Program-made: the position numbers and the translations under genes
Assembly: GCA_003155655.1 (NCBI GenBank)
Contig: PMDS01000099.1
Coordinates: forward strand, 62,001 to 126,000
Direction of reading: 5' to 3'
DNA from: Melioribacter sp.
Lineage (GTDB): Bacteria > Bacteroidota > Ignavibacteria > Ignavibacteriales > Melioribacteraceae
DNA length: 64,000 nt
Shown: positions 1 through 64,000 of the stretch, one piece after another
How positions within the stretch are numbered: the first letter of the stretch is position 1
Layout of the letters: every line of letters starts with the position of its first letter
The notes under the pieces: model-generated
Databases searched by the model: none
What the model was told of the DNA's origin: nothing
What the model saw: the letters and a program-made list of their open reading frames with translations, nothing else

Positions 1-146
1 GCTACGCCAAACATTACGCCATGGTCAGTAAGTGCAACTGCATGCATATTATTTTCAACCGCAGCTTGAATTAAATCTTCAACTGTGCATGCACCATCCT
101 GCAAACTGTAATGAGTATGATTATGTAAGTGAACAAAATCCGACAT
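1..146 (-). CDS. dnaE: DNA polymerase III alpha subunit, N-terminal fragment (runs off left edge)
   Basis: Only the first 48 codons are in the window; the gene continues beyond position 1. The minus-strand translation starts MSDFVHLHNHTHYSLQDGAC and continues to an ALTDHG motif. This is the start of the PHP domain found at the N-terminus of the replicative polymerase DnaE: the HLHNHTHYS stretch and the TDHG turn are metal-ligand motifs. PHP domains also occur in other phosphoesterases (one lies at 39156), but the HNH(T)xYSLxDG pattern a few residues from the start is the usual DnaE opening. The start is the ATG at 146. The upstream gap to dut contains a dispersed inverted repeat. Confidence 0.85.
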   Translation of the reverse strand, partial: MSDFVHLHNHTHYSLQDGACTVEDLIQAAVENNMHAVALTDHGVMFGV

Positions 147-175
147 TGTTACAAAACTTTTTTAAGTTAAAATTT

Positions 176-252
176 CAATTGAGAATTGAGAATTTAGAAT
201 GGAGAATTAAAAACCATTGAAATTCTCAATTCGCCATTCTCAATTCTCCATT
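176..252. repeat. Inverted pair of GAGAATTGAGAAT-type repeats between dut and dnaE
   Basis: A left arm (about 176-210) of GAGAAT/TGAGAAT units faces a right arm (about 220-252) of the complementary ATTCTCAATTC units, so the pair can fold into a long imperfect hairpin. The right arm contains the stop codon of dut. Related arms flank the four-helix-bundle pseudogene at 25685-26062, and a single arm follows bshC at 48141. No open reading frame lies between the arms here, so this looks like an empty or solo version of the element. Confidence 0.75.
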
Positions 253-715
253 AATCCGTTCCCGTGTGTCCAAAACCACCAGAACCACGGTTGCTTTCAT
301 TTAAATCGTCTGATAAAATTAAATTTGCATTAAAAACCTTTGATAAAACCATCTGTGCTATTCTTTCCCCTCTTTTAATAACAAAATTATCTTCACCAAA
401 GTTGAAAAGAATAATTTTTATTTCTCCGCGGTAATCAGAGTCGATTGTACCCGGCGAATTAAGAACACCAATACCATTTTTAGCAGCAAGACCGCTACGC
501 GGGCGCACCTGTAATTCATACCCGGCGGGAATTTCTGCACGCAAATTTGTAGGCACTAAAGCAACTTTTCCTTTTTCAATTATCATTTCATTTTCAATAG
601 CCGCGCGAACATCCATACCGCTGCTTCCTGAAGTTGAATATTCCGGTAGAGGCACATCCAAATAATTGCGGGTTACATGTTGAATTTTAATATTAATCTT
701 TTCAATTGATTCCAC
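251..715 (-). CDS. dut: dUTP diphosphatase (dUTPase)
   Basis: Hydrolyses dUTP to dUMP and pyrophosphate, keeping uracil out of DNA and feeding dTMP synthesis. All five motifs of the trimeric dUTPase family are present: motif I around residues 30-39 (GMDVRA), II at 71-77 (RPRSGLA), III at 81-98 with the catalytic Asp in GTIDSDYRG, IV at 115-122 (RGERIAQM), and the glycine-rich motif V near the C-terminus (RGSGGFGHTG). The length of 154 aa is normal for the family. Translation appears to start at a GTG directly after the stop of the preceding 95-aa gene, with GGAGAAGGAG upstream. The next in-frame ATG would remove motif I. The stop codon lies inside a dispersed repeat. Confidence 0.95.
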   Translation of the reverse strand: MESIEKINIKIQHVTRNYLDVPLPEYSTSGSSGMDVRAAIENEMIIEKGKVALVPTNLRAEIPAGYELQVRPRSGLAAKNGIGVLNSPGTIDSDYRGEIKIILFNFGEDNFVIKRGERIAQMVLSKVFNANLILSDDLNESNRGSGGFGHTGTD

Positions 716-1003
716 TTATTCTTTCTTCTCCTTCTCCACTTGATTTTCAAGCATTGCCTGAAATAAAATAGATACTCTTTTGTCTATATAGAAACGGGCT
801 AATAAATATAATTCGTAAACAAGCGAAAGAAAGAATGGAATCAGAAGCAGAAATTTAAAAAGATTTGTTTCGGCAATATTCCATACAAATAATAAACAAA
901 GAAGAAGAGTAGCAAATACAATCACAATTCCAACCCTGGGATCGTTATTTTTTTTAATGCGTTCAAATTCTTTCAACATTTGAATTCTTATTTCAGGTTT
1001 CAT
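716..1003 (-). CDS. Small two-helix membrane protein of unknown function
   Basis: A 95-aa protein that I do not recognise. It has a charged N-terminal segment (about residues 1-22), two hydrophobic helices (about 24-42 and 48-70) separated by a short loop, and a Lys/Glu-rich C-terminal tail. It would sit in the inner membrane with both termini on the same side, probably cytoplasmic given the charge. It ends directly next to the GTG start of dut, so the two are probably co-transcribed and translationally coupled. Nothing in the sequence indicates a function. Confidence 0.6.
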   Translation of the reverse strand: MKPEIRIQMLKEFERIKKNNDPRVGIVIVFATLLLCLLFVWNIAETNLFKFLLLIPFFLSLVYELYLLARFYIDKRVSILFQAMLENQVEKEKKE

Positions 1004-1126
1004 TTTTCCCTCAAGCAGTTTTATAAAGGATTAATCCAGCAAGTGAAGTTTTAATTTAGTTAAAAAGTTAAGACAAAAGAAAAATCTTTTCAGCTTGATT
1101 TTAAAATATTTTCTTTAGATGAGAAT

Positions 1127-2590
1127 TTACTTGACACGAAAAAGCATCTTAATCAAACGTGTAAATTCATTTTTCTCTATAACACGCAGAGCAAATAATG
1201 AACCAACAAATGCGAACAGCAAAATAAATTTATTGATTAAATTTATTCCGATGTAGTAATATAGATAATAGTAAATTATACCGGTAATAAAAATTAAGGC
1301 AAGAATTATAAATACTTTTCCAAATTCATATTTAACCGGGTAAAATTTTTGAGAATAATAATACAATCCTCCTGCCATAATCATATAACTTGCTAATGTA
1401 GCCAAAGCAGCGCCCATTATTCCTAAAATCGGAATTAATAATATGTTAACAATTACATTGGCTAAAGCTCCTGCTCCGGTAACAATAGGGAAATATTTTG
1501 TTTTTTCTTGTATATAAATTCCTGCCTGAAAATTGTAATATATTCCATTAAATAAATAACCCAGGAGAATTATTGGCACAATCGGCAGTCCGCTCAGATA
1601 TTCTTTACCTATAATTGTTTTGCCATGCCAAAATTGAATATGGGCAAAATTATCTATAAACAATGTCAGTACAATCCAGATTAAACTTGTAATAATTAGA
1701 AAAAGTGTTAACACTTTAGCAAATATTTCTTTTGCATTTTTTTCTTTTGCATTATTTAAAAAGAAAGGCTGCCATGCATACTGGAACATCATAACAAACA
1801 GCATCATAAATATTCCAAGTTTGTAATTTGCATTGTAGATGCCAAGTGTACCAGCATTTGTCATTCTAAGAACAACCGGTCTATCAATTACATTTACAAT
1901 TGTTGCCGCCAATGCACCCGGAAGATAAGGAATTCCAAACACTATTATTTTTTTCATTATTCCCTTGTCAAATACTAGCGACAATGATTTGAAAGTTTCA
2001 GGTTGAAGGGCTATAAAAGAAAATAAAGAAGCAACCAAATTAGAAATAAAAATTGCTTCAATTCCCATTTTCAATTTCAAAATCAAATAAAAATTTAAGA
2101 CAAGATTAATAATTATATTCAAGAATTTAATTACAGTATAGTATACTGCCCTTCTTTCCAACCGCAATTTTGCAAAGGGCACAATAGCAATCGTATCAAG
2201 CGCAACAATAAAAATTAAATAGTAAAATAGTTTTAAATAATGTCCTGGAATTTCCATCAGCGAAGAGAAGGGAGTGCGCAAAAAATAAAGCAGCAATCCA
2301 AGAACTATTGTAGTTGAAGTTAACAGATAATATGTAGTAGAAAATACTTTTTTCTTCTCATCTGCACCGGCTGTAGATGCAAACTTCATATAAGCCGCAT
2401 CCATGCCATATATAAACAAGATATTTATAAATGCAATATATGCGTAAATATTTGCCTGAATTCCAAACTCGCCTGTAGGAAAAACATTTGTATAGAATGG
2501 AACTAATAAAAATCCAAGGGTTCTTCCAACAATTGTGCTTATTCCATAAATTGCTGTGTCTTTGGTAAGTTCTTTTATTTTTTCAATCAT
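1127..2590 (-). CDS. Polysaccharide flippase (Wzx/MATE-like oligosaccharide transporter)
   Basis: A 487-aa integral membrane protein with about 12-14 hydrophobic segments spread over its length, typical of the MOP/MATE-like flippases that move lipid-linked glycans across the inner membrane. The N-terminus (KDTAIYGISTIVGRTLGFLL followed by PFYTNVF) is the usual helix 1 of this family. It stands apart from the main glycan cluster, which begins about 1.5 kb away beyond the thioesterase and accA genes. It is clearly more distant from the two flippases at 12792 and 18033 than those are from each other. The substrate cannot be read from the sequence. Confidence 0.85.
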   Translation of the reverse strand: MIEKIKELTKDTAIYGISTIVGRTLGFLLVPFYTNVFPTGEFGIQANIYAYIAFINILFIYGMDAAYMKFASTAGADEKKKVFSTTYYLLTSTTIVLGLLLYFLRTPFSSLMEIPGHYLKLFYYLIFIVALDTIAIVPFAKLRLERRAVYYTVIKFLNIIINLVLNFYLILKLKMGIEAIFISNLVASLFSFIALQPETFKSLSLVFDKGIMKKIIVFGIPYLPGALAATIVNVIDRPVVLRMTNAGTLGIYNANYKLGIFMMLFVMMFQYAWQPFFLNNAKEKNAKEIFAKVLTLFLIITSLIWIVLTLFIDNFAHIQFWHGKTIIGKEYLSGLPIVPIILLGYLFNGIYYNFQAGIYIQEKTKYFPIVTGAGALANVIVNILLIPILGIMGAALATLASYMIMAGGLYYYSQKFYPVKYEFGKVFIILALIFITGIIYYYLYYYIGINLINKFILLFAFVGSLFALRVIEKNEFTRLIKMLFRVK

Positions 2591-2638
2591 TTAAAAAAAT
2601 AATAAGCTAAAGAACCAATCTTCAGCATATTCGAAAAA

Positions 2639-3073
2639 TTATTTAGTAAAATATTTAGATAGAGCATCAACATATATTTTAGGTGGTCTTACAGCTTTTT
2701 TAGTATCATTACGAATAAACAAATGAGTAGTAAACCCTTCAGAAACTAATTCCTTTGTTGCTTTTCTAATAACTTTATATTCAATATGCACTTTAGGCGA
2801 ATGAAGTTCTTTTATTTTTGCTTCAATCTCAAGAATATCATCATAAATAGCCGGAATTTTATATTTTATTCCTGCTTCAATCAATGGCAATTGATATCCA
2901 TTTTTTTCAACTTCAGCATAAGATATTCCGGTAGCACGTAATAATTCAGTTCTGGCAACTTCAAAATACTCAAGATATTTTCCATGCCAAACAAAATTCA
3001 TCATATCTGTATCAGCATACCTTACACGTATTTCGGTTGTATTAGTAAACAATTCATTCTCCAGACCCACCAT
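2639..3073 (-). CDS. Acyl-CoA thioesterase, hotdog fold (YbgC/4HBT family)
   Basis: A single hotdog domain of about 144 aa. The N-terminal motif RVRYADTDMMNFVWHGKYLE followed by YFEVAR is the signature of YbgC/4-hydroxybenzoyl-CoA thioesterases; the Asp of YADTD is the catalytic position in that family. The protein would hydrolyse a short or medium acyl-CoA or aryl-CoA thioester. I prefer the ATG at 3073 (MVGLEN) over the TTG six codons upstream. It lies just downstream of accA, in keeping with lipid metabolism. The exact substrate is unknown. Confidence 0.85.
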   Translation of the reverse strand: MVGLENELFTNTTEIRVRYADTDMMNFVWHGKYLEYFEVARTELLRATGISYAEVEKNGYQLPLIEAGIKYKIPAIYDDILEIEAKIKELHSPKVHIEYKVIRKATKELVSEGFTTHLFIRNDTKKAVRPPKIYVDALSKYFTK

Positions 3074-3146
3074 ACTAAATGGGTTATACAATTTTTATTT
3101 AATCAGATTAAAAATTCAGATGTATAATAAAATTATCTGGGAGCAT

Positions 3147-4097
3147 TTATTCAACGTAAACACCCATCCTGGCAAATTTTTCAAGACGAGACTGAACAAG
3201 TTTTTCCGGTTTAATCCTTAGAAGTGTTTCAAGTTCATCTTTTAATACTGATTTTAATGTAGCAGCAATAAGCGCATGATCTTTATGAGCACCCCCAAGC
3301 GGTTCCGGAATTATTCTATCAATAATTCCCTGCTCAAGCAAATCTTCGGCAGTAAGCTTAAGAGCCTCAGCAGCTGTTTCCTTATATTCCCAACTGCGCC
3401 ATAAAATACTAGAACAAGATTCAGGACTAATAACAGAATACCAAGTATTCTGCAGCATCAAAATTCTATCTCCGACCCCGATACCAAGCGCTCCACCGCT
3501 GGCTCCTTCGCCAATAATTGTAACAATAATAGGAACCCGCAAACGACTCATTTCAAAAAGATTTCGTGCAATAGCTTCAGCCTGCCCGCGTTCTTCTGCT
3601 TCAATTCCCGGGTATGCTCCGGGTGTATCAATCATTGTAATTACCGGAATTTTGAATTTTTCAGCCAGCTTCATCAACCGTAAGGCTTTTCTATAGCCTT
3701 CAGGATTTGACATACCAAAATTTCTGAACAGGTTAGATTTTGTATCCCGTCCTTTTTGGTGACCAATTACCATAACTTTTTGATTATCCAGCATTGCTAA
3801 CCCGCCAACAATTGCTTTATCATCCTTGAAAAGCCTGTCGCCATGGAGTTCAATAAAATTTTCAGTGGTCATATAAATATAATCAAGAGTATAAGGACGT
3901 TCAGGATGGCGGGCAAGTTGAACGCGCTGCCATCTTGTTAAATTATCATAAATATTTTTTTTGAGCTCCATAACTTTCTCTTCAAGCGTTTTAACTTCTT
4001 TAGAGATGTCAAGATGGCCTTCTAATTTTTTCATCTCTTCAATTTTTTGTTCAAGTTCTATAATTGGCTTTTCAAAATCCAGAATATTTTTTGCCAT
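3147..4097 (-). CDS. accA: Acetyl-CoA carboxylase carboxyltransferase subunit alpha
   Basis: Transfers the carboxyl group from biotin carboxyl carrier protein to acetyl-CoA, making malonyl-CoA in the first step of fatty-acid synthesis. It has an N-terminal helical segment (residues 1-50), then the crotonase-like core with [29 protein letters not shown], the oxyanion-forming IDTPGAYPG, and [14 protein letters not shown]. Its length of 316 aa is standard. The ATG at 4097 has GGAG a few bases upstream and is preferred over the TTG one codon earlier. accD is not adjacent. The gene follows the GT2 fusion gene (4110-6089) by a short gap. Confidence 0.97.
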
Positions 4098-4109
4098 CAA
4101 TTCTCCACA

Positions 4110-6089
4110 CTAAAAAAACATTTTCGAAAATGACTTGCCAAGAATTTCAAGATCAAGCCAGATATTTTGATTCTTTGCGTAAAAGATTTCCATCTTTCTG
4201 CTTTCTTCAGAATCTGATTCTAAAGAACTTTCAATAAACCAGAATCCGGTTAGTCCAATTTTTCCAACGTAAAGTTCACCAGAAAAAGATGAATTTTTAG
4301 GACCGACAAAACTTTTTTCACCGGTTACTATTTTTGGAATACCAAGAATAAAGCGGAAAAATTCATTTTTCTTGGAGGTGAACTTGTGAATTAAATATAT
4401 AAAAGGATAAACCAAAAACAAAATTAAAATACCCAGCACAAAATCAAATGTCCTTTTTATAGCACGATGCAGGTATGATGAAATATTATACTGCACACGC
4501 AGCAATGGAATATCATCCAGCATAGTAATAGATGATTTACCAACCAGGTAATTCAACTCCTTGCCAGCGACCAAAAATTCAGCATTCTCTCCATAGCACT
4601 CTGATACAATAGCAAACATTTGATTGAAAGACAAATCATCAGAAGAAAAAATTACTTTATTAATTTTTTCATCAGCAATTATTTTTTTAATGTTATCAAC
4701 AGCGCCCAGAATCTTATAATTACCGACCTGAGAACCAACATTTTTTCTTGTTAATCCGATTAACCCCACAACATGATATAAGCGCGTAAACGTAGACTTA
4801 AGTTTAACTGCAAGTTCTTCCGCTTTAATTTCATTAGCAACAATCAAAGTGCGTGATTTTTTAATATCAGTTTCAAGGCCAATTTTGAAAATTACTTTAA
4901 ATATGGTTCTCCAAAGAGAAAAGAAGACAAAAGCAAATGAATAAGATATTATTACAACAGCACGGCTGTAAGCAACCTGCTTAAAAAAGAAAGTTAAAGC
5001 TGAAAGAAACACCATTCCAAACAATAAAGAGATGAAAGTTTGAAGTATTGAAAAAGATTTCTTTTTAAAAGCACCTGTTATTAATGAGATAATAATCTGG
5101 AATAAAGCGGGAACAAAATAAACCCAGGGTTTAACAATATCGGGGAAACCAACCCAATGATCCTTTGAATAAACATGCTCAGCTATAAAAACAGCAAGAG
5201 AGAAAAAAATAAAATCAATTATTATTGAAATGATTGAAAATTTATAAACATTGAAGAAAGAGAACATCTTGCGCAGCCAAATTGCAACCTGTAAAATTGA
5301 CTCAACAATAAAAGATGAGGAAAAATGTTTACGAACAAAAAGGTTCATTGCTTTATAGAAAAGTGTCGTCTCATCCAGGCTGCTTCGTTTTGTACTTTCA
5401 CCTTTATAATGAATTATTTCTGTAGTATGGACATAATAGACCTTAAACTTTTCTTTCTGGACACGATAACAAAGATCGAGGTCTTCACCATACATAAAAA
5501 ATTGTTCGTCAAACCCGCCGACTTTTTCATAAACATCTTTTCTGATAACCATGAAGGCGCCACTAACAGCATCAACTTCATAAGACTTATTTTCATCAAG
5601 GTAAGTAAGATTGTATCTTGCAAAAACACGGTTTTTAGGAAAAAGTTTACTAAGACCTGTTACTTTTGTAAATGAAGTCCACGGACCAGGAAAGCTTCTT
5701 CTACAAGCAAGCTGAATTGTTCCATCCGGATTAAGAACTTTACACCCGGCAATTCCAACTTGAGGCATCAGTTCAAAAAAATCCATCATTTTTGTAAGAG
5801 TATCTTCACGAACGATTGTATCAGGGTTTATTAAAAGGAAATACTTTCCTTTTGCAATTTTCATTGCCTGATTATTAGCAGTGCCAAAACCTGTATTAGT
5901 TTTGTTTGCAATTAGCTTAACATCCGGAAATTTCTCATGTAAAATTTCAATGCTGCCATCATCCGATGCATTATCAACAACAATTATTTCAGTAGAAATA
6001 TTGGCAGCAGCCTTACGTATTGACCCAAGAAGGTTGAGAAGAAATTCTTTTACGTTATAGTTTACTATTATTATTGATAAGTCAATCAT
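4110..6089 (-). CDS. GT2 glycosyltransferase fused to a membrane-bound, degenerate sugar-phosphate transferase domain
   Basis: Residues about 1-230 form a GT2 (WbbL-like rhamnosyltransferase) domain: it opens with IDLSIIIVNYNV, has VVDNASDDGS and LLINPDT as the nucleotide/metal-binding motif, and then GAFMVIRKDVYEKVGGFDE. Residues about 260-390 hold several transmembrane helices, followed by a CoA-binding-3-like region, as in polyprenyl glycosylphosphotransferases. The last 120 residues keep only edges of the transferase core (KRTFDFVLG, SFVGP, GLTGFW, a WLDLEIL end). The KFRSM and DELPQ catalytic portions are missing. The likely start is the ATG at 6089, 7 bases after the upstream stop. The GT2 half may be active; the C-terminal half probably is not. 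Confidence 0.8.
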   Translation of the reverse strand: MIDLSIIIVNYNVKEFLLNLLGSIRKAAANISTEIIVVDNASDDGSIEILHEKFPDVKLIANKTNTGFGTANNQAMKIAKGKYFLLINPDTIVREDTLTKMMDFFELMPQVGIAGCKVLNPDGTIQLACRRSFPGPWTSFTKVTGLSKLFPKNRVFARYNLTYLDENKSYEVDAVSGAFMVIRKDVYEKVGGFDEQFFMYGEDLDLCYRVQKEKFKVYYVHTTEIIHYKGESTKRSSLDETTLFYKAMNLFVRKHFSSSFIVESILQVAIWLRKMFSFFNVYKFSIISIIIDFIFFSLAVFIAEHVYSKDHWVGFPDIVKPWVYFVPALFQIIISLITGAFKKKSFSILQTFISLLFGMVFLSALTFFFKQVAYSRAVVIISYSFAFVFFSLWRTIFKVIFKIGLETDIKKSRTLIVANEIKAEELAVKLKSTFTRLYHVVGLIGLTRKNVGSQVGNYKILGAVDNIKKIIADEKINKVIFSSDDLSFNQMFAIVSECYGENAEFLVAGKELNYLVGKSSITMLDDIPLLRVQYNISSYLHRAIKRTFDFVLGILILFLVYPFIYLIHKFTSKKNEFFRFILGIPKIVTGEKSFVGPKNSSFSGELYVGKIGLTGFWFIESSLESDSEESRKMEIFYAKNQNIWLDLEILGKSFSKMFF

Positions 6090-6096
6090 TATAATG

Positions 6097-6813
6097 CTAG
6101 TCAAGTTTTCTAAGAATTGTTTTTAAACGTAATTTCCAAACCATAACAATTGCCTCGCGAACAATTTTTTTCGACATTTTTGAAGTGCCGTGAACTCTGT
6201 CAGTAAATGTTATAGGAATTTCGTGAAGACGAAATCCTTTTTTCCACGCTTTGTAATTCATTTCAATTTGGAAAGAATATCCATTTGAATGAATTGTATC
6301 AAGGTTAATTGATTCGAGCACCTTTCTGGAAAAGCATTTGAAGCCACCAGTACCATCCTTTACAGGCATACCTGTAATAATTCTTGTGTAAAGGTTAGCA
6401 AAGTAACTTAAGAGTAATCTTCTTATTGGCCAGTTAATAACCCGGATACCATGAATATACCTGCTGCCAATAATTAAATCATATTGTTTAATAGCTTCCA
6501 AAAATCTTTTTATTTCTTTCGGATCATGAGAATAATCGGCATCCATTTCAATAGCAACATCATAACCTTTTGAAAGCATATACTTAAAACCGGCAACGTA
6601 TGCAGTTCCAAGTCCCATTTTCCTTTCACGTTTCAATAAATTTATATTGGTGTTTGTTCTGCATAATTCTTCAACATAATCAGCAGTTCCATCCGGAGAA
6701 TTATCATCAACAATGAGAATATGACTCATTGGATACATATTAGTTAGATCCATCAATAGTTTCTGAATGTTGTTCAATTCATTATAAGTCGGAATAATTA
6801 TAAGTGATTTCAT
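6097..6813 (-). CDS. Dpm1-like polyprenol-phosphate glycosyltransferase (GT2)
   Basis: A soluble GT2 enzyme of 238 aa resembling bacterial polyprenol monophosphomannose synthases, which transfer mannose or another hexose from a sugar nucleotide to a polyprenyl phosphate. Motifs seen are SLIIIPTYNE at the start, VDDNSPDGTADYV, MDADYSHDPKEI with the DXD-type metal site, GSRYIHG, GTGGFKCFSR, and a basic C-terminal tail with VHGTSKMSKKIV. The ATG at 6813 is the start that places the IIPTYNE strand at the N-terminus; upstream codons would overlap the previous gene. No C-terminal GtrA-like membrane domain is present. The lipid-linked sugar it makes could feed the GT-C-like protein at 40039. Confidence 0.85.
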   Translation of the reverse strand: MKSLIIIPTYNELNNIQKLLMDLTNMYPMSHILIVDDNSPDGTADYVEELCRTNTNINLLKRERKMGLGTAYVAGFKYMLSKGYDVAIEMDADYSHDPKEIKRFLEAIKQYDLIIGSRYIHGIRVINWPIRRLLLSYFANLYTRIITGMPVKDGTGGFKCFSRKVLESINLDTIHSNGYSFQIEMNYKAWKKGFRLHEIPITFTDRVHGTSKMSKKIVREAIVMVWKLRLKTILRKLD

Positions 6814-6826
6814 AGCCAAATTTTTT

Positions 6827-8230
6827 TTAATTGAAATGACCTTTGCCAAATAATACAACAAAGATTGTTCTAAAAAGGATTTTAAAATCCATTCTTAAAC
6901 TCATATTCTCAATATAAAATAAATCATACCTTAATTTAACACGCACGTCTTCAATAGATTCGTCATATTTATGCTTTACTTGCGCCCACCCTGTAACACC
7001 GGGCCGCACTTTTAATCTTCTTTTATACAATGGGATTTCCTGAGATAATTTTTCAACAAAAAAAGGTCTTTCAGGGCGAGGACCAACAAAACTCATATCA
7101 CCCCGTAAAATATTAATAGCTTGCGGAATTTCATCAATACGAACTTTGCGCATGAATCTGCCAAACTTAGTTATTCTCGGGTCTCCTTTAGTTGACCAAA
7201 CAGGGCCGGTATGCTTTTCAGCATCTTGAATCATTGACCGGAATTTATAGATTTTAAATATTTTTCCATTCAATCCGCTTCTTTGCTGTTTATAAAAGAC
7301 AGGTCCTTTGCTCTCTATTTTAATGAGTATTGCTGTAATAATAAGAAAAGGTGAAGTAATAAATATCAATAGAAAAGAAAGGACAACATCCATAAGTCTT
7401 TTAATTTTTATTTCCCATACAGGCATTAATTCCGGCATAATATCAATTAACGGCATGCCATAAATTTGCGAAGTTCTTACCTGACCGCTAATTATATCAT
7501 AAAGATCCGGAACAATTTTTATCTCAACGTTTTTCCCTTCACATTTTGAAATAACTTCAAGCAATGTTTCTTCATGGTGCCTTTCAAGTGAAATAATGAC
7601 ATTCCTAATTGATAGATCAATAATAATTTTTTCAAGTTCATTTACAGTTCCAATTACTCTTACTCCATTATGAACCTTATCAAGATTTTCATTCATAACA
7701 GATATATATGCAACTATATCAATACCAAGAGCTCTATGTTTTTTTATAGTGTTGTGAAGTTCCTGTGACTTAGTATTGAAACCAACAATAACAGCATTTC
7801 TTCTGCCAATTCCATTTATAAGTAAACTTCGCTGAATACTTCTTATTGTAAGACGCCCTGCACCAACCAGGGATAGAAATAATCCCCAATAAATGAAAAT
7901 ATAAAATCCAAAAGATGTTGAGGCACCACGCGTAAAGTCATCATACATTATCAAGAAAAGCAGAATAAAAATACCGACAAAAGACGATTTGAATAATGTT
8001 GACAGTTCATCAAAACGAGATAAAGCAAACCAAGTTCTATACATTCCAACAATAGTGAATATTACAAGCCAATAGATGTAAAGAACAATCATTGGTAAAA
8101 GAAAATCCGGGCGGGAGATTAGTGCAAACCATCCGGTTTCAACCCTCAAATAAAAAAACAGGATAAGTGAAAGGTTGATCGTTATAAAATCAGTTGAGAG
8201 AATTAATATTTTTTCAATTTTTTTGCTCAA
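6827..8230 (-). CDS. Undecaprenyl-phosphate sugar phosphotransferase (initiating transferase of the glycan)
   Basis: Starts glycan synthesis by moving a hexose-1-phosphate from a sugar nucleotide onto undecaprenyl phosphate. The N-terminal half has four or five transmembrane helices and a CoA-binding-3 domain. A further helix precedes the catalytic domain, which is complete: KRLMDVVLS, KGPVFYKQQRSG, IYKFRSM, GDPRITKFGRFMRKVRIDE with the IDEIPQ catalytic acid, GDMSFVGPRPER and RPGVTGWAQVK. It belongs to the WbaP/WcaJ family. Translation seems to begin at TTG 8230, 7 bases after the lhgO-like stop; the first ATG lies 46 codons in. This intact copy contrasts with the decayed C-terminal domain at 4110. 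Confidence 0.93.
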   Translation of the reverse strand: MSKKIEKILILSTDFITINLSLILFFYLRVETGWFALISRPDFLLPMIVLYIYWLVIFTIVGMYRTWFALSRFDELSTLFKSSFVGIFILLFLIMYDDFTRGASTSFGFYIFIYWGLFLSLVGAGRLTIRSIQRSLLINGIGRRNAVIVGFNTKSQELHNTIKKHRALGIDIVAYISVMNENLDKVHNGVRVIGTVNELEKIIIDLSIRNVIISLERHHEETLLEVISKCEGKNVEIKIVPDLYDIISGQVRTSQIYGMPLIDIMPELMPVWEIKIKRLMDVVLSFLLIFITSPFLIITAILIKIESKGPVFYKQQRSGLNGKIFKIYKFRSMIQDAEKHTGPVWSTKGDPRITKFGRFMRKVRIDEIPQAINILRGDMSFVGPRPERPFFVEKLSQEIPLYKRRLKVRPGVTGWAQVKHKYDESIEDVRVKLRYDLFYIENMSLRMDFKILFRTIFVVLFGKGHFN

Positions 8231-8237
8231 GTTAAAC

Positions 8238-9437
8238 CTAAGAAAATTTCTCTAATGCCTTAATTGAAATGAAATCTCCAATTGATAGTGAAGCTGTTGC
8301 AGCCGGAGATGGAGCATTACAAATATGTATTATTCTTTTATCTTCAACAATAAAAAAATCATCAAGTAATCCGCCAGTTTTATCACAAGCCTGGGCGCGT
8401 ACACCAGCACCGCCTGGAATTAAATCATCTTTTTGAATTTCGGGAATTAAACGCTGCAATGCTTTAACAAAAGCATTTTTATTTAAAGAACGATAATACT
8501 CACCTAGACCCATAAACAAATTATTTTTAATAACTTTATGAAATCCCGGCCAGGACAAAGTCTCGAATGCATCCCGGAAATTGAAACTGGATTTATTATA
8601 GCCTTCACGTTTTAACGCAAGCACTGCGTTAGGTCCGCACTCAACCGAACCGTCAATCATTTTAGTAAAATGAACTCCAAGAAATGGGAATGCAGGATGC
8701 GGTACAGGATATATGAGAGATTTTACTAATTTTTTTTTCTCTTCTTTCAGTATATAATATTCACCACGGAAAGGAATGATTCTTAATGAAAGATTTGGAT
8801 GTGTCATTTTAGCAAGACGGTCAGAATACAAACCCGCACATGTAATTAATATTTTTGTTTCATAAGTTTCATTTTGAGTAACAACTTCACAACCATCATT
8901 TTTGACAACAATATTTTGAACAGTTGAATTAAATATAATCTTTCCATCGAGGCTTTTAATAATCTCGAGATATTTCTCCGAAACTTTTGTATAATCAATT
9001 ATTCCCGTCTGAGGCACCAAAATGCCGGCAATAGCATCTACATGGGGTTCAATTTCCTTTATTTCATTATGAGTAATTTTCTTTAACCCACTCAAACCAT
9101 TTTTAATTCCACGATCCAAAATACTTTCCATGTAAGGCAATTCATCTTTTGAAACAGCTACAATCACTTTTCCGCAAATATTGAAAACCACATCATTCTT
9201 TATGCAGAAATCAATCAGCATTTTGCTGCCCCTGATACAATTCTGCACTTTCAAGCTTCCCGGCTTATAATAAATACCAGAATGGATAACTCCGCTATTA
9301 TTTCCTGTTTGATGCTTTGCAACACCATCTTCTTTTTCAATAAGTAATAATTTAAGAGAAGAATTCTTTTCTAGAATTTTTAATGATGCAGCAAGGCCAA
9401 CAATTCCGGCTCCAACTACAATAATATCATACTTCAT
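8238..9437 (-). CDS. lhgO: L-2-hydroxyglutarate oxidase/dehydrogenase-like FAD enzyme
   Basis: An FAD-dependent DAO-fold oxidoreductase of 399 aa. It opens with the dinucleotide-binding motif VVGAGIVGLAASLKI and then has HQTGNNSGVIHSGIYYKPGS, a hallmark of the LhgO/YgaF family, which oxidises L-2-hydroxyglutarate to 2-oxoglutarate using the membrane quinone pool. GGAGVRAQACD and SPAATASLSIGD near the C-terminus also fit. Its ATG overlaps the stop of the GT4 gene upstream by 4 bases (ATGA). Its presence inside a glycan cluster is unusual, and whether it acts on a sugar-pathway intermediate cannot be told from sequence. Confidence 0.88.
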   Translation of the reverse strand: MKYDIIVVGAGIVGLAASLKILEKNSSLKLLLIEKEDGVAKHQTGNNSGVIHSGIYYKPGSLKVQNCIRGSKMLIDFCIKNDVVFNICGKVIVAVSKDELPYMESILDRGIKNGLSGLKKITHNEIKEIEPHVDAIAGILVPQTGIIDYTKVSEKYLEIIKSLDGKIIFNSTVQNIVVKNDGCEVVTQNETYETKILITCAGLYSDRLAKMTHPNLSLRIIPFRGEYYILKEEKKKLVKSLIYPVPHPAFPFLGVHFTKMIDGSVECGPNAVLALKREGYNKSSFNFRDAFETLSWPGFHKVIKNNLFMGLGEYYRSLNKNAFVKALQRLIPEIQKDDLIPGGAGVRAQACDKTGGLLDDFFIVEDKRIIHICNAPSPAATASLSIGDFISIKALEKFS

Positions 9438-10624
9438 TTTTCACCTACCCGTATTTTCAAGTATGATTCGAACTCATTTATAATTTTTCCCCAATTTAAA
9501 AGGTTAAAGACCACTTCCCTAGCCTCATTCATCATCTCATCCCTAACACAACTATTTTCAAATACATAAATAATTTTTTCAAGCATTGCTTTAGAATCAT
9601 CGGCAAGCAAAATATATTTTTTGATCTCAGCCGGCAGACCAGCAACCGACATCGAGGTTGCAATTGTAGGTATTCCCAATGAAAGGGATTCGATAACTTT
9701 ATTCAAAGTGCCGGCTCCAAACCTGATAGGAACAACGTTTACCTCGCTAAGCAGATATTCTCTTTTAATATCTTTAACAAAACCAGTAACAAAAATATTT
9801 TCCGAACTTAATTTCTTCACGTCATTTTTAGGTTTCTGCCCGACTATATAAAATTTTGAATCGGGATACTTATTCAGTACACCTGGAAAGACTTCTTTTG
9901 CGAAGTATTTAACTGCATCCCTGTTAGGGAAATAAGGCATATTACCCGTAAATATTATTCTGTGCTTTTCGAAAGGTATTTTTTCAACTTGAAAATATTC
10001 AGAATCGAACCCATTTCGTAAAAATTGAATGTTCGGATGCAATTTTTTTCTTATCAAATAATCCCTATCATTTTCAGAGCAAATAAAAAGTGTATCAAAT
10101 TGTTGAGCGATTTTTTCATAACGTTCAATTCTTCCGGCTTCAATTCTAAGCGGGATTTTTTTAAAAGGATTTTTAGTGATTTCGGCAAACCGAGAAAGAT
10201 AAAGCGAGACATCATCAGTAAAATCAATAACTTTTATAGCTTTAGATTGAACTGTTGAATCCAAATACTGTGCACTTCTAATCAGATGAAAATAAATTAC
10301 ATCATAACTACCTTCTTTGACAGCTTTATTGATCTCCGTCTTCATTTTCTTTGAATAATAATAAGCCACCTGGAAAGGAGTTTTAGAAAAAACGGCAAGC
10401 AGCATATTTATCAGGGAATTTATAAGTGGAAGAGATATAGTACGTATTTCAATTCCAAACTTTTTAATCTCTTGAATGTATTCAGAATATTTTGAGTTTT
10501 CATGAAAAGTAAGTATAGTAACAGAATTAGTTCTTGCAAGCGTCTTGGAAAGATTAAATATTTTCAATTTGTCACCTCTGTAAGGAGGAAAAGGAATCCG
10601 AGGTGTTATGATTAATATTTTCAC
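9434..10624 (-). CDS. Glycosyltransferase family 4 (GT-B fold)
   Basis: A 396-aa GT-B enzyme. The N-terminal acceptor domain starts ILIITPRIPFPPYRGDKLKI, a pattern seen in glycosyltransferases of the TIGR03087 type. The C-terminal donor domain has IIFTGNMPYFPNRDAVKYF, FYIVGQKP, VTGFVKDI and PIRFGAGTLNKVIESLSLGI, in which the Glu in VIES and the following Pro correspond to the nucleotide-sugar-binding EX7E region. It would add a hexose to the growing lipid-linked oligosaccharide at the cytoplasmic face. It overlaps the lhgO-like gene by 4 bases. The 227 bases upstream to the next gene show no feature I can name. Confidence 0.85.
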   Translation of the reverse strand: MKILIITPRIPFPPYRGDKLKIFNLSKTLARTNSVTILTFHENSKYSEYIQEIKKFGIEIRTISLPLINSLINMLLAVFSKTPFQVAYYYSKKMKTEINKAVKEGSYDVIYFHLIRSAQYLDSTVQSKAIKVIDFTDDVSLYLSRFAEITKNPFKKIPLRIEAGRIERYEKIAQQFDTLFICSENDRDYLIRKKLHPNIQFLRNGFDSEYFQVEKIPFEKHRIIFTGNMPYFPNRDAVKYFAKEVFPGVLNKYPDSKFYIVGQKPKNDVKKLSSENIFVTGFVKDIKREYLLSEVNVVPIRFGAGTLNKVIESLSLGIPTIATSMSVAGLPAEIKKYILLADDSKAMLEKIIYVFENSCVRDEMMNEAREVVFNLLNWGKIINEFESYLKIRVGEK

Positions 10625-10851
10625 TAATTATGATCCGTTTTTCAATTTAACTGAGTATAGCTTGATAAATTTTAGATAACAAAAAATAAGCAAATTGGCA
10701 GCAGATTTACAATTTGTTTAATTTTCTCCAAATTTTCCAAACGTTCAAATTTTGTACATCAAAGAAAATCCTGTATTAATTTATCCTGCTATTTTCAATT
10801 CACCGGAATAACAAGAAAGGAAGAGTATAAATTTTAGTTATACCCTGGTTT

Positions 10852-11820
10852 TTAATATCTAATTGAATTATCAACTTTCTTTTCAAATCCGAATACAAGT
10901 TTTATCCCTTTAAAGAAACCATGCCAAGTGGCAACAAAAGCTTTTTTTCTATTTACTTTACTGTTCTTATTGAGGAAAGATCTTAATACAATAAAAAAAT
11001 CTTTAAGAATAACAATAAACAGGCTGAATAAGACAGCATAGAGTTTAGCAAAAATATTGAAGCGTCTATAAAACAGAAGTCTATTCCTTGTAAAATAAAA
11101 TGAGTAAAGCGGGGTGTAGTCTCCGATTGATTTACCGGCACCCGCTTTATGATAAATAACTGCCTTCGGCTCATACCATATTTTAAATTTTTCCCCAGCT
11201 CTTGCGGAAAAATCCAGGTCTTCGAAATACATAAAATATTCTTCACTGATAAATCCTATTTTCTCAAAGACATCTCTTTTAATCATAAGACAACAACCTT
11301 CAGCAAAACTAATTTCTTCAGAATTAATACCATATTCAGATTTATCTTTATGTTGAAACCTGTTTTTTCCAACACAAGCCCATCTTCTATATTTCCCGCC
11401 TGCACAATAGATTTCTTCCGGATTATCCAAATACAATACTTTTGGTGAAATAATACCAATCCCGGAATCAGACTTAAAAACTTTCAGCATTTCAACAATA
11501 AAATCATGTTCAAATATTGTATCATTATTCAACAACAAAATGTAATCCGCATTCTTACCTAAGACATATCTTGCGCCAAGATTCATACCAGATGCATACC
11601 CGCCATTAATTTTTGATTGTACAAAATCAAGCTGCGGAAAAGATGAGCGAATTAGATTTGGGCTGTCATCGTATGAACAGTTATCAACAACAACAACTTT
11701 AAGATTTGGATATGTTACTTCAAAAAGTGACTCGACGCACTTTTTTGTATCAACAAATCCATTCCAATTTAGCACAACAGCATAAATCAGCGGATATTCT
11801 TTTTCATTAGCATTAATCAT
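10852..11820 (-). CDS. GT2 glycosyltransferase, rhamnosyltransferase-like
   Basis: A 322-aa GT2 protein with the catalytic domain at residues about 10-245: VVLNWNGFVDTKKCVESLFE, VVVDNCSYDDSP, NGGYASGMNLGA, ILLLNNDT as the DXD-type motif, CCLMIKRDVFEKIG and YFEDLDFSARA. A C-terminal hydrophobic segment (about residues 258-285) and a basic tail anchor it to the membrane. It is one of three similar GT2 genes in this cluster (also 11878 and 15375), all with the same domain plan, suggesting family expansion with each adding a different sugar. Donor and acceptor cannot be assigned from sequence. Confidence 0.87.
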   Translation of the reverse strand: MINANEKEYPLIYAVVLNWNGFVDTKKCVESLFEVTYPNLKVVVVDNCSYDDSPNLIRSSFPQLDFVQSKINGGYASGMNLGARYVLGKNADYILLLNNDTIFEHDFIVEMLKVFKSDSGIGIISPKVLYLDNPEEIYCAGGKYRRWACVGKNRFQHKDKSEYGINSEEISFAEGCCLMIKRDVFEKIGFISEEYFMYFEDLDFSARAGEKFKIWYEPKAVIYHKAGAGKSIGDYTPLYSFYFTRNRLLFYRRFNIFAKLYAVLFSLFIVILKDFFIVLRSFLNKNSKVNRKKAFVATWHGFFKGIKLVFGFEKKVDNSIRY

Positions 11821-11877
11821 TCTAATTCAATATTCATAAAATAGCTTCATTATGTATAACACATTATAATTCAATTA

Positions 11878-12783
11878 TTAAGAGTAAAACAAAAATCCAC
11901 GCCCTTTTCCAAAATTTTTTCTATTGTAGTCGCTTAAACCTTTAACTGCCGCCTTTGCAAATAATTGATTTGTGAAAAGCCAATAAAATATTTTTATAAT
12001 AATAACAATTACAAAATATATAACTGATATTGTTCCAGATATTTTTCCAAATGATACAGATATCAAAAGCAGCCTGTTTCTTACTGAATAGTATAACTTG
12101 AATGCGCTTTCTTTTTCGCCTAACACCTTATGATAAATTATAGCAGTTGGTACATATAAAAGTTTTAATCCGTTATTTATAATTCTTCTTGAGAATTCAA
12201 TATCATCAAGGTACATAAAGAATCTCTCATCCAGAAGACCTGTTTTTTCAAGACAAGATACCTTTAACAGCATTAAACAACCTGTAATAAAACCGACAGT
12301 TTGAACAATTGAAGATTGAACAAATTTTTCCCCTTTATTTAAATGAACAGCAAGACCTCTCCAGCTAATAATTTTTCCCGAAGCGTACCATATTCTTTCT
12401 CTATCATGTTCATTCAGAATAGTACCGCAAGCTGCAGCAGCACCGGGATTAGATTCCATTGCTTTTACAAGATGGGAAAGAAAATCTTTTTCAACAATAG
12501 TATCGTTATTTATAACAAGAATGTATTCAGCATCTTTCTGCATTAAATGCCTAATCCCAAAATTTATTCCGCCAGTATAGCCTAAATTGTTTGATGTTTG
12601 TAAAACTTCTATTTCAGCCAATTCATTCTTAAGTTTTTCGAAAGAATCATCTGTTGAACAGTTGTCTACAAGCAGTATCTTAAAATTGCTGTAATTAATC
12701 CCTAAAAGTGAATTGATACATTCAAGCGTGTATTGATAACGGTTGTAGTTTAAAATCAATATTGAAACTTTAGGGTCAGTCAT
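11878..12783 (-). CDS. GT2 glycosyltransferase, rhamnosyltransferase-like
   Basis: A 301-aa GT2 protein with VSILILNYNRYQYTLECINS at the N-terminus, LLVDNCSTDDSF, NNLGYTGGINFG, ILVINNDT as metal-binding motif, GCLMLLKVSCLEKTG and FFMYLDDIEFSRR with the general-base region. A hydrophobic stretch (about residues 247-270) near the C-terminus suggests membrane association. It starts 8 bases after the flippase at 12792 ends, so it is probably translated from the same message. The opening of this protein is also the best match in the window for the GT2 remnant at 17758. Confidence 0.87.
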   Translation of the reverse strand: MTDPKVSILILNYNRYQYTLECINSLLGINYSNFKILLVDNCSTDDSFEKLKNELAEIEVLQTSNNLGYTGGINFGIRHLMQKDAEYILVINNDTIVEKDFLSHLVKAMESNPGAAAACGTILNEHDRERIWYASGKIISWRGLAVHLNKGEKFVQSSIVQTVGFITGCLMLLKVSCLEKTGLLDERFFMYLDDIEFSRRIINNGLKLLYVPTAIIYHKVLGEKESAFKLYYSVRNRLLLISVSFGKISGTISVIYFVIVIIIKIFYWLFTNQLFAKAAVKGLSDYNRKNFGKGRGFLFYS

Positions 12784-12791
12784 CAGTTAGA

Positions 12792-14225
12792 TTATTCCAA
12801 TAATAATTTTTTCTCTTCGTAAGAAAATAAATAGTAAAAACCATAAAGGACATAAACTAAAAGCAAAGAAGCCTGTATTGAAAGTGAAACAATCGAATTA
12901 AGGTAAGGATTTATCAAAATAAAAAGAATTAAAAAAACAAAAGGGATAATAATTTTTTTCTTTAAAAGCCATTTAACTCCATTTGAACTCAGTAAATATG
13001 CAACAAAAGTAAAAAGGTTAGTCAAACAGGAAATAACAATTGCGCCCCTTGCACCATAAATTGGGATAAAATAGAAATTAAAAGAGATGTTTAACACGGC
13101 TGCAACAAAAACAATTGCCGTTCTAATGTTTTGCTTCCCTTTTACAGTTAAAACCATTGCAAGAGGAGCAGCACAAAATCTAATAATAAAAGTGGCTGTG
13201 GTAATTTTTAATATTAGAACTGAGTAATAAAGATGATTAATATCCTTAAAAAACTCTTTTTCACCGTAGATTAATTTTAATATTTCATCGGCGTGAACAA
13301 ACAAAATAAATGATACCGGCAGACTGGCAAAATATAGAAAGCGTAAAGCCACTTCACTTAATCTTTTCCAAGCTTCACTTCCCTGATGATAAAGTCTTAC
13401 AACAGTCGGGAAGATCGTATTAGTAATAAGATCTGGAAAAATAAATACCATCATTGCCAACCTAAAAACAGATTGATAAATACCTGCCTGCTCTTCACCT
13501 TTTAATGACATTATTAGTACAGTGTCTATTTGCAGGTATAATGCGCCAAAAATAAGATCGAGACCAAACAAGGAGACAAATTTTAGGTCACTCAATATTT
13601 TATAGAATTCAAAATTTAATTTAACAGCCCGTTTGCTTACATATGGCTTAAGCTGGTAAAAAGCTAATCCCAATCCTAATAATCTGCAGAAAATGATAGA
13701 AGCAGCTACAAAGTATATGTTCATTCTATAAGATGAAAGAGCAGTAATAAAAATAAGCAGAAGCATATTAGTTGAGAACCATATCTTAGCTTCATAATCA
13801 AATCTTTCAAAACCTTTAAATATTGCGAAGACCATATTCAGCAATGTATTCAGCAAAATATTTGCGCTGAAGATGAACATTATAATTTTGGTAGTTGTAT
13901 TAGCGGGGATAAAAAAACTTGTAGTTAAAAAGAGAATAACTGCTAAGGATGCAAAAAGAATTTTAATAGGCAGAAACCTTGCTATAATTTGGTCAATATT
14001 TTCTCTATTCTTTGCAATCTCAGAAGTCATTAAAATATCGAAGCCAAAATCTGCGAGATAGGTAAATAATAATGACATTGTATAGGAGGATGTAAAACTT
14101 CCAAACGTTGCAGTGCCATAAAATCTGCCGACAATAATAAAAAGCAATGAGTTAGCCACTAAACGTGATATAGATGAAATAAACAGGGATGAAAAATTCT
14201 TTCTAATTATTGTACTTAAGTGCAT
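12792..14225 (-). CDS. Polysaccharide flippase (Wzx-like), paralogue of the one at 18033
   Basis: A 477-aa membrane protein with about 12-14 hydrophobic helices, typical of Wzx O-unit flippases. Its first 100 residues align closely with the flippase at 18033: both have FxSSISRLVANSLLFII-like helix 1, a GSFT segment, LADFGFD and SEI(A/S)KNR, so the two arose by duplication. It would flip an undecaprenyl-linked oligosaccharide to the periplasm for the Wzy-like polymerase at 16514. Two Wzx copies in one cluster could mean two glycans, or one copy in decay, but both reading frames are intact. Confidence 0.88.
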   Translation of the reverse strand: MHLSTIIRKNFSSLFISSISRLVANSLLFIIVGRFYGTATFGSFTSSYTMSLLFTYLADFGFDILMTSEIAKNRENIDQIIARFLPIKILFASLAVILFLTTSFFIPANTTTKIIMFIFSANILLNTLLNMVFAIFKGFERFDYEAKIWFSTNMLLLIFITALSSYRMNIYFVAASIIFCRLLGLGLAFYQLKPYVSKRAVKLNFEFYKILSDLKFVSLFGLDLIFGALYLQIDTVLIMSLKGEEQAGIYQSVFRLAMMVFIFPDLITNTIFPTVVRLYHQGSEAWKRLSEVALRFLYFASLPVSFILFVHADEILKLIYGEKEFFKDINHLYYSVLILKITTATFIIRFCAAPLAMVLTVKGKQNIRTAIVFVAAVLNISFNFYFIPIYGARGAIVISCLTNLFTFVAYLLSSNGVKWLLKKKIIIPFVFLILFILINPYLNSIVSLSIQASLLLVYVLYGFYYLFSYEEKKLLLE

Positions 14226-14271
14226 TTGAGCTTAATCATATAATATTCACAAATAATATTTTTGCTTTTAT

Positions 14272-15339
14272 TTATTCAAGAATCTTTTTGTATATGCTAA
14301 GATGTTCATCAGAAATATTATCAAATTGATACCGTGAAAGATCTCCATAATTCAAATTGTTTTTAATCGTTTCAAATTCTTTATCTAGCAAAGTTAAATG
14401 ATTAATAAGTTCATCATCTCTTCCCAATTGAAAAACATACATTTGTTTATTATGTAAATTATGAAGTTCCATACTTGTAGGTATATTAGAGATTATTACA
14501 GGAATATTTTGCGCCATTGCCTCAATTATAGGCATTCCAAATCCTTCATAAAGAGAAGGAAATATCACGGCTTTACTATATTTATAAAACTGAATAATTT
14601 CTTCATCATTTAAATAACCAAGAGGTTTAATTCCAAGATCTTCTCGTAATAAAGACTTCAAATCAGATGTTCCCCACCATTGTTGTCCTCCGAGAACAAG
14701 CATAGTATCTTTATTTATTAGTTCATTTTCTTTTGCTTTTATAAAGGTTTCAAGTACAAATTTTAAATTTTTTCTTCTTGAGATACTCCCGAGGAAAAAG
14801 AAATATGAATACGGCTTAACTCCATGACTTAGCAAATGCATGTCATTATTAACCTGCTGCCAAAAAATATCTCTAATTCCATCCTGGCATGGGAATATTT
14901 TTTTAGGGTCAACATAAGGAAACAATTCCAGTATCTCATTCTTAGTTGAATTTGAAGGAGTGATCACTCCATCGGCATTTTTAAGAGCATTTGTTATAGA
15001 ATATCTGTTATACTTAACATAGAAAGCCGGTACTGTTTCCGGGAATTTAAAAACACCAAGATCATGAATTGTTACTATATGTTTTGCCTTTCCTTTTGTA
15101 AAAGGGATATAGTAATTTTGATAGTGAATGATATCATAATCATTAAAGAATGATCTGCAATTAGTATAGATTATGTATAATAATCTTCTTACATACCTTG
15201 GTAGTAATTTAATATAATTATAGTCTGTAATAACACAGTTAACTTTTTTTCTTAAAGACAGATATAAGTTATAAGCCTGGTAACCAATACCAGTTAGCTT
15301 AACAATTCTTGATAGCCCGTCATCAATTAGTATCTTCAA
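14272..15339 (-). CDS. Glycosyltransferase family 4, mannosyltransferase-like
   Basis: A 355-aa GT-B enzyme. The N-terminal domain has HYQNYYIPF and IVTIHDLGVFKFPE. The donor domain has FFLGSISRRKNLKFVLETF, the sugar-nucleotide-binding motif FPSLYEGFGMPIIEAMA (EX7E), and PVIISNIPTSMEL. This is the standard GT4 layout of enzymes that add mannose or related sugars in O-antigen pathways. Its start at ATG 15339 is followed by KILIDDGLSR, typical for the family. Short gaps to its neighbours suggest one long transcript. Confidence 0.88.
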   Translation of the reverse strand: MKILIDDGLSRIVKLTGIGYQAYNLYLSLRKKVNCVITDYNYIKLLPRYVRRLLYIIYTNCRSFFNDYDIIHYQNYYIPFTKGKAKHIVTIHDLGVFKFPETVPAFYVKYNRYSITNALKNADGVITPSNSTKNEILELFPYVDPKKIFPCQDGIRDIFWQQVNNDMHLLSHGVKPYSYFFFLGSISRRKNLKFVLETFIKAKENELINKDTMLVLGGQQWWGTSDLKSLLREDLGIKPLGYLNDEEIIQFYKYSKAVIFPSLYEGFGMPIIEAMAQNIPVIISNIPTSMELHNLHNKQMYVFQLGRDDELINHLTLLDKEFETIKNNLNYGDLSRYQFDNISDEHLSIYKKILE

Positions 15340-15374
15340 TTCTTAAATCACAGTTATAAGAGAAATAAAAAAAA

Positions 15375-16286
15375 TTAATTAACAATTTGACCCATTTTTT
15401 TACTCCTAAAATCCGAAAAAGCTTTTCTTATTAATCCGGCTCTTTCAATCTTCTTATTTGATAATAAAGTTTTAATACTTAACGAGATTATCAAAAAGAA
15501 ATAAAAAATATAATGCCAATAACCAAGGTTTTTTTCCGAAAAATAAAGCCTGTTTCTTGTCGTGTAATATAATGGTAATAATTGATTATTCTTTTTTGTA
15601 GAGACATTAACTTTATGATAAATTCTGCTTTTTGCCGAAAGAACAATTTTATAACCCGCTTTGCACACTCTCCAGCAAAAATCAACATCTTCTAAATATA
15701 GGAAATAATTTTCATCAAGCAGTCCAATTTCTTCAATTACATTTTTTTTAATTAAAAAGCAACATCCAGATAAAAAGGTGCAGCTTTCATCGAGTGTAAT
15801 AGAATTAATATTTTTGTTAAATTTTCTTGTGAAACCGGAACTCCTAATTTTGCTTATTATACCATTAGCACTCCAAATTCTTTCTCTATCATTGAAATAT
15901 CCAATAACCGATCCGACAATCCCAGCTTGCAGGGCTGAATTAGCCGAGCAGATTAATTCATCAAGAAAATCTTTTTCAACTACAGTGTCATTATTAATTA
16001 AGAGTATATATTCAGGATTGTCTTTAAGTGCATATTTAATACCTATATTATTTCCGCCTGAGAATCCAAGATTGCATTCATTCCTGATCAGAAAAACCGA
16101 ATTACCAAATTCCTTTTCTATTTTTTCAGCATCACAATCAGAAGCATTATCAACAACAATAATCTTATAATTATTATAAGATATATTTTTTATTGAATTA
16201 ATACACTCTGCAGTATCCTTAAAACCGTTCCAATTTAATATAATAATATCAACTAAAGGATATTCTTTAATCTTTGCTTTCATCAT
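15375..16286 (-). CDS. GT2 glycosyltransferase, rhamnosyltransferase-like
   Basis: A 303-aa GT2 protein: VDIIILNWNGFKDTAECINS, IVVDNASDCDAEKI, NLGFSGGNNIG, ILLINNDT as metal-binding motif, GCCFLIKKNVIEEIG and YFLYLEDVDFCWR. A C-terminal hydrophobic segment (about residues 255-275) is followed by a basic tail. It shares its plan with the genes at 10852 and 11878. The second codon is also ATG, so the start could be one residue later. Upstream lies a 227-base stretch with only a doubtful 50-aa frame. Confidence 0.87.
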   Translation of the reverse strand: MMKAKIKEYPLVDIIILNWNGFKDTAECINSIKNISYNNYKIIVVDNASDCDAEKIEKEFGNSVFLIRNECNLGFSGGNNIGIKYALKDNPEYILLINNDTVVEKDFLDELICSANSALQAGIVGSVIGYFNDRERIWSANGIISKIRSSGFTRKFNKNINSITLDESCTFLSGCCFLIKKNVIEEIGLLDENYFLYLEDVDFCWRVCKAGYKIVLSAKSRIYHKVNVSTKKNNQLLPLYYTTRNRLYFSEKNLGYWHYIFYFFLIISLSIKTLLSNKKIERAGLIRKAFSDFRSKKMGQIVN

Positions 16287-16349
16287 TCACATTACTTAAA
16301 CTAAATAATTTCATTTTATTCTTAGACATAAAGAAAGTCTACTCTTTTA

Positions 16350-16502
16350 TCAATCTCTCGCATAAATGCTTGAAGTATTTGCAAATATTTGATCTAGATA
16401 TAATGAATAATGTATTTTTAGACCAATTACTATTATAAAACCGATACTAACTGCCAAACCTACAATCTTGTTACATTTCTCAAGGATAAAAAACTTTACC
16501 AA
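16350..16502 (-). CDS. Possible 50-residue single-helix membrane protein (TTG start)
   Basis: A short frame directly after the Wzy-like gene stop, beginning at TTG 16502 and ending at TGA 16350. The translation has a basic start (VKFFILEKCNKIVG), one hydrophobic helix (AVSIGFIIVIGL) and a polar tail. It could be a small membrane protein or the end of a lost cluster gene. There is no Shine-Dalgarno motif and no ATG, and I recognise no homologue. Confidence 0.22.
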   Translation of the reverse strand: MVKFFILEKCNKIVGLAVSIGFIIVIGLKIHYSLYLDQIFANTSSIYARD

Positions 16503-16513
16503 TACAAAAAAAC

Positions 16514-17761
16514 TTAATCATTATTTTTAAAAACATAACTACAAATTAAAACAGAGAGCACAATACAAACAAAATAATTTAACATAGTAAAAATATTAGT
16601 AAAGAAGGATAGTACAATAAAAGCAACACCAAACGAATATAATGTAATTAGCAAAAAGCTGGGTTTAATCCTCATCTTGTAATAAATCTCACTTATAGAA
16701 AGTCCAAAAACAAAAGGCAGCAATCCGACACCCAAGACACCAAAATCAGAAAAATAATACCACATGAACGGAAAGGTATTAAAACCACTAATTAAAAATG
16801 GTCTATCAGTTACATTGAAATAAGTTATTAAAGTTTTCTTCATCCCTGTTAAAGCGAACAGCCAATCAAAAGTAAGAAACCCTAATGAATGATTTTGAAG
16901 CTTATCAACAGCGCGAGTAAAATTTTCCAGATTCATACTAATGTACATGTATGGTTCTGTGAATGCGGCATATTTAATAGAATATTTCATTTTCGATATA
17001 AGATAAATATAGGAACTAACATACCTGCTCAACCGTATCCCTTGGATTGCTGTATATAGTGTCACAAAAAATACAAGCCCACCAATAATCAATTTATATG
17101 GTTTAATTAGCTTGCTTGAATAATAAATCATTAAGAAGGTAATAATAATCCAGACAAAATAATTAAATCTTTCAAGCAGAGTAAAATAACTCAGCATAGT
17201 AAAAAGAAAAGCAGACCATATTATAATTTTTTTACTTTTTGTAGACTTCGTAAGTAATACAAATGCAATACAGAAATACATGATTACAAGTTGACTATTA
17301 ACAAACAGATGAATGCCGAATAAACCAAATTCATTCCGCGCCATATCAGGACGCTTTGTGAAGAGCGGTACAAATCCTTCGATATATATTTCAGAGAAAA
17401 GACAAATACAGTAAATAATAAATAAAAGAAGAATAGCATTGAAAAGCCGTTTTTTCTCTGAATCTCCAATTTTTAAGAATGAACGGACTTCATTAAGACT
17501 CAACAATTTTTTATTGATATTGTTCACATACGAAATATAAGTTCCCAAAAGAAATGATAGAAGAGCGATAAGAAGAATCACCCAGCTGTAAAAAGACCAA
17601 TCATGTTGAAGCCGGCTTAGTTTTAGATCGGCTAATCCTATTGAAAATATCCAAACCAAAGCGAAAATTCTGGCCGGAGAAAAAAAATCAGATTTCTTTG
17701 TTAAACCAGTAATAACAAGAATGATAAATAAACAAATACAGAAAAAAGTTATAAGACTCAT
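16514..17761 (-). CDS. Wzy-like O-antigen/exopolysaccharide repeat-unit polymerase
   Basis: A 415-aa membrane protein with about ten to twelve hydrophobic helices and a larger extracytoplasmic loop near the middle to C-terminal third (around residues 240-320, RLSRYVSSY to GFNTFPFMWYYF). That pattern, together with its place between flippase and glycosyltransferases, marks oligosaccharide repeat-unit polymerases, which join flipped subunits in the periplasm. These proteins are too divergent for motif-based naming, so the call rests on topology and context. Its start overlaps the end of the GT2 remnant at 17758 by 4 bases. Confidence 0.75.
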   Translation of the reverse strand: MSLITFFCICLFIILVITGLTKKSDFFSPARIFALVWIFSIGLADLKLSRLQHDWSFYSWVILLIALLSFLLGTYISYVNNINKKLLSLNEVRSFLKIGDSEKKRLFNAILLLFIIYCICLFSEIYIEGFVPLFTKRPDMARNEFGLFGIHLFVNSQLVIMYFCIAFVLLTKSTKSKKIIIWSAFLFTMLSYFTLLERFNYFVWIIITFLMIYYSSKLIKPYKLIIGGLVFFVTLYTAIQGIRLSRYVSSYIYLISKMKYSIKYAAFTEPYMYISMNLENFTRAVDKLQNHSLGFLTFDWLFALTGMKKTLITYFNVTDRPFLISGFNTFPFMWYYFSDFGVLGVGLLPFVFGLSISEIYYKMRIKPSFLLITLYSFGVAFIVLSFFTNIFTMLNYFVCIVLSVLICSYVFKNND

Positions 17762-18036
17762 CCAACACTCTTTAGGTAAAACAAAATATTTATTTCAGAG
17801 TTAAATTTTCCTTTAAAGTGACCAGCTAATTCTAGTATAACATCCTTAGCATACTCCGGATTAAAAAATAATAAATGAAAAATCCGGAGAGTGACTATAA
17901 TTAAAAAACAGCTAGTATCCGCAAAAAGAATTTTATAATCATAATAGTCACTCGTTAAAAGACTATTAATGCAACCAATATTATTCTTAAAACGGTCACA
18001 ATTAAGCATCTGTACAGTATCTTTAGTTTTTGTCAT
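17758..18036 (-). pseudogene. Internally deleted GT2 glycosyltransferase remnant
   Basis: A 92-codon frame whose first 35 residues (MLNCDRFKNNIGCINSLL then YYDYKILFADT) match the opening of the cluster's GT2 enzymes (ILNYNRYQYTLECINSLLGI at 11878). The rest (IIVTLRIFHLL to GHFKGKF) resembles the hydrophobic segment and basic tail at GT2 C-termini. The catalytic middle of roughly 200 residues, including the DXD motif, is absent, and the conserved N(W/Y)N and VDN residues are altered. It overlaps the flippase upstream and the Wzy-like gene downstream by 4 bases each, so translation through it may be kept for coupling. I infer deletion inside a former GT2 gene; it cannot be a working transferase. 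Confidence 0.6.
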
Positions 18037-19463
18037 CTTTGGATAACTAATAATTTAATTACCATTTTTCTTTCTTTATCTTCAAGTAAAAAGAAATATG
18101 CACACAAAGAATAAATAAATAAGAATACTGCTACAACTAAAAAGAAATTATGATTTCTAACAACTATTAGACCTAAGTATCCCATAATGAGAAACAAAAG
18201 GGCATGTAATGCTTTATTTTTTTTAATTAATTCTTTTGATAAATCACCCAACGAAAAAACATAAGCTATAAGAACAAAAGTATTTGTAGCAAACGACACC
18301 CATATTGCAGCATTGTAGCTCCACATTGGAATGAAAATTAAATTCAGAATTAAGTTTATAAAAGTTGCAATGATTACAACCCTTGTTCTAATTAATTGTT
18401 TATTAGTAATTGTCAAACACATTGCAAATGGTTCGGCAAGATATCTTACAAGAAGTATTAGTCCTGATACTGCAAGAAGCGAAGCTGCATTAGAATACTC
18501 TTTCTTTGTATAAATAATCGAAATAATGTTATTGGGGAATACAAGAATAATCAAAGCAAGTGGAATAGAAATTATCAGAAGAATTTTAAGCACAAGTCGA
18601 TTTGTATCCATCCAGCTTTTATCATTTATTGAAAAAAGCCGGGAAAGTGTCGGGAAAGAAGACCCGACTATTAATTCAGGAACTATCAATGACATTGTAA
18701 GCAATTTAAAAGAAGCCTGGTAAATTCCAGTATCAACATCCCCTTTCATACTCATCAAGAGGACAGTATCAATTTGGAAGTAAAGTGTACCAAAAAACAA
18801 ATGCAGACCAAATATTAAAATCTGTTTTCCGGTTTTTGATAAATCTTTATAAAAATCAACAAATGAAAGCCTTCCATACATTAAGTTTAATTTTTTAAGA
18901 GCAGCAGCAGCACTTAATATTCTAATTAAAGAAATTGATAAAGCAATAAATAAAATATTAAGTTTATAAACAGACATTAAAATAGTGCATATAAAAATTA
19001 ATACATTAGCCGCGGAAGAAATTACAGCTTCAACATCAAATCTTTCAATTCCTCTGAAAAAAGCAAAAAACATATTCATTATTGCAGTAAATACCATATT
19101 AAAACTAAATAAGAATACTAATTGCCGGGTTATACTGCTGATGGGTAAAATAAAAACAAGAGAATTCAGAATAATAAAAGAAATTAAAGAGAGAAATATT
19201 TTAAAAGGAAAATACCTGTTGAATACCTGGATAGCATTTCCCCTGTTCTTAGATATTTCTGAAATAATCAGAAGATCGAAACCAAAATCTGCTAAAATTA
19301 ACAGGAGCATAGATAAAGTATGAGCAGCAGTAAAACTACCGTAAATACCTGCGCCGTAATAATTAGCAACAATAATAAAAAGAATTGAATTTGAAATAAG
19401 TCTTGAAACAATGCTAATAAAATAGAAAAAAGAATTCTTTCTTATTCTTGAGAGTTCCTCCAT
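18033..19463 (-). CDS. Polysaccharide flippase (Wzx-like), paralogue of the one at 12792
   Basis: A 476-aa flippase with about 12-14 helices. It starts EELSRIRKNSFFYFISIVSR and shares the GSFTAAHTLSM and LADFGFDLL segments with the gene at 12792, indicating duplication within the cluster. It lies directly downstream of the Wzz-like gene (5-base gap) and overlaps the GT2 remnant by 4 bases. With the Wzy-like polymerase and Wzz/Wza-like proteins it would form a complete Wzx/Wzy-dependent export route. Confidence 0.88.
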   Translation of the reverse strand: MEELSRIRKNSFFYFISIVSRLISNSILFIIVANYYGAGIYGSFTAAHTLSMLLLILADFGFDLLIISEISKNRGNAIQVFNRYFPFKIFLSLISFIILNSLVFILPISSITRQLVFLFSFNMVFTAIMNMFFAFFRGIERFDVEAVISSAANVLIFICTILMSVYKLNILFIALSISLIRILSAAAALKKLNLMYGRLSFVDFYKDLSKTGKQILIFGLHLFFGTLYFQIDTVLLMSMKGDVDTGIYQASFKLLTMSLIVPELIVGSSFPTLSRLFSINDKSWMDTNRLVLKILLIISIPLALIILVFPNNIISIIYTKKEYSNAASLLAVSGLILLVRYLAEPFAMCLTITNKQLIRTRVVIIATFINLILNLIFIPMWSYNAAIWVSFATNTFVLIAYVFSLGDLSKELIKKNKALHALLFLIMGYLGLIVVRNHNFFLVVAVFLFIYSLCAYFFLLEDKERKMVIKLLVIQR

Positions 19464-19468
19464 TTACT

Positions 19469-20701
19469 CTAAACCTTTTTTCTGCGAAACACTATTGCAA
19501 GATCAGACTTAAGTGAATTAACAACAAAGTTGAAATCATGATTCGACACAAGTTTAAATTTTTTAAAAAACTCTTTAGTATAGACAATGAAAAAACCCAG
19601 CAACAAAGAAATCACAAAAGAAACGAGGGCGAACAAAGTACCCTTTGGCCGGGCTTTTTGATCTGCCGGACCCGCTTTATCCAGAACTATTACTGATGGT
19701 GTGCTTCGAACTTCTTCAATTTTAGCTTGTTCATATAACGGTTGAATGAACTCAAGAATAGTATACTGAATTTTAAGATTCTGATAGATTTTTAAATATT
19801 CATTAGCAAGCTTCGGCGCTTGTTTGAACGGAATTAAAAGCTTGACGTCTTTTTGAGATTCATCGCTGCCGGAATTAATTTGATTTATCTTTTTCCTTAG
19901 TTCATCCATTTCAATTTTTGCGGTTGCAGTCGATGGGTGATCTAGCCCATATGTCTGCTTAAGTACATTAAATTGAATCTCTTTCTGATAGAGATCAACA
20001 TATACACTTGACATTGATTTAACAGTAGCCTCAATTTGTTCGGGGACAGCAATTACACCATATTTCTCTTGAAAGTTTTTCATTCTTGTTTCTAAAGAAT
20101 CAATATCACCTTTGCTTTGCAGATATCTTTTTTCAATGAAACCTCTGTTGGCTGTAGCATTTTGAACACTTAATTTTGTATTAATTTCATTTAACCGACT
20201 AACAAGATAGTTAGCAATATCTGCAGCCTTCTGCGGATTTTGATCATAAACAGAAATAGTTAAGTTACCTTCATCCTGAATTTCGAAACTGCTGTTTGAT
20301 TGCCAATCTTTAACAACCTTTTCGTAAAAATCATTCTCCCTTTCATATTCTTTTTTTAATTCATATTTACTAATCACATCGTCAGTTATTGTTGAACTTC
20401 TTAAGATAGCAAGGAATTTATCTGATTCAGAATTTCCTCCGGCAAGCGCTGCTAATCCTCTACTTGCGGAAAATCCTTTTGCTAAACCTGAAAGTCCTGA
20501 AAGCGAGGATAATAAATCGTTTTTTTCTGCGGGTAAAACAGAGGCAGTAGATTTGTACCATTTTGTTGAGAGCAATGCATAACCAGTAACTGAAGCCGTA
20601 ATGATTAGAACAAACCAAAATATAAACCATCTGTAGCGGACAGTGACTGTAATAAATTCGAAAAAAGTGCTGCTATTATTCTTATCTGTTTCTTTTTCCA
20701 T
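19469..20701 (-). CDS. Wzz-like chain-length determinant / polysaccharide co-polymerase
   Basis: An inner-membrane protein of about 410 aa with the Wzz plan: a short cytoplasmic N-terminus, a first transmembrane helix at about residues 28-48 (WFIFWFVLIITASVTGYALL), a long periplasmic part rich in coiled coil (about 170-300), and a second helix near 365-385 (GTLFALVSFVISLLLGFFIV). The segment before helix 2 (KAGPADQKARPKG) is the proline/glycine motif of the family. No tyrosine-kinase domain is attached, and none is found nearby. It would set polymer length with the Wzy-like protein. I prefer ATG 20701 over the TTG four codons upstream. Confidence 0.85.
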   Translation of the reverse strand: MEKETDKNNSSTFFEFITVTVRYRWFIFWFVLIITASVTGYALLSTKWYKSTASVLPAEKNDLLSSLSGLSGLAKGFSASRGLAALAGGNSESDKFLAILRSSTITDDVISKYELKKEYERENDFYEKVVKDWQSNSSFEIQDEGNLTISVYDQNPQKAADIANYLVSRLNEINTKLSVQNATANRGFIEKRYLQSKGDIDSLETRMKNFQEKYGVIAVPEQIEATVKSMSSVYVDLYQKEIQFNVLKQTYGLDHPSTATAKIEMDELRKKINQINSGSDESQKDVKLLIPFKQAPKLANEYLKIYQNLKIQYTILEFIQPLYEQAKIEEVRSTPSVIVLDKAGPADQKARPKGTLFALVSFVISLLLGFFIVYTKEFFKKFKLVSNHDFNFVVNSLKSDLAIVFRRKKV

Positions 20702-20726
20702 TCTTCTATCCAAACTTTAATTTAAA

Positions 20727-22169
20727 TTATTTTTTCAACAGAATTACTGTATAAATTACTGTCGCTACAGCCAAGACCACACTTGTGATTGAAGTTATAT
20801 TACGCATGTAATATTCAAATGGCTTAGGAACATTTTTGGGAATATAAATGAAGTCGCCAGGATTAATTTGTGAATCATCATTTGAAGTGATCCATGAATA
20901 TGAGTTCCCATTTATTATTTTTACATCACTTTCGGCACGTTCTCCTTTGCCTCCAGCTTTCTTAATATAATAATCCTGTTTAGCTTTAGGTTCATATTTT
21001 ACGTATCCCGGATTATTTACCTGACCAAAAACATAAACAAGATTTTCTTTTTGCGGAATAACAATAATATCTTCATCATGGATAATATACTTACCGTCAC
21101 TTGATGAATCAGAGCTGATCTTACTAAAATCTACAAGGCTCTTAGTTTGAAGAACCCTTAAAGTATTATCTATAATAACGGAGAGAGAATCTTCAGCATA
21201 ACGATCATTCATCCTAAGAAATTTCATTTGTTCAATAAAAACCGGATTTAGAAATTTTTCAGTAAGAAGAGAATTAAAGTTTTTATCATTTTCGTAATTT
21301 TCACGCAGGGCCTTCATCTTGAAAATATCAGATTCACTTGTACCACTAATCAATTCAGCTCTTTCCAACCAAGCTCTTGCAGTAAATCCACCAGCTTTAT
21401 TAATTACATCTTTAACTGTTGAATTATCTTTTGTAATATATATATAGCCAGGCTGATTAACTTCCCCAAGAACAAGCACCTTATAAATTTTCTTATTATT
21501 CTCATCAAACAAAATTCTAATTCTGTCACCGCGTTTGAGTAAATAATCATCTTTAATAGATACTTTGATCAATTCCTCTTTATCCCCTTTTTCAGAAAGA
21601 CGGGATATTTCGGCAGTATTCAGATTATCGTAAGCCAGATTAAGTCCTCCTGCAAACAAAATAGCATCGGAAAGTTTATCACCATCAACAAATTGAAACT
21701 TCGTAAGTTTATTTACGGCGCCGCTAATCTCGACGATTCCCTTTTCTTTATCATAAGATGGGAAAACAATTACATCATCGTTCATTAAGTAGGGGTTATA
21801 CTTAAAATCACCCGTTAATCTGAATTTAATCAGATCAATTTTTACTATTTCTCCGGAAGCCCGTTTCAATGTAATATCTCTCAAACCAAACTTGTTCAGT
21901 TCTTTAGTAACAATATTTATTGTTTCAATTTGATTGAGCGCTGCCAAAGATTTCTGCTGAGTACTAATGAAGACAGTTGTAATAAAATGATCCAGCCTTT
22001 CCGATGCAATAGCCGAAAATGATCCATTAACAATAAAATCCCCGCCAATAGTTACATTTATTGGTTGAAGAATTTGGGAATTAGATTGTTTGAGAACAGT
22101 TTGTTCATTCTGTTGGGAATAAACGAGAGATACAGCACAAATCAGAAAAATTAAAATTAGTTTTTTCAT
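20727..22169 (-). CDS. Wza-like polysaccharide export protein with SLBB domains
   Basis: A 480-aa exported protein. A signal peptide covers residues 1-18 (KKLILIFLICAVSLVYSQ) without a lipobox Cys. Residues about 30-130 form the polysaccharide-export (PES) region. At least three SLBB-type repeats follow, visible as VEISGAVNKLTKFQF, VLVLGEVNQPGYIYI with AGGFT, and VYVFGQVNNPGYVKY with AGGKG. A hydrophobic helix ends the protein (TSVVLAVATVIYTVILL). This is the periplasm-spanning outer-membrane secretin of capsule/exopolysaccharide export. It sits next to the Wzz-like partner. Confidence 0.88.
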   Translation of the reverse strand: MKKLILIFLICAVSLVYSQQNEQTVLKQSNSQILQPINVTIGGDFIVNGSFSAIASERLDHFITTVFISTQQKSLAALNQIETINIVTKELNKFGLRDITLKRASGEIVKIDLIKFRLTGDFKYNPYLMNDDVIVFPSYDKEKGIVEISGAVNKLTKFQFVDGDKLSDAILFAGGLNLAYDNLNTAEISRLSEKGDKEELIKVSIKDDYLLKRGDRIRILFDENNKKIYKVLVLGEVNQPGYIYITKDNSTVKDVINKAGGFTARAWLERAELISGTSESDIFKMKALRENYENDKNFNSLLTEKFLNPVFIEQMKFLRMNDRYAEDSLSVIIDNTLRVLQTKSLVDFSKISSDSSSDGKYIIHDEDIIVIPQKENLVYVFGQVNNPGYVKYEPKAKQDYYIKKAGGKGERAESDVKIINGNSYSWITSNDDSQINPGDFIYIPKNVPKPFEYYMRNITSITSVVLAVATVIYTVILLKK

Positions 22170-22190
22170 ATATATAAATTTTATTTAGTT

Positions 22191-23210
22191 TTATCTGTTA
22201 TTATATTGTTCATTATAATACTTTTGGTATACACCAGAGATAATTCTTTCCCACCAAATTCGATTAGCAAGATACCAATTAATTGTATTATTCATCGCAT
22301 CTTCAAACTTGAACTCCGGTAACCATCCAAGCTGGTTCCTGATCTTTGAAGAATCAATAGCGTAACGTCTATCGTGGCCCGGGCGGTCTTTAACATAATG
22401 TATTAATTCTTCACCCTTGCCAAGTTTAGATAAAATTAATTTAATAATTTCAATATTAGTCATTTCCCGGCTTGCGCCAATATTGTAAACCTCACCCGGA
22501 AGCCCTTTATCAAATACAAGTTCTGCGGCTTTATTATGATCAATAACGTAAATCCAATCTCTTACGTTTAGACCGTCGCCATAAACAGGAAGTTTTTTAT
22601 TACCAATGGCATTAATAATCATTAGAGGAATTAGCTTTTCCGGAAATTGCAGCGGTCCATAATTATTAGAACATCTGGTTACAACTACCGGTAAACCATA
22701 TGTATGATAAAATGATAATGCTGCCAAGTCTGCTGCCGCTTTGCTTGAAGAATACGGACTATTTGGAGAAATTGGAGTAAGTTCTGTAAATAATCCGGTT
22801 GATCCAAGACTACCATAAACTTCGTCAGTTGAAATCTGTAAAAATTTTTCAACTTCATAACGCCGCGCTGCTTCCAACAAAATTGCAGTCCCAAGAACAT
22901 TAGTTTTATAAAAAATTTCTGAACCAAGAATACTTCTATCAACATGAGATTCAGCAGCAAAATTGATAACATACTTAATTGAATGTTTCTTAAAGAGATA
23001 ATCAACAAGTTCATTGTTTGTAATATCACCTTTAACAAAATGATAATTCTTTTTCCCTTCACTTGGTTTTAGGTTTTCAAGATTACCAGCATAAGTAAGT
23101 TTATCAAGATTGACAATAACATAATCATCACGTCTGGATAATATATAATTGATAAAATTACTGCCTATAAACCCAGCTCCGCCAGTAACAAGTATGTTTT
23201 TAGTAGTCAT
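22191..23210 (-). CDS. rfbB: dTDP-glucose 4,6-dehydratase
   Basis: Converts dTDP-glucose to dTDP-4-keto-6-deoxyglucose, the branch point to dTDP-rhamnose and other deoxysugars. It is an extended-SDR enzyme of 339 aa with NILVTGGAGFIGSNFI as the NAD-binding motif, AAESHVDRSI, STDEVYGS with the catalytic Asp-Glu pair, PYSSSKAAAD as the YxxxK motif, and RCSNNYGPLQFPEKLIP. The match to RmlB is unambiguous. rmlA, rmlC and rmlD are not in this window, so the end product is open, though the rhamnosyltransferase-like GT2 genes would fit rhamnose. The ATG at 23210 is 3 bases after the upstream stop. Confidence 0.95.
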   Translation of the reverse strand: MTTKNILVTGGAGFIGSNFINYILSRRDDYVIVNLDKLTYAGNLENLKPSEGKKNYHFVKGDITNNELVDYLFKKHSIKYVINFAAESHVDRSILGSEIFYKTNVLGTAILLEAARRYEVEKFLQISTDEVYGSLGSTGLFTELTPISPNSPYSSSKAAADLAALSFYHTYGLPVVVTRCSNNYGPLQFPEKLIPLMIINAIGNKKLPVYGDGLNVRDWIYVIDHNKAAELVFDKGLPGEVYNIGASREMTNIEIIKLILSKLGKGEELIHYVKDRPGHDRRYAIDSSKIRNQLGWLPEFKFEDAMNNTINWYLANRIWWERIISGVYQKYYNEQYNNR

Positions 23211-23213
23211 CAA

Positions 23214-23957
23214 TTAGAATGCAAAAAGCCCAAAGTAAATGCCAGTCTGGATAAAAAATGAATTGCTCTTCAAATCAGAGGGAACACCTGCTATAGATTG
23301 ATTATTATCTGCTTTCCACTCGTTATTGAACGAAATAATATAACCACCACCAACCCTGAATGCAATAAATCTATTTACCGGAATATCGACGTTTAAGGTT
23401 GGTGTTATTGTGAAAAAAGTATTTGTAAATGTTCTACTTTTATTGTCTGCCGTACCAGGTGGATCTAAAGGAGAAGGATTTAACCATGCAGAATTCCAAT
23501 TAAAGTTATCCCTGTTTTGATAAACATCGATACTGGCAGAACCTGCACCTATAACAGTTCCGACAGAAACAGCAATTCTGCTAATAAAAGGCAGAGAATA
23601 CTCAACCGTAAGTCCGCCAAATCCATAATTATATTTTACTTCTTTATTTAACCCCTGTACAGTGCCACTTGTTGTTTTTGTACCGCCAATTCCCATTCCA
23701 CCAACTCGTAAATTATCAACCAGCATAACGTAAACATAACCGCTTCCTCCAAGAATCAACATACCGGAAGAGGAAAGATTATCGATACCCAAGGTTTTGA
23801 TTTGAGCGTTGATAGGATCAAGATTTGGGAATACTATTCCAGGTGTAAAACCGCCGGCAGCGCCAAAACGAGCAACCCAGCCAACATCATCTCCCTCTTG
23901 AGCTAAAACAACCCCAGAAGAAAATGTTATTAATAATGCAAATAAAAAGTTTTTCAT
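23214..23957 (-). CDS. Outer-membrane beta-barrel-like protein of unknown function
   Basis: A protein of about 247 aa whose start at ATG 23957 gives a clean signal peptide (KNFLFALLITFSSGVVLAQ). The mature part alternates glycine/aromatic-rich strands (FGAAGGFTPGIVF, GGSGYVYVML, YGFGGLTVEYSLPF, FIAFRVGGGYIISF) and ends in FLAF-like aromatic residues with a terminal Phe, typical of outer-membrane barrels. It is the first gene of the glycan cluster on this strand, 3 bases from rfbB. A role in surface glycan anchoring or export is only a guess. Confidence 0.6.
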   Translation of the reverse strand: MKNFLFALLITFSSGVVLAQEGDDVGWVARFGAAGGFTPGIVFPNLDPINAQIKTLGIDNLSSSGMLILGGSGYVYVMLVDNLRVGGMGIGGTKTTSGTVQGLNKEVKYNYGFGGLTVEYSLPFISRIAVSVGTVIGAGSASIDVYQNRDNFNWNSAWLNPSPLDPPGTADNKSRTFTNTFFTITPTLNVDIPVNRFIAFRVGGGYIISFNNEWKADNNQSIAGVPSDLKSNSFFIQTGIYFGLFAF

Positions 23958-24076
23958 TTTGATTTGTGTTCTTTTGGAGAGCAAAATTAGCAATTCCACT
24001 AACAAAACAAAAATTATAAATCATTGCTATTGAATAATTTAATAGTAAAAAAATATACCCAGCCTAATTTAAGTAT

Positions 24077-25636
24077 CTATAAAGGGGTTATAAATCTGAC
24101 GCATGCATCGGCAGCCCGTTCCCCATCAATTGCAGCAGATACTATTCCCCCGGCATAACCGGCACCTTCACCGCAAGGGAATAGTCCTTCAATATCAATG
24201 TGCATAAGTGACTCCGGATCACGGGGAATCTTAATAGGTGAGCTTGTTCTAGTTTCTGCAGCAAGCATTTGAGCCTCTTCTGTAAAATATCCCCTCATCT
24301 TCTGATTGAAGAGAAGCAGACCCTTACTAAGGCTTTCAGCTATTCTTTTGGGAAGAATTTCATGAATTGATGAACTTACTGTTCCGGGAATATATGAAGT
24401 TTCAGGAAGTGACAGGGACATTTTATTTCTTACAAAATCCGTGATACGCTGTGCAGGCGCGCGTTGCGTTTTGCCACCAGCTTCAAAGGCAATCTTTTCA
24501 ATTGCTTTTTGGAATTCTAAGCCGGCAAAAATCCCATGAGCTGAATATTCTTTCCAATCATTTTCGTCAACTGTTACAACGAGACCAGAATTTGCAAAAG
24601 GTGAATCTCTGCGGGAGACACTCATACCATTAAGGACCAATTCATCTTCGGCAGTAGAAGCAGGAATTATTATCCCACCGGGACACATACAAAAAGAATA
24701 GACGCCTCTATCATTAACCTTGCATGCCAAATTATAACTTGACGCAGGCAGAAATTGATTGCGTTCTTTATTATGATATTGTATTTCATCAATCAATTTT
24801 TGAGGATGTTCAATGCGCACTCCGACAGCAAATGGTTTTGGCTCCATTTTAATATTTTTTTTATGCAAAAGGTAAAAAATATCACGTGCTGAATGCCCCG
24901 ATGCAAGAATAATATTATCACAAAAAAATTCCAGCTCGCTGTTTACAATCAAGCCTTTAACTTTATTGTTTTCAATTATAATGTCTGTAACACGCGATTG
25001 AAATTTAATTTCACCACCACAATTAAGAATTGTCCGGCGTATGGATTGAACAACTTTTGGAAGAATATTAGAACCAATATGAGGGTGTGCATCAATTAAA
25101 ATTTCTTTTTGCGAACCATGCTGAACAAGTATATTTAATATTCTATTCACATCACCGCGTTTTGTTGAACGGGTATAGAGTTTACCATCACTATATGTGC
25201 CAGCACCACCTTCACCAAAGCAATAGTTGGAATCCGGATTTATTTCACCTAATTGTTGAATTGCGCGCAGATCATGTCTTCTAGCTTGGACGTCTTTGCC
25301 TCTTTCAAAAATTATTGGTTTAATGCCCAATTCAATTAAACGCAAGGCAGCAAACATACCAGCCGGTCCCATTCCAATAATTAAGACATTTTTTTCTGAC
25401 TTAACCGGCTGAAAATTAATTGGTGAAGTTAGATCAACGGGTTCTTCATTAATGTATACAATAGCTTTAGCGTGGTAAATTGGATTTTTACTTCGGGCAT
25501 CAATAGAACGACGGATTATTTGCACAGCGGAAATTCCTTCGATATTTAGTTTTAAAGTCTTCGCGGCAAGATTTTTCTGATACGAATAATCGTTTATAAA
25601 TTCCGGTGGAATAACTAATTCAACTTCCTTTTTCAT
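24077..25636 (-). CDS. FAD-dependent dehydrogenase of the COG2509 family
   Basis: A 519-aa flavoprotein. The N-terminal 80 residues form a small domain before the FAD-binding motif LIIGMGPAGMFAALRL (about residue 85). The family-specific stretch NYCFGEGGAGTYSDGKLYTR follows, then ILASGHSARD, FCMCPGGIIIPAS and a C-terminal GEGAGYAGGIVSAAIDG. These features define the uncharacterised NAD(FAD)-utilising dehydrogenases of COG2509; the reaction is not established. The ATG at 25636 is preferred over GTG 25645. Immediately upstream is a dispersed repeat arm (25655-25688). Confidence 0.88.
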   Translation of the reverse strand: MKKEVELVIPPEFINDYSYQKNLAAKTLKLNIEGISAVQIIRRSIDARSKNPIYHAKAIVYINEEPVDLTSPINFQPVKSEKNVLIIGMGPAGMFAALRLIELGIKPIIFERGKDVQARRHDLRAIQQLGEINPDSNYCFGEGGAGTYSDGKLYTRSTKRGDVNRILNILVQHGSQKEILIDAHPHIGSNILPKVVQSIRRTILNCGGEIKFQSRVTDIIIENNKVKGLIVNSELEFFCDNIILASGHSARDIFYLLHKKNIKMEPKPFAVGVRIEHPQKLIDEIQYHNKERNQFLPASSYNLACKVNDRGVYSFCMCPGGIIIPASTAEDELVLNGMSVSRRDSPFANSGLVVTVDENDWKEYSAHGIFAGLEFQKAIEKIAFEAGGKTQRAPAQRITDFVRNKMSLSLPETSYIPGTVSSSIHEILPKRIAESLSKGLLLFNQKMRGYFTEEAQMLAAETRTSSPIKIPRDPESLMHIDIEGLFPCGEGAGYAGGIVSAAIDGERAADACVRFITPL

Positions 25637-25654
25637 AATGGCCACTATTTTAAT

Positions 25655-25688
25655 AATTGAGAATTGAGAATGGAGAATTGAGAATTAA
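25655..25688. repeat. GAGAATTGAGAAT-type repeat arm, left flank of the four-helix-bundle pseudogene
   Basis: A 34-base tract of TTGAGAAT and GGAGAAT units. It runs in the opposite direction to the arm at 26084-26118, so the two form an inverted pair about 400 bases apart with the pseudogene between them. The pseudogene's own stop codon (25685-25687) lies inside this arm. The same sequence occurs at 176-252 and 48141-48180. Confidence 0.8.
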
Positions 25689-26062
25689 ATTGATTTCAAT
25701 TTTTTAATTATTGAAACCAATAAGCGAATAATCTCATCGCAATCATTTATTAAACTTTTAAATTCTACTTCATTGATAATTGATGATTCTAAAAATAATT
25801 TTAACCAGTATTCAGTTTCTCTAGCTTCTTTTAAAGCAATAATTAGTTTATTTGAAAAATCTTTTTTTGAAGCTGCTTCTTGTGATTCTGCTACGTTTGC
25901 TCCAATTTATGTACCGCTTCTTAAAATCTGTTTAAATAAATCTTTTATTTTATAATCTTCTTTTACTCTAATCAAATAAAATTTAGTAATTCGTACACCA
26001 AATTTAAAACTCTTATCAAGTATTGGATTACCATATTCAGCATGTTTCTCAAAAATCTTCAT
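25685..26062 (-). pseudogene. Four-helix-bundle protein (23S rRNA intervening-sequence family), nonsense-mutated
   Basis: The minus strand from ATG 26062 reads as a 125-residue four-helix-bundle protein of the family encoded by 23S rRNA intervening sequences. It has FGVRITKFYLI, then LFKQILRSGT, IGANVAESQEAASKKDFSNK, ALKEARETEYWLKLFLE and a final helix to KKLKSI. After RSGT the frame meets TAA (25907-25909) where the family normally has Ser (GTSIGANV), a change explained by one base (TCA to TAA). The frame continues unbroken to TAA 25685. The gene is flanked by inverted dispersed repeats. Function of the family is unknown; this copy should give only a 51-residue product unless the stop is read through. 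Confidence 0.85.
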
Positions 26063-26083
26063 TTAAACCTCAATTCCAAATTT

Positions 26084-26118
26084 TAATTCTCAATTCTAAA
26101 TTCTACATTCTCAATTAA
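26084..26118. repeat. GAGAATTGAGAAT-type repeat arm, right flank of the four-helix-bundle pseudogene
   Basis: Tract of ATTCTCAATTC units, complementary to the arm at 25655-25688. Read on the minus strand, it begins exactly with the TAA stop of the SDR gene (26115-26117), as the bshC-associated copy begins with the bshC stop. Confidence 0.8.
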
Positions 26119-26906
26119 TAAGTTGATTTTATTACTCCCCCATCTACTGCAATTGTTTGCCCGTTAATGTATCCGGCTTGTTCTGAAGCAAGGTAAGCAA
26201 TCAAAGAAGCGACCTCTTCCGGCTGTGCAAGACGTTTCATAGGGACTTCAGCAGCCATAGATTCCAGAATTTTTTCAGGAGTAGTTTTTGCCAGCTCAGC
26301 TCTTGTCTTTGCCAATTCATTAATTCGAGGAGTTAATGTATAACCCGGAGCAACATTATTAATTGTAATATTGTATTTGCCGACCTGAGAACTAAGTGTC
26401 TTAGCGAATGCAGTAACTGCACTACGCAAAGAATTAGAGAGAATCAAGTTATCAATAGGCTGCTTTACAGAAAGAGAAGTAATATTGATAATTCTTCCCC
26501 AATTAATTTTTTTCATGCCGGGTAATACTAAACGTGTAAAGCGAATTGTACTCATAAGAACCTGCCCGTATGCATGTTCCCAATTATTATCATTAAGATC
26601 TTCAAAAAATCCCGGGACAGGACCTCCGCAATTGTTAACTAGAATCTCTATACTGCCAAATTTTTCATTAAAAGTCTGAACAGTCTTTTCAATATCCTGA
26701 AGATTGTTTATATCACAAACATTCCAAAGAGGCTCAACATTGTATTTTAATTTTATATCATCAACAGCTCTTAAAAGATTTTCTTTATTACTAGAACAGA
26801 TAGCAACCTTGCAGCCTTCCTTGATTAATTCTTCAGCTGTAGCTTTACCAATACCGGAACTTGCCGCCACAACTAAAGCAGTTTTATTTTTTAATTTTAA
26901 ATCCAT
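26115..26906 (-). CDS. SDR-family oxidoreductase with altered catalytic residues
   Basis: A 263-aa short-chain dehydrogenase/reductase fold: ALVVAASSGIGKATAEEL is the nucleotide-binding TGxxxGIG region, NNCGGP stands for the NAG motif, INITSLSVKQP carries the conserved Ser, and APGYTLTPRI and INGQTIAVDGG complete the fold. At the place of the catalytic YxxxK the sequence is SNSLR, so Tyr and Lys are Ser and Arg. Related FabG-like annotations with this replacement exist, so it may be a distinct subfamily rather than a damaged enzyme. The substrate is unknown. It is transcribed separately from ackA, whose terminator lies just upstream. Confidence 0.85.
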   Translation of the reverse strand: MDLKLKNKTALVVAASSGIGKATAEELIKEGCKVAICSSNKENLLRAVDDIKLKYNVEPLWNVCDINNLQDIEKTVQTFNEKFGSIEILVNNCGGPVPGFFEDLNDNNWEHAYGQVLMSTIRFTRLVLPGMKKINWGRIINITSLSVKQPIDNLILSNSLRSAVTAFAKTLSSQVGKYNITINNVAPGYTLTPRINELAKTRAELAKTTPEKILESMAAEVPMKRLAQPEEVASLIAYLASEQAGYINGQTIAVDGGVIKSTY

Positions 26907-26967
26907 AGCTGTACCTTTAAATTTTCCAGGTCAATTTAAGATTTTTTCTTGATGGTTCTCAATGGCT

Positions 26968-27000
26968 AAAAAAGGAAATGCCGGAACAATACCGGCATTT
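26968..27000 (-). terminator. Rho-independent terminator after ackA
   Basis: On the minus strand a 9-bp perfect stem (AAATGCCGG / CCGGCATTT) with a 7-base loop is followed after two bases by a run of six T. It lies 26 bases after the ackA stop and before the SDR gene. Confidence 0.85.
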
Positions 27001-27025
27001 AAAACAAATAATTAAAGATTAAATT

Positions 27026-28255
27026 TTATTTTACACCAGTAGCTTCATTAAGCGTAAGCTGTTTGTTTACAATCTGTTCGGTATCCAGCGCAATGACTAA
27101 TTCCTCATTTGTAGGAATACGTAAAACTTTTACTTTGGATTCTTTAGTAGAAATAGCGCATTCACCTTTAACATTATTGTTCGCAATATCATCAAATGTA
27201 ATACCTAAATTTTCCAAATTCAGGCAGACATTTTTTCTAACCATAACAGAATTCTCACCAATGCCACCTGTGAAAACAAGCGCATCCAAGCCGCCCATAG
27301 CGGCAGTATAAGAGCCAACATATTTTTTAATTCTGTAAGTAAAAACATCAAAAGCATATTTAGCTTTTTTATTTCCTTCAGCAACAGCTTCTTCAATTTC
27401 GCGCATGTCGCTGCTTTCTCCGCTAATACCAATTAAGCCACTATGCTTGTTGAGAAGAGTGTTTGCTTCTGCAAGAGATAATCCCTCTTTGCCCATGATA
27501 TAAAGAATTACAGAGGGGTCCATATCGCCGCTTCTAGTTCCCATAATTAATCCTTCAAGCGGAGTAAAGCCCATAGTAGTATCAACAGATTTTCCCTGGT
27601 CTATAGCAGCCATAGAACATCCGTTTCCAAGATGCGCTGTAATAATTTTTAATTTTTCAAAAGGTTTACCCAGCATTTTGGCTGCCCGTTCGGATACATA
27701 CCGATGAGAAGTACCATGAAAACCATAACGGCGGATTTTATATTTTTTGTACAGTTCAAAAGGAATACCATATAAATACGCATGAGGCGGCATCTGGCTA
27801 TGGAACGCAGTATCAAACACGCTAACCTGCGGAACATTAGGTAAATGATTACGGGTTGCTTCAATACCTTTAATGTTTGGCGGGTTATGAAGAGGTGCAA
27901 GTTCAATGTTGTCCTTCAATACTTTCATCACAGTATCTGTAATAAGAACTGAGTCTGAAAAAGTTTCTCCGCCATGAACCACTCTATGCCCAACAGCATC
28001 AATTTCCTTTTTATCTTTAATAACACCATGGTTTGGAGAAAGTAAAACAGCAATAACATATTCAATAGCAATAGTATGATCTAAAATTTCACCAACAATT
28101 TTAATTTTATCGCGGTCATGCGGCTGATGAGTTAAAATAGCACTAGCCATTCCAATGCGTTCGACCATACCTTTAGCAAGAGCAACCTGTAAAGTAGTAT
28201 CTATAAACTGGTATTTAATTGATGAACTTCCACAATTAAGAACAAGAACTTTCAT
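27026..28255 (-). CDS. ackA: Acetate kinase
   Basis: Interconverts acetate plus ATP with acetyl phosphate plus ADP, giving substrate-level ATP during fermentation. It belongs to the ASKHA fold, 409 aa. Motifs: VLVLNCGSSSIKYQFID at the N-terminus, AVGHRVVHGGE, RRYGFHGTSHRYV, TAHLGNGCSMAAI, DTTMGFTPLEGL, TRSGDMDP and VFTGGIGENS. It follows the hydroxyacyl-CoA dehydrogenase gene by 16 bases, so the two form one transcript that ends at the terminator at 26968. pta is not in the window. Confidence 0.97.
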   Translation of the reverse strand: MKVLVLNCGSSSIKYQFIDTTLQVALAKGMVERIGMASAILTHQPHDRDKIKIVGEILDHTIAIEYVIAVLLSPNHGVIKDKKEIDAVGHRVVHGGETFSDSVLITDTVMKVLKDNIELAPLHNPPNIKGIEATRNHLPNVPQVSVFDTAFHSQMPPHAYLYGIPFELYKKYKIRRYGFHGTSHRYVSERAAKMLGKPFEKLKIITAHLGNGCSMAAIDQGKSVDTTMGFTPLEGLIMGTRSGDMDPSVILYIMGKEGLSLAEANTLLNKHSGLIGISGESSDMREIEEAVAEGNKKAKYAFDVFTYRIKKYVGSYTAAMGGLDALVFTGGIGENSVMVRKNVCLNLENLGITFDDIANNNVKGECAISTKESKVKVLRIPTNEELVIALDTEQIVNKQLTLNEATGVK

Positions 28256-28271
28256 TTCATCCTCAAAAATT

Positions 28272-29207
28272 TTAGTTGATTATTTTACCTTCAGAATCGT
28301 ATTTAAAGAAACCTTCGCCGGATTTCTTACCAAGTTTTCTTTCACGAACTAATTTGCGAAGAATGGGACATGCGCGGTACCGCGGTTCACCAAGAGTAGT
28401 CCATAATGTTTCCATCCAGGCAAGAACTTCATCAAGCCCCATAGCGTCAGCCATTTCAAGCGGACCCATTTTAAAATTATAGCCGAGACGCATTGCAGTA
28501 TCAATATCTTTAGCCGATGCAACTCCTTCCAGCAAAATGTACATAGCTTCATTTAATAGCGGAACAATTGCGCGAGTTGTAACAAATCCGGGGTATTCAT
28601 AAACTTCTACAGCTGTCTTTCCAATCCGGGAAGCAAATTTTTTAATTACCTCGACAGTTTTATCAGAAGTCTCAAGAGCGCGAACCAGCTCGACCAAAGG
28701 AACTTTAGGAACCGGATTTAAGAAATGCATACCAATAATTTTATCTTTCCGGTTTGTAATTTCGGCAATTTTAGTAAGGCTTAAAGTTGAAGTGTTTGAA
28801 ATGAAAATTGTTTCAGGTTTGGCAATTTTATCAAGTTCCTTGAATATAGCTCTCTTCAAATCATAACTCTCGTCAACAGCTTCAATAACAAGATCGCAAT
28901 CCGGAATTTCATTAAGATCAGTCGTCCATTTGATTCTAGAGAGAACTGATTTCATCTCACTCTGTGTAATAGCCCACCGGGCAATTTCACGTTCCATGGA
29001 CATTTTTAAGTTAGCTTTTCCTCTTTCCAACTGTGCTTCATCCCTTTCAACCAAAAGGACATCGAGCCCAGCATTGGCAATTGTCTGGGCAATTCCTTGT
29101 CCCATCACCCCAGCACCAATGATCGCCACATAATCAATTCTTTCAAGTTCCTCAACTTTATGAGAGCTTCCAAGCAGGTCCTCTAATTTTAATTTTTCTT
29201 CCGGCAT
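28272..29207 (-). CDS. 3-hydroxyacyl-CoA dehydrogenase (3-hydroxybutyryl-CoA dehydrogenase type)
   Basis: NAD-dependent oxidation of (S)-3-hydroxyacyl-CoA or reduction of acetoacetyl-CoA. The 311-aa single-function form has VAIIGAGVMGQGIAQTIANA as the Rossmann motif (about residue 27), LVIEAVDESYDLKRAIF, FISNTSTLSLT, GMHFLNPVPKVPLVELV with the catalytic His, and the C-terminal dimerisation domain ending with GKKSGEGFFKYD. The N-terminal 24 residues are an extension before the Rossmann fold. Co-transcription with ackA suggests a role in a butyrate- or acetate-linked fermentation route; this is inference. Confidence 0.92.
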   Translation of the reverse strand: MPEEKLKLEDLLGSSHKVEELERIDYVAIIGAGVMGQGIAQTIANAGLDVLLVERDEAQLERGKANLKMSMEREIARWAITQSEMKSVLSRIKWTTDLNEIPDCDLVIEAVDESYDLKRAIFKELDKIAKPETIFISNTSTLSLTKIAEITNRKDKIIGMHFLNPVPKVPLVELVRALETSDKTVEVIKKFASRIGKTAVEVYEYPGFVTTRAIVPLLNEAMYILLEGVASAKDIDTAMRLGYNFKMGPLEMADAMGLDEVLAWMETLWTTLGEPRYRACPILRKLVRERKLGKKSGEGFFKYDSEGKIIN

Positions 29208-29409
29208 ATGCTTTCTCTTGTTAATAATGAATATTTGTTCAAATTTAGTATTTAAAGATACCTAAAAACAAATATAGAATCATTTGATAGGACAAAATCC
29301 ATACCAGAGCAAACATTGTAAAAATGGATAGATAGTAAATCTTTCAAAAAGATTTTTCCAAAATCGGAAAACAGAAAGCTAATGTTGAGAAAATTTAACA
29401 ACAAACTTT

Positions 29410-30729
29410 CTAAATATTACCCCTGTTAAACCGGATTATTGCATAGGAATTTATAAGAATGGCTATTGAGAGAAGAATGCATACGTTCAATGCAATACCG
29501 GCAAAACTTGCCTGGCGCCATAATACCTGCAGAAAGGCTTCTACAGACCAATAAGTGAGCGTTCCTTTAGATAATACCTGCATCCAGCTTGGTAAAATTG
29601 AGGTTGGGAACCAGGAACCGCCAATTGATGACATTACTAAAATTAATAAAGTAGCAATGCTGTTTGCCTGGCTGTAAGTTTTGGCAAAAGATGTAATCAG
29701 CATACCAAAAGCAACTGCTGCTGCTGCTGAGGAAAAAATAACAATAATTAAATTTCCAAAGTTGGAAAAAATATCAACATTGAATAATGCCCACGAAAAC
29801 ACAAAAAGAACTAAAAGCTGAATCATACCAAGCATTATAGTATAAATATATTTACCCCAAAGAATTTGTGTACGTGTAATAGGCATACATAAAAGTCTCT
29901 TTAACGTTCCATCCCTTTTTTCTTCAAATATAGAAGAAGCGGCACCCGTTAAAGAGAAAAGTAAGAACATCATAGACCAGCCGCCTACAGAGCGAGTTAA
30001 ACCCGGATTAGTGATTCTTTTACCAACAAGCTGCTCGCTATCAAAGTTAACGACCCCTGACATAAAATTGTTCTCTTTACTTGAATCTTTTGAAGTTGAG
30101 AATAAAGATGCAGAATCAACCTTTGTCAAATTCTTTAAATAATTTTCGGGTTTCTCCCCAAAATATTTTCCCATTATATTTCCAATACTGTTCAAAAAAA
30201 GTGAAGAACTGTCAATTCCAAGCCTTGCAGTTATCCTGCGTTGCAGAAGTATGGGGATTATTTTGGAAATTGAAGTAAAGATTGTCTGTTGGATACCACC
30301 TTGAATAACATAAGATTCAATTTCGTTTTTCGGATCATAATAAAACCGGAATTTGAGAGCTTTTGACGTATCTTCAAAAAAATCTTTAGGCATAATAACC
30401 GCAGCAGAAATTTTTCCAGTTCTAACCCATTCTTTTGCAGTTTCTTCGTCAAATTTAATTTGATCTTTACCATTTTCAGAAGTGTAAAATTTAACCGATC
30501 TTAAAGATTTAGAAGAATCAAGTTTTGATTCAAACAATTTTGCGACAATTGAATTACTTTCATTAACAAGTATTAAACTTGACTTTCCCCTTGTTTCATT
30601 ACCACCGCTGAAAATATTTCCGAAAATTATTATTAATATAAGCGGAAGCACAAAAGTTAATAATACTCCCCTGCGGTCGTTAAGAAATCTTCTAATATCT
30701 TTAAGCACTAAAAGCAGAACAGTTTTCAA
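29410..30729 (-). CDS. ABC-2-type transporter permease
   Basis: A 439-aa membrane protein with the ABC-2 plan: one N-terminal helix (about residues 21-41, GVLLTFVLPLILIIIFGNI), a large extracytoplasmic loop (about 45-240), then five or six helices. The SLTGAASSIFEEKRDGTLKRLLCMPITR segment before the third helix is the amphipathic coupling region of the family. It overlaps its ATPase at 30726 by 4 bases, so the pair makes a DrrAB/YhhJ-like exporter. The cargo is unknown. The 202 bases downstream, before the dehydrogenase gene, show no feature I can name. Confidence 0.88.
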   Translation of the reverse strand: MKTVLLLVLKDIRRFLNDRRGVLLTFVLPLILIIIFGNIFSGGNETRGKSSLILVNESNSIVAKLFESKLDSSKSLRSVKFYTSENGKDQIKFDEETAKEWVRTGKISAAVIMPKDFFEDTSKALKFRFYYDPKNEIESYVIQGGIQQTIFTSISKIIPILLQRRITARLGIDSSSLFLNSIGNIMGKYFGEKPENYLKNLTKVDSASLFSTSKDSSKENNFMSGVVNFDSEQLVGKRITNPGLTRSVGGWSMMFLLFSLTGAASSIFEEKRDGTLKRLLCMPITRTQILWGKYIYTIMLGMIQLLVLFVFSWALFNVDIFSNFGNLIIVIFSSAAAAVAFGMLITSFAKTYSQANSIATLLILVMSSIGGSWFPTSILPSWMQVLSKGTLTYWSVEAFLQVLWRQASFAGIALNVCILLSIAILINSYAIIRFNRGNI

Positions 30730-31646
30730 TCTCTTAAACTCCTTCCGGTCATATTTAGAAATACATCTTCTAGAGTAGCCCTGCTCAATTGAACAAACGC
30801 ATTCGGAATCCCATTCTCTTCCAGTTTGCTGAATATTTTAGAATTCTGCCCATAACCATCTTCTGGTATTATCTCATAATAGAAGTCGTGTTCTGTAACC
30901 TGCCCCATTTCCCGCAATAACGGCAGTTTATTTAGAGTTGCAGAAGTCTTTTGTATTTTAATAGTATCTCTTTGATTCAAAAGGTTTATTAATTCTATTA
31001 ACGTACCCTGTGCAATAACATCTCCATTATCAATTATAGCAAGACGGGAACATAACCTTTCAGCTTCTTCCATATAATGGGTAGTATAAACAATTGTTTT
31101 ACCGGACTTGTTAAGTTCGCTCAACATTTCAAATATTGCATTACGAGATTGAGGATCAACACCAACAGTCGGCTCATCACACAATACTATTTCAGGATCG
31201 TGCAGCAGACTGGCAGCAAGATTTAACCTTCTTTTCATTCCGCCGGAAAAATCTTTAACAGCATCTTTTCTTCTATCAGTCAATTGAACAAGCTCTAAAA
31301 CACTATCAATTTTTTCTTCAAGTTTTTTTGAAGTAAGATTATAGAACTCCCCGAAAAGTCGCAGGTTCTGGTAAGCGCTCAATTCAAGATAAAGTGAAAT
31401 TTCCTGAGGAACGTACCCTATTTTTTTTCGAAGTTGAATATTTTTGGATGAAATAACTTCACCATCGATGGAAACCTTGCCGCTATCGGCTTCAAGAAAA
31501 CCAACTATAATGTTCATTAACGTAGATTTGCCGGCACCGTTAGGACCAATGAGTCCGAAGAATTCACCATTTTGTATATTAAGGCTCACATTTTTAAGAG
31601 CGTTAACATTTTCAAAGTTTTTTATAATATGGCTTATACTAAGCAT
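30726..31646 (-). CDS. ABC transporter ATP-binding protein (ABC-2 exporter)
   Basis: A 306-aa ATPase with all motifs: Walker A GPNGAGKST (about residue 35), Q-loop YVPQEISLYLEL, signature FSGGMKRRLNLAASLL, Walker B IVLCDEPTVGVDP, and H-loop YTTHYMEEAERL. The C-terminal 80 residues are the regulatory extension typical of DrrA/CcmA-like exporters, ending in LEDVFLNMTGRSLRD. It is first in a two-gene operon with the permease. It is divergent from the RecQ-family gene, with only 73 bases between the starts to hold both promoters. Confidence 0.93.
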   Translation of the reverse strand: MLSISHIIKNFENVNALKNVSLNIQNGEFFGLIGPNGAGKSTLMNIIVGFLEADSGKVSIDGEVISSKNIQLRKKIGYVPQEISLYLELSAYQNLRLFGEFYNLTSKKLEEKIDSVLELVQLTDRRKDAVKDFSGGMKRRLNLAASLLHDPEIVLCDEPTVGVDPQSRNAIFEMLSELNKSGKTIVYTTHYMEEAERLCSRLAIIDNGDVIAQGTLIELINLLNQRDTIKIQKTSATLNKLPLLREMGQVTEHDFYYEIIPEDGYGQNSKIFSKLEENGIPNAFVQLSRATLEDVFLNMTGRSLRD

Positions 31647-31719
31647 GTTTAATTAACTATTTTTATTTTGACTTCAAGATAATTGCTTAAGTTTATATGT
31701 CAAAAACATATTTTACATA

Positions 31720-34308
31720 ATGAGACCAAGAGAACTGCTTCAAAAATTTTTTGGCTATACAGAATTCCGCTCAGCCCAGGAAGAAATCATTAATTCAATA
31801 CTTGTCAATAAAAGTGTTCTTGCCATACTGCCTACCGGCGGCGGAAAATCTCTTTGCTACCAGATTCCAGCCTTATTATCACCCGGCATATCAATAGTAA
31901 TTTCTCCACTGATCGCTTTGATGAAAGACCAGGTGGATTCTCTCAACAAGATAGAGGAAGTATCAGCTTTCCTCAACAGTTCATTAGACTCGCGCGAAAC
32001 CGATAAAGTTCTGAATAAATTAACAAACGGCAAAATTAAAATTTTGTATGTATCTCCTGAAAAAATTTCGACAAGATTTTTTGCAGAGCAGCTTAAATCA
32101 TTGGCCCCATCTCACGTATTTGTAGACGAAGCACATTGCATAAGTGAATGGGGGCATAATTTCAGACCAAGCTATAGGAGAATTAAAGAATTTGTTCAGT
32201 TCATAGATGTTAAAAGTATATCCGCATTTACAGCAACAGCAACTGAAGAAGTACGAAAAGATATTATTGACCAGCTTGGTTTGATTGATCCTCAAATATT
32301 TGTCCGCGGATTTGAAAGAGAAAATTTCCATTTGAATGTAATCCATACTTCTCACAAGAAAGAAAAGATAGCAGAAATATTAAAGAAGAATAATGAGCCG
32401 GCTATTGTTTATACAGCCACAAGAAAATATGCCGAAGAAACCTGCCAGTTTTTGAGAAGCAACAAAATTGAATCGGTTTACTACCACGCAGGTTTGACAA
32501 CTGAGATGCGCAGAATAATTCAAGACGATTTCTTAAATGAGCGGATTAAAATAATTGTTGCTACAAATGCTTTTGGAATGGGCATCGATAAAAGCAACAT
32601 AAGAAAAGTAATACACCACAACCTGCCGGGATCAATTGAAAATTATTACCAGGAAATCGGTAGAGCAGGGCGTGACGGAAAGGATGCAAACATTTATTTA
32701 CTGCATGATGAACGTGACAGGCTTATCCAGGAATATTTTATTGATTCTGCAAATCCAACACGCAAGCAAATTGAAGATGTTTACCATTCAATTTGCGATT
32801 ACGGCAAAGTTGCATTAGGCAATATTTCATTAAATGAAATACCAATTGATAAGAATTTTACATCTTTTGCACAAATAGGAAAAATTAACCAGGGATTGCT
32901 TGATTATTCAATCAGAGTACTTGAAGAATCCGGTTATATAAAAAGACGCTCCGAGTATGAAAATAAACACTACGGGAAATTTCTGTTAGAGCCATCGCGT
33001 TTAAATCATTATGTTAAAAATTTTGTTGACGCTGAAATAAGGGATTTAATTCTTGTACTTGCCCGTGATAACGGCAGCAAAATATTTAGTTCAAAAATTG
33101 AGCTGAACATAAAATCAATTTCCAATGTACTGGATATTACAGAAGAGTCTGCTACAAGACAATTACAAACTTTGAACGATTCAGGAATTATAACATACGA
33201 GCGGCCTCTTTCATCGCCGTCAGTTAAATTAGTACAGCCGCGTGTTGAAGCGAAGAATTTGATCCTTGATCTTGAAAGAATAAAACGTCTTGCTGCACAT
33301 GCAAAATCCAAATTGGGAAAAATGATCGAGTATACATTTACCCAGCAATGCCGCTTCAGATATATCTTGGAATATTTCGGGCAGGATACAGAAGATTATA
33401 AATGCGGCAAATGCGATACATGCAGCGGATCAAGCGAAACCAAAAAGATTACACTTGAGTATCTTGAGGAGATAATACTTAGAACAGTTCACGAATCGCG
33501 CAATCCCATTCGCAAAAATTTATTAATACAAGTTCTAAACGGGAAATCGAAAATAGCAACAAACAAAAATTTTTCAACATTTGGAACGTGCACGCACTTT
33601 AAAAAAAATGAAATTGAATATTCAATAACCAGCTTACAGAATAAGGGCTGGTTAATTAATAGTAATGATGTTATCTCAATTTCAGAAAAAGCAGTTAATT
33701 ATTTTATTGAAATAGAAGATGAAAAACCTGCAGAAAAGCCTGCAGATAAATATGAGGAAGCGCTGGAGTTATTTAATTTACTAAGGCAGATCAGGAAAGA
33801 AGCCTCCGATAAATTTGGTCAACAGGCTAAATTTATTTGCACGGATGAAATTTTAAGGGAAATAGCTCAAATCAAACCAGGAACTGCAACAGAGCTGTTA
33901 AGTATAAAAGGCTTTAACCAGAGAATGTTCAACAAAATAGGAGAAGAATTTTTACTTACAATAAATAATTTCATGAAATCAAAGAAACTGACAGATAAAA
34001 TGAATGACAAGAATCTGCCTAGTAATATTCATCTTATACTAGAACTTGTTCAGAAGAAATATTCGCTTGCAGATATATCATCATTAACAAAACTGCCGGA
34101 ATCCATAATCTCGACACAAATTGAAACAATACTAGAATTAAACCCGGACCTTGAGATTAATCACCTGTTCGAGAACAAAGAACTATCCGCAATCAATAAA
34201 AAGATTGACGATGGAATTATTGATTTGAAATTATTACGAGAAGCTCTTGGAAATAAAATTGACTATTCAAAACTGAGGATTGCCGCCGCAAAAAAAAGGG
34301 TTATTTAA
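31720..34308 (+). CDS. recQ: RecQ-family ATP-dependent DNA helicase with HRDC domain
   Basis: A 3'-5' helicase of superfamily 2 with 862 aa. The helicase core (about residues 1-335) has FGYTEFRSAQEEII, Walker A LPTGGGKSLCYQIP, the DEAH-type VDEAHCISEWGHNFRPSY, SAFTATAT, and the motif VI IGRAGRDGKDA. A winged-helix-containing region follows (about 345-530), then the four-cysteine zinc site (CRF...CGKCDTC, about 544-568). An HRDC domain lies at about 676-750 and a Helix_40-like C-terminus at about 775-860. The zinc site lies far later than in E. coli RecQ, where it follows the core directly. The role would be fork and recombination processing. Confidence 0.92.
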   Translation: MRPRELLQKFFGYTEFRSAQEEIINSILVNKSVLAILPTGGGKSLCYQIPALLSPGISIVISPLIALMKDQVDSLNKIEEVSAFLNSSLDSRETDKVLNKLTNGKIKILYVSPEKISTRFFAEQLKSLAPSHVFVDEAHCISEWGHNFRPSYRRIKEFVQFIDVKSISAFTATATEEVRKDIIDQLGLIDPQIFVRGFERENFHLNVIHTSHKKEKIAEILKKNNEPAIVYTATRKYAEETCQFLRSNKIESVYYHAGLTTEMRRIIQDDFLNERIKIIVATNAFGMGIDKSNIRKVIHHNLPGSIENYYQEIGRAGRDGKDANIYLLHDERDRLIQEYFIDSANPTRKQIEDVYHSICDYGKVALGNISLNEIPIDKNFTSFAQIGKINQGLLDYSIRVLEESGYIKRRSEYENKHYGKFLLEPSRLNHYVKNFVDAEIRDLILVLARDNGSKIFSSKIELNIKSISNVLDITEESATRQLQTLNDSGIITYERPLSSPSVKLVQPRVEAKNLILDLERIKRLAAHAKSKLGKMIEYTFTQQCRFRYILEYFGQDTEDYKCGKCDTCSGSSETKKITLEYLEEIILRTVHESRNPIRKNLLIQVLNGKSKIATNKNFSTFGTCTHFKKNEIEYSITSLQNKGWLINSNDVISISEKAVNYFIEIEDEKPAEKPADKYEEALELFNLLRQIRKEASDKFGQQAKFICTDEILREIAQIKPGTATELLSIKGFNQRMFNKIGEEFLLTINNFMKSKKLTDKMNDKNLPSNIHLILELVQKKYSLADISSLTKLPESIISTQIETILELNPDLEINHLFENKELSAINKKIDDGIIDLKLLREALGNKIDYSKLRIAAAKKRVI

Positions 34309-34642
34309 GTTTATTGCTTTTTGCAAGCTCATTAAGATATACATTCGCTTTCTTGAAAAAATTATCCCACATTATTTTATCATCAGAATATTTATGAAGC
34401 TCACCTATAAAATCTTTTTCCGTTACGCTGTATCTATCGTATACTAATTGTTTATGAAAGCGAAGTGAATCTTGATTTAGAAGATATTTCTCCTGTACAA
34501 TAGTGTTTTCAACATAAACTTTAATAAGAGTATCTTCAGAAATTTTTTCTCTGCTGCACCCCCAAAACAGCAAAAGTAAAAGAGTCAGAGCAAAATAAAG
34601 ATTATTTCTTCTTGCTGGCTTCAAATAAAATTTTCTTTTCAC
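34301..34642 (-). CDS. Small lipoprotein, DUF4296-like
   Basis: A 113-aa protein with a basic start, a hydrophobic segment and a lipobox at about residues 26-29 (FWGCS), so it should be lipidated and held in the periplasm. The mature part (EDTLIKVYVENTIVQEKYL to FIGELHKYSDDKIMWDNFF) resembles the DUF4296 lipoproteins common in Bacteroidota; the resemblance is from recall and not searched. Its 5' end overlaps the rhomboid gene by 41 bases and its 3' end overlaps the RecQ-family gene tail to tail by 8 bases. Confidence 0.6.
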   Translation of the reverse strand: MKRKFYLKPARRNNLYFALTLLLLLFWGCSREKISEDTLIKVYVENTIVQEKYLLNQDSLRFHKQLVYDRYSVTEKDFIGELHKYSDDKIMWDNFFKKANVYLNELAKSNKLK

Positions 34643-35531
34643 GGTCTGTTAAATTTTGGTATCCGCTTTTGCTGATTTTGTCAAGAATCTGATCAATCAT
34701 TTCTTGCGTAATATTCTCTTCATCTTTATTAATATCATAAAATTTAGCATCTTCAGCATCCTTAGATGAATTGTTATAAACTGCCCTTTTAAATGATGAA
34801 GAGAAATTATTACCTGTTTTTTTGAAAGAGTTAAAGACATTACTTCTGCTAATTTGATTCCTACGGGTAATTAATATAAAAATAAACCCAGTAAGCGCAC
34901 CGCCAACGTGTGCAAGATGTGCAACAATACTTTGATTACCAACTGATAGAAATTCGATAATAACAAGAAAAGCTATCATGTATTTAGCTTTAACCGGAAT
35001 TAAAAACCAAAACATTAAATAACGGTCGGGGAAATACATTGCGTAAGCAACCATAACACCGAATACAGCACCGGAAGCGCCAATTGTAATACCCATTGGC
35101 TCACCCAAGAAAGCAGGAATAAGAAGCTGAAGCAGTCCGGCTCCAACACCACAAACAAGGTAGAAAGTCAAAAATTTCTTTGCGCCCATTATATTTTCAA
35201 TTTCCATCCCGAACATCCATAAGAAAAACATATTAAAAAGAATATGGAAAATATTAGATGTATCGTGCATAAACTGGTAGGAAATCAGTTGCCAGAAATA
35301 AAATTGAGAATCATCACCCGAAATGGGATTCAGCGCAAAATATTTGTTCAATAAGTAATCATATGGAACACCCTGACCGGTAATAGTATAGCCGTAAATA
35401 AACATGTGAGCAACTATCTGAATAAAAAATACGGCAACATTTGCAACTAACAAATATTTAATCATCGGGGGGAAAAAACTAAATCCTCCAAATCCAGTAG
35501 GACGATAATAATCTCTTGAATCTAAACCCAT
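34602..35531 (-). CDS. Rhomboid-family intramembrane serine protease
   Basis: A 309-aa membrane protein with six or seven helices between residues about 20 and 220. The catalytic Ser lies in ITIGASGAVFGVMVAYA (GxSG motif) and the catalytic His in AHVGGALTGFIF, with the oxyanion-helping region FHILFNMFFLWMFG in the second helix. All rhomboid hallmarks are present, so it is probably active. The C-terminal 80 residues are cytoplasmic, charged and of unknown role. The upstream 351 bases to pgk are filled by repeats. Confidence 0.9.
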   Translation of the reverse strand: MGLDSRDYYRPTGFGGFSFFPPMIKYLLVANVAVFFIQIVAHMFIYGYTITGQGVPYDYLLNKYFALNPISGDDSQFYFWQLISYQFMHDTSNIFHILFNMFFLWMFGMEIENIMGAKKFLTFYLVCGVGAGLLQLLIPAFLGEPMGITIGASGAVFGVMVAYAMYFPDRYLMFWFLIPVKAKYMIAFLVIIEFLSVGNQSIVAHLAHVGGALTGFIFILITRRNQISRSNVFNSFKKTGNNFSSSFKRAVYNNSSKDAEDAKFYDINKDEENITQEMIDQILDKISKSGYQNLTDREKKILFEASKKK

Positions 35532-35573
35532 TATTTTTCCATTCTTTACTTAAGTTAAATTAATAGTTTTTCA

Positions 35574-35882
35574 TGTTAAAAGACAGAATACAAGACAGAT
35601 TAAGAGTATGATTAATATTAGGAGTAAGAGCAAGAAGATGATTAAGATTATGATTAAGAGTAAGATTAAGAAAAATATAATCTTGATTGTCTTAATCTAG
35701 TTCTTGCTCTTAATGTTTCATTAATTCTTATTCATGCTCTTATTCTTGATCTTAATCTTTAATTAACTCTTGCTCATGTTCTTAATCTTTCATCAATTCT
35801 TGCACATTCCCGCCGTGGCGGATAAACTCTTGATCTTAATCATGCCCGCCGCGGCGGGAAAACTCTTAATCTTGCTCTATGA
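35574..35882. repeat. Degenerate GATTAAGA/TCTTAATC repeat region with large hairpin and two GC-rich palindromes
   Basis: The whole gene-less stretch between pgk and the rhomboid gene is repeat. About 35596-35672 carries purine-rich GATTAAGA and GAGTAAGA units, and about 35680-35800 the complementary TCTTAATC and TTCTTGCTC units, so the RNA could fold into a long imperfect hairpin. Two GC-rich palindromes, CCCGCCGTGGCGG (from 35809) and CCCGCCGCGGCGGG (from 35845), each followed by ATAAACTC or AAAACTC, are embedded in it. Read on the minus strand the repeat begins right at the pgk stop codon. Confidence 0.75.
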
Positions 35883-37082
35883 TTATTTATCATCATTCAA
35901 AGCATCAACGCCGGGTAAAACTTTGCCCTCTAAAAATTCAAGTGAAGCGCCGCCGCCAGTAGAAACGTGAGAAACTTTATCATCCAGCCCTGCTTTTTTA
36001 ATAGCAGCAGCAGAATCACCACCGCCAATAATTGTTACAGCTCCATTGGCAGTTGCATCGGCTAATGCCCCTGCAATTGTATCGGTCCCTTTTGCAAAAT
36101 TATCAAATTCAAAAACTCCCATAGGACCATTCCAAATCACCGTTTTGCTGGATAGAATAACATTCTTGTATTCTTCAATTGTTTTTGGTCCAATATCCAA
36201 TCCCATTTTATCAGCGGGAATTTTATCGCTATCAACAATGGAAGCCGGGGATTCATTTTTAAATTCGGCCGCAACAATGTTATCTTTAGGTAATAGAACC
36301 TTTGCTTTGGAAGTCTTGAATTTTTCGAGCATTTGTTTTGCAAGATCAACTTTTTCAGCTTCCAATAGTGATGAACCAATTTCATAACCCATTGCCTTAT
36401 AGAAAGTATAAGCCATACCACCGCCAATTAAAAGATAATCAACCTTTGGCAAAAGATTTTCAATCACATCAATTTTACCTGAAATTTTAGACCCGCCCAG
36501 GATTGCAGTAAAAGGACGAACAGGATTGGCAATAGCCTCGCCAAGATAATCCAATTCCTTCTGCATCAAATAACCTGCAGCGCAAACTTTAATAAACTTT
36601 GTTACGCCTTCTGTAGAAGCATGCGCTCTATGTGCGCTACCAAAAGCATCATTAATATAAACATCGCCTAATTCAGCAAGCTGCTTAGCAAATACAGGAT
36701 CATTCTTTTCTTCTTCGGGATGGAAGCGTAAATTTTCAAGCAAGAGAACAGAACCATTTTGAAGAGAATCAACTATTGCTTTTACCTGGTCACCAATACA
36801 GTCTGGTGCAAATTTAACATCCATATCAAGAAGCTTCCCTAAACGTACAGCAACAGGCTTTAAACTGTATTTGGGATTTGGACCACCTTTTGGTCTGCCA
36901 AGATGACTCATAAGAATACACCGCCCGCCATCACCAATAATTTTTTTAATTGTAGGAAGCGCAGCGGTAATTCTAATATCGTCAGTAATTTGTAAATTTT
37001 CATCAAGGGGCACGTTGAAATCAACACGAACAAGAACGCGCTTGCCTTTCAAATTAACTTTGTCAATACTTAATTTTTTCAT
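35883..37082 (-). CDS. pgk: Phosphoglycerate kinase
   Basis: Glycolytic enzyme transferring phosphate from 1,3-bisphosphoglycerate to ADP. The 399-aa length is standard. Seen are [101 protein letters not shown] and [18 protein letters not shown] strong Shine-Dalgarno GGAGG (37089-37093) precedes the ATG. gap lies upstream on the same strand, but a terminator stands between them, so pgk probably also has its own promoter. Confidence 0.98.
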
Positions 37083-37156
37083 TTCATTCCTCCAGGTTAA
37101 AAACCCATTAAGGTTCTTTATATTTCAGATAATAAATTAATAAACACTATTCTATA

Positions 37157-37193
37157 TAAAAAAAGACGCAGCCAAAACATTTGGTCTGCGTCT
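37157..37193 (-). terminator. Rho-independent terminator between gap and pgk
   Basis: On the minus strand an 8-bp stem (AGACGCAG / CTGCGTCT) encloses a loop that itself pairs partly (ACCAAA..TTTGG-like). A run of seven or eight T follows. It lies about 20 bases after the gap stop codon. Confidence 0.85.
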
Positions 37194-37213
37194 TGGCTAA
37201 ACTAAAACAACAA

Positions 37214-38359
<1,146 letters not shown>

Positions 38360-38473
38360 TTAAATTTAGAATAAGGATTGTTGATTTGTCTTTAATAAAT
38401 TATCTTGAGTTTATAAGTGCAAGAATTTTCCACTTTGGAGCAGTTTTTAACCAGGATTATTTCAGAGGTAAAT

Positions 38474-39154
38474 ATGTCATCAACTGAATTTTTATCATTC
38501 GTACCAATATTTTCAGATTTAGCTGAAGTTACGCTTCAAAAAATTGAGAAAATTGGAACAAGAAAAATTTATAGCAAAAATGAAGTTGTTTTGGTGGAAG
38601 AAGAAGCAGGAACTGCCCTGTTTGTAATTGTAAAAGGAAAAGTTAAAGTTGCACGTGCAAGTAATGATGGGAGAGAAGTAATATTAACAATACTTTCGGA
38701 AAGCGATTTTTTTGGAGAAATGGCAATTTTAGATGGATTAACAAGATCTGCAAACGTAGTTGCAATTGAAGAATCTGAATTATTTTTAATACAGAGAAAT
38801 GATTTTCTGAATCTACTACGAGAATACCCGGAAGTAGCAATATCATTACTGCAGGAATTAACAAAACGCCTTCGAGCAGCAGATATGAAGATAAAAGCAC
38901 TCTCTCTTAAGGATGCAGAAGGAAAAGTAGCAACAGTAATTTTACAACTTGCTGATGATATAGGTAAAATAAAGCAAGGCAAGGTTGAAATTGAAAGACT
39001 GCCGTTACAACAGGATTTAGCGAACATGGCAGGAACATCAAGGGAAACAATTTCAAGAACCTTACATACATTCGCCAAGAAAAAATTGATAGAAATGGAA
39101 GGCTCCAAATTGAGAATCCTAGATTACGAAAAATTTAAAGAGATTTTTAATTAG
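38474..39154 (+). CDS. Crp/Fnr-family transcriptional regulator
   Basis: A 226-aa regulator with an N-terminal cyclic-nucleotide-binding-type sensor barrel (GTALFVIVKGKVKVARASND, FFGEMAILDG, RSANVVAIEES) and a long dimerisation helix. The C-terminal winged HTH has LPLQQDLANMAGTSRETISRTL as the recognition helix. No Fnr-like cluster of N-terminal cysteines is present, so oxygen sensing by an iron-sulphur centre is not suggested. The ATG 38474 follows AGAGG and is preferred over a TTG or ATG further upstream that would add 19 unaligned residues. It lies divergent from gap, which it might regulate; that is a guess. Confidence 0.9.
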   Translation: MSSTEFLSFVPIFSDLAEVTLQKIEKIGTRKIYSKNEVVLVEEEAGTALFVIVKGKVKVARASNDGREVILTILSESDFFGEMAILDGLTRSANVVAIEESELFLIQRNDFLNLLREYPEVAISLLQELTKRLRAADMKIKALSLKDAEGKVATVILQLADDIGKIKQGKVEIERLPLQQDLANMAGTSRETISRTLHTFAKKKLIEMEGSKLRILDYEKFKEIFN

Positions 39155-39155
39155 T

Positions 39156-39986
39156 ATGCTTCCAAAAATTGATCTTCACACTCATACGAATTTATCCGAC
39201 GGGTTACTTTCGCCAATTCAACTTGTCCAAAAGGCTCGTGACCAGAAGCTGGATATTATCAGTATAACGGATCACGACAGTACAAACGGCATTAAAGAAG
39301 CAACTGAATTCGGAAAAACAATTGGGATAGAAGTAATACCCGGAGTTGAAATTAGCACAGATGTTGACGATAAAGAAGTTCATCTACTGGCATATTTTAT
39401 AGATATTGAAAATGAAGAACTGAAAAAGTATCTCAGTTTTTTCAGAGATGAAAGAATGCATAGAGCAAAAAGAATGATTCAAAAGCTGAGAAAACTTGGT
39501 ATGCGAATTTCCATAGATGATGTATTAGAACGATCAAAAAACAGCGCGATAGGCAGACCGCATATTGCATATACAATGGTAGACCTTGGCATAATTCAAA
39601 ATTATCAGCAGGCTTTTGAAAAATATATTGGAGATAACGGTCCCGCGTTTGAAAGAAAAATCCATGTTTCTGCACAGAGCGCTCTTAAACTAATAAATGA
39701 TTCCGGTGGATTATCTTTTATTGCGCATCCGGGGTTCATGAAAGAAAATCTTTTGCTTAGCTTAATCAAGGCAGGGATAGATGGAATTGAATGCATTCAT
39801 CCGAGCCATAGTGAAAACCAGGTCCAATTTTATAAGGGAATTGTAAATCAATATTGCTTGTTAGAGTCCGGCGGGTCAGATTTCCATGGCGGTAAAAAAG
39901 CCGATGATGAAAACCTGGGTAAATACATTGTCGGTCCAAATGTTCTGGAAGCAATGAAAAAGATGCTACAAAAAAACAACGCGTAA
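39156..39986 (+). CDS. PHP-domain phosphoesterase (TrpH/RNase AM-like)
   Basis: A 276-aa metal-dependent phosphoesterase. The PHP motifs are IDLHTHTNLSDG, ITDHDSTNGI, VIPGVEIST, FIAHPG and SGGSDFHGGK, which together supply the trinuclear metal ligands. Proteins of this length and order belong to the YciV/TrpH group, whose E. coli member is a 5'-3' exonuclease acting on RNA ends and nucleoside 3',5'-bisphosphates. Whether the same substrates are used here is unknown. It starts one base after the Crp/Fnr stop, so the two are co-transcribed. Confidence 0.88.
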   Translation: MLPKIDLHTHTNLSDGLLSPIQLVQKARDQKLDIISITDHDSTNGIKEATEFGKTIGIEVIPGVEISTDVDDKEVHLLAYFIDIENEELKKYLSFFRDERMHRAKRMIQKLRKLGMRISIDDVLERSKNSAIGRPHIAYTMVDLGIIQNYQQAFEKYIGDNGPAFERKIHVSAQSALKLINDSGGLSFIAHPGFMKENLLLSLIKAGIDGIECIHPSHSENQVQFYKGIVNQYCLLESGGSDFHGGKKADDENLGKYIVGPNVLEAMKKMLQKNNA

Positions 39987-40038
39987 ATTTATCATTAAAA
40001 TAAAATATTGAAAATCATTTACGTTTCTTCAGAATAAA

Positions 40039-41577
40039 ATGGTAATTAAGAAATTTATTACTCCTCAAACATTAATTATATTTTTCTTCACTTTAGTATC
40101 AAGAATAATTTTCGCTGAAAGATTTTTTTTTGATTCCGATACTGTTAGTTTCGCCCTAGGTTCAATATCATATTCACTTCAAGATACACGCCCCCATTTA
40201 CCAGGTTATTATCTGCATGTGAAACTTATTGGTTTATTGAATTCCATCATTCATGATGTTCATTTGACAATGATATTATTAAGCATAGCATATTCTTTAA
40301 CGGGAGCATTGCTAGCATACAAATTATTAAAAAAGATATTATCAGAAGAAAAAGCTTTCCTGGCAACAATTCTCATCATTACAAATCCATTGGTCTGGTA
40401 TTACAATTGTACAACAGATATTTATTCATTTGATCTATTCTTCGGAGCTTTAACCGTATTAACTGGGTTGAACAAAAGGACTATATATCTATTGCCGGTT
40501 ATCTTTGCAATAGGAACCGGAATAAGACCTTCAACCGGCATTTTGCTTTTTCCGCTTTATATTTATTTCTGGTATAATCTAATCAAACAAAGGGAATTCA
40601 ATAAATTCATGATCCTTTTTTATCATTTAATAGGATTAATTATTTTCTATACATGGTTTAGCCCTTTAATTAATTCAGCAGGAGGATTTAAAGGTTATAT
40701 TAGTTTATACAAAGTGAATAGTCCTTTACCCAATATTTCAATCTTGCAGAATTTATTTCAAGAGACATCCTATTTATTTTATGTTTTGATTGCTCCGGTA
40801 ATAATTTTATTTATTGCCTTTATCCGGGAAAAATTATTAAAAATTCCCAAAACATATTATGAAAAGAAAAATCTATATCTAATTTTAATCTGGTTTTTGC
40901 CGGCATTCTTTGTTTTTCTTTTCTTCCATTACAGCAAAGGATATTTTTTAATTTGTATAATTCCATTATATGCCATTCTCTTTTTACTAATACGGTCAGA
41001 TGGTCTAATCAATAAAGTATCCTGGATATTAATAGTTATCCAAATTATATTTTACACATTAATGCCATATAAAGATTCATCAATAGAAAGTATTGAAGCT
41101 CCGCAGTATAGACATCAAAAAATATTTTCTACATGGATAGACCGAACGTTTTCATCCTATTTAATGGCAGCCTCCAAAATCCGGAACCAGGATAACTCTA
41201 TTTGTGGGCTTAATGATTTGATAATGCAATATGCACAAGATACTACGAAATTTATTTTTTTTGATCCGACAGTATATCTGTATGCACGAGGGATGCAAAT
41301 GCAGAATCCAAAAAGAATTTATATAACTGCCGATTTATTTAATGATAATTCTTATTATGAATATAAGGGCATAAATATTTGTGCCAGACAAGGATTGACA
41401 GGAGTAATCAAAAATTCTTATTTTGTAACCAGAAAAGATTATTATAAGTCCTATCCCGGCAATTTGATCCCTGTTATTGATAAAAATAGTGGATTTGTAA
41501 TATTTAGAACAGACTCTTTAAATTCTCAAATAATATTAAACGCCTATCGAAAATTATTTTACAGAACAAATCATTGA
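40039..41577 (+). CDS. GT-C-like membrane glycosyltransferase (dolichyl-phosphate-mannose mannosyltransferase-like)
   Basis: A 512-aa protein with about eleven to thirteen helices and a non-membrane C-terminal part (about residues 350-512). The first loop carries FFFDSDTVSFALG and, soon after, DTRPHLPGYYLHV, matching the acidic-motif plus HxPGY pattern seen in GT-C enzymes and DUF2723-type proteins that use polyprenyl-phosphate sugars. It could use the lipid sugar made by the Dpm1-like enzyme at 6097. The exact acceptor, protein or glycan, is not known. It stands alone, 52 bases after the PHP gene. Confidence 0.65.
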   Translation: MVIKKFITPQTLIIFFFTLVSRIIFAERFFFDSDTVSFALGSISYSLQDTRPHLPGYYLHVKLIGLLNSIIHDVHLTMILLSIAYSLTGALLAYKLLKKILSEEKAFLATILIITNPLVWYYNCTTDIYSFDLFFGALTVLTGLNKRTIYLLPVIFAIGTGIRPSTGILLFPLYIYFWYNLIKQREFNKFMILFYHLIGLIIFYTWFSPLINSAGGFKGYISLYKVNSPLPNISILQNLFQETSYLFYVLIAPVIILFIAFIREKLLKIPKTYYEKKNLYLILIWFLPAFFVFLFFHYSKGYFLICIIPLYAILFLLIRSDGLINKVSWILIVIQIIFYTLMPYKDSSIESIEAPQYRHQKIFSTWIDRTFSSYLMAASKIRNQDNSICGLNDLIMQYAQDTTKFIFFDPTVYLYARGMQMQNPKRIYITADLFNDNSYYEYKGINICARQGLTGVIKNSYFVTRKDYYKSYPGNLIPVIDKNSGFVIFRTDSLNSQIILNAYRKLFYRTNH

Positions 41578-41744
41578 ATTGTAAAATTATATTACTTCAT
41601 CATTCAACCAAAAAAAAGTAGTTTATGAGTTGAAAATCATTTATATATGCAAATTCTTTAGGAAAAGCATATTTTTGAATGATGTTGGATTGTGTCTCAA
41701 AGAAAAACAAAACTTCAAAAATGTTTTCACAATTAGGATAAAAA

Positions 41745-43952
41745 ATGAAATACGCTAAATGGCTGTTTATTTGGACAATAATATTTACACAATTTGCGAA
41801 CAGTCAAAATACCGGCAGGTGGAAAAATTATTCTAACATGAAAAATATTACAGCAACAGCAAGCGATGGTGTTTTTATATGGGCAGCTACAAATGGCGGT
41901 GCATTTAAGTTTAAACTAACAGATACAGTCTTCCAAACATTAACCAAAACGGATGGATTGAGCAGTCAATCTTTGATTTCTGTTGGGATAGATAAAAATA
42001 ATAAAATTTGGTTTGGTTCATCAGAAGGATATATTAATGTACTTGATGTCGAGAGCAGTACGATTAGTCCAATTATCGATATCTTCAATTCGAGTATGAC
42101 TCAAAAAGACGTTAATAATATATATGTAAAGGGAGACACAGTTTTTGCATCACTGGATTTCGGACTTTCCCTAATTAACTCAACATCCCTCCAATTTATT
42201 GATACAATTCTAAAGTTAGGCTCCTTTTCAACTCAGTTGAGAGTATTAAGTGCATTTAAATCAAACTTAGTTTATGCTGTAACGGATCAGGGTGTAGCAG
42301 TGCAAAAGGCCGGAACACAAAATCTTTCATCTCCGGATTCATGGGATAATTATTATTATAAAACTGATATATTAGCTACTTCGGGTTCAAAAATTCTTTC
42401 ATTCAATGGTCAAATTTTACTGGCTACATCCAGCGGAGTTTATCAATTTGTAAATAAATCCTGGCAACTTTTTACTGCTAATGGAAGCAAAATAATTGAC
42501 ATGGGGATAAATGGGAATTCCTTATATTTTATTACTTCAACAAAGTTATATCAATATACTAACTCTCAACTAACAAAACTTTATGAAAATCCTGATGTTT
42601 CTTTTACATCACTTTATGCGACATCGCAGGCAATTTATATATCCTCGAATAATGGATTAATAAAGTACAATTCCGGCAACATTAAAAATTTTGTTCCAAA
42701 TGGTCCATCGAGCAATTCTTTTATCAATACATCTGTAGATCCACTTGGAAATTTATGGGTGGCAACCGGTAAAAATGGGCAAGGTACGGGATTTTACAAA
42801 TTTGACGGAAATTCATGGACAATATTTAATAAATCAAATTATCCTGTATTACCATCAAACGATTATTATAATATTTTTGCCGGTTCAGACAGCGCTGTAT
42901 ATGTTTCTAATTGGGGTGATGGTGTAGCTATACTTAAAAACAACAATATACAAGTCTTTGATTCGTTGAATTCACCTTTAGTTGGTACAACAAAGAATGT
43001 AAAATTTATTGCAATTTCAGACTGCAAATTAGATTCAAAAGGAAATTTGTGGATTGCAAACAGCCAAACTGCGTCACGTAAACAATTATGTGCTTATACA
43101 AAAGATAAACAATGGAAGCAATTCAATGTTGCGGGATTAACGGATGGAGATAATACGGGAAGCTTAGTTATTGACCAAAATGACACTAAATGGTTTACTA
43201 TAAGTTTACAAGGGTCGATTGGACTCTATTATTTCAATGAGAATAAAACATTTGATAATACCAGCGATGATACTCAGGGTTTTATTTCCGTTTTAACAAA
43301 TACGGAAATTTCCTCGCTTGCAGTTGATCAACACGGATACTTGTGGATTGGAACAAATCAAGGTGTAAAAGTAATTACAAATTTATCTACTTTAACTGTC
43401 AGCAGTAATCTGGGGTATACTGTTGCCGGACAAACAATAAATTGTATAGCAGTAGATCCTCTTGATCAAAAATGGATTGGAACAATGCAAGGCGTATTTG
43501 TTTTATCTTCCGACGGACTATTTCCGGTTAACCAGTACAACACAAAAAATAGTCCTATTCCGTCTAACGATATAAAGAGTATTTCATTTGATAAAAAAAA
43601 TGGTATTGCATATATAGGTACAAATAATGGACTAAGCGCATTCCAGACTTCATTCATACAGCCGGAGCAAAGTTTTACAAAATTATTTCTTTATCCAAAT
43701 CCGCTTTTATTGGGAAGTAACGGCTCAGCCCTTCTATCAATTGATGGTCTTATAAAAAACAGTTTAATAAAAATAATAAGTATAAGCGGAAGCCTAGTAC
43801 GTGAAATTCAATCATCCGGCGGGCGAATTGCTTTTTGGGACGGGCGCGATGCCAACGGTAATCTTGTACCAAGCGGAATTTATATAGTTGTTGCATATGA
43901 TTCCGACGCTAATAATGTGTCGACGTCAAAAGTAGCTGTACTTAGAAATTAG
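41745..43952 (+). CDS. PorZ-like beta-propeller protein with T9SS-type C-terminal domain
   Basis: A 735-aa exported protein. The signal peptide covers about residues 1-20 (KYAKWLFIWTIIFTQFANSQ). It is followed by repeated propeller blades with the two-component-regulator type motif (IWFGSSEGYI, LWVATGKNG, LWIANSQT, LWIGTNQGVKV, KWIGTMQGVF, YIGTNNGLSAF). The C-terminal 90 residues (LFLYPNPLLLG to WDGRDANGNLVPSGIYIV) form a FlgD/T9SS-type sorting domain. This order, and early segments such as LDFGLSLINS and FIDTILKLG, resemble PorZ, a surface component of type IX secretion that handles anionic LPS. That identity is inference; a generic secreted propeller is the alternative. Confidence 0.7.
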   Translation: MKYAKWLFIWTIIFTQFANSQNTGRWKNYSNMKNITATASDGVFIWAATNGGAFKFKLTDTVFQTLTKTDGLSSQSLISVGIDKNNKIWFGSSEGYINVLDVESSTISPIIDIFNSSMTQKDVNNIYVKGDTVFASLDFGLSLINSTSLQFIDTILKLGSFSTQLRVLSAFKSNLVYAVTDQGVAVQKAGTQNLSSPDSWDNYYYKTDILATSGSKILSFNGQILLATSSGVYQFVNKSWQLFTANGSKIIDMGINGNSLYFITSTKLYQYTNSQLTKLYENPDVSFTSLYATSQAIYISSNNGLIKYNSGNIKNFVPNGPSSNSFINTSVDPLGNLWVATGKNGQGTGFYKFDGNSWTIFNKSNYPVLPSNDYYNIFAGSDSAVYVSNWGDGVAILKNNNIQVFDSLNSPLVGTTKNVKFIAISDCKLDSKGNLWIANSQTASRKQLCAYTKDKQWKQFNVAGLTDGDNTGSLVIDQNDTKWFTISLQGSIGLYYFNENKTFDNTSDDTQGFISVLTNTEISSLAVDQHGYLWIGTNQGVKVITNLSTLTVSSNLGYTVAGQTINCIAVDPLDQKWIGTMQGVFVLSSDGLFPVNQYNTKNSPIPSNDIKSISFDKKNGIAYIGTNNGLSAFQTSFIQPEQSFTKLFLYPNPLLLGSNGSALLSIDGLIKNSLIKIISISGSLVREIQSSGGRIAFWDGRDANGNLVPSGIYIVVAYDSDANNVSTSKVAVLRN

Positions 43953-43965
43953 GCTTTTTCATTTT

Positions 43966-45921
43966 ATGATCGACATAAAAAATCTTTCTGTTCAATTTAC
44001 AGGTGAAAATCTTTTTGAGAATGTTAATCTAAAAATTGGAAAGCATGATAAAATTGCACTAGTCGGTTCTAACGGAACGGGCAAATCTACATTTCTAAAA
44101 CTTCTTGTTAGAAAAGAAGAACAAGAGACCGGTGAAATAACCAGGCAAAAAGGAATACAGGTAGGCTACCTTCAGCAAGATTCCATTGCTTATAAAGGAC
44201 AGACACTTTTTTCCGAAGTAAAATCTTCCTTACCCAATATAAAACAACTTGATGAAAGAGAACAAGAAATACTAGCAGCTTTAAATTCTGAGACAATATC
44301 AAGTGATGACCGCGAAGAATTATTAGAAGAACTTGGAGAGATTCATCATAAAAAAGATGAAATTGATTTTTATTCTGCTGATTCAAGAATTGAAAAAATA
44401 TTAGAAGGACTGGGCTTTAGCACAAAAGATTTTTTCAGGAGGACAGAAGAATTTTCGGGCGGCTGGCAGATGAGAATTCACCTTGCCAAAATTCTATTAG
44501 CAGAAAATGATTTAATACTTCTTGATGAGCCAACCAACCATCTTGATATTGACACACTTACATGGCTTGAAGATTTTTTACAGAATTTTAAGGGGGCATT
44601 AATAATAGTTTCCCACGACAGGCATTTTGTAAACACTGTTACCAATAAAACTCTTGAAGTATTTGACAGACAGATAAATATTTTTCCGGGCAATTATAAT
44701 GCGTATCTGACATTTAAAGACGAGCGTGAAATACAATTGCGTGAGATGCAAAAAACGCGCGAGAAAAAAATTAAGGAAACTGAGAAATTTATTGAGCGTT
44801 TCAGATACAAAGCTTCAAAAGCAAAGCAGGTTCAAAGCAGAATCAAACAGCTTGAAAAAATTGAGACAATAACTATTTCGGGAGAAGAGAAAAAAATTGA
44901 GCTTCACTTCCCTGAGCCTCCACGTAGCGGTGTTGTTCCCATTGAGCTTAAAAACGTCTTTTTTTCTTACGGTTCATTAGAAGTCTTAAATGATGTGGAT
45001 ATTCAAATAGAGAGGGGTGATAAGATAGCCATTGTAGGACCTAACGGTGCTGGTAAAACCACTCTTGCAAAAATTATTGAGGGCCGGCTGCAACCGGTTA
45101 AAGGAAGTTTAATATACGGTCATAACGCAATAATCTCTTATTATGAACAGGAAGTAGCAGATTCATTAAATCCAGATTTTGATTTGATAGATTCACTTGA
45201 AGAAATGAATAATGAACTGGGTGCAGGACAGATCAGATCGATACTCGGCTCATTCCTTTTTTCCGGTGATGACGTATTCAAAAAAATTATGGTACTTTCC
45301 GGAGGTGAAAAAAGCAGAATAGCACTGGCCAGAATGCTTTTAATGCAGAGCAATATTATAATATTGGATGAACCTACAAACCATTTGGATTTTACATCAA
45401 AAGAGATTCTACAAAAGGCTCTATGTAGTTTTACCGGCACACTGATTATAGTTTCTCACGATATTGATTTTTTGAAGCCGATTGTGAATAAGGTGTTTGA
45501 AATAAGAAACCAAAAAGTTAAAATTTTTCTTGATGGGATAGACTATTATTTACAAAAAAGAAAAGAAATTACAGAACAACCAATCCATTTAATAAATATT
45601 AACGAACAGAAAACAACACGCAAAGATCAAAAAAGATTAGAGGCGGAAATACGCCAGCAAAAGTTTAAGCTTACTAAAGATCTAAAGGCGGATCTATCGA
45701 CATGTGAAAAAAGAATTGAGAAACTTGAAGTCTTAAAGCGAAAACTTGAAGAGGACTTATCAGATTCCGGCATTTTTAGCAATGCACAAATTGCAAAAGA
45801 AAAAAATATTGAATATGATAAAACAAGAATTTCACTTGAAGGTGAATATGAACTATGGACTGAATTAACGCATAAAATTGAAGAAATTGAAAACGCTTTT
45901 GACGCAAATGGAGGCGGGTAA
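43966..45921 (+). CDS. ABC-F family ATPase (Uup/YfmR type)
   Basis: A soluble twin-ATPase of 651 aa without membrane segments. The first domain has Walker A GSNGTGKST (about residue 35), signature FSGGWQMR and Walker B LILLDEPTNHLD. A charged linker of about 80 residues (the P-site tRNA-interaction motif region) follows. The second domain has GPNGAGKTT, LSGGEKSR and IILDEPTNHLD. The C-terminal 100 residues are a coiled-coil ABC_tran_CTD. ABC-F proteins act on the ribosome or, for Uup, on branched DNA intermediates. The last residues (NGGG) and the stop codon are encoded by a dispersed GGCGGGTAAAC repeat. Confidence 0.93.
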   Translation: MIDIKNLSVQFTGENLFENVNLKIGKHDKIALVGSNGTGKSTFLKLLVRKEEQETGEITRQKGIQVGYLQQDSIAYKGQTLFSEVKSSLPNIKQLDEREQEILAALNSETISSDDREELLEELGEIHHKKDEIDFYSADSRIEKILEGLGFSTKDFFRRTEEFSGGWQMRIHLAKILLAENDLILLDEPTNHLDIDTLTWLEDFLQNFKGALIIVSHDRHFVNTVTNKTLEVFDRQINIFPGNYNAYLTFKDEREIQLREMQKTREKKIKETEKFIERFRYKASKAKQVQSRIKQLEKIETITISGEEKKIELHFPEPPRSGVVPIELKNVFFSYGSLEVLNDVDIQIERGDKIAIVGPNGAGKTTLAKIIEGRLQPVKGSLIYGHNAIISYYEQEVADSLNPDFDLIDSLEEMNNELGAGQIRSILGSFLFSGDDVFKKIMVLSGGEKSRIALARMLLMQSNIIILDEPTNHLDFTSKEILQKALCSFTGTLIIVSHDIDFLKPIVNKVFEIRNQKVKIFLDGIDYYLQKRKEITEQPIHLININEQKTTRKDQKRLEAEIRQQKFKLTKDLKADLSTCEKRIEKLEVLKRKLEEDLSDSGIFSNAQIAKEKNIEYDKTRISLEGEYELWTELTHKIEEIENAFDANGGG

Positions 45922-46350
45922 ACCGCGGCGGATAAAAATTTTTCCCATTACTTGCAGGAAGAAGGGTAAATTGAGCCCTTCGACAAACTCAAGGTAAAAA
46001 TGGAAAATGAAAGATTAAGTCCTTCCCTCCAAAAAACGCGGGGTAAACTCCAGAAAAGAACTCCGAAAAGCTAAATGATTCTCCTTTTCTTGGTGCAAGA
46101 AAAGGAGCAAAAGAACAGGCACTTAAAAATAATTGCTAAAATTTCATTACGTTACGCTGCGGTAAAAAAACTCCTCGTCCGCCAGAATAATAGGGCGGAC
46201 TCGTCAAACAGATTTTCCCGCTTAACGCTTCACTTCATGAAATTTCTTAACGCAATTCTTTTTAGGTGCGAGGACTTCCCTCTCCCCTGTTAAAAACACG
46301 GGAAAAGTTTGAAAAACGGAGGCGGGAAACCATGCCTACGGCGACCTCAC
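45911..46350. repeat. Cluster of GC-rich dispersed repeats and hairpins between the ABC-F gene and bshC
   Basis: The 593 bases from 45922 to 46514 hold no convincing gene. Seen are GGCGGGTAAAC across the ABC-F stop (45911-45924), GCGGCGGATAAAAA, a CCCTTCGACAAACTCAAGG motif (about 45977-45996), CGCGGGGTAAACTC (46037-46050), a perfect 12-bp-stem hairpin CTCCTTTTCTTG/CAAGAAAAGGAG (46081-46107), a GTCCGCC/GGCGGAC hairpin (46177-46200), and GGAGGCGGGAAACC near 46320. A 72-codon frame crosses them (46075-46293) but its translation is simply the repeat. The final 130 bases before bshC are AT-rich and should hold its promoter. Confidence 0.7.
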
Positions 46351-46514
46351 CCCTGCCCCCAATGCTGTTGGTGGAAATTAAAGTAAGCTAATTTTAATAA
46401 ATGTTATAAAAAATTAATAAGTTTCAATTGAGATTAATTTAAATAATGCGAAAGAGAAACTATTTATCAGGCTAGAGAGTATGAAGGCTAAAATTAATAG
46501 TAAAGGGAGAAAAT

Positions 46515-48143
46515 ATGTACATTAATTTTTCAGACATACCGGCACATCAAAATATTTTTTTGGATTTCCTGCATGAATATGAAAACGTATCAAAATTTTA
46601 CGGAAAGAATTTCAGAGACGTTGAAAAATATCCTTCTCTTTTTAAAAGTTTAAGTGAGAAAGAAAGGACCCATAATGCTCTTCTTCCTGAAATTATTAAA
46701 AATCAATACCAGGGTCAAAGTATATCGAAGCTTACCCAGAATAATATCAAATCCCTTTCTTCCAGTAATACTATAGTAATTGCTACAGGGCAGCAGCTTG
46801 GAATTTTTGGAGGACCGTTATATACATTCTACAAAATAATAACTGCAATAAAATTGTGCGACCATCTTAAAGATAATTATGAAGGTTATAATTTTATTCC
46901 TGTTTTCTGGATGGAAGGCGACGATCATGACTATGATGAGGTAAGAAGTTTTTCCATGCTGAATAATGAAAATCAGCTGATTAATTTAAAATATGATGAT
47001 GGTCAACTCGAAGAAATTAACCGCGGTTCTATAGGGAATTTAGTTTTCAATCAGAACATTGAGAATGTGTTCAACGAACTTGATGCAGCATTGCGTCAGA
47101 CAGAGTTCAAGGCACCGCTGCTTGAATTTTTAAAATCAATTTACAAACCGGAAAAAACATTTCTTGAAACGTTCCGTAAAGTATTAATTCATTTTTTTGA
47201 TGAATACGGTTTAGTATTATTCAGTCCCATTGACCCGGCTGTTAAAAGAATTTTAAAACCTGTATTTGAAAAAGAAATTACAGAATTTCTTTATCACACA
47301 TCATTTCTTGTAGAGCGAAGCGCTGAACTGGAAGAAATATACCACGCACAGGTTAAGGTTAAACCAATCAACTTATTTTATACAGATGAAAAAGAGCGCC
47401 TTTCAATTGATCCGACTGAAACCGGCGAGTACAGGCTGAAAGGAAAACGCAAGAAATTTACGCGCGAGGAATTATTATTACAATTAGAAGAAGCACCTGA
47501 AAAATTCAGTCCTAATGTTTTATTAAGACCGATATGCCAGGATTATCTTTTTCCTACTGCATTTTATATAGGCGGACCCGGAGAGATAAGCTACTTTGCA
47601 CAGGTATCCCCTCTTTACAAACTTTTTGGAATTGATGAACCTTTTATATACCCGCGTTCTTCAGCAACAATAGTTGAAAAGGGCGTTAAAGCGATTTTGG
47701 ATAAAAATAATATTTCGTACATTGAAATTTTTTCAGAGGAAAACGAATTAATTCAAAAAATTGTTGCAGCTTCTTCTGAATTTAACGTGGAGGATTTATT
47801 CGGGAATACTTTGCGTGATATTTTGTCTTCACTAAGTTCAATTGACGAGAAGTTAGGCAGGATTGATAAAACTTTGCCGGATCTAAGTTCTAAAACCAGA
47901 CAGAGGATTGAAGAATCGCTCAACCTTTTGAAGAATAAAGCTATTGACGCTGAGAAAAGAAAATACGATTCGACAATCCGCCAGGTCAGCAAGGTGCGCA
48001 ATGTTCTATACCCAAATAATAATTTGCAGGAAAGAGAGTTAAACTGGATCTACTTTGCAAACAAATACGGGATGGATATTGTTAAATGGCTTTATAAGGA
48101 GCTTACCATTAATAAATTTGAGCACCAAATCTTAGAGCTATAA
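46515..48143 (+). CDS. bshC: Bacillithiol biosynthesis cysteine-adding enzyme
   Basis: Adds cysteine to glucosaminyl-malate in the last step of bacillithiol synthesis, a low-molecular-weight thiol replacing glutathione. The 542-aa protein has the family motifs VIATGQQLGIFGGPLYTFYK, PVFWMEGDDHDYDEVRSF, KSIYKPEKTFLETF, LFSPIDP, GGPGEISYFAQVSPLYK, YPRSSATIVE and a C-terminal coiled coil (about residues 440-500). An AGGGAGA Shine-Dalgarno precedes ATG 46515. bshA and bshB are not in the window. A dispersed repeat begins exactly at its TAA. Confidence 0.93.
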   Translation: MYINFSDIPAHQNIFLDFLHEYENVSKFYGKNFRDVEKYPSLFKSLSEKERTHNALLPEIIKNQYQGQSISKLTQNNIKSLSSSNTIVIATGQQLGIFGGPLYTFYKIITAIKLCDHLKDNYEGYNFIPVFWMEGDDHDYDEVRSFSMLNNENQLINLKYDDGQLEEINRGSIGNLVFNQNIENVFNELDAALRQTEFKAPLLEFLKSIYKPEKTFLETFRKVLIHFFDEYGLVLFSPIDPAVKRILKPVFEKEITEFLYHTSFLVERSAELEEIYHAQVKVKPINLFYTDEKERLSIDPTETGEYRLKGKRKKFTREELLLQLEEAPEKFSPNVLLRPICQDYLFPTAFYIGGPGEISYFAQVSPLYKLFGIDEPFIYPRSSATIVEKGVKAILDKNNISYIEIFSEENELIQKIVAASSEFNVEDLFGNTLRDILSSLSSIDEKLGRIDKTLPDLSSKTRQRIEESLNLLKNKAIDAEKRKYDSTIRQVSKVRNVLYPNNNLQERELNWIYFANKYGMDIVKWLYKELTINKFEHQILEL

Positions 48144-48180
48144 TTGAGAATGGAGAATTGAGAATTGAGAATTAAAAATT
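48141..48180. repeat. GAGAATTGAGAAT-type repeat beginning at the bshC stop codon
   Basis: From the T of the bshC TAA the sequence runs as TTGAGAAT, GGAGAAT, TTGAGAAT, TTGAGAAT and then TAAAAATT. It matches the arms at 25655 and 26084 and at 176-252. It is a single arm here, with no opposing copy. Confidence 0.8.
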
Positions 48181-48220
48181 GAACAATGAGTACATAATCG
48201 GTTATCTGTTATAAGTCACT

Positions 48221-48240
48221 GTCAGCTGACGGAAACGGAC
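48221..48240. repeat. GTCAGCTGAC palindrome repeat, copy 1
   Basis: GTCAGCTGAC followed by GGAAACGGAC. The same core lies at 49145-49160 and 52301-52327, with a decayed copy at 58581-58611. All are confined to the accessory island between bshC and aroA. Confidence 0.75.
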
Positions 48241-48266
48241 ACCGATGAAAAACAGCTGCTCATTTC

Positions 48267-48578
48267 TCATGATGCTTTTTGATAGATAACAATGCCTATA
48301 CGTTCGATATGGTCTAACATATTTTTATCTTTTATGTTTTTATGTATCTGGAAGTCGTAGGTGTAAGGATAGCCAAGTTTTTCTAATTTTATCGACAGGT
48401 CAAGCTGGTCATTCAGTGTTATATTTTCTCCAAATAGAGCAATATCAATATCCGATCCATCCTTAAATTTCCCCATCGCCCTGGAACCAAAGAGAGCAGC
48501 TTTTTCAATATTAGGATTTTGAGAGAATAGAAGAATTAATTCATTAAAAACAGTTTCAACAATTCCAAAATTATTCAT
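48267..48578 (-). CDS. MNT-domain nucleotidyltransferase, antitoxin of a HEPN/MNT pair
   Basis: A 103-aa minimal nucleotidyltransferase. The defining GSX10DXD motif is present as GSRAMGKFKDGSDIDIALFG (about residues 30-49). In HEPN/MNT modules the MNT protein AMPylates and silences the HEPN RNase toxin. It lies 12 bases downstream of the HEPN gene at 48590 and would be co-transcribed. Both genes read leftwards toward bshC. The lack of a third domain and the small size are normal. Confidence 0.85.
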   Translation of the reverse strand: MNNFGIVETVFNELILLFSQNPNIEKAALFGSRAMGKFKDGSDIDIALFGENITLNDQLDLSIKLEKLGYPYTYDFQIHKNIKDKNMLDHIERIGIVIYQKAS

Positions 48579-48589
48579 CCAGAAAACCT

Positions 48590-49006
48590 TTATTTGTCTT
48601 TAAGGCTTAACAGCTTACTTCTAAGCTGATTAAACAAACTGAAATATATTTCAATAACTTCTTTTGCAATTTCGTTTGCTGTTTCTTTATTGTAAGTATG
48701 TGAAGTTAACTGCCTGCTCTTTCTTAGCCGCGCCCATCCTTCCGCATCTGATATCAATTCATTTTTAAATGCCTGTTCTATAACAGGTCCGGGACCTGCA
48801 ACATCGTTATAGCCCTGATGTTTGAATAAATCCTGAAGAGTATTCCAAGCAAGTTCGTAAGTATATTCAAAACGCTGAATCAATCCTTCAACCTCAAGTT
48901 CGGTCATGTCTTTCAATTCTTCATCTTCAACAACTTCGGATAGTTTCTTTAAAGCTTTTTGGAAATTTTCAAACCGCTGTTCCCATCTTATGTCTTCACT
49001 GTCCAT
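48590..49006 (-). CDS. HEPN-like partner of the MNT nucleotidyltransferase (HI0074 family)
   Basis: A 138-aa helical protein of the HI0074/TIGR01987 nucleotidyltransferase-substrate-binding family, a branch of HEPN. Motifs: RWEQRFENFQKALKKLSE at the N-terminus, FEYTYELAWNTLQDLF, and SRQLTSHTYNKETA, which provides the Rx4H arrangement of HEPN RNases. It is the presumed toxin, with MNT at 48267 as antitoxin. Some HI0074 proteins may bind the MNT without toxicity, so the toxin role is not certain. Confidence 0.82.
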   Translation of the reverse strand: MDSEDIRWEQRFENFQKALKKLSEVVEDEELKDMTELEVEGLIQRFEYTYELAWNTLQDLFKHQGYNDVAGPGPVIEQAFKNELISDAEGWARLRKSRQLTSHTYNKETANEIAKEVIEIYFSLFNQLRSKLLSLKDK

Positions 49007-49132
49007 AATTTATTCTCCACAAGTTAAAATGTATTAAATCATTCAACTTGTTTTCTTTTCAAGATGTTTTAACCACAAATTTGAATTTAAAATAGCATAA
49101 AAGAGAATGAGAATAAAGGACTTAGCAATTAG

Positions 49133-49166
49133 CCCGCCCAACAATCCGTCAGCTGACGGAGGCGGG
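49133..49166. repeat. CCGTCAGCTGACGG palindrome repeat, copy 2
   Basis: TCCGTCAGCTGACGGA (49145-49160) lies between CCCGCC and GGCGGG, which pair as an outer stem. It runs into GGCGGGTAAACTTC, the same tail as at the ABC-F stop and at 58599. Confidence 0.8.
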
Positions 49167-49388
49167 TAAACTTCAAGCTGTTAGCTATAAGATGAAAGAA
49201 TGTAAAATGAATCCATGCCTACAATAAATCCATGTCTACGTGTATTACTTCAGTAATCCGATAACAGTTCTGAGGCTCGTAAACATCAGGATTTTTTGTC
49301 ATTCTTTTATTTTTTTTTCAGAACATTTTTTGCAAAAAATATCAATTCTCCTTTTAATGCTGGTCCTAACTTTTTCAACAATTCTCAC

Positions 49389-49471
49389 CAATTTCCATCC
49401 AATTTCCACCTAATTTTCACCCAGTTTTTACCCTGTTTTTATCCCATTTTTATCCCGTTTTTATCCTGTTT
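49389..49471. repeat. Degenerate 11-12-base tandem array
   Basis: Seven or so successive units of the form (T/A)TTTT(A/C)(T/C)CC(C/A), growing more regular rightwards: CAATTTCCATC, AATTTCCACC, AATTTTCACC, then TTTTTATCCCA, TTTTTATCCCG, TTTTTATCCTG. No gene overlaps it. Confidence 0.65.
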
Positions 49472-49547
49472 GTTCACCATCAGGCATCAATGGAATAGTC
49501 AGTATGTCAAAGAACTTTTTTCAGGACGAGACATTCTCACATTTTCT

Positions 49548-49898
49548 CCCTCTCCTTTTTTTAAGGAGAGGGTCGGGGTGAGGTCCTTTGCGAATATGCA
49601 AAACTTCTTTAAAAAATAATTTTGAACAATTCAAAATAATTTCCCCTCCTTTTTTTTAAGGAGGGGAATTAAAAGAGGTGGTCCACACATCTATTTTTGT
49701 ACACCGGATTATTAATAAATATAATTCTGTGTTACCGAAATAATTAAGAATTACACTACGGCAGGTAAACTCGATGACCACTTCACTGCATAAATTTTTA
49801 TACGCAATTATTTTAAAGTGTGGTGAAACTCTTTTAATGTACAAACAACCTATCTTTACACACCCCAGTCGTTCCTCTCCTTCCCCTCTCGAGAGGGG
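49548..49898. repeat. Three pyrimidine/purine-arm hairpins (CCCTCTCC/GGAGAGGG type)
   Basis: CCCTCTCC..GGAGAGGG (49548-49572) with a T/A loop is followed by TCGGGGTGAGG. CCCCTCC..GGAGGGG (49643-49666) is followed by AATTAAAAGAGGTGGT. CCCCTCTCGAGAGGGG (49883-49898) is a perfect palindrome. The first two share their loop (a T-run followed by AAGG), so they are relatives. Confidence 0.7.
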
Positions 49899-49910
49899 AA
49901 AAGAAGTGCC

Positions 49911-50014
49911 TGCCCCGCGTTTTTTGCGGGGGGTGTGTTTTATTATTAAATTTTTGACTCGCCACAGCCTGTCCCGAAGTTCTGTTTCGGGGGTGTAAAG
50001 TGGAGTACTAGAAA
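49911..50014. repeat. GC-rich hairpins with TGT..AGTACTAGAAA tail
   Basis: TGCCCCGCG/TGCGGGG (49911-49931) and GTCCCGAAG..TTTCGGGG (49971-49992) are both followed by GGTGT. The second continues into AAAGTGGAGTACTAGAAA (to 50014). A related hairpin with a similar tail lies at 52342-52384, and the tail alone is repeated at 50744-50766. Confidence 0.7.
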
Positions 50015-50186
50015 CTTATTTATTAAAAATTTCTTTTTGCAGGACTGGTGTTTGATGTACTAGGAACTTTAACGCATCGCACAATGTTGTCGCTGATAAA
50101 TTACATTAAGTATTTGTACAGGAGAGCTCTTTCATTTAAAACCGGAAGACATAATTATAGGGTATTTTAAAACAACAAGAATCAAA

Positions 50187-50672
50187 ATGACGAACGACAA
50201 ACTTTCCATAAAACTTAGACGAACTGAAGTTACAGACTTAGACAAGTTCTTTCAATTTCAACTTGACAAGGAAGCAATTTTCTTAGCCGCATTCACACCC
50301 AAAGACCCAACAGACAAATCAGCATATTTAATCAAACATACAAAGTTATTGAGCGACCCGACAATAAATAATCAAACAATTATAGTTGACAATATTATCG
50401 CAGGTAGTATTGCAAAGTTTGTAATGGAAGGCGATGCGGAAATTACTTATTGGATTGACAGGAACTTTTGGGGACAAGGAATTGCAACAAAAGCACTAAA
50501 AGAATTTCTTTCCATTGAAGCTACCAGACCAATTTTTGGACGGGTTGCGTTTGACAATTTTGGTTCACAAAAAGTTTTGGAAAAATGTGATTTTGTAAAA
50601 ATCGGTACTGATAAAGGTTTTGCAAATGCACGGCAAACAGAGATAGAAGAATTCATTTATAAGCTGACTTGA
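50187..50672 (+). CDS. GNAT-family N-acetyltransferase
   Basis: A 161-aa GNAT enzyme of the RimJ/RimL type. The acetyl-CoA-binding motif A is seen as ITYWIDRNFWGQGIATKALK (about residues 90-109), preceded by the IIAGSIAKFVMEGDA strands. The C-terminal FDNFGSQKVLEKCDF segment is the usual (N/D)xxSxxVxEKxGF motif. The substrate is unknown; such proteins acetylate small molecules, antibiotics or protein N-termini. It is alone on the plus strand, lies between two 23-base direct repeats (49992-50014 and 50744-50766), and faces the HigA gene tail to tail. Confidence 0.85.
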   Translation: MTNDKLSIKLRRTEVTDLDKFFQFQLDKEAIFLAAFTPKDPTDKSAYLIKHTKLLSDPTINNQTIIVDNIIAGSIAKFVMEGDAEITYWIDRNFWGQGIATKALKEFLSIEATRPIFGRVAFDNFGSQKVLEKCDFVKIGTDKGFANARQTEIEEFIYKLT

Positions 50673-50743
50673 CAACAGAACAACATAAAAAAACACCCTA
50701 TTACATAGGTTTGGCATAATGTCGGGTGACGTTTTTTGTCAAG

Positions 50744-50766
50744 GGCGTACCGTGAAGTACTAGAAA
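50744..50766. repeat. Direct repeat on the right side of the GNAT gene
   Basis: GGCGTACCGTGAAGTACTAGAAA matches GGTGTAAAGTGGAGTACTAGAAA at 49992-50014 in 19 of 23 positions, counted by eye, in the same orientation. The GNAT gene is the only gene between the two copies. Confidence 0.7.
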
Positions 50767-50784
50767 AGATTGCTTTCTGCAATC
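50763..50784 (-). terminator. Short terminator-like hairpin after the HigA gene
   Basis: On the minus strand directly after the stop codon: GATTGC, loop AGAAA, GCAATC, then TTTTC. The stem is only 6 bp, so termination strength is uncertain. Confidence 0.55.
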
Positions 50785-51879
50785 CTAGGCTTTATCTAAA
50801 TCAATTGGAATAATGAATTTGCGACCCACAAATGGAAGTATTTTTTTTAGATGGTGAAGCCGGCCAATTATTATACCAGGATGAGTCTCAAATTTTTTTG
50901 CGAATGTTTCAATGTCATCCTGTGTTAAGCGGACTTTATCTAAAATCTCTTTTTCCTGATCAGAATTAAGCGTCCATTTGACTGCAAATTCATTAGCCTC
51001 GTTCTCTTTTTCATCATCGTAATCTTTATAATTAACATCTTCCAGGAAAATATCTTTTTTGCCGTGTAATAAAATATGACCGGCTTCATGAAAGAATGTA
51101 AACCAAAAACTATCGTTACGTTTGAATCTGCCTGAAAGTTGTATTAAAGGATTATCATTAATCCAGCGGGTTGCACCGCTGATTGGACTACCGGGAAGAC
51201 AGGGAGTATATACAACCCTAACACCGGCATTAAGACAAACTGCTTTTAACTTCTCGAAAAAATCAGCGGGATGTTCAGCCATTATTGTTTTTATAACCGG
51301 GAGAGATATTTTAAAATCTTTTTCTGAATATTCTTTTGAATTAATCTGAGCCGCTTGTATTTCACCCTTTCTTAACCATGCCGAAATCGAATAAGAATCT
51401 TTATTATGTGCTAAAGAAATTCTAAATGCAACCTTCAATTCTCTTTTAAAATAATAATCTTCCCAGGCTTTATCGGTTGACAAAGAGAAAAAAGAAAGTA
51501 AGGATGCGGCTTTTTCATTAAGTGAACCCAATTTTGGCAGCCATCCTTTTTTAACCATATCATTAATTGGGAAATTTTTTGACCATGGAATTGCTTCTTC
51601 AATAACTTTTTCTCTTCTGATTCTAGCTAAGTATTCGTCATAACTGCGCTGCCTATTAAGCCAGAAATAAGCTGGAATTTTCAGAACATTTTCAAATTGC
51701 ACAGCCATATCGGGAGTGATTGAGCTTTCGCCTTTAAGAATTGCTGTAATAGTTTTTTCAGGTTTATCAGCCCTAATAGCAAATTCTTTTGGTCCCATCC
51801 CAAGCTCATTTAATTTTTCCGAAAGATCAGTCCCGGGATGCGGAACAGATTGAGGGAAATATTCATTGTTCTTGGACAT
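50785..51879 (-). CDS. HigA-type antitoxin with XRE domain fused to an ImmA/IrrE metallopeptidase domain
   Basis: A 364-aa protein. Residues about 10-75 are an XRE HTH of the HigA family (GTDLSEKLNELGMGPKEFAI, KPEKTITAILKGESSITPDMA, FENVLKIPAYFWLNRQ). The C-terminal half has the ImmA/IrrE zinc-peptidase motif HEAGH in WFTFFHEAGHILLHGKKDIF (about residue 264), with NEANEFA downstream as third ligand region. HigA would neutralise HigB and repress the operon; the peptidase might degrade a repressor or the toxin, which is inference. It starts 2 bases after the HigB stop. Confidence 0.87.
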   Translation of the reverse strand: MSKNNEYFPQSVPHPGTDLSEKLNELGMGPKEFAIRADKPEKTITAILKGESSITPDMAVQFENVLKIPAYFWLNRQRSYDEYLARIRREKVIEEAIPWSKNFPINDMVKKGWLPKLGSLNEKAASLLSFFSLSTDKAWEDYYFKRELKVAFRISLAHNKDSYSISAWLRKGEIQAAQINSKEYSEKDFKISLPVIKTIMAEHPADFFEKLKAVCLNAGVRVVYTPCLPGSPISGATRWINDNPLIQLSGRFKRNDSFWFTFFHEAGHILLHGKKDIFLEDVNYKDYDDEKENEANEFAVKWTLNSDQEKEILDKVRLTQDDIETFAKKFETHPGIIIGRLHHLKKILPFVGRKFIIPIDLDKA

Positions 51880-51881
51880 GT

Positions 51882-52223
51882 TTATTTTTCTTTGTGATAA
51901 TTTATTATTTCGATAATTTCAATACCTTTTATGTTACTCCATACATATTGACCATCCGCATTAGTAGGAATCGGATCTTCGTGTGGAGTAAATATCAGCC
52001 TGTAAGGCTGGTCAAGATCGCATGCCCATTGACCTTTTCTATTGTCTTTAAGTTCATGGTAATTACCAGCTAAATTACGAACATCTTCAAGAGTGAATGC
52101 ATCGTGTAATTGGTTTAAACGAAGTCTTATTTTTTCAGCTCTCACTTTTCCCATCTTCCGCTCAAGCTTTCGATCATCGTTTACTATCTTTGCAAGTTTT
52201 TTGTCGCTAAACGTTATATCCAT
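51882..52223 (-). CDS. HigB-like RelE-fold toxin
   Basis: A protein of about 113 aa with the plasmid-maintenance-killer/HigB pattern: MDITFSDKKLAKIVNDDRKL, a helical middle (KIRLRLNQLHDAFTLEDV), GNYHELKDNRKGQWACDLDQ and PYRLIFTPHED, ending IEIIEIINYHKEK. RelE-fold HigB toxins cleave mRNA at the ribosome. The start at ATG 52223 fits the family better than the GTG or TTG-type codon five residues earlier. It is the first gene of the two-gene operon with the HigA protein. Upstream lie GC-rich palindromes. Confidence 0.85.
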   Translation of the reverse strand: MDITFSDKKLAKIVNDDRKLERKMGKVRAEKIRLRLNQLHDAFTLEDVRNLAGNYHELKDNRKGQWACDLDQPYRLIFTPHEDPIPTNADGQYVWSNIKGIEIIEIINYHKEK

Positions 52224-52300
52224 AGCAAATATACACAATTTTTAATTAACAGCAAATGTTAATTATAATACTACTGCAACTTTTTAAGCCAGTCCCGCGT

Positions 52301-52384
52301 CCGTTATCCGTCAGCTGACGGAAACGGATTTGTCGAGGGCTGTCCCGACTTCTTTAGTCGGGGATGTGCCGTGTCATAATAGAA
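52301..52384. repeat. CCGTCAGCTGACGG palindrome, copy 3, next to a CCCGACTTC/GTCGGGG hairpin
   Basis: CCGTTATCCGTCAGCTGACGG and AAACGG (52301-52327) form an extended inverted repeat. CCCGACTTCTTTAGTCGGGG (52344-52363) follows, with tail ATGTGCCGTGTCATAATAGAAA, related to the tails at 49993 and 50744. It separates the HigB gene from the end of the hsdM-hsdS-ATPase-HNH operon and could act as its terminator region. Confidence 0.75.
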
Positions 52385-52389
52385 ATTAA

Positions 52390-53472
52390 TTAGCTCCTTC
52401 TAAAATTATCGCACAAACTATTTAAATAAGCATCTGACGCATAATTAATTAAATAATCAATGAAAGCACGATATATAATACTTCCAGATCTTTTTTTTAC
52501 AGGGAATGAGGAACGCCATAATTTAAAATTACTTTTTAATTCATCAATATTGTTTGCATTTGATAAACTATTATCTTCGTTAATGAAAGCTAGATAATCC
52601 TTTTCCCACATTGGGAAAATATTTTTTTCTAGATATGATCGATATCTTACATATATATTTAAAGTTGAATCCCAACTTTCAAAGATATCTTTTTCGGTAA
52701 TGTTGACAGGATTGATCGTCAAATTCCAATCTGCATCGTACATACCATTAATAGTTGGTTCCTTAATAAAAGTAAATTTAACTGAAATTCCATCATTATC
52801 TATATAAGGGTAAAATGCTTTGATTCTTTTTTTTGTGCTAGAATTGCAATATAAAATATTTTTTGAACCTTTTGCTGGTCTTTGATTACAGTCATGCCCA
52901 ATTGGAATTAAATTATCAAAATTAACCGCAGACATAGGGAACAAATCTTTACATAACCAATGGTCAAGAGCAATTCTAGCTTGACCTTCTAAGCTTAAAA
53001 ATCCTTCTAATCCGCATAATGGACAAACTTCTATTGCATTTGTAATGATAAATCTATCAATCGATTCCTTTATTTTATCATTAACATAAGTTTCAAAACC
53101 ATGGAAATTAATAGCAACATTATAGAGATATAAGAATAATGTGTCTATTTCGGATTGAATATTTTTTGGTAACTCTTTCAGTTCTATGATTAAAGAAGCA
53201 GCGTGATTATTACATAAATTTTCAATTTGATTATTGTGATAAAATGCATTTATTATTTTATTTCTATGAGCCTTTGTTTTAATTGATTTATATTTATTAT
53301 AAACTGCTTCAAATTTGCTTTTTAATGCTGTATTAGCAAATACTGTATTTGACCAATTTGGAAAGAGATGATCCCCAAAAGAAACAGAATTTTCAATCTG
53401 ACTAAAGAATACAGATGGTATTTCTTGAATAGTACTAATTTGAGTACTAAGTTTTTGAAGTCTTGTTATCAT
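52390..53472 (-). CDS. HNH endonuclease, PtuB-like, last gene of the hsdMS operon
   Basis: A nuclease of about 360 aa. The central HNH/zinc region is at about residues 150-205: CPLCG (CxxC), then ALDHWLCKDLFPMSAVNFDN with the catalytic-type DH, then LIPIGHDCNQRPAKGSKN. This matches the TIGR02646/PtuB pattern CxxC ... HxxPKS..P..A...NL ... C..CN..KG. I chose the ATG at 53472, since the product then begins ITRLQKL as PtuB-like proteins do; a TTG-type start at 53544 would overlap the ATPase by 98 bases. With this start the overlap is 26 bases. The C-terminal third has no motif I know. It is the presumed DNA-cutting effector. Confidence 0.8.
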   Translation of the reverse strand: MITRLQKLSTQISTIQEIPSVFFSQIENSVSFGDHLFPNWSNTVFANTALKSKFEAVYNKYKSIKTKAHRNKIINAFYHNNQIENLCNNHAASLIIELKELPKNIQSEIDTLFLYLYNVAINFHGFETYVNDKIKESIDRFIITNAIEVCPLCGLEGFLSLEGQARIALDHWLCKDLFPMSAVNFDNLIPIGHDCNQRPAKGSKNILYCNSSTKKRIKAFYPYIDNDGISVKFTFIKEPTINGMYDADWNLTINPVNITEKDIFESWDSTLNIYVRYRSYLEKNIFPMWEKDYLAFINEDNSLSNANNIDELKSNFKLWRSSFPVKKRSGSIIYRAFIDYLINYASDAYLNSLCDNFRRS

Positions 53473-55210
53473 TTTGTTGAGAAGTTTTTTCGTAAATTTT
53501 TCGAAACAGGAACTGCTTCTCGCTTGACTCACCAAAATATTCAACTGCTTCTCTTAGTTCTTCAATAGTTCCGGTCTCAATAATGTCTTTTAACTCATCA
53601 AAAGACTTTTCAGAAATAAGTTTTGTTTTGAAATAATTCTTGAGGATATAATCTATACTCGAACCATAAGCTTTTAGACCAAGTTCAGCAGCATTTTTAG
53701 ATTCAATTTTTTTTGATTTTTCATTGATCTCAAAACAAATTACACTTTCAGGTTTACAATCTGAAATCATGAATGGAGAATGTGAAGTGAGGATTATATC
53801 TTTAAGCAGATGGATATTGTAATCTATTCCATCTCTTTTTCCCCCTGCGTTGATGCTATCGTTCAAAAATTTAATAAATTTCGATCTCCAATTTGGATTA
53901 AAATGAGTTTCCGGTTCATCTAATAAAAGTAAACTCCTTCTATCTTTTAGCATTATACAAATACCCATAGTATGCAAAAACTGATGCTCACCATCAGAGA
54001 GTTCTCTTAAAAGTAATTCTATTGGTTCGGGTTCACCTTCATTTTTTTTTACAATAAGAAAATCAAGAAAGTAAAAAACATTTTGATTTGGACTACCAGA
54101 AGGAAGTTTACCATCTGTATAAAATCCTTTGGACATATACACTTCTTCTTTAATGGATTCTGAGACTATGTTTGCATTCAGCTCATATAGTACTTGCAGA
54201 AATCTAAAAAGATCAAATGGAGTCCTGAAATATTGTCTAAATAATTTTTTTGTAATATCATCAACAAAAAAATCCATAGTTAAGGAAGCGGGTAATCTAT
54301 CATCAAATGAATTAATTTTTTCTTCGGATTGGAACCAGCATGAAGCACAATTTTTTAAGTTCTCAATAATATCTTGAATATGACCTAAGATTGGTGTTTG
54401 AGTCTTACCATCCTTATCATCTTCAATGACCAGATTTTGTAAATTTAAATTCATTCTAAAGCTTCTCAATGTAACTATACCTAGTTCCTTTCTAAATGGC
54501 GCTAAGGTTCCTTCATCTTCAAATAATAAGCATGATAGAAGAACAGCTTGACTCATTAAACTATCAATATAAATCATGCTATTTTCAGGTTCTTTATACT
54601 TGTAACCTCTAATATAGTCTTCACGATATTTATCGAAATTTATTAACCTACTTTTCCTAAAAGGCAGGCTTAGAATCTCATTTTCGCCCGATGAGTACCC
54701 GATTATAATATCTGGTAAATATCTTTTTCCATCAGCAGGCTGAGGGTTTTCAATATTATATTTCGGTTCTAAGGAAACCGGGAATATTTCTTCTTGATCA
54801 GTGAAAGGGTGTGAATGCCTATACATTATGGGGCTTTTTCCACTCTCTTTTCGAATGACTATTTTTTCAAAGTTGGTTGGAATGTATGTACTATCATTAT
54901 CTTGTCCAATTAAATACTCAAGAGTAAAAGCATCTGGAGTACATTCTTGAGGTCTAAAATATTTTTCAAATGTTTTTGGATTATAGCTTGCAACACAGCA
55001 TTCTAAATGGAAAAATATCGATGCCAATGCTTCTAAAACATTAGATTTCCCCCTTCCATTTAATCCAACAAAGCAGAAAGGGTTAAATTCTTCCATTGAA
55101 GAATTTATACCATTGGCAATATGATGGAAATGAATAGAATAGCCGGAATGTAAACTCCTAAACTGCTTTTCTCTTGAAAAGTTTCCAATTTCTAATTTGA
55201 GTAATTTCAT
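53447..55210 (-). CDS. SMC/RecF-like ATPase of the hsdMS operon (PtuA-like; restriction-associated AAA ATPase)
   Basis: A 587-aa ATPase. Walker A GLNGRGKS is at residues 49-56. The ABC-type signature RELSDGEHQFL is near residue 400, Walker B SLLLLDEPETHFNP near 425-435, and an H-loop ILTSHSPFMIS near 475. The layout, with ATPase halves separated by about 350 residues, is that of RecF/OLD/PtuA AAA_21 proteins rather than of HsdR, which has DEAD motifs. The C-terminal 100 residues are helical. Its ATG overlaps the hsdS stop by 4 bases. It would sense or hydrolyse nucleotide and control the HNH partner. Confidence 0.85.
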   Translation of the reverse strand: MKLLKLEIGNFSREKQFRSLHSGYSIHFHHIANGINSSMEEFNPFCFVGLNGRGKSNVLEALASIFFHLECCVASYNPKTFEKYFRPQECTPDAFTLEYLIGQDNDSTYIPTNFEKIVIRKESGKSPIMYRHSHPFTDQEEIFPVSLEPKYNIENPQPADGKRYLPDIIIGYSSGENEILSLPFRKSRLINFDKYREDYIRGYKYKEPENSMIYIDSLMSQAVLLSCLLFEDEGTLAPFRKELGIVTLRSFRMNLNLQNLVIEDDKDGKTQTPILGHIQDIIENLKNCASCWFQSEEKINSFDDRLPASLTMDFFVDDITKKLFRQYFRTPFDLFRFLQVLYELNANIVSESIKEEVYMSKGFYTDGKLPSGSPNQNVFYFLDFLIVKKNEGEPEPIELLLRELSDGEHQFLHTMGICIMLKDRRSLLLLDEPETHFNPNWRSKFIKFLNDSINAGGKRDGIDYNIHLLKDIILTSHSPFMISDCKPESVICFEINEKSKKIESKNAAELGLKAYGSSIDYILKNYFKTKLISEKSFDELKDIIETGTIEELREAVEYFGESSEKQFLFRKIYEKTSQQNDNKTSKT

Positions 55211-56568
55211 TTTAGAGATAATTTTATTTTTTTATTTTTTTCATCATAGTTCTGGGTAATTTTATCATTGGCTTTTAAAAGTTGAAAAACGGTTTGCTTT
55301 GCTTTGTCATATAATTCTCTTTCTTTAAATTCTTGATTGTTTAATTTTTCAATTAATCTTAATAAATAAACCTTGTTCCCAGCAATTTTTGTTAAATCAT
55401 TTTCTTTTTTTCGTATATCAATTTGTTTTAATAAAGCATCTAATTCGATATCAATGTTGAAAGTAAATTCACCAGTAAAAACATTTTGGAGAAGCGCTTG
55501 GAATAGAATATAAATATTATTATTTGATTTTCTTAATTGAAAAGTACTTTCATTCAACTTGGAAGAAATATTTTCAAATTTTGATTGTAACTCAAAAGGT
55601 GGATTAATTAATTGAATATTTTTGAATATTCCTTTAGTAATTATTCTCTTCATGCCCTTTGTTGCATGATTTTGAATATAAGTAGAAGAGTTTCGCACAA
55701 GATTTAGTAAAAAGAGAGATGAAATATTTGAGTTAGGTTGTATCGCATTAATTTGTTGGTTGAAAGCAACTCTACGATTTACTAGAGCAGACCGACCAAT
55801 GGAACTAAAACTACCAGCTATGCATGCAACTAGAATTGCTCCTTTTTCAGCTATTCGGCCTACATTGGAACCTTCTTCTGAAAGATATTCTATTGCTTGT
55901 GTAGGATAAATATCATCTTTTATTATATTATCTGTTTTTATCCATTCAATAAAATTATCTCTATAAAATTTTGGATTATTTTTAGGTGGCGTATTACCTG
56001 TTATAATATTTCCAAAACTTGACAACTGTGATTTTTTCCAATTTCTGGGATTGATTACTGGATCACCAAATAAATTGAGGAATATCGCTTTTTGAAGTTC
56101 TTCGTATAATTTTATGGACAATTCCCTTTTATTAATCAATGAGAATGCTTTATCAAGAACAGTAACAATTTTATTCTGTATTTCAATTGGAAAAATAGGT
56201 ACATTTATTTTTTCAATGTATTTTTTTGAAATATGCTTTAGACCTGCACCTTTAAATCCTCTTTCGAGAATATGGATGTTTCCAAATAAATAGTAGTAAA
56301 CATATTTTGCATTAATAATTTCTATTTTAGGTGTAGCAACAATACAATCAGTAGAAGTTGAAAAAGGTTTATCAGAAAAATGAACACTCGGACTGCCACC
56401 AGTTCCAAAAATCAAAGAGTTATCATAATATTGGGCTTTATCAATTCTTTTAGATAAAGTAGAACTAGAAGTATAGAATGGGAAATTCCCTTTATCCGTT
56501 CCTTCACTAGCTTTAAAATTAGATTTTGGGGAAAAATTAAAAAGCATCAAAAATTTTTCTGTTCTCAT
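55207..56568 (-). CDS. hsdS: Type I restriction-modification specificity subunit
   Basis: A 453-aa HsdS with two target-recognition domains. TRD1 spans about residues 1-115 (NFPFYTSSS, IDKAQYYDNSLIFGTGG). The first conserved spacer helix is at about 120-165 (PIEIQNKIVTVLDKAFSLIN). TRD2 spans about 180-325, with GNTPPKNNPKFY and WIKTDNI, and the second spacer ends near 370 (ALLQNVFTGEF). A further 80 residues, mainly charged and helical, extend beyond the usual end. It chooses the DNA site methylated by HsdM. It overlaps both neighbours by 4 bases (ATGA). Confidence 0.93.
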   Translation of the reverse strand: MRTEKFLMLFNFSPKSNFKASEGTDKGNFPFYTSSSTLSKRIDKAQYYDNSLIFGTGGSPSVHFSDKPFSTSTDCIVATPKIEIINAKYVYYYLFGNIHILERGFKGAGLKHISKKYIEKINVPIFPIEIQNKIVTVLDKAFSLINKRELSIKLYEELQKAIFLNLFGDPVINPRNWKKSQLSSFGNIITGNTPPKNNPKFYRDNFIEWIKTDNIIKDDIYPTQAIEYLSEEGSNVGRIAEKGAILVACIAGSFSSIGRSALVNRRVAFNQQINAIQPNSNISSLFLLNLVRNSSTYIQNHATKGMKRIITKGIFKNIQLINPPFELQSKFENISSKLNESTFQLRKSNNNIYILFQALLQNVFTGEFTFNIDIELDALLKQIDIRKKENDLTKIAGNKVYLLRLIEKLNNQEFKERELYDKAKQTVFQLLKANDKITQNYDEKNKKIKLSLK

Positions 56569-58226
56569 CTAACCATTGTATTTAATTCTTTAATATCATT
56601 AAGTATTTCCTTCTCAAGTATTAAGAGTTTAGATAAGATTTCCTTAGGCGGCTCATACTTTTGTTCAAGATATTCATATTCTTTATATCTATTGTAGCTT
56701 AAATCAAAACTATTTTCAATTATTTCAGTTATTGGGACATAAAAGTACGATTTTCTATCTTTTTCATTTGATTTGTTTCTTGAATCAAAAGCTAGTTTTG
56801 CTTTTGGTAAAGGGAAATCTTTTAATCTTCTTCTGTTATCGTCAAGTGAATATCCATCACTCTGCAATTCGTAAAACCACACTTTGTCTGTATTCCACTT
56901 TTTACTTTTTTCTTTTATCTTTTTGAATACTAAGATCGCAGTTTTTACACCTGTGTAAGGTTTGAATGCGCCACTTGGTAAAGAAATAACCGCTTCAAGT
57001 TGATTATCTTTAAGCAAAATTTCTTTAGTAGCTTTTTGTGCATTAGAACTTCCAAACAAAACACCTTCAGGAATAATTATTGCAGCTTTGCCACCTGTAT
57101 GTAGCATTGATGATATTCTATCTAAAAAAAGTAGTTCACTAGCGGGGCTACTTATTCTTAAACTTGGATTTATATCACCTCTATCAATTTTGCCTGTGAA
57201 TGGTGGATTTGCTAATACTATATTGTATTTACCAGATTCATTATATGAACTACTAAGAGTATCTTTAAATTCAATTTGTGGATTATCAATTCCATGCATC
57301 ATTAAATTCATAAGTCCCAATCTTACCATCGTTACATCAATATCAAATCCAAACAAACTTTTGTCTAAGATACTTTTTGTTTTTTTATCCAGAGAGGCTG
57401 AGAATGCCCCTCTTTCAAATCCATCTTCATCTTTTAGTAATTTTTTTTTACTCTTATTACGCACTAAATAAGTAAGAATATATTGATATGCCCCCAATAA
57501 GAATCCGGCCGTTCCACATGCAGGATCAGCAATACTATCACCTAATTTAGGTTCAACCAGTTCTGCCATCAATTTTATAATATGCCTGGGCGTTCTAAAT
57601 TGCCCATTTTTTCCAGCCCGTGCAATTTCGCTTAATAACATTTCATACACATCACCTTGTATATCTTGAAAAGAATGCCCGCCATCACTTGAATCTTTTT
57701 CTATTTCCAAAAAGATCTCTTCAATTTTGTTTATAGCCTCAAGCAATAATGTCGGTTTTTCAATAATAAATACTGCATTACTCATATATTTAGTAAAAGG
57801 AGATGTTTCAGCATTTAAAGATTTAATAAAAGGAAAAACATTATATCTTACGTGTTCTAACAGTTTATCTGTTGGAGTGATATTTTTGAATTTACTCCAA
57901 CGTAGTTCATTTTTATCTCGAAGTTGTTTTGCATTTTTTAATAAAGATGCATTTTTTTTCTTTTCGTCCAAATTCATTTTATTGTTGACCTTGTAGAGAG
58001 ATTCATCAACATAAGGTCTATACTTTCCTTTAAATTTAGATACAAATTTCTCACCTTCAGAAACAGCATCAATTTCACGATTTGTTTCAATGTCATCAAT
58101 ACGTTTCATAAATAGAAGGTATGTAATCTGCTCAATTGCAGTGATCGGGTTGACAATACCTCCGCTCCAAAGCGTGTTCCAAAGATTATTTATTAGAGCT
58201 TTAAGTTTAGGATTATTTTGTAGCAT
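56565..58226 (-). CDS. hsdM: Type I restriction-modification DNA N6-adenine methyltransferase
   Basis: A 553-aa HsdM. Residues about 1-140 are the helical HsdM_N domain (NNLWNTLWSGGIVNPITAIE). The methylase follows, with SAM-binding motif I ADPACGTAGFLLGAYQYI (about residue 234) and the catalytic motif IV NPPF in VLANPPFTGKI (about 339). QFRTPRHIIKLMAELVEP precedes motif I. Both motifs are intact, so it should methylate adenine with HsdS. No hsdR lies on either side. The ATG is 2 bases after the stop of a truncated, different HsdM N-terminus. Confidence 0.95.
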   Translation of the reverse strand: MLQNNPKLKALINNLWNTLWSGGIVNPITAIEQITYLLFMKRIDDIETNREIDAVSEGEKFVSKFKGKYRPYVDESLYKVNNKMNLDEKKKNASLLKNAKQLRDKNELRWSKFKNITPTDKLLEHVRYNVFPFIKSLNAETSPFTKYMSNAVFIIEKPTLLLEAINKIEEIFLEIEKDSSDGGHSFQDIQGDVYEMLLSEIARAGKNGQFRTPRHIIKLMAELVEPKLGDSIADPACGTAGFLLGAYQYILTYLVRNKSKKKLLKDEDGFERGAFSASLDKKTKSILDKSLFGFDIDVTMVRLGLMNLMMHGIDNPQIEFKDTLSSSYNESGKYNIVLANPPFTGKIDRGDINPSLRISSPASELLFLDRISSMLHTGGKAAIIIPEGVLFGSSNAQKATKEILLKDNQLEAVISLPSGAFKPYTGVKTAILVFKKIKEKSKKWNTDKVWFYELQSDGYSLDDNRRRLKDFPLPKAKLAFDSRNKSNEKDRKSYFYVPITEIIENSFDLSYNRYKEYEYLEQKYEPPKEILSKLLILEKEILNDIKELNTMVR

Positions 58227-58228
58227 AA

Positions 58229-58432
58229 TTATGCCGCTATTAATTTTTGGTATAGTTCTTTGCGTATATCGGAAATATATTTGAGAAAGATGAATCCTAA
58301 TACAACATGCTTGTATTCAACATCACGCATATTCGTCTGCAACTTATTTGTTGTTTTCAAGAGTTTTTTTCCTAGGCATTCCCCACCATTAGAACGGGCA
58401 GGTGCTGTGTTATCCTTGCTTACTTTTGCCAC
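58229..58432 (-). pseudogene. N-terminal remnant of a second, unrelated-type HsdM
   Basis: A 67-codon frame beginning AKVSKDNTAPA and continuing with LLKTTNKLQTNMRDVEYKHV then VLGFIFLKYISDIRKEL. This is the standard opening of the other common HsdM subfamily, in which the sequence continues for about 450 more residues. Here it stops after KLIAA. It differs from the intact HsdM directly downstream, so it is not a split of the same gene. Residues 12-21 (RSNGGECLGK) look like a short GC-rich insertion. It may still be translated as a leader for hsdM. I infer a gene replaced by recombination. Confidence 0.75.
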
Positions 58433-58580
58433 GTTATCACTTTATGTTATTTGGTTGGATGTATCAATACTTCAAATTTCTAATTACAAAATAGTTTATT
58501 AATAATTCAATTTAAAGAAAAGCAATAATGTAAATTTCTGCCCCGCATGTGTTATCGGTCATCAGTAATCGGTTTTCCGA

Positions 58581-58611
58581 TATCCGTTAACTAACAGAGG
58601 CGGGTAAACTC
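58581..58611. repeat. Decayed copy of the CCGTCAGCTGACGG repeat
   Basis: TATCCGTTAACTAACAGAGG followed by CGGGTAAACTC aligns with TATCCGTCAGCTGACGGA (52306 onward) and with the GGCGGGTAAAC tail at 49161. It has several changes, so the palindrome no longer pairs fully. Confidence 0.6.
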
Positions 58612-58781
58612 TAATACTCCGGCGGGCTGGCCACGCCTACTTTTGCATTTCGGCTGGCAGGCACCTAATTACTGCTCATCTCATTTTATTAATTTTTTAC
58701 TCGATCCCGACAAGTCGGCATCACTCTACAACAGGAAAATTTTTATTATAGAAACGCACTGCCAATATTTTACGTCTTCCA

Positions 58782-58854
58782 TTTCCCTTTTCCCGTTTCC
58801 CTTTTCCCTTTTCCCTTTTCCCGTTTCCCTTTTCCCTTTTCCCTTTTCCCTTTT
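58782..58854. repeat. Heptanucleotide tandem array TTTCCC(T/G)
   Basis: About ten tandem copies of the 7-base unit TTTCCCT, with TTTCCCG variants at regular places. It lies 68 bases from the aroA stop codon. The strand asymmetry is total: pyrimidine on plus, GGGAAA on minus. Such arrays can change length by slippage. Confidence 0.8.
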
Positions 58855-58921
58855 TCTCCTTACCCCTTTAAAATTATACTTTATACTATTTTTTTTACTT
58901 CTTTCTTCTAGCGTAAAGCGT

Positions 58922-60202
58922 TTAATTCCTAAGTCTAGCCACCTGCTCAACAAACTGCGGATTAGAAACTCCGGCACATTCAAAACCTTTGACACTGCCG
59001 CCGTTTTGCGTTAGCAAACTTAATACGCCAAATGCCATCGCGATTCTGTGATCTCCAAAACTTTCAAATAATATATGTTCAGTTGATATATTTCCGCTAA
59101 GTTTAAATCCATCTTCAAATTCGTTTACGTCAAGTCCTATCTTTTTAAAATTAATGCACAATGATTTAATTCTATCTGATTCTTTTACGCGCAATTCCTT
59201 TGCACCGCTAATTTTAAAATTACCCTGCGCAAATATGCCAGCAACAGACAATATCGGAATTTCATCAATTATGTTTGGTATTATTGATGCAGGTATTTCA
59301 ATATTTTTAAGATCACTTGATTCTGTATAAACATCGCCAACTTTTTCCCCGTTTTCTTCTTTTTCATTTTCAATTTTAATTTTTCCGCCCATCTTTTTAA
59401 GTATCTTAATTATACCCGTGCGCGTTTCATTCAATGAAACATTTTTAATAAGCAGTTTGGAATTTTTTATTAGCAATGCAAGAACAATAAAAAAGGCAGC
59501 GCTTGAGATATCCGAAGGTACGGTAATATTAAAAGGTTTAGGATAATTTTTTCTTGAAGCAAAAATTTTTGTTCCTTCAACAGATGGTACAGTTTTTAAA
59601 CCAAGAAGTTTTTCAGTATGGTTTCTTGTAGGAACCGGCTCTATAATTATTGATTCATCTTCAAGATGAATTGCGGCTAACAGCATGGCGCTTTTAACCT
59701 GCGCGCTTGCAACAGTCAGTTTATAATTAATTGGTTTGAGAGATTCGGATGGTTTAATTACAAGCGGAAGCATACCTTTTTCATTTGCTGAAATATCCGC
59801 ACCCATTAATCTTAATGGTTCAACAATTCTTTTCATCGGCCGCTGAGAAAGTGATTCATCACCAGTAATTACGGACTCGAAATTTTGCGCGCATAAAATG
59901 CCGCTTATCAAACGGGTTGTTGTTCCTGAATTACCCGCATATAATTCACTTTGCGGTTTAGTAAAACCTTTAAATCCTTTTCCAAAAACTTTTATGTTTC
60001 CTTCACTGCGCTCGAATTTACACCCTAATTTTTCAAAACATTGCATGGTTGAATTTACATCTTCAGAGTTGGAGCAGTTTTGAATATGCGAAATACCATC
60101 AGCCATAGAGGCAAACATAACGGAACGGTGTGAGATGGATTTATCACCGCGCAGTTTCAATTCACCATTCACACTATTAATTTTTTCAAATTTTTGAATC
60201 AT
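58922..60202 (-). CDS. aroA: 3-phosphoshikimate 1-carboxyvinyltransferase (EPSP synthase)
   Basis: Sixth step of the shikimate pathway: transfers enolpyruvyl from PEP to shikimate-3-phosphate. The 426-aa protein has ELKLRGDKSISHRSVMFASM with the substrate-binding Lys/Ser/Arg, ELYAGNSGTTTRLISG, GDESLSQRPMKRIVEPL, SAQVKSAMLLAA, IPASIIPNIIDEIPILSVAG with the catalytic Asp, and FGDHRIAMAFGVLS. The ATG at 60202 overlaps the previous stop by 4 bases (ATGA), which I prefer over 60214. It ends the housekeeping operon that begins near folD. Confidence 0.96.
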   Translation of the reverse strand: MIQKFEKINSVNGELKLRGDKSISHRSVMFASMADGISHIQNCSNSEDVNSTMQCFEKLGCKFERSEGNIKVFGKGFKGFTKPQSELYAGNSGTTTRLISGILCAQNFESVITGDESLSQRPMKRIVEPLRLMGADISANEKGMLPLVIKPSESLKPINYKLTVASAQVKSAMLLAAIHLEDESIIIEPVPTRNHTEKLLGLKTVPSVEGTKIFASRKNYPKPFNITVPSDISSAAFFIVLALLIKNSKLLIKNVSLNETRTGIIKILKKMGGKIKIENEKEENGEKVGDVYTESSDLKNIEIPASIIPNIIDEIPILSVAGIFAQGNFKISGAKELRVKESDRIKSLCINFKKIGLDVNEFEDGFKLSGNISTEHILFESFGDHRIAMAFGVLSLLTQNGGSVKGFECAGVSNPQFVEQVARLRN

Positions 60203-60789
60203 TTCTCGCACCATTTATCAATTAATTTTTCAAGCTCTTCTTGCTGAAGTTCACTTTTTTCATACATCCCTTTTAATGCGCGCTGGCGCTGAGCTTCGTA
60301 TAAAGAAACAGCGGCTGCAACAGAAACATTAAGGCTTTGTATCATGCCTCTCATCGGTATATAAAAAGTTTCGTCGGCTAATTTTTCAGAATCGGGTGAA
60401 ACCCCGCGGTGTTCATTTCCAAAGACCAAAGCAACTTTTTGAGTAAGATCCAAATCATAAAGATTAACTGCATTCTTATTGAGCATACTTGCATAAATTT
60501 TAAATCCCTGGCTATGAATCTCATCAAAACATTTTTTCGTATCCTTAAATTTTTCTGTTTCAATCCATTTATTAGCTGATGATGATGAGGTCTTGCCGAT
60601 GCGGGGGAAAGCTTCAAACGTATAAAGTAAAGTTACTTTAGGAATACCTACTGCGTCGCACGTTCTAAAAACAGCGCTGACATTATGGGGGTCGTGAATA
60701 TTTTCCATCACAACTTTCAAAGAGAATTGCCGTGACGATGCTACACTTACAATTTTACTGAGGCGTTCATCAGTTTTGAATTTTCTCAT
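60199..60789 (-). CDS. TrmH-family RNA 2'-O-methyltransferase
   Basis: A SPOUT-fold methylase of 196 aa. Motifs: MENIHDPHNVSAVFRTCDAV (motif 1 with the catalytic-type Asn/Arg), ALVFGNEHRGVS (motif 2) and IPMRGMIQSLNVSVAAAVSL (motif 3, knotted SAM site). The opening (TDERLSKIVSVASSRQFSL) fits tRNA Gm18 methyltransferase TrmH more than the rRNA enzymes, but I leave the substrate open. The ATG at 60789 shares one base with the preceding TGA; a GTG one codon upstream is the alternative. Confidence 0.88.
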   Translation of the reverse strand: MRKFKTDERLSKIVSVASSRQFSLKVVMENIHDPHNVSAVFRTCDAVGIPKVTLLYTFEAFPRIGKTSSSSANKWIETEKFKDTKKCFDEIHSQGFKIYASMLNKNAVNLYDLDLTQKVALVFGNEHRGVSPDSEKLADETFYIPMRGMIQSLNVSVAAAVSLYEAQRQRALKGMYEKSELQQEELEKLIDKWCEK

Positions 60790-61013
60790 CACTTATCAAA
60801 AATAAGTTTATAGACTGTGAGAGAATTTTCGCGGCGAGCGCGGTCGAGTAATATTTTTTTGTCGTCCGGAACATGTAAATAAAATTTTAACAGCTCGATT
60901 ATTTTATTGATAGCTTCATCTTCCTGATGAGCCCAGCATTCACATCCTTTAATAGACGGCACTTCGGCGGTGTATCCATCATCAGTGTGGATGACGTGCA
61001 AATCCAGCACCAT
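60789..61013 (-). CDS. Orphan HicB-like small protein
   Basis: A 74-aa protein with the HicB/UPF0150 partial RNase-H-like fold: LHVIHTDDGYTAEVPSIKGC followed by ECWAHQEDEAINKIIELLKF. In HicAB modules this is the antitoxin half, usually followed by a DNA-binding C-terminus. Here there is no such C-terminus and no HicA toxin (a dsRBD-like protein of about 60 aa) next to it. It overlaps deoC by one base and trmH-like by one base, so it is embedded in a housekeeping operon, which argues for a domesticated role. Confidence 0.65.
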   Translation of the reverse strand: MVLDLHVIHTDDGYTAEVPSIKGCECWAHQEDEAINKIIELLKFYLHVPDDKKILLDRARRENSLTVYKLIFDK

Positions 61014-61879
61014 TAATAACCACCTGCCGCAACAGCTTCCCCTTTAACAATTTTAACGCTTGCGCTTGCGCCAATTCTATCCGCACCGCTTGCAATCATC
61101 AACTTGGCATCTTCGGTAGTTCTAATACCGCCGCTTGCTTTAACACCAATAGCAGAGCCAACCACATATTTCATTAAAGCGACATCACCTGCAGTAGCGC
61201 CGCCTTTACTGAACCCGGTTGACGTTTTAACAAAATCAGCTTTAGCTTCTTTTGCAAGAAGACATGCTTTAATTTTTTCTTCATCGGTTAAAAGAGCCGT
61301 TTCAATTATCACCTTGCAGATAGCACCAAATTTTTTTGCCGCAAGAACAACCTGGTTGATATCATTAAAAACATAATCAAGTTCTTTTTGTTTAAGCATG
61401 CCAATATTAATAACCATATCAACTTCCTGCGCACCGTTTTTTAACGCCTGCTCGGCTTCAAATCTTTTGGTCTCAGTTGTTGTGGCACCTAAAGGAAATC
61501 CTATAACAGTGCAGACCTTTACAATTGACCCGTTCAATAATTTGTGACACATTGGCACATAACAGGGATTAACACATACAGAGGCGAAGCTGTAAGTTCT
61601 AGCTTCTTCACAAAGTTTTTTTATTTCATCAGGAGTAGCTTCCGGCTTGAGCAATGTATGGTCGATCATTCTAGCAACTTCTTTATCAATATGCTCGCCA
61701 ACTCCAATGCTAGCAGCGATACGTTCAGCGCCGTTGCTAATAATATTTTTTACAGCACCCGGCTGATCAACAACGTTGCGTTCCCATCCTGCGCAAGTTT
61801 CTCCCTGGCAATAAAAATTTTGAAGGGCTTTTTCAATAAAAACCTGGGAAACTACTTTTTCGACTATTCCTGAGTTCAT
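61013..61879 (-). CDS. deoC: Deoxyribose-phosphate aldolase with N-terminal extension
   Basis: Cleaves 2-deoxyribose-5-phosphate to glyceraldehyde-3-phosphate and acetaldehyde in deoxynucleoside breakdown. The TIM-barrel core starts near residue 65: [55 protein letters not shown], the Schiff-base Lys in [10 protein letters not shown], and [10 protein letters not shown] with the proton-relay Lys. The first 64 residues (to EHIDKEV) are an extension with a CxxxxC pair ([10 protein letters not shown]) absent from short DeoC proteins. Its stop overlaps the HicB-like start by one base. Confidence 0.94.
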
Positions 61880-61882
61880 AAT

Positions 61883-62776
61883 TTATGCTAATTTTTGTTT
61901 TGTGATTTTTATGTATGCAAGAAAAGTATTTCTAAGCAGCATTGCAATAGTCATTAACCCAACACCGCCCGGAACCGGAGTAATGTAAGATGCTTTAGGG
62001 GAGACATTTTCAAAATCAACGTCACCAACAATTCTGTAACCTTTGGGTTTTGTAGAATCTTCAAGCCTGTTAATTCCAACATCAATAACTACAACACCTT
62101 CTTTTACCATATCAGCTTTAATAAAATTCGGCTGTCCGATTGCCGCGATTAAAATATCGGCATCTTTTGTATAACGCGATAAATCTTTTGCAGCGGAGTG
62201 ACAAATTGTAACAATAGAGTTTGCGCCTTCTTTTTTTTGAAGCATCATGTTTGCAATCGGCTTGCCGACAATGTTGCTTCTGCCAACTACAACAACATGC
62301 TTGCCGCTAGTTTCGATTTTATAATATTTTAATAATTCAACAATTCCATTTGGCGTGCAAGGATAGAAAGTATCTTTGCCGATAACAAGGTTACCAATTG
62401 TAATTGGGTGAAAGCCATCAACATCTTTTGCAGGAGAAATTCTTTCGATTACTTTATCTTCATTAATATGTTTTGGAAGAGGAAGCTGCACAAGTATACC
62501 ATCAAAATCATTGCTTGAATTATAAAAATCAATAAGGTCAAGAAGCTGCTGCTCTGTTGCAGTTTCATCAAGTTTTTCAATTTTTGAAAGCATCCCGATT
62601 GCATTGCATGCTTTACCTTTAGAAGTTACGTAAGAATATGAAGCAGGATTATCGCCAACCATAATTGTAACCAAACCGGGAACTCTTAGATTCAGTGAGC
62701 GGAGCCAATCAATTTTGTTTTTCAGCTCAGCGCGAATTTCTTCAGCAACTTTTTTCCCGTCGATGATTGTTGTCAT
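61883..62776 (-). CDS. folD: Bifunctional methylenetetrahydrofolate dehydrogenase/cyclohydrolase
   Basis: Interconverts 5,10-methylene-, methenyl- and 10-formyl-tetrahydrofolate with NADP. The 297-aa length is standard. YSYVTSKGKACNAIGM carries the catalytic Lys; GILVQLPLPKHI and DVDGFHPI follow. VVVGRSNIVGKPIANMML is the NADP-binding Rossmann motif, and ITPVPGGVGLMTIAMLL is the C-terminal signature. It is 3 bases upstream of deoC and begins the operon folD-deoC-hicB-like-trmH-like-aroA on this strand. Confidence 0.96.
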   Translation of the reverse strand: MTTIIDGKKVAEEIRAELKNKIDWLRSLNLRVPGLVTIMVGDNPASYSYVTSKGKACNAIGMLSKIEKLDETATEQQLLDLIDFYNSSNDFDGILVQLPLPKHINEDKVIERISPAKDVDGFHPITIGNLVIGKDTFYPCTPNGIVELLKYYKIETSGKHVVVVGRSNIVGKPIANMMLQKKEGANSIVTICHSAAKDLSRYTKDADILIAAIGQPNFIKADMVKEGVVVIDVGINRLEDSTKPKGYRIVGDVDFENVSPKASYITPVPGGVGLMTIAMLLRNTFLAYIKITKQKLA

Positions 62777-62854
62777 AAGATTTAAATTGTAATTTTTAGT
62801 GTTATTGGGGATTATTCAGGATTATTTTTGTTCATTTTGGATCATTCCAGATTA
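62777..62854. repeat. Degenerate TAATCC tandem tract after the ymdB-like stop codon
   Basis: On the minus strand from the TAA stop of the ymdB-like gene the sequence reads TAATCTGGAATGATCC, AAAATGAACAAAAATAATCC, TGAATAATCCCC: irregular repeats of (A/G)AATAATCC. It fills the 75 bases to folD. Confidence 0.5.
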
Positions 62855-63649
62855 TATTTTTTTATCAAATTCGGGTATAAAAATTCTCTCAATCTCGGTA
62901 GTTTTTCCGGTCTCAGAATCAATCTTTAGGTACACTCCGGTCAGGTGAACGTTATCGGTAGCAGTTTGATATTTTTGCGGAGTTTGATATAAAAATCTAT
63001 TTATAGCCGCGTCTATTTTCATTCCTATCACAGATTCATACGGACCAGTCATACCGCAGTCGGTAATATATCCGGTACCGCCGGGTAAAATTCTTTCATC
63101 GGAGGTTTGAACATGAGTGTGAGTACCAATAACAGCAGAAACTTTTCCATCCAAAAAATAAGCGAGTGCTAATTTTTCAGCTGTAGCTTCGGCGTGCATA
63201 TCAATAACTACAATTTTCGTTTCCTGTTTAATTTTTGTAAGAACCCATTCAGCAGTTCTGAACGGGCAATCAATTGTAGCCATAAATGCGCGTCCCTGAA
63301 GATTCATAACTGCTACTTTCCCTTTAGCTGAATCAACAATATTGTATCCATTACCGTGTGAACCTTTAGGATAATTTAGGGGACGAATAACACGCGAGTC
63401 TTTTCTTAAATACTCCTGCGATTGATGTTTGTCCCAGGTATGATTACCGCCAGTAATTACATTTACTCCAAGGCCAAAAAGTATTTTCGCTTCCTGTTCT
63501 GTACAGCCTTTTCCGTCAGAAACATTTTCCCCGTTTACAATTGTAACATCTATATGATATTTTTTTTGTAAACTAGGTAAATACATTTGAACGATATCAA
63601 GTCCGGGCTGCCCGACAATATCACCAATAAAAAGTACGTTGACTGTCAT
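62852..63649 (-). CDS. YmdB-family metallophosphoesterase (2',3'-cyclic-nucleotide phosphodiesterase)
   Basis: A calcineurin-like phosphoesterase of the TIGR00282/YmdB family, about 265 aa. Motifs are VLFIGDIVGQPGLDI at the N-terminus, IVNGENVSDGKGCT, ITGGNHTWDKHQ, IDMHAEATAEKLALAYFLDG, and IGTHTHVQTSDERI, which provide the metal ligands Asp, Glu, Asn and His. B. subtilis YmdB hydrolyses 2',3'-cAMP and affects biofilm regulation. I chose ATG 63649, with AAGGAT upstream; earlier starts would add a non-conserved hydrophobic stretch. Confidence 0.88.
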   Translation of the reverse strand: MTVNVLFIGDIVGQPGLDIVQMYLPSLQKKYHIDVTIVNGENVSDGKGCTEQEAKILFGLGVNVITGGNHTWDKHQSQEYLRKDSRVIRPLNYPKGSHGNGYNIVDSAKGKVAVMNLQGRAFMATIDCPFRTAEWVLTKIKQETKIVVIDMHAEATAEKLALAYFLDGKVSAVIGTHTHVQTSDERILPGGTGYITDCGMTGPYESVIGMKIDAAINRFLYQTPQKYQTATDNVHLTGVYLKIDSETGKTTEIERIFIPEFDKKI

Positions 63650-63855
63650 CATATCCTTAATTTTGATTGCAATATATCTAAAATAGAATGAATACGAAAA
63701 GACCACAACTAAGTAATTAACCATCTTCCCCGGTAATGAGAAAGATGGAAGAGGAAGGTTAAAAAATTTAATTGATTATTCGCTTGCCAAGATTAAGGTT
63801 AAGGACAGTTAAAAAAATCCCCAGATTAAATATTTATTACCCACGGGAAAATCAA

Positions 63856-63951
63856 TTAATTAGATCTAAATTCCTTTAGAATTTCGATTACCTTATGAGA
63901 AAATAACGCTATAAAAAGAATCATAGCACCAAGTAAAATCCATCCGTTCAT
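63856..63951 (-). CDS. 31-residue single-helix membrane protein
   Basis: A very short gene that is well supported by its translation start: GGAGG (63957-63961) lies at ideal distance from ATG 63951. The product is MNGWILLGAMILFIALFSHK followed by a basic tail VIEILKEFRSN, with one transmembrane helix of about 17 residues. I do not recognise the family. It does not match KdpF or CydX closely. The 200 bases between it and the ymdB-like start hold a weak CCATCTT/AAGATGG inverted repeat and nothing else I can name. Confidence 0.55.
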   Translation of the reverse strand: MNGWILLGAMILFIALFSHKVIEILKEFRSN

Positions 63952-64000
63952 AATATCCTCCGCTATTTCCAAATTAATTATTGACTAAAATTGTACAAAT

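Follow-up and report, generated by a model that had tools for sequence, protein, structure and literature searches.

A GT2 glycosyltransferase fused to a PGT-derived half without the catalytic core in Melioribacter sp. and other bacteria

Monotopic phosphoglycosyl transferases (PGTs; monoPGTs), the polyprenyl sugar-phosphate transferases that include WbaP and WcaJ, have been defined by two traits, a re-entrant helix and an Asp-Glu dyad in the active site, and in PglC the basic residues Arg88 and Arg145 are said to bind undecaprenyl phosphate (both as outlined in PMC10519829). In WbaP, the hairpin of the DUF is reported to swap between subunits, and the DUF itself has been implicated in uridine nucleotide binding (PMC10942596). 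The myxobacterial EpsZ is described as devoid of this hairpin, and its dimerisation has been proposed to need a partner, EpsW (PMC12802240). As for the glycans of Bacteroidota, a 2025 review states that the machinery for the mannose-rhamnose core shared by their O-glycans is not identified (PMC12871550).

Here we analysed a stretch of 64,000 nucleotides from Melioribacter sp. (contig PMDS01000099.1; hereafter the window), in which one gene joins a GT2 glycosyltransferase to a WbaP/WcaJ-type half (Table 1). The first-pass annotation of this DNA had proposed such a fusion, and a single frame indeed holds Pfam matches to GT2 and CoA_binding_3 and a partial match to Bac_transf. It had also located an intact enzyme two genes upstream; this is a complete large PGT (P0002), separated from the fusion by a DPM-synthase-like GT2 gene. 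Counted from a TTG, the open frame of the fusion has 664 residues (4110-6104, minus strand), a numbering kept throughout. Because most orthologue alignments begin at residues 4-7, the start is likely the ATG at 6089 (residue 6).

Table 1. Features of the fusion gene and its surroundings in the window; neighbour labels were checked by Pfam and, for some, NCBIfam
Feature	Position	Strand	Remarks
GT2-pseudoPGT fusion gene	4110..6089	-	ATG start likely at 6089; open frame reaches TTG at 6104
GT2 glycosyltransferase domain	5388..6080	-	Residues 9-239 of the 664-aa frame; Pfam 82 bits
Four transmembrane helices	4887..5240	-	Residues 289-406; correspond to the four-helix bundle of large PGTs
CoA_binding_3 / DUF Rossmann-like domain	4566..4856	-	Residues 417-513
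Beta-hairpin region (VGKSSITMLDDIPLL...YNIS)	4467..4565	-	Residues 514-546; conserved at order level; placed by eye from alignment
Re-entrant membrane helix, D-x12-P motif (D554, P567)	4377..4466	-	Residues 547-576
Junction, site of the missing catalytic segment (KFRSM and DELPQ)	4323..4376	-	Residues 577-594; among the least conserved stretches
Kept PGT C-terminal end: SFVGP, GLTG, YAKNQNIWLDLEIL tail helix	4113..4316	-	Residues 597-664
DPM (polyprenyl-phosphate-sugar) synthase-like GT2	6097..6861	-	Adjoins the fusion upstream in Ignavibacteria-type loci
Intact large monotopic PGT (EPS_sugtrans family), P0002	6827..8230	-	Bac_transf 1-178 of 179, 239 bits
accA, acetyl-CoA carboxylase carboxyltransferase alpha	3147..4100	-	Frequent downstream neighbour outside Bacteroidia
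YbgC/FadM-type acyl-CoA thioesterase	2639..3091	-	
Wzx-like polysaccharide flippase	1127..2590	-	

Domain layout and the missing catalytic segment

The GT2 domain has NPDT (93-96), GED (206-208) and H232 among its invariant or nearly invariant columns, and none of the NCBIfam models among the matches listed for this half reached its cut-off (TIGR01556 rhamnosyltransferase, 46 bits versus 200.55). In the C-terminal half, hydropathy places four helices at residues 289-401 and a further one at 555-573; the intact PGT is laid out in the same way (8-125 and 285-303). The CoA_binding_3 match (residues 346-501) lies barely above its cut-off (26.3 versus 25 bits), EPS_sugtrans matches residues 296-578 (4e-38) below its cut-off (131.7 versus 295.6 bits), and Bac_transf matches residues 591-663 through profile positions 96-178 of 179 only. 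Such a Bac_transf match above cut-off (37.6 versus 27 bits) does not equate to an active initiating enzyme. The hairpin region, aligned by eye, occupies the place of the WbaP hairpin that is swapped in the dimer.

The AlphaFold2 model of the whole fusion protein has a mean pLDDT of 86.5, with low confidence around residues 521-540 in the hairpin region, and its GT2 half resembles solved GT2 enzymes (Z about 20-23), with a GT-A fold and the conserved acidic motifs. Modelled alone, the C-terminal half reached a pLDDT of 85.5 with a pTM of only 0.50, which makes the arrangement of its domains uncertain. In the PDB this half is matched best by WbaP (8t53; Foldseek E 2.5e-12, the next match being at 8e-4). 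The comparison with WbaP by VIA-align (Z 14.2, 340 residues) gives an rmsd of 12.6, indicating that the domains match and their arrangement differs; PglC aligns with the end of the model (Z 11.2, 122 residues, rmsd 3.6). In the model, the catalytic-domain fold of a large monotopic PGT appears to be retained.

KRTFDF, SFVGP, GLTG and WLDLEIL are all found in this half and KFRSM and DELPQ are absent, just as first annotated. Between the KR of the re-entrant helix and SFVGP, the fusion counts 48 residues versus 103 in the intact enzyme (55 shorter), and the longer segment of P0002 contains KFRSM and DEIPQ. The same fusion was sought in other genomes, as had been advised, and was found at full length in 54 of 57 and in 161 distinct frames overall, which come from Ignavibacteria, other Bacteroidota, KSB1, Neomarinimicrobiota and further genomes. 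Frames were counted at 280 bits or more when, in the model, they reached both below position 100 and to position 620 or beyond. No DExPQ motif was present in any of the 161 distinct frames (226 loci; 0 of 134 in an earlier count), nor any KFRSM-like motif in their last 200 residues; two loose KFRSM-like matches in fusion frames both lie inside the DUF. The core was absent from all 43 aligned frames, and also from 20 frames and 16 frames above 600 aa, picked partly for sufficient length (635 to 1310 aa). As a positive control, both motifs occurred in all 30 intact PGT frames of at least 430 aa in L035-L129, 24 by the first pattern and six reading DEVPQ. Twenty frames were dropped from the count for coverage: the contig-cut L001, L049, L064, L065 and L067, the short L078 and L128, the GT2-only L156 and L199-L202, and L103, L141, L158, L159, L160, L193, L198 and L203 (all but L158-L160 inspected singly; L160 and L198 are one genome). 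Some loci are duplicates of one genome present in two collections (L035 = L054, L047 = L126).

Relatives with the full core had been named as the sign of a recent deletion in this genome. None appeared among the 161 distinct frames, which rules out such a deletion, and the recurrence of this form in 54 of 57 genomes rules out an assembly error. Present in every counted fusion frame, the pattern is not due to chance. Judged from sequence, loss of the KFRSM-DELPQ segment is a fixed trait of the family and not recent damage, and the half is a pseudoenzyme, with conserved descent from an enzyme and its catalytic motifs gone. That it still catalyses the reaction with relocated residues would agree with the PGT scaffold fold kept in the model. 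We find this far-fetched, however, as the segment between helix and SFVGP is so much shorter, the Lys/Arg and Asp-Glu motifs are gone, and the 43-frame alignment shows no conserved acidic pair that could replace the lost Asp-Glu. The helix-to-VG spacer measures 62-75 residues in L063 (KSB1), L107 (Neomarinimicrobiota), L133, L136 and L148, which is 14-27 residues longer than in the window, yet still without the dyad; it measures 39-41 in L072 and L149. Compared with the 48 residues of the window, the longer spacers suggest that the core may have been lost stepwise.

Conservation, selection and descent of the C-terminal half

Among the 57 searched genomes, the 54 with a full-length fusion include our own, and the other 53 proteins are 45-78% identical to it; contig ends truncate the fusion in two more genomes, and the last (G042) has only other GT2 matches. 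The ratio dN/dS is 0.04-0.13 in the C-terminal half (at least 10 of 13 pairs with dS below 1.2) and 0.03-0.13 across three parts of the gene (10 pairs among those 13). In 53 diverse members, Y642 and D651 are invariant, K550, D554, P567, V600 and G601 are conserved at 90% or more, and the D-x12-P motif is nearly invariant, with a spacing one residue less in most Bacteroidia rows. On these substitution ratios, the PGT half is under purifying selection and is not decaying, and the word "decayed" in the first-pass annotation was mistaken, given this selection and the wide retention of the half.

A remnant on its way to loss would nevertheless account for the graded shortening of the spacer (62-75, 48 and 39-41 residues), which ends in GT2-only forms, and for two members with only 553 and 543 aa. 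The invariant residues of the half and the strong purifying selection on it speak against this, and for the present lineage dN/dS contradicts it. Moreover, 145 of the best 150 rows of the phylum search have frames of at least 600 aa (hand count), which suggests that the half is kept, although these frames were judged by length only and length alone does not prove a PGT half. We therefore give decay very little credence.

Conservation is uneven along the half. The mean top frequency at the order level is 0.81 in the tail, 0.71 in the hairpin region, 0.61 in the DUF, 0.55 in the re-entrant helix and 0.51 in the junction. In the wide set, the tail and the helix lead within the half (mean identity 0.34 and 0.33), followed by the hairpin (0.26) and the DUF (0.24). 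Since the hairpin loses its edge in the wide set, conservation alone does not single out dimerisation and rather favours the membrane-facing parts. These values also bear on a regulatory role, in which the kept DUF would bind UMP or UDP-sugars and tune the GT2. Residues 133-243 of the C-half model do match a Rossmann-type sugar-nucleotide dehydrogenase chain (3nkl, Z 13.3, 108 residues), and a DUF-like piece is kept in two of four short forms. Nevertheless, a common fold shows no ligand and the DUF core is comparatively poorly conserved in the wide set, so that we consider a sensor improbable.

When 37 pseudo-halves and 36 intact PGTs were placed in one tree, a single branch split the two sets (SH-aLRT 100). 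The tree was built by a quick method without bootstrap. Of 599 alignment columns it uses the 368 that are occupied in at least 75% of rows, a filter that excludes the lost core; 28 of its 70 inner branches are under 80, and it is rooted at the midpoint only. With that root, KSB1, Neomarinimicrobiota and the families of L133, L136, L146 and L148 branch nearest the intact enzymes. The half probably arose once, and anciently, from a large PGT, a scenario that the tree fits without proving it.

Some lineages have dispensed with the half: Parabacteroides and four other genomes retain the GT2 alone. The Parabacteroides protein (L156, 2965-4131) is a 388-aa GT2 placed after recR, a gene that stands beside the fusion in 25 of 53 Bacteroidia-like loci, mostly directly upstream. 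The four further genomes have frames of 388-428 aa; among them L199 (2369-3532) also follows recR, and L199 and L201 keep the DUF-like piece. The two 388-aa proteins after recR, L156 and L199, are natural deletion experiments. The two short members mentioned above, L078 (5977-7635, 553 aa) and L128 (5962-7590, 543 aa), have seemingly lost the PGT end, whereas their GT2, helices and some of the DUF are kept.

Gene neighbourhood and spread

All of the 23 Ignavibacteria-type loci with at least 3 kb on both flanks have the DPM-synthase-like gene upstream and accA downstream, and 21 have the intact PGT upstream within 5 kb (at least two genomes are in this set twice, and its KSB1 locus L063 is counted in the next group too). 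Of the 38 other non-Bacteroidia loci, most of them with short flanks, 15 have a PGT nearby (downstream in 14 and upstream in one), 26 have accA and 5 have the DPM-synthase-like gene. In the 53 Bacteroidia-like loci, of which 34 have at least 3 kb on both sides, a search near the fusion found none of these three genes. Groups were assigned by hand from record titles and context, L128 in this last one is a Chitinispirillaceae record, and the scan would overlook a PGT too different from P0002 (under 45 bits). Three gene orders include the PGT: PGT-DPMS-FUS-accA, FUS-accA-thioesterase-PGT and FUS-tgt-PGT. What looked like a second fusion in G052 and G038 proved to be a GT2 gene and the PGT gene read through one stop. 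We also observed accA directly downstream of the fusion in very different lineages, which ties a fatty-acid gene to a glycan gene. An L-2-hydroxyglutarate oxidase gene (8238-9437; NCBIfam match above cut-off) lies directly upstream of the PGT in the window, and genes matching it adjoin the PGT in several close loci (L047, L048, L050-L052).

Whether the dead half ties the GT2 to the initiating enzyme, as first proposed, is a matter on which these data divide. The half would form a heterodimer with the intact PGT and pass the first lipid-linked sugar to the GT2. A PGT orthologue is present in all 56 of the 57 genomes with a fusion (partial in G031, split in G039) and missing with it in G042; in 55 genomes it lies on the same contig within about 3 kb (hand-read; G046 is the exception). 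Large PGTs are reported to dimerise through the DUF hairpin (PMC10942596), a region relatively conserved here at the order level. This co-occurrence and the linkage in three gene orders stand on the side of the scaffold. On the other side, the 53 loci without a nearby PGT are nearly all from Bacteroidia, the GT2-only forms do without the half, and clustering of polysaccharide genes is expected anyway. Besides, no column of the hairpin region reaches 90% identity in the wide set, and in the Neomarinimicrobiota assembly of L107 (G424), which may be incomplete, the fusion is the sole Bac_transf gene found; the other 11 of 12 genomes in that search carry intact PGTs. Pairing of the dead half with the neighbouring PGT is plausible, if unproven, and as an account of the half we judge the heterodimer rather unlikely.

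A scan of named genomes for the fusion gave 549 matching stretches, of which the best 80 were retained; among their sources are Ignavibacteria, Kryptonium, Saprospiraceae, Flavobacteriales, Hymenobacter, Bacteroidales, KSB1 and Neomarinimicrobiota. The GT2 profile matched 234 of 395 phylum genomes at E 1e-80 or better and was without such a match in the remaining 161; when 20 of these were searched again, the matches in 13 were all weaker and lay in frames of 278-590 aa, and seven gave no GT2 match at 1e-35. The profile of the C-terminal half alone matched 215 of the 395 genomes at 1e-10, a mixture of fusions and intact PGTs that it cannot separate, and it was therefore not used as a count. 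Plasmids do not seem to carry the fusion, as none of 261 matching PLSDB records covers 80% of the protein in one place.

Possible role and comparison with known systems

We favour, with moderate confidence, a reading in which the dead half is most likely a non-catalytic platform for the GT2 at the membrane and its lipid carrier, derived from a PGT whose core loss became fixed. The gene would encode a two-domain enzyme of glycan assembly, with an apparently active GT2 and, judging by its motifs, a C-terminal half descended from a large PGT that has lost the site of phosphosugar transfer. The four-helix bundle and the re-entrant helix would keep the GT2 membrane-bound and close to the lipid carrier, and the nucleotide-fold domain and the hairpin probably dimerise, either with themselves or with the neighbouring PGT. 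GT2 activity, platform and dimerisation are all inferred here. Binding of the lipid may be weak, since the equivalents of PglC Arg88 and Arg145 are probably in the lost or changed parts.

More speculatively, the half may be a monotopic PGT pseudoenzyme, perhaps the first described from this superfamily, that swaps its hairpin with a live initiating PGT in a two-step unit fixed since the ancestor of Bacteroidota, KSB1 and Neomarinimicrobiota; we regard this as doubtful. A weaker lead, and a long shot, is that the GT2, together with the adjoining DPM-synthase-like gene, could act on the mannose-rhamnose core shared by protein O-glycans of Bacteroidota (drawing on PMC12871550, PMC8698959 and PMC10897501). 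The latter gene is a candidate for making polyprenyl-phosphate-mannose for protein O-mannosylation, and was found in 147 of 148 phylum genomes (the main rows from other genomes show about 47-77% identity). The fusion as the core enzyme of the whole phylum is weakened by the patchy spread of the GT2 (161 of 395 genomes without a match at 1e-80).

If the platform reading is true, a gene spread across a superphylum would illustrate that the membrane scaffold of a PGT can be useful without its chemistry, and would open a direct way into the question of what keeps the first two enzymes of lipid-linked glycan assembly together. FpgA of Flavobacterium psychrophilum was ruled out as a studied member, the cloned fragment with its gene being 1105 bp according to PMC4293000. 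In the open-access literature covered by titles and abstract openings, no description of an inactive PGT half was found.

Compared with the large monotopic PGTs of the WbaP/WcaJ type (PF13727 and PF02397), the fusion shares the four-helix bundle, the DUF, the hairpin region, the re-entrant D-x12-P helix, VGP and the C-terminal helix, but has neither the Asp-Glu dyad nor the KFRSM segment and has gained a GT2 at its N-terminus. Set against the monoPGT definition given in PMC10519829, it keeps the re-entrant helix without the dyad. Its GT2 is akin in sequence family and GT-A type fold to the WbbL-like GT2, a label carried by the plasmid match LT969519.1, although that match covers only residues 14-278. 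EpsZ, as presented in PMC12802240, is likewise a large PGT with a proposed partner-dependent dimerisation; its partner EpsW, however, is a response regulator and no pseudo-PGT. The nearest parallel in architecture is the Bi-PGT class outlined in PMC10942596, a known class of GT-PGT fusions in which a second functional domain is likewise joined to a monoPGT domain. The PGT part of that class is catalytic, whereas that of the fusion is inactive by motif in all counted frames, which makes a GT2 fused to an inactive PGT half a new variant.

Follow-up and report, generated by a model that had tools for sequence, protein, structure and literature searches.

Heptanucleotide arrays that start at stop codons in Melioribacteraceae and other Ignavibacteria

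Results

The window, a 64,000-nucleotide stretch of a Melioribacteraceae (Ignavibacteria) genome (4.62 Mb, 137 contigs), contains several genes whose stop codons lie in or next to repeated DNA. The initial annotation had placed repeats at six such stops, and all six are present, although the exactness of the placement is unequal. At bshC (48141..48182, forward strand), the TAA occupies 48141-48143 and an AATTGAG/AATGGAG array of about six units (AATTGAGAATGGAGAATTGAGAATTGAGAATT) starts at 48142, inside the stop codon at its second base. An array also begins within the stop codon of an SDR gene (26072..26117, reverse strand; stop 26117-26115, array TTGAGAATGTAGAATTTAGAATTGAGAATT at 26072-26116), and that at dut (221..253, reverse strand; stop 253-251, array TGGAGAATTGAGAATGGCGAATTGAGAATT at 252-221) is accompanied by a facing heptad array on the forward strand (177..208), which is 84% complementary over 32 nt and could pair with it. 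Within the end of an ABC-F gene, a dispersed module, GGCGGGTAAAC (45913..45923, forward strand), holds the stop TAA (45919-45921) and a GGG tail; because most congeneric ABC-F proteins end 2-5 residues sooner and lack the GGG tail, the repeat probably supplies the stop, as had been proposed. A weak tract with a 10-bp period (62802..62855, reverse strand) overlaps the stop of the YmdB-like gene (TIGR00282). For pgk (35577..35885, reverse strand; stop 35885-35883), the claimed repeat exists as a hexamer tract (AAGATT/AAGAGC, in sense orientation) with a facing tract at 35577-35678, but it is offset from the stop: the GATTAAGA-type tract sets in about 7 nt past the stop in the window and 0-6 nt past it in most congeners.

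Heptads occur at other sites in the window as well. At aroA (58768..58924, reverse strand; stop 58924-58922), degenerate units run from ACGCTTT, ACGCTAG and AAGAAAG to GGGAAAA/CGGGAAA, an array that is absent 3' of aroA in congeners, and an AATTGAG-type copy at 25652..25686 (forward strand) has no adjoining same-strand stop and lies 15 nt away from where an opposite-strand gene starts. Tracts with 10- and 11-bp periods (ATTTTTATCCC-like) also recur in intergenic DNA of this genome, both in the window (49379-49471) and at other loci (L159, L162, L167).

The repeat at bshC is a degenerate 7-bp tandem array built from the units AATTGAG, AATGGAG, AATTTAG and AATTGCG, typically 4-6 units in length, and the family is spread over about 57 sites in the genome, in which GAGAATNGAGAAT was counted 106 times as against once for a reversed control. 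A stricter three-unit pattern was less common in congeneric genomes and almost lacking elsewhere in the order. Each AATTGAG unit carries TGA once on the sense strand and not at all on the antisense strand. The AATTGAG and AATGGAG units contain no GGG runs, so that the arrays are not G-rich and quadruplex-forming in the manner of the class described by Rehm et al. (2015); in having imperfect 7-bp tandem units at many sites per genome, mostly in intergenic DNA (46 of 62 arrays), they agree with STRR, or heptameric long simple sequence repeats (SSRs).

We fetched approximately 10 kb around each listed site and called genes automatically with a simple codon model, which allowed 62 arrays to be measured (tens, not hundreds), 46 of them intergenic and 16 inside genes. 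Among the 46 intergenic arrays, 16 start between -12 and +40 nt from the end of a same-strand gene, compared with 2.9 expected under uniform intergenic placement and 3.9 when positions are drawn from the same gap (p 0.002, the lowest value that 400 simulations can give), and none of the 46 lies near a stop in the mirror orientation, a sense-strand excess of the kind reported within 50 bp of stops by Rehm et al. (2015). Convergent gaps, which have stops on both flanks, show the same bias, with AATTGAG arrays adjoining the sense stop six times and the antisense stop never. The preference is partial, with 16 further arrays inside genes and the majority of all copies (46 of 62) away from stops. 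A genome-wide preference for stop codons, suggested originally from the window, thus withstood comparison with random placement, for this family (16/46) as well as for heptads of any sequence (16/27, see below).

This placement could arise by targeted insertion, one of the possibilities raised in the initial annotation, in which a short mobile repeat, about 30-40 bp long and with AATT at its boundaries, would prefer the TAAT or TAATT of stop codons. The wide dispersal of the AATTGAG family is in line with such an element, as is the AATT at both termini of many copies, AATT itself being part of the unit. The phase at stops is usually T followed by AATTGAG or AATGGAG, and only 18% of all stops continue with TT or TG in this way; one copy begins 4 nt downstream of a tRNA-Arg gene (L076:4915-5014), so the neighbour of an array need not be a stop codon. 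Against insertion, we found no target-site duplication and no nucleotide-level pair of empty and filled sites (intergenic DNA is unalignable at about 75% protein identity), most copies adjoin no stop, and many other heptads are placed alike in other genomes, for which a single mobile element would be insufficient. Overall, we consider targeted insertion unlikely.

An unbiased scan for tandem periodicity of any sequence covered 1.58 Mb from three genomes (G000, G001 and G007) and 17 further genomes of the family and order, scoring period-7 arrays in stop-holding gaps as near when they start between -15 and +25 nt from the stop, with random placement in the same gap as the null. Near the stop lay 16 of 27 period-7 arrays against 5.0 expected (p 0.0001), and 12 of 20 against 4.5 when the discovery window was left out (p 0.0001), while near start codons the same-gap test gave no excess of period-7 arrays (1 against 4.2 expected). 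The sequences of the arrays are diverse (AGCTAAC, CTAGATT, TGAAANG, GTGATTG, TAGCTTC, GATGCTG and others). Periods 6, 9, 10, 11 and 12 showed no significant stop preference by the same-gap test in the 1.58 Mb; some subsets, with counts of 2-3, reached a nominal p <0.05, and period 8 was borderline (p 0.04-0.05). This rules out that all repeat periods behave alike, and the 'several repeat kinds' of the initial annotation are accordingly narrowed to a significant period 7 and a borderline period 8, the other periods among 6-12 dropping out. A further 0.4 Mb examined as a replication sample held five arrays only, three of them near a stop against 1.4 expected (p 0.12), a result that is consistent but underpowered.

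Chance or a gene-finding artefact, by which short gaps would force arrays close to stops, is a very improbable source of this signal. The genes were called from a simple codon model, and some segments picked up by the periodicity scan are hairpins, not arrays (L180, L205); yet the same-gap null preserves gap sizes and still returns p 0.0001, most other periods lack a significant signal, and the stops themselves are confirmed by the ends of orthologues. Stop-anchored arrays also occur where the gap is 200-700 nt long, and the stops that carry an array make up only a few percent of the total. Of 21 stop-located arrays, 8 have every reading frame closed within 36 nt, as against 15% of controls, and arrays hold slightly more stop triplets on the sense strand than shuffled sequence (3.48 against 3.12), an excess too weak for stop triplets in all frames to be the whole explanation.

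We compared orthologous stops using one genome per species, the species differing by about 25% at the protein level. The bshC product stops at the same residue in most of 26 relatives, drawn from Melioribacteraceae and other Ignavibacteria, none of which has the bshC array. For SDR, dut and queC, which were chosen because the window or its copies had arrays there and are not a random gene sample, protein ends are identical in position across the genus. At SDR, roughly half of 12 congeners have an AATTGAG-type array starting within the stop codon, the others having other heptads or none; the same kind of array starts within the stop codon of dut in 8 of 10 genomes and of queC in about 6 of 9 with a readable end. 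Between species placed close together by a four-gene tree, the heptad at the same stop differs, being TTATGAA, TTGAGAA and CTGGATG at SDR (G007, G008 and G011, respectively) and TTGAGAA and TAGCTAT at dut (G003 and G004). One genome (G006) has no array at any of the SDR, dut and queC stops. Within single arrays (L154, aroA), the unit shifts from one heptad sequence to a different one while the register is kept.

The orthologues of dut, SDR and queC end at the same residue, most with an array starting in the stop, from which it follows that these arrays are not insertions that cut the genes short; a gene-truncating insertion is ruled out at these genes and at bshC, whose ends match those of relatives to the residue. 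In a quinone oxidoreductase (QOR) gene (L062), by comparison, the TGA lies inside the array and the protein ends within a few residues of its relatives. Two situations thus occur, an array beginning at an ancestral stop and a repeat that overlaps and supplies the stop, and truncating insertion is a possibility at the ABC-F and QOR genes. Relatives have another dispersed repeat (GTCATTCTGAGTC..GAAGAATCTCAAA) within a few nucleotides after the stops of bshC and aroA (L080, L081, L104, L105, L212, L214, L218), indicating that these sites host different repeat families.

A functional 3'-end element, working at the RNA level in sense orientation only (by terminating transcripts, by forming a hairpin between cistrons or as a signal with a 7-nt step), would account for the strand bias of AATTGAG arrays and for the recurrence of arrays throughout the genus at dut, SDR and queC. 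The facing arrays at pgk and dut form predicted hairpins, and the 100 nt after the dut stop folds with a z of -4.9; in congeners, the pgk hexamer forms a hairpin in most, replaced by an ordinary terminator-like hairpin in two. As a class, however, arrays do not conform to the definition of an intrinsic terminator (a stable hairpin and then a T run 3' of the stop), dut and pgk folding as individual cases: the mean folding z over 100 nt 3' of stops is -1.30 with arrays and -1.26 in controls. Array 3' regions are therefore as structured as controls and the arrays are not, in general, terminators; a terminator hairpin is unsupported as the general explanation, and so is the earlier proposal of growth of terminator-like sequence as a general account, the pgk and dut hairpins notwithstanding. 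SDR and queC, moreover, have no facing array, and their array occupies a large part of the interval before the following gene; G006 has no array at SDR, dut or queC, and the great majority of stops have none. A 3'-end function is possible on this evidence, though doubtful.

Discussion

A literature search returned nothing on tandem repeats at stop codons of Ignavibacteria. Heptads described in Xanthomonas and Nostoc (GGGNATC and GGGGA(C/T)T; Rehm et al. 2015, PMC4692102) are, in the description given there, degenerate 7-nt units, mostly four per array, that favour the sense strand within 50 bp of stops, sometimes overlapping the stop or forming inverted pairs, and also the antisense strand within 50 bp upstream of ORFs; they are G-rich and quadruplex-forming, with one motif per genus. 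The arrays reported here resemble these in their degenerate units, their position on the sense side of stops, and in some stop overlaps and inverted pairs, and differ in being AT-rich, in having many motifs per genome and no excess near starts, and in that a single orthologous stop can carry different motifs. The TAACTGA direct repeats that occur in Beggiatoaceae, Cyanobacteria and some Bacteroidetes (MacGregor 2015, PMC4679880) likewise have 7-nt units that close all three frames one way and leave them open the other, some overlapping stops; unlike the Ignavibacteria arrays they are described there as a single invariant heptamer, found in Beggiatoaceae mostly just upstream of start codons. 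STRR and long SSRs (Calothrix heptamers; Mrazek et al. 2007, cited in PMC4692102 and PMC4679880) share the excess of 7-bp periods in intergenic DNA, which has been laid to polymerase slippage, and differ in that the passages citing them describe no stop anchoring. The Ignavibacteria arrays belong with the stop-proximal heptads, from which AT-rich motifs, motif diversity per genome and differing motifs per orthologous stop set them apart, and they add to a class of bacterial repeats that has been little studied.

As the most probable reading, though with somewhat less than even confidence, we propose that the arrays evolve in place by slippage-like change, with dispersal of some families and the 5' end held at the stop. 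They would be STRR-type long simple sequence repeats, gaining and losing 7-nt units in place with accompanying homogenisation, and some families, such as AATTGAG, may in addition have dispersed within the genome. Selection could fix the 5' end at the stop codon, where coding constraint ends, and would remove arrays from coding sequence and start neighbourhoods; units with sense-strand stop triplets (TGA, TAG, TAA) may allow overlap with the stop without a longer protein. The data show the placement, the strand bias of AATTGAG, a restriction mainly to period 7, protein ends that are conserved and heptads that differ between sister species at one stop; slippage, homogenisation and selection as the pinning force we infer. 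In-register drift within arrays and turnover between sister species fit in-place slippage, and the occurrence of arrays at the same genes across the genus, sometimes as other heptads, accords with in-place evolution no less than with targeted insertion. The excess of period-7 arrays at stops and its lack at starts also speak for the slippage reading, as do the unchanged C-terminal position of dut, SDR and queC despite differing array sequences, stops supplied by an array (QOR), the sense-strand TGA in each unit, arrays in T9SS domains read in the open antisense frame, and the closure of all three frames more often than in controls.

Other observations sit less well with slippage. Placement at stops in the longer gaps is not predicted by passive tolerance, and the bias in convergent gaps is unexpected, since an antisense array 1-40 nt past a stop should be harmless; the stop-triplet excess is slight and the replication sample small. 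Pinning in long gaps and strand bias, unexplained by slippage and selection, leave room for a 3'-end function or targeted insertion. Stop codons might alternatively be recurrent birth sites of arrays, a process tied to 3' ends depositing sense-oriented heptads whose sequence changes, and one orthologous stop would then gain different heptads in sister species; we regard this as quite improbable. That heptanucleotides are over-represented in bacterial genomes is a long-standing observation whose cause is not settled. The dut, SDR and queC stops provide a species-by-species comparison of arrays.

Heptad arrays also occur within coding sequence. Some ten genes for proteins with a C-terminal T9SS sorting domain (loci L031, L036, L038, L042, L047, L050, L052, L056, L058 and L069, near locus position 5000), in a genome with 95 matches to PF18962, carry the array in frame, antisense and at the same place, YNSQFSILNSQ replacing the usual YEVEFDAS. 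Rickettsia palindromic elements, dispersed palindromic repeats of about 100-150 bp found in frame inside proteins, offer a parallel as in-frame dispersed repeats, the Ignavibacteria repeats differing in being 7-bp tandem arrays. In-frame arrays are further present in a putative RsmE-type methyltransferase (identified by eye) and a coiled-coil protein (L040 and L035, near position 5000). Finally, palindromic modules (TTGCCTGCCGGCAGGCAA, ATCCGTCAGCTGACGGA and CTTGTCCGCC..GGCGGA) lie inside heptad arrays, coding sequence included (L031, L042, L058, L057:6800-6850 and L061:5000-5040).
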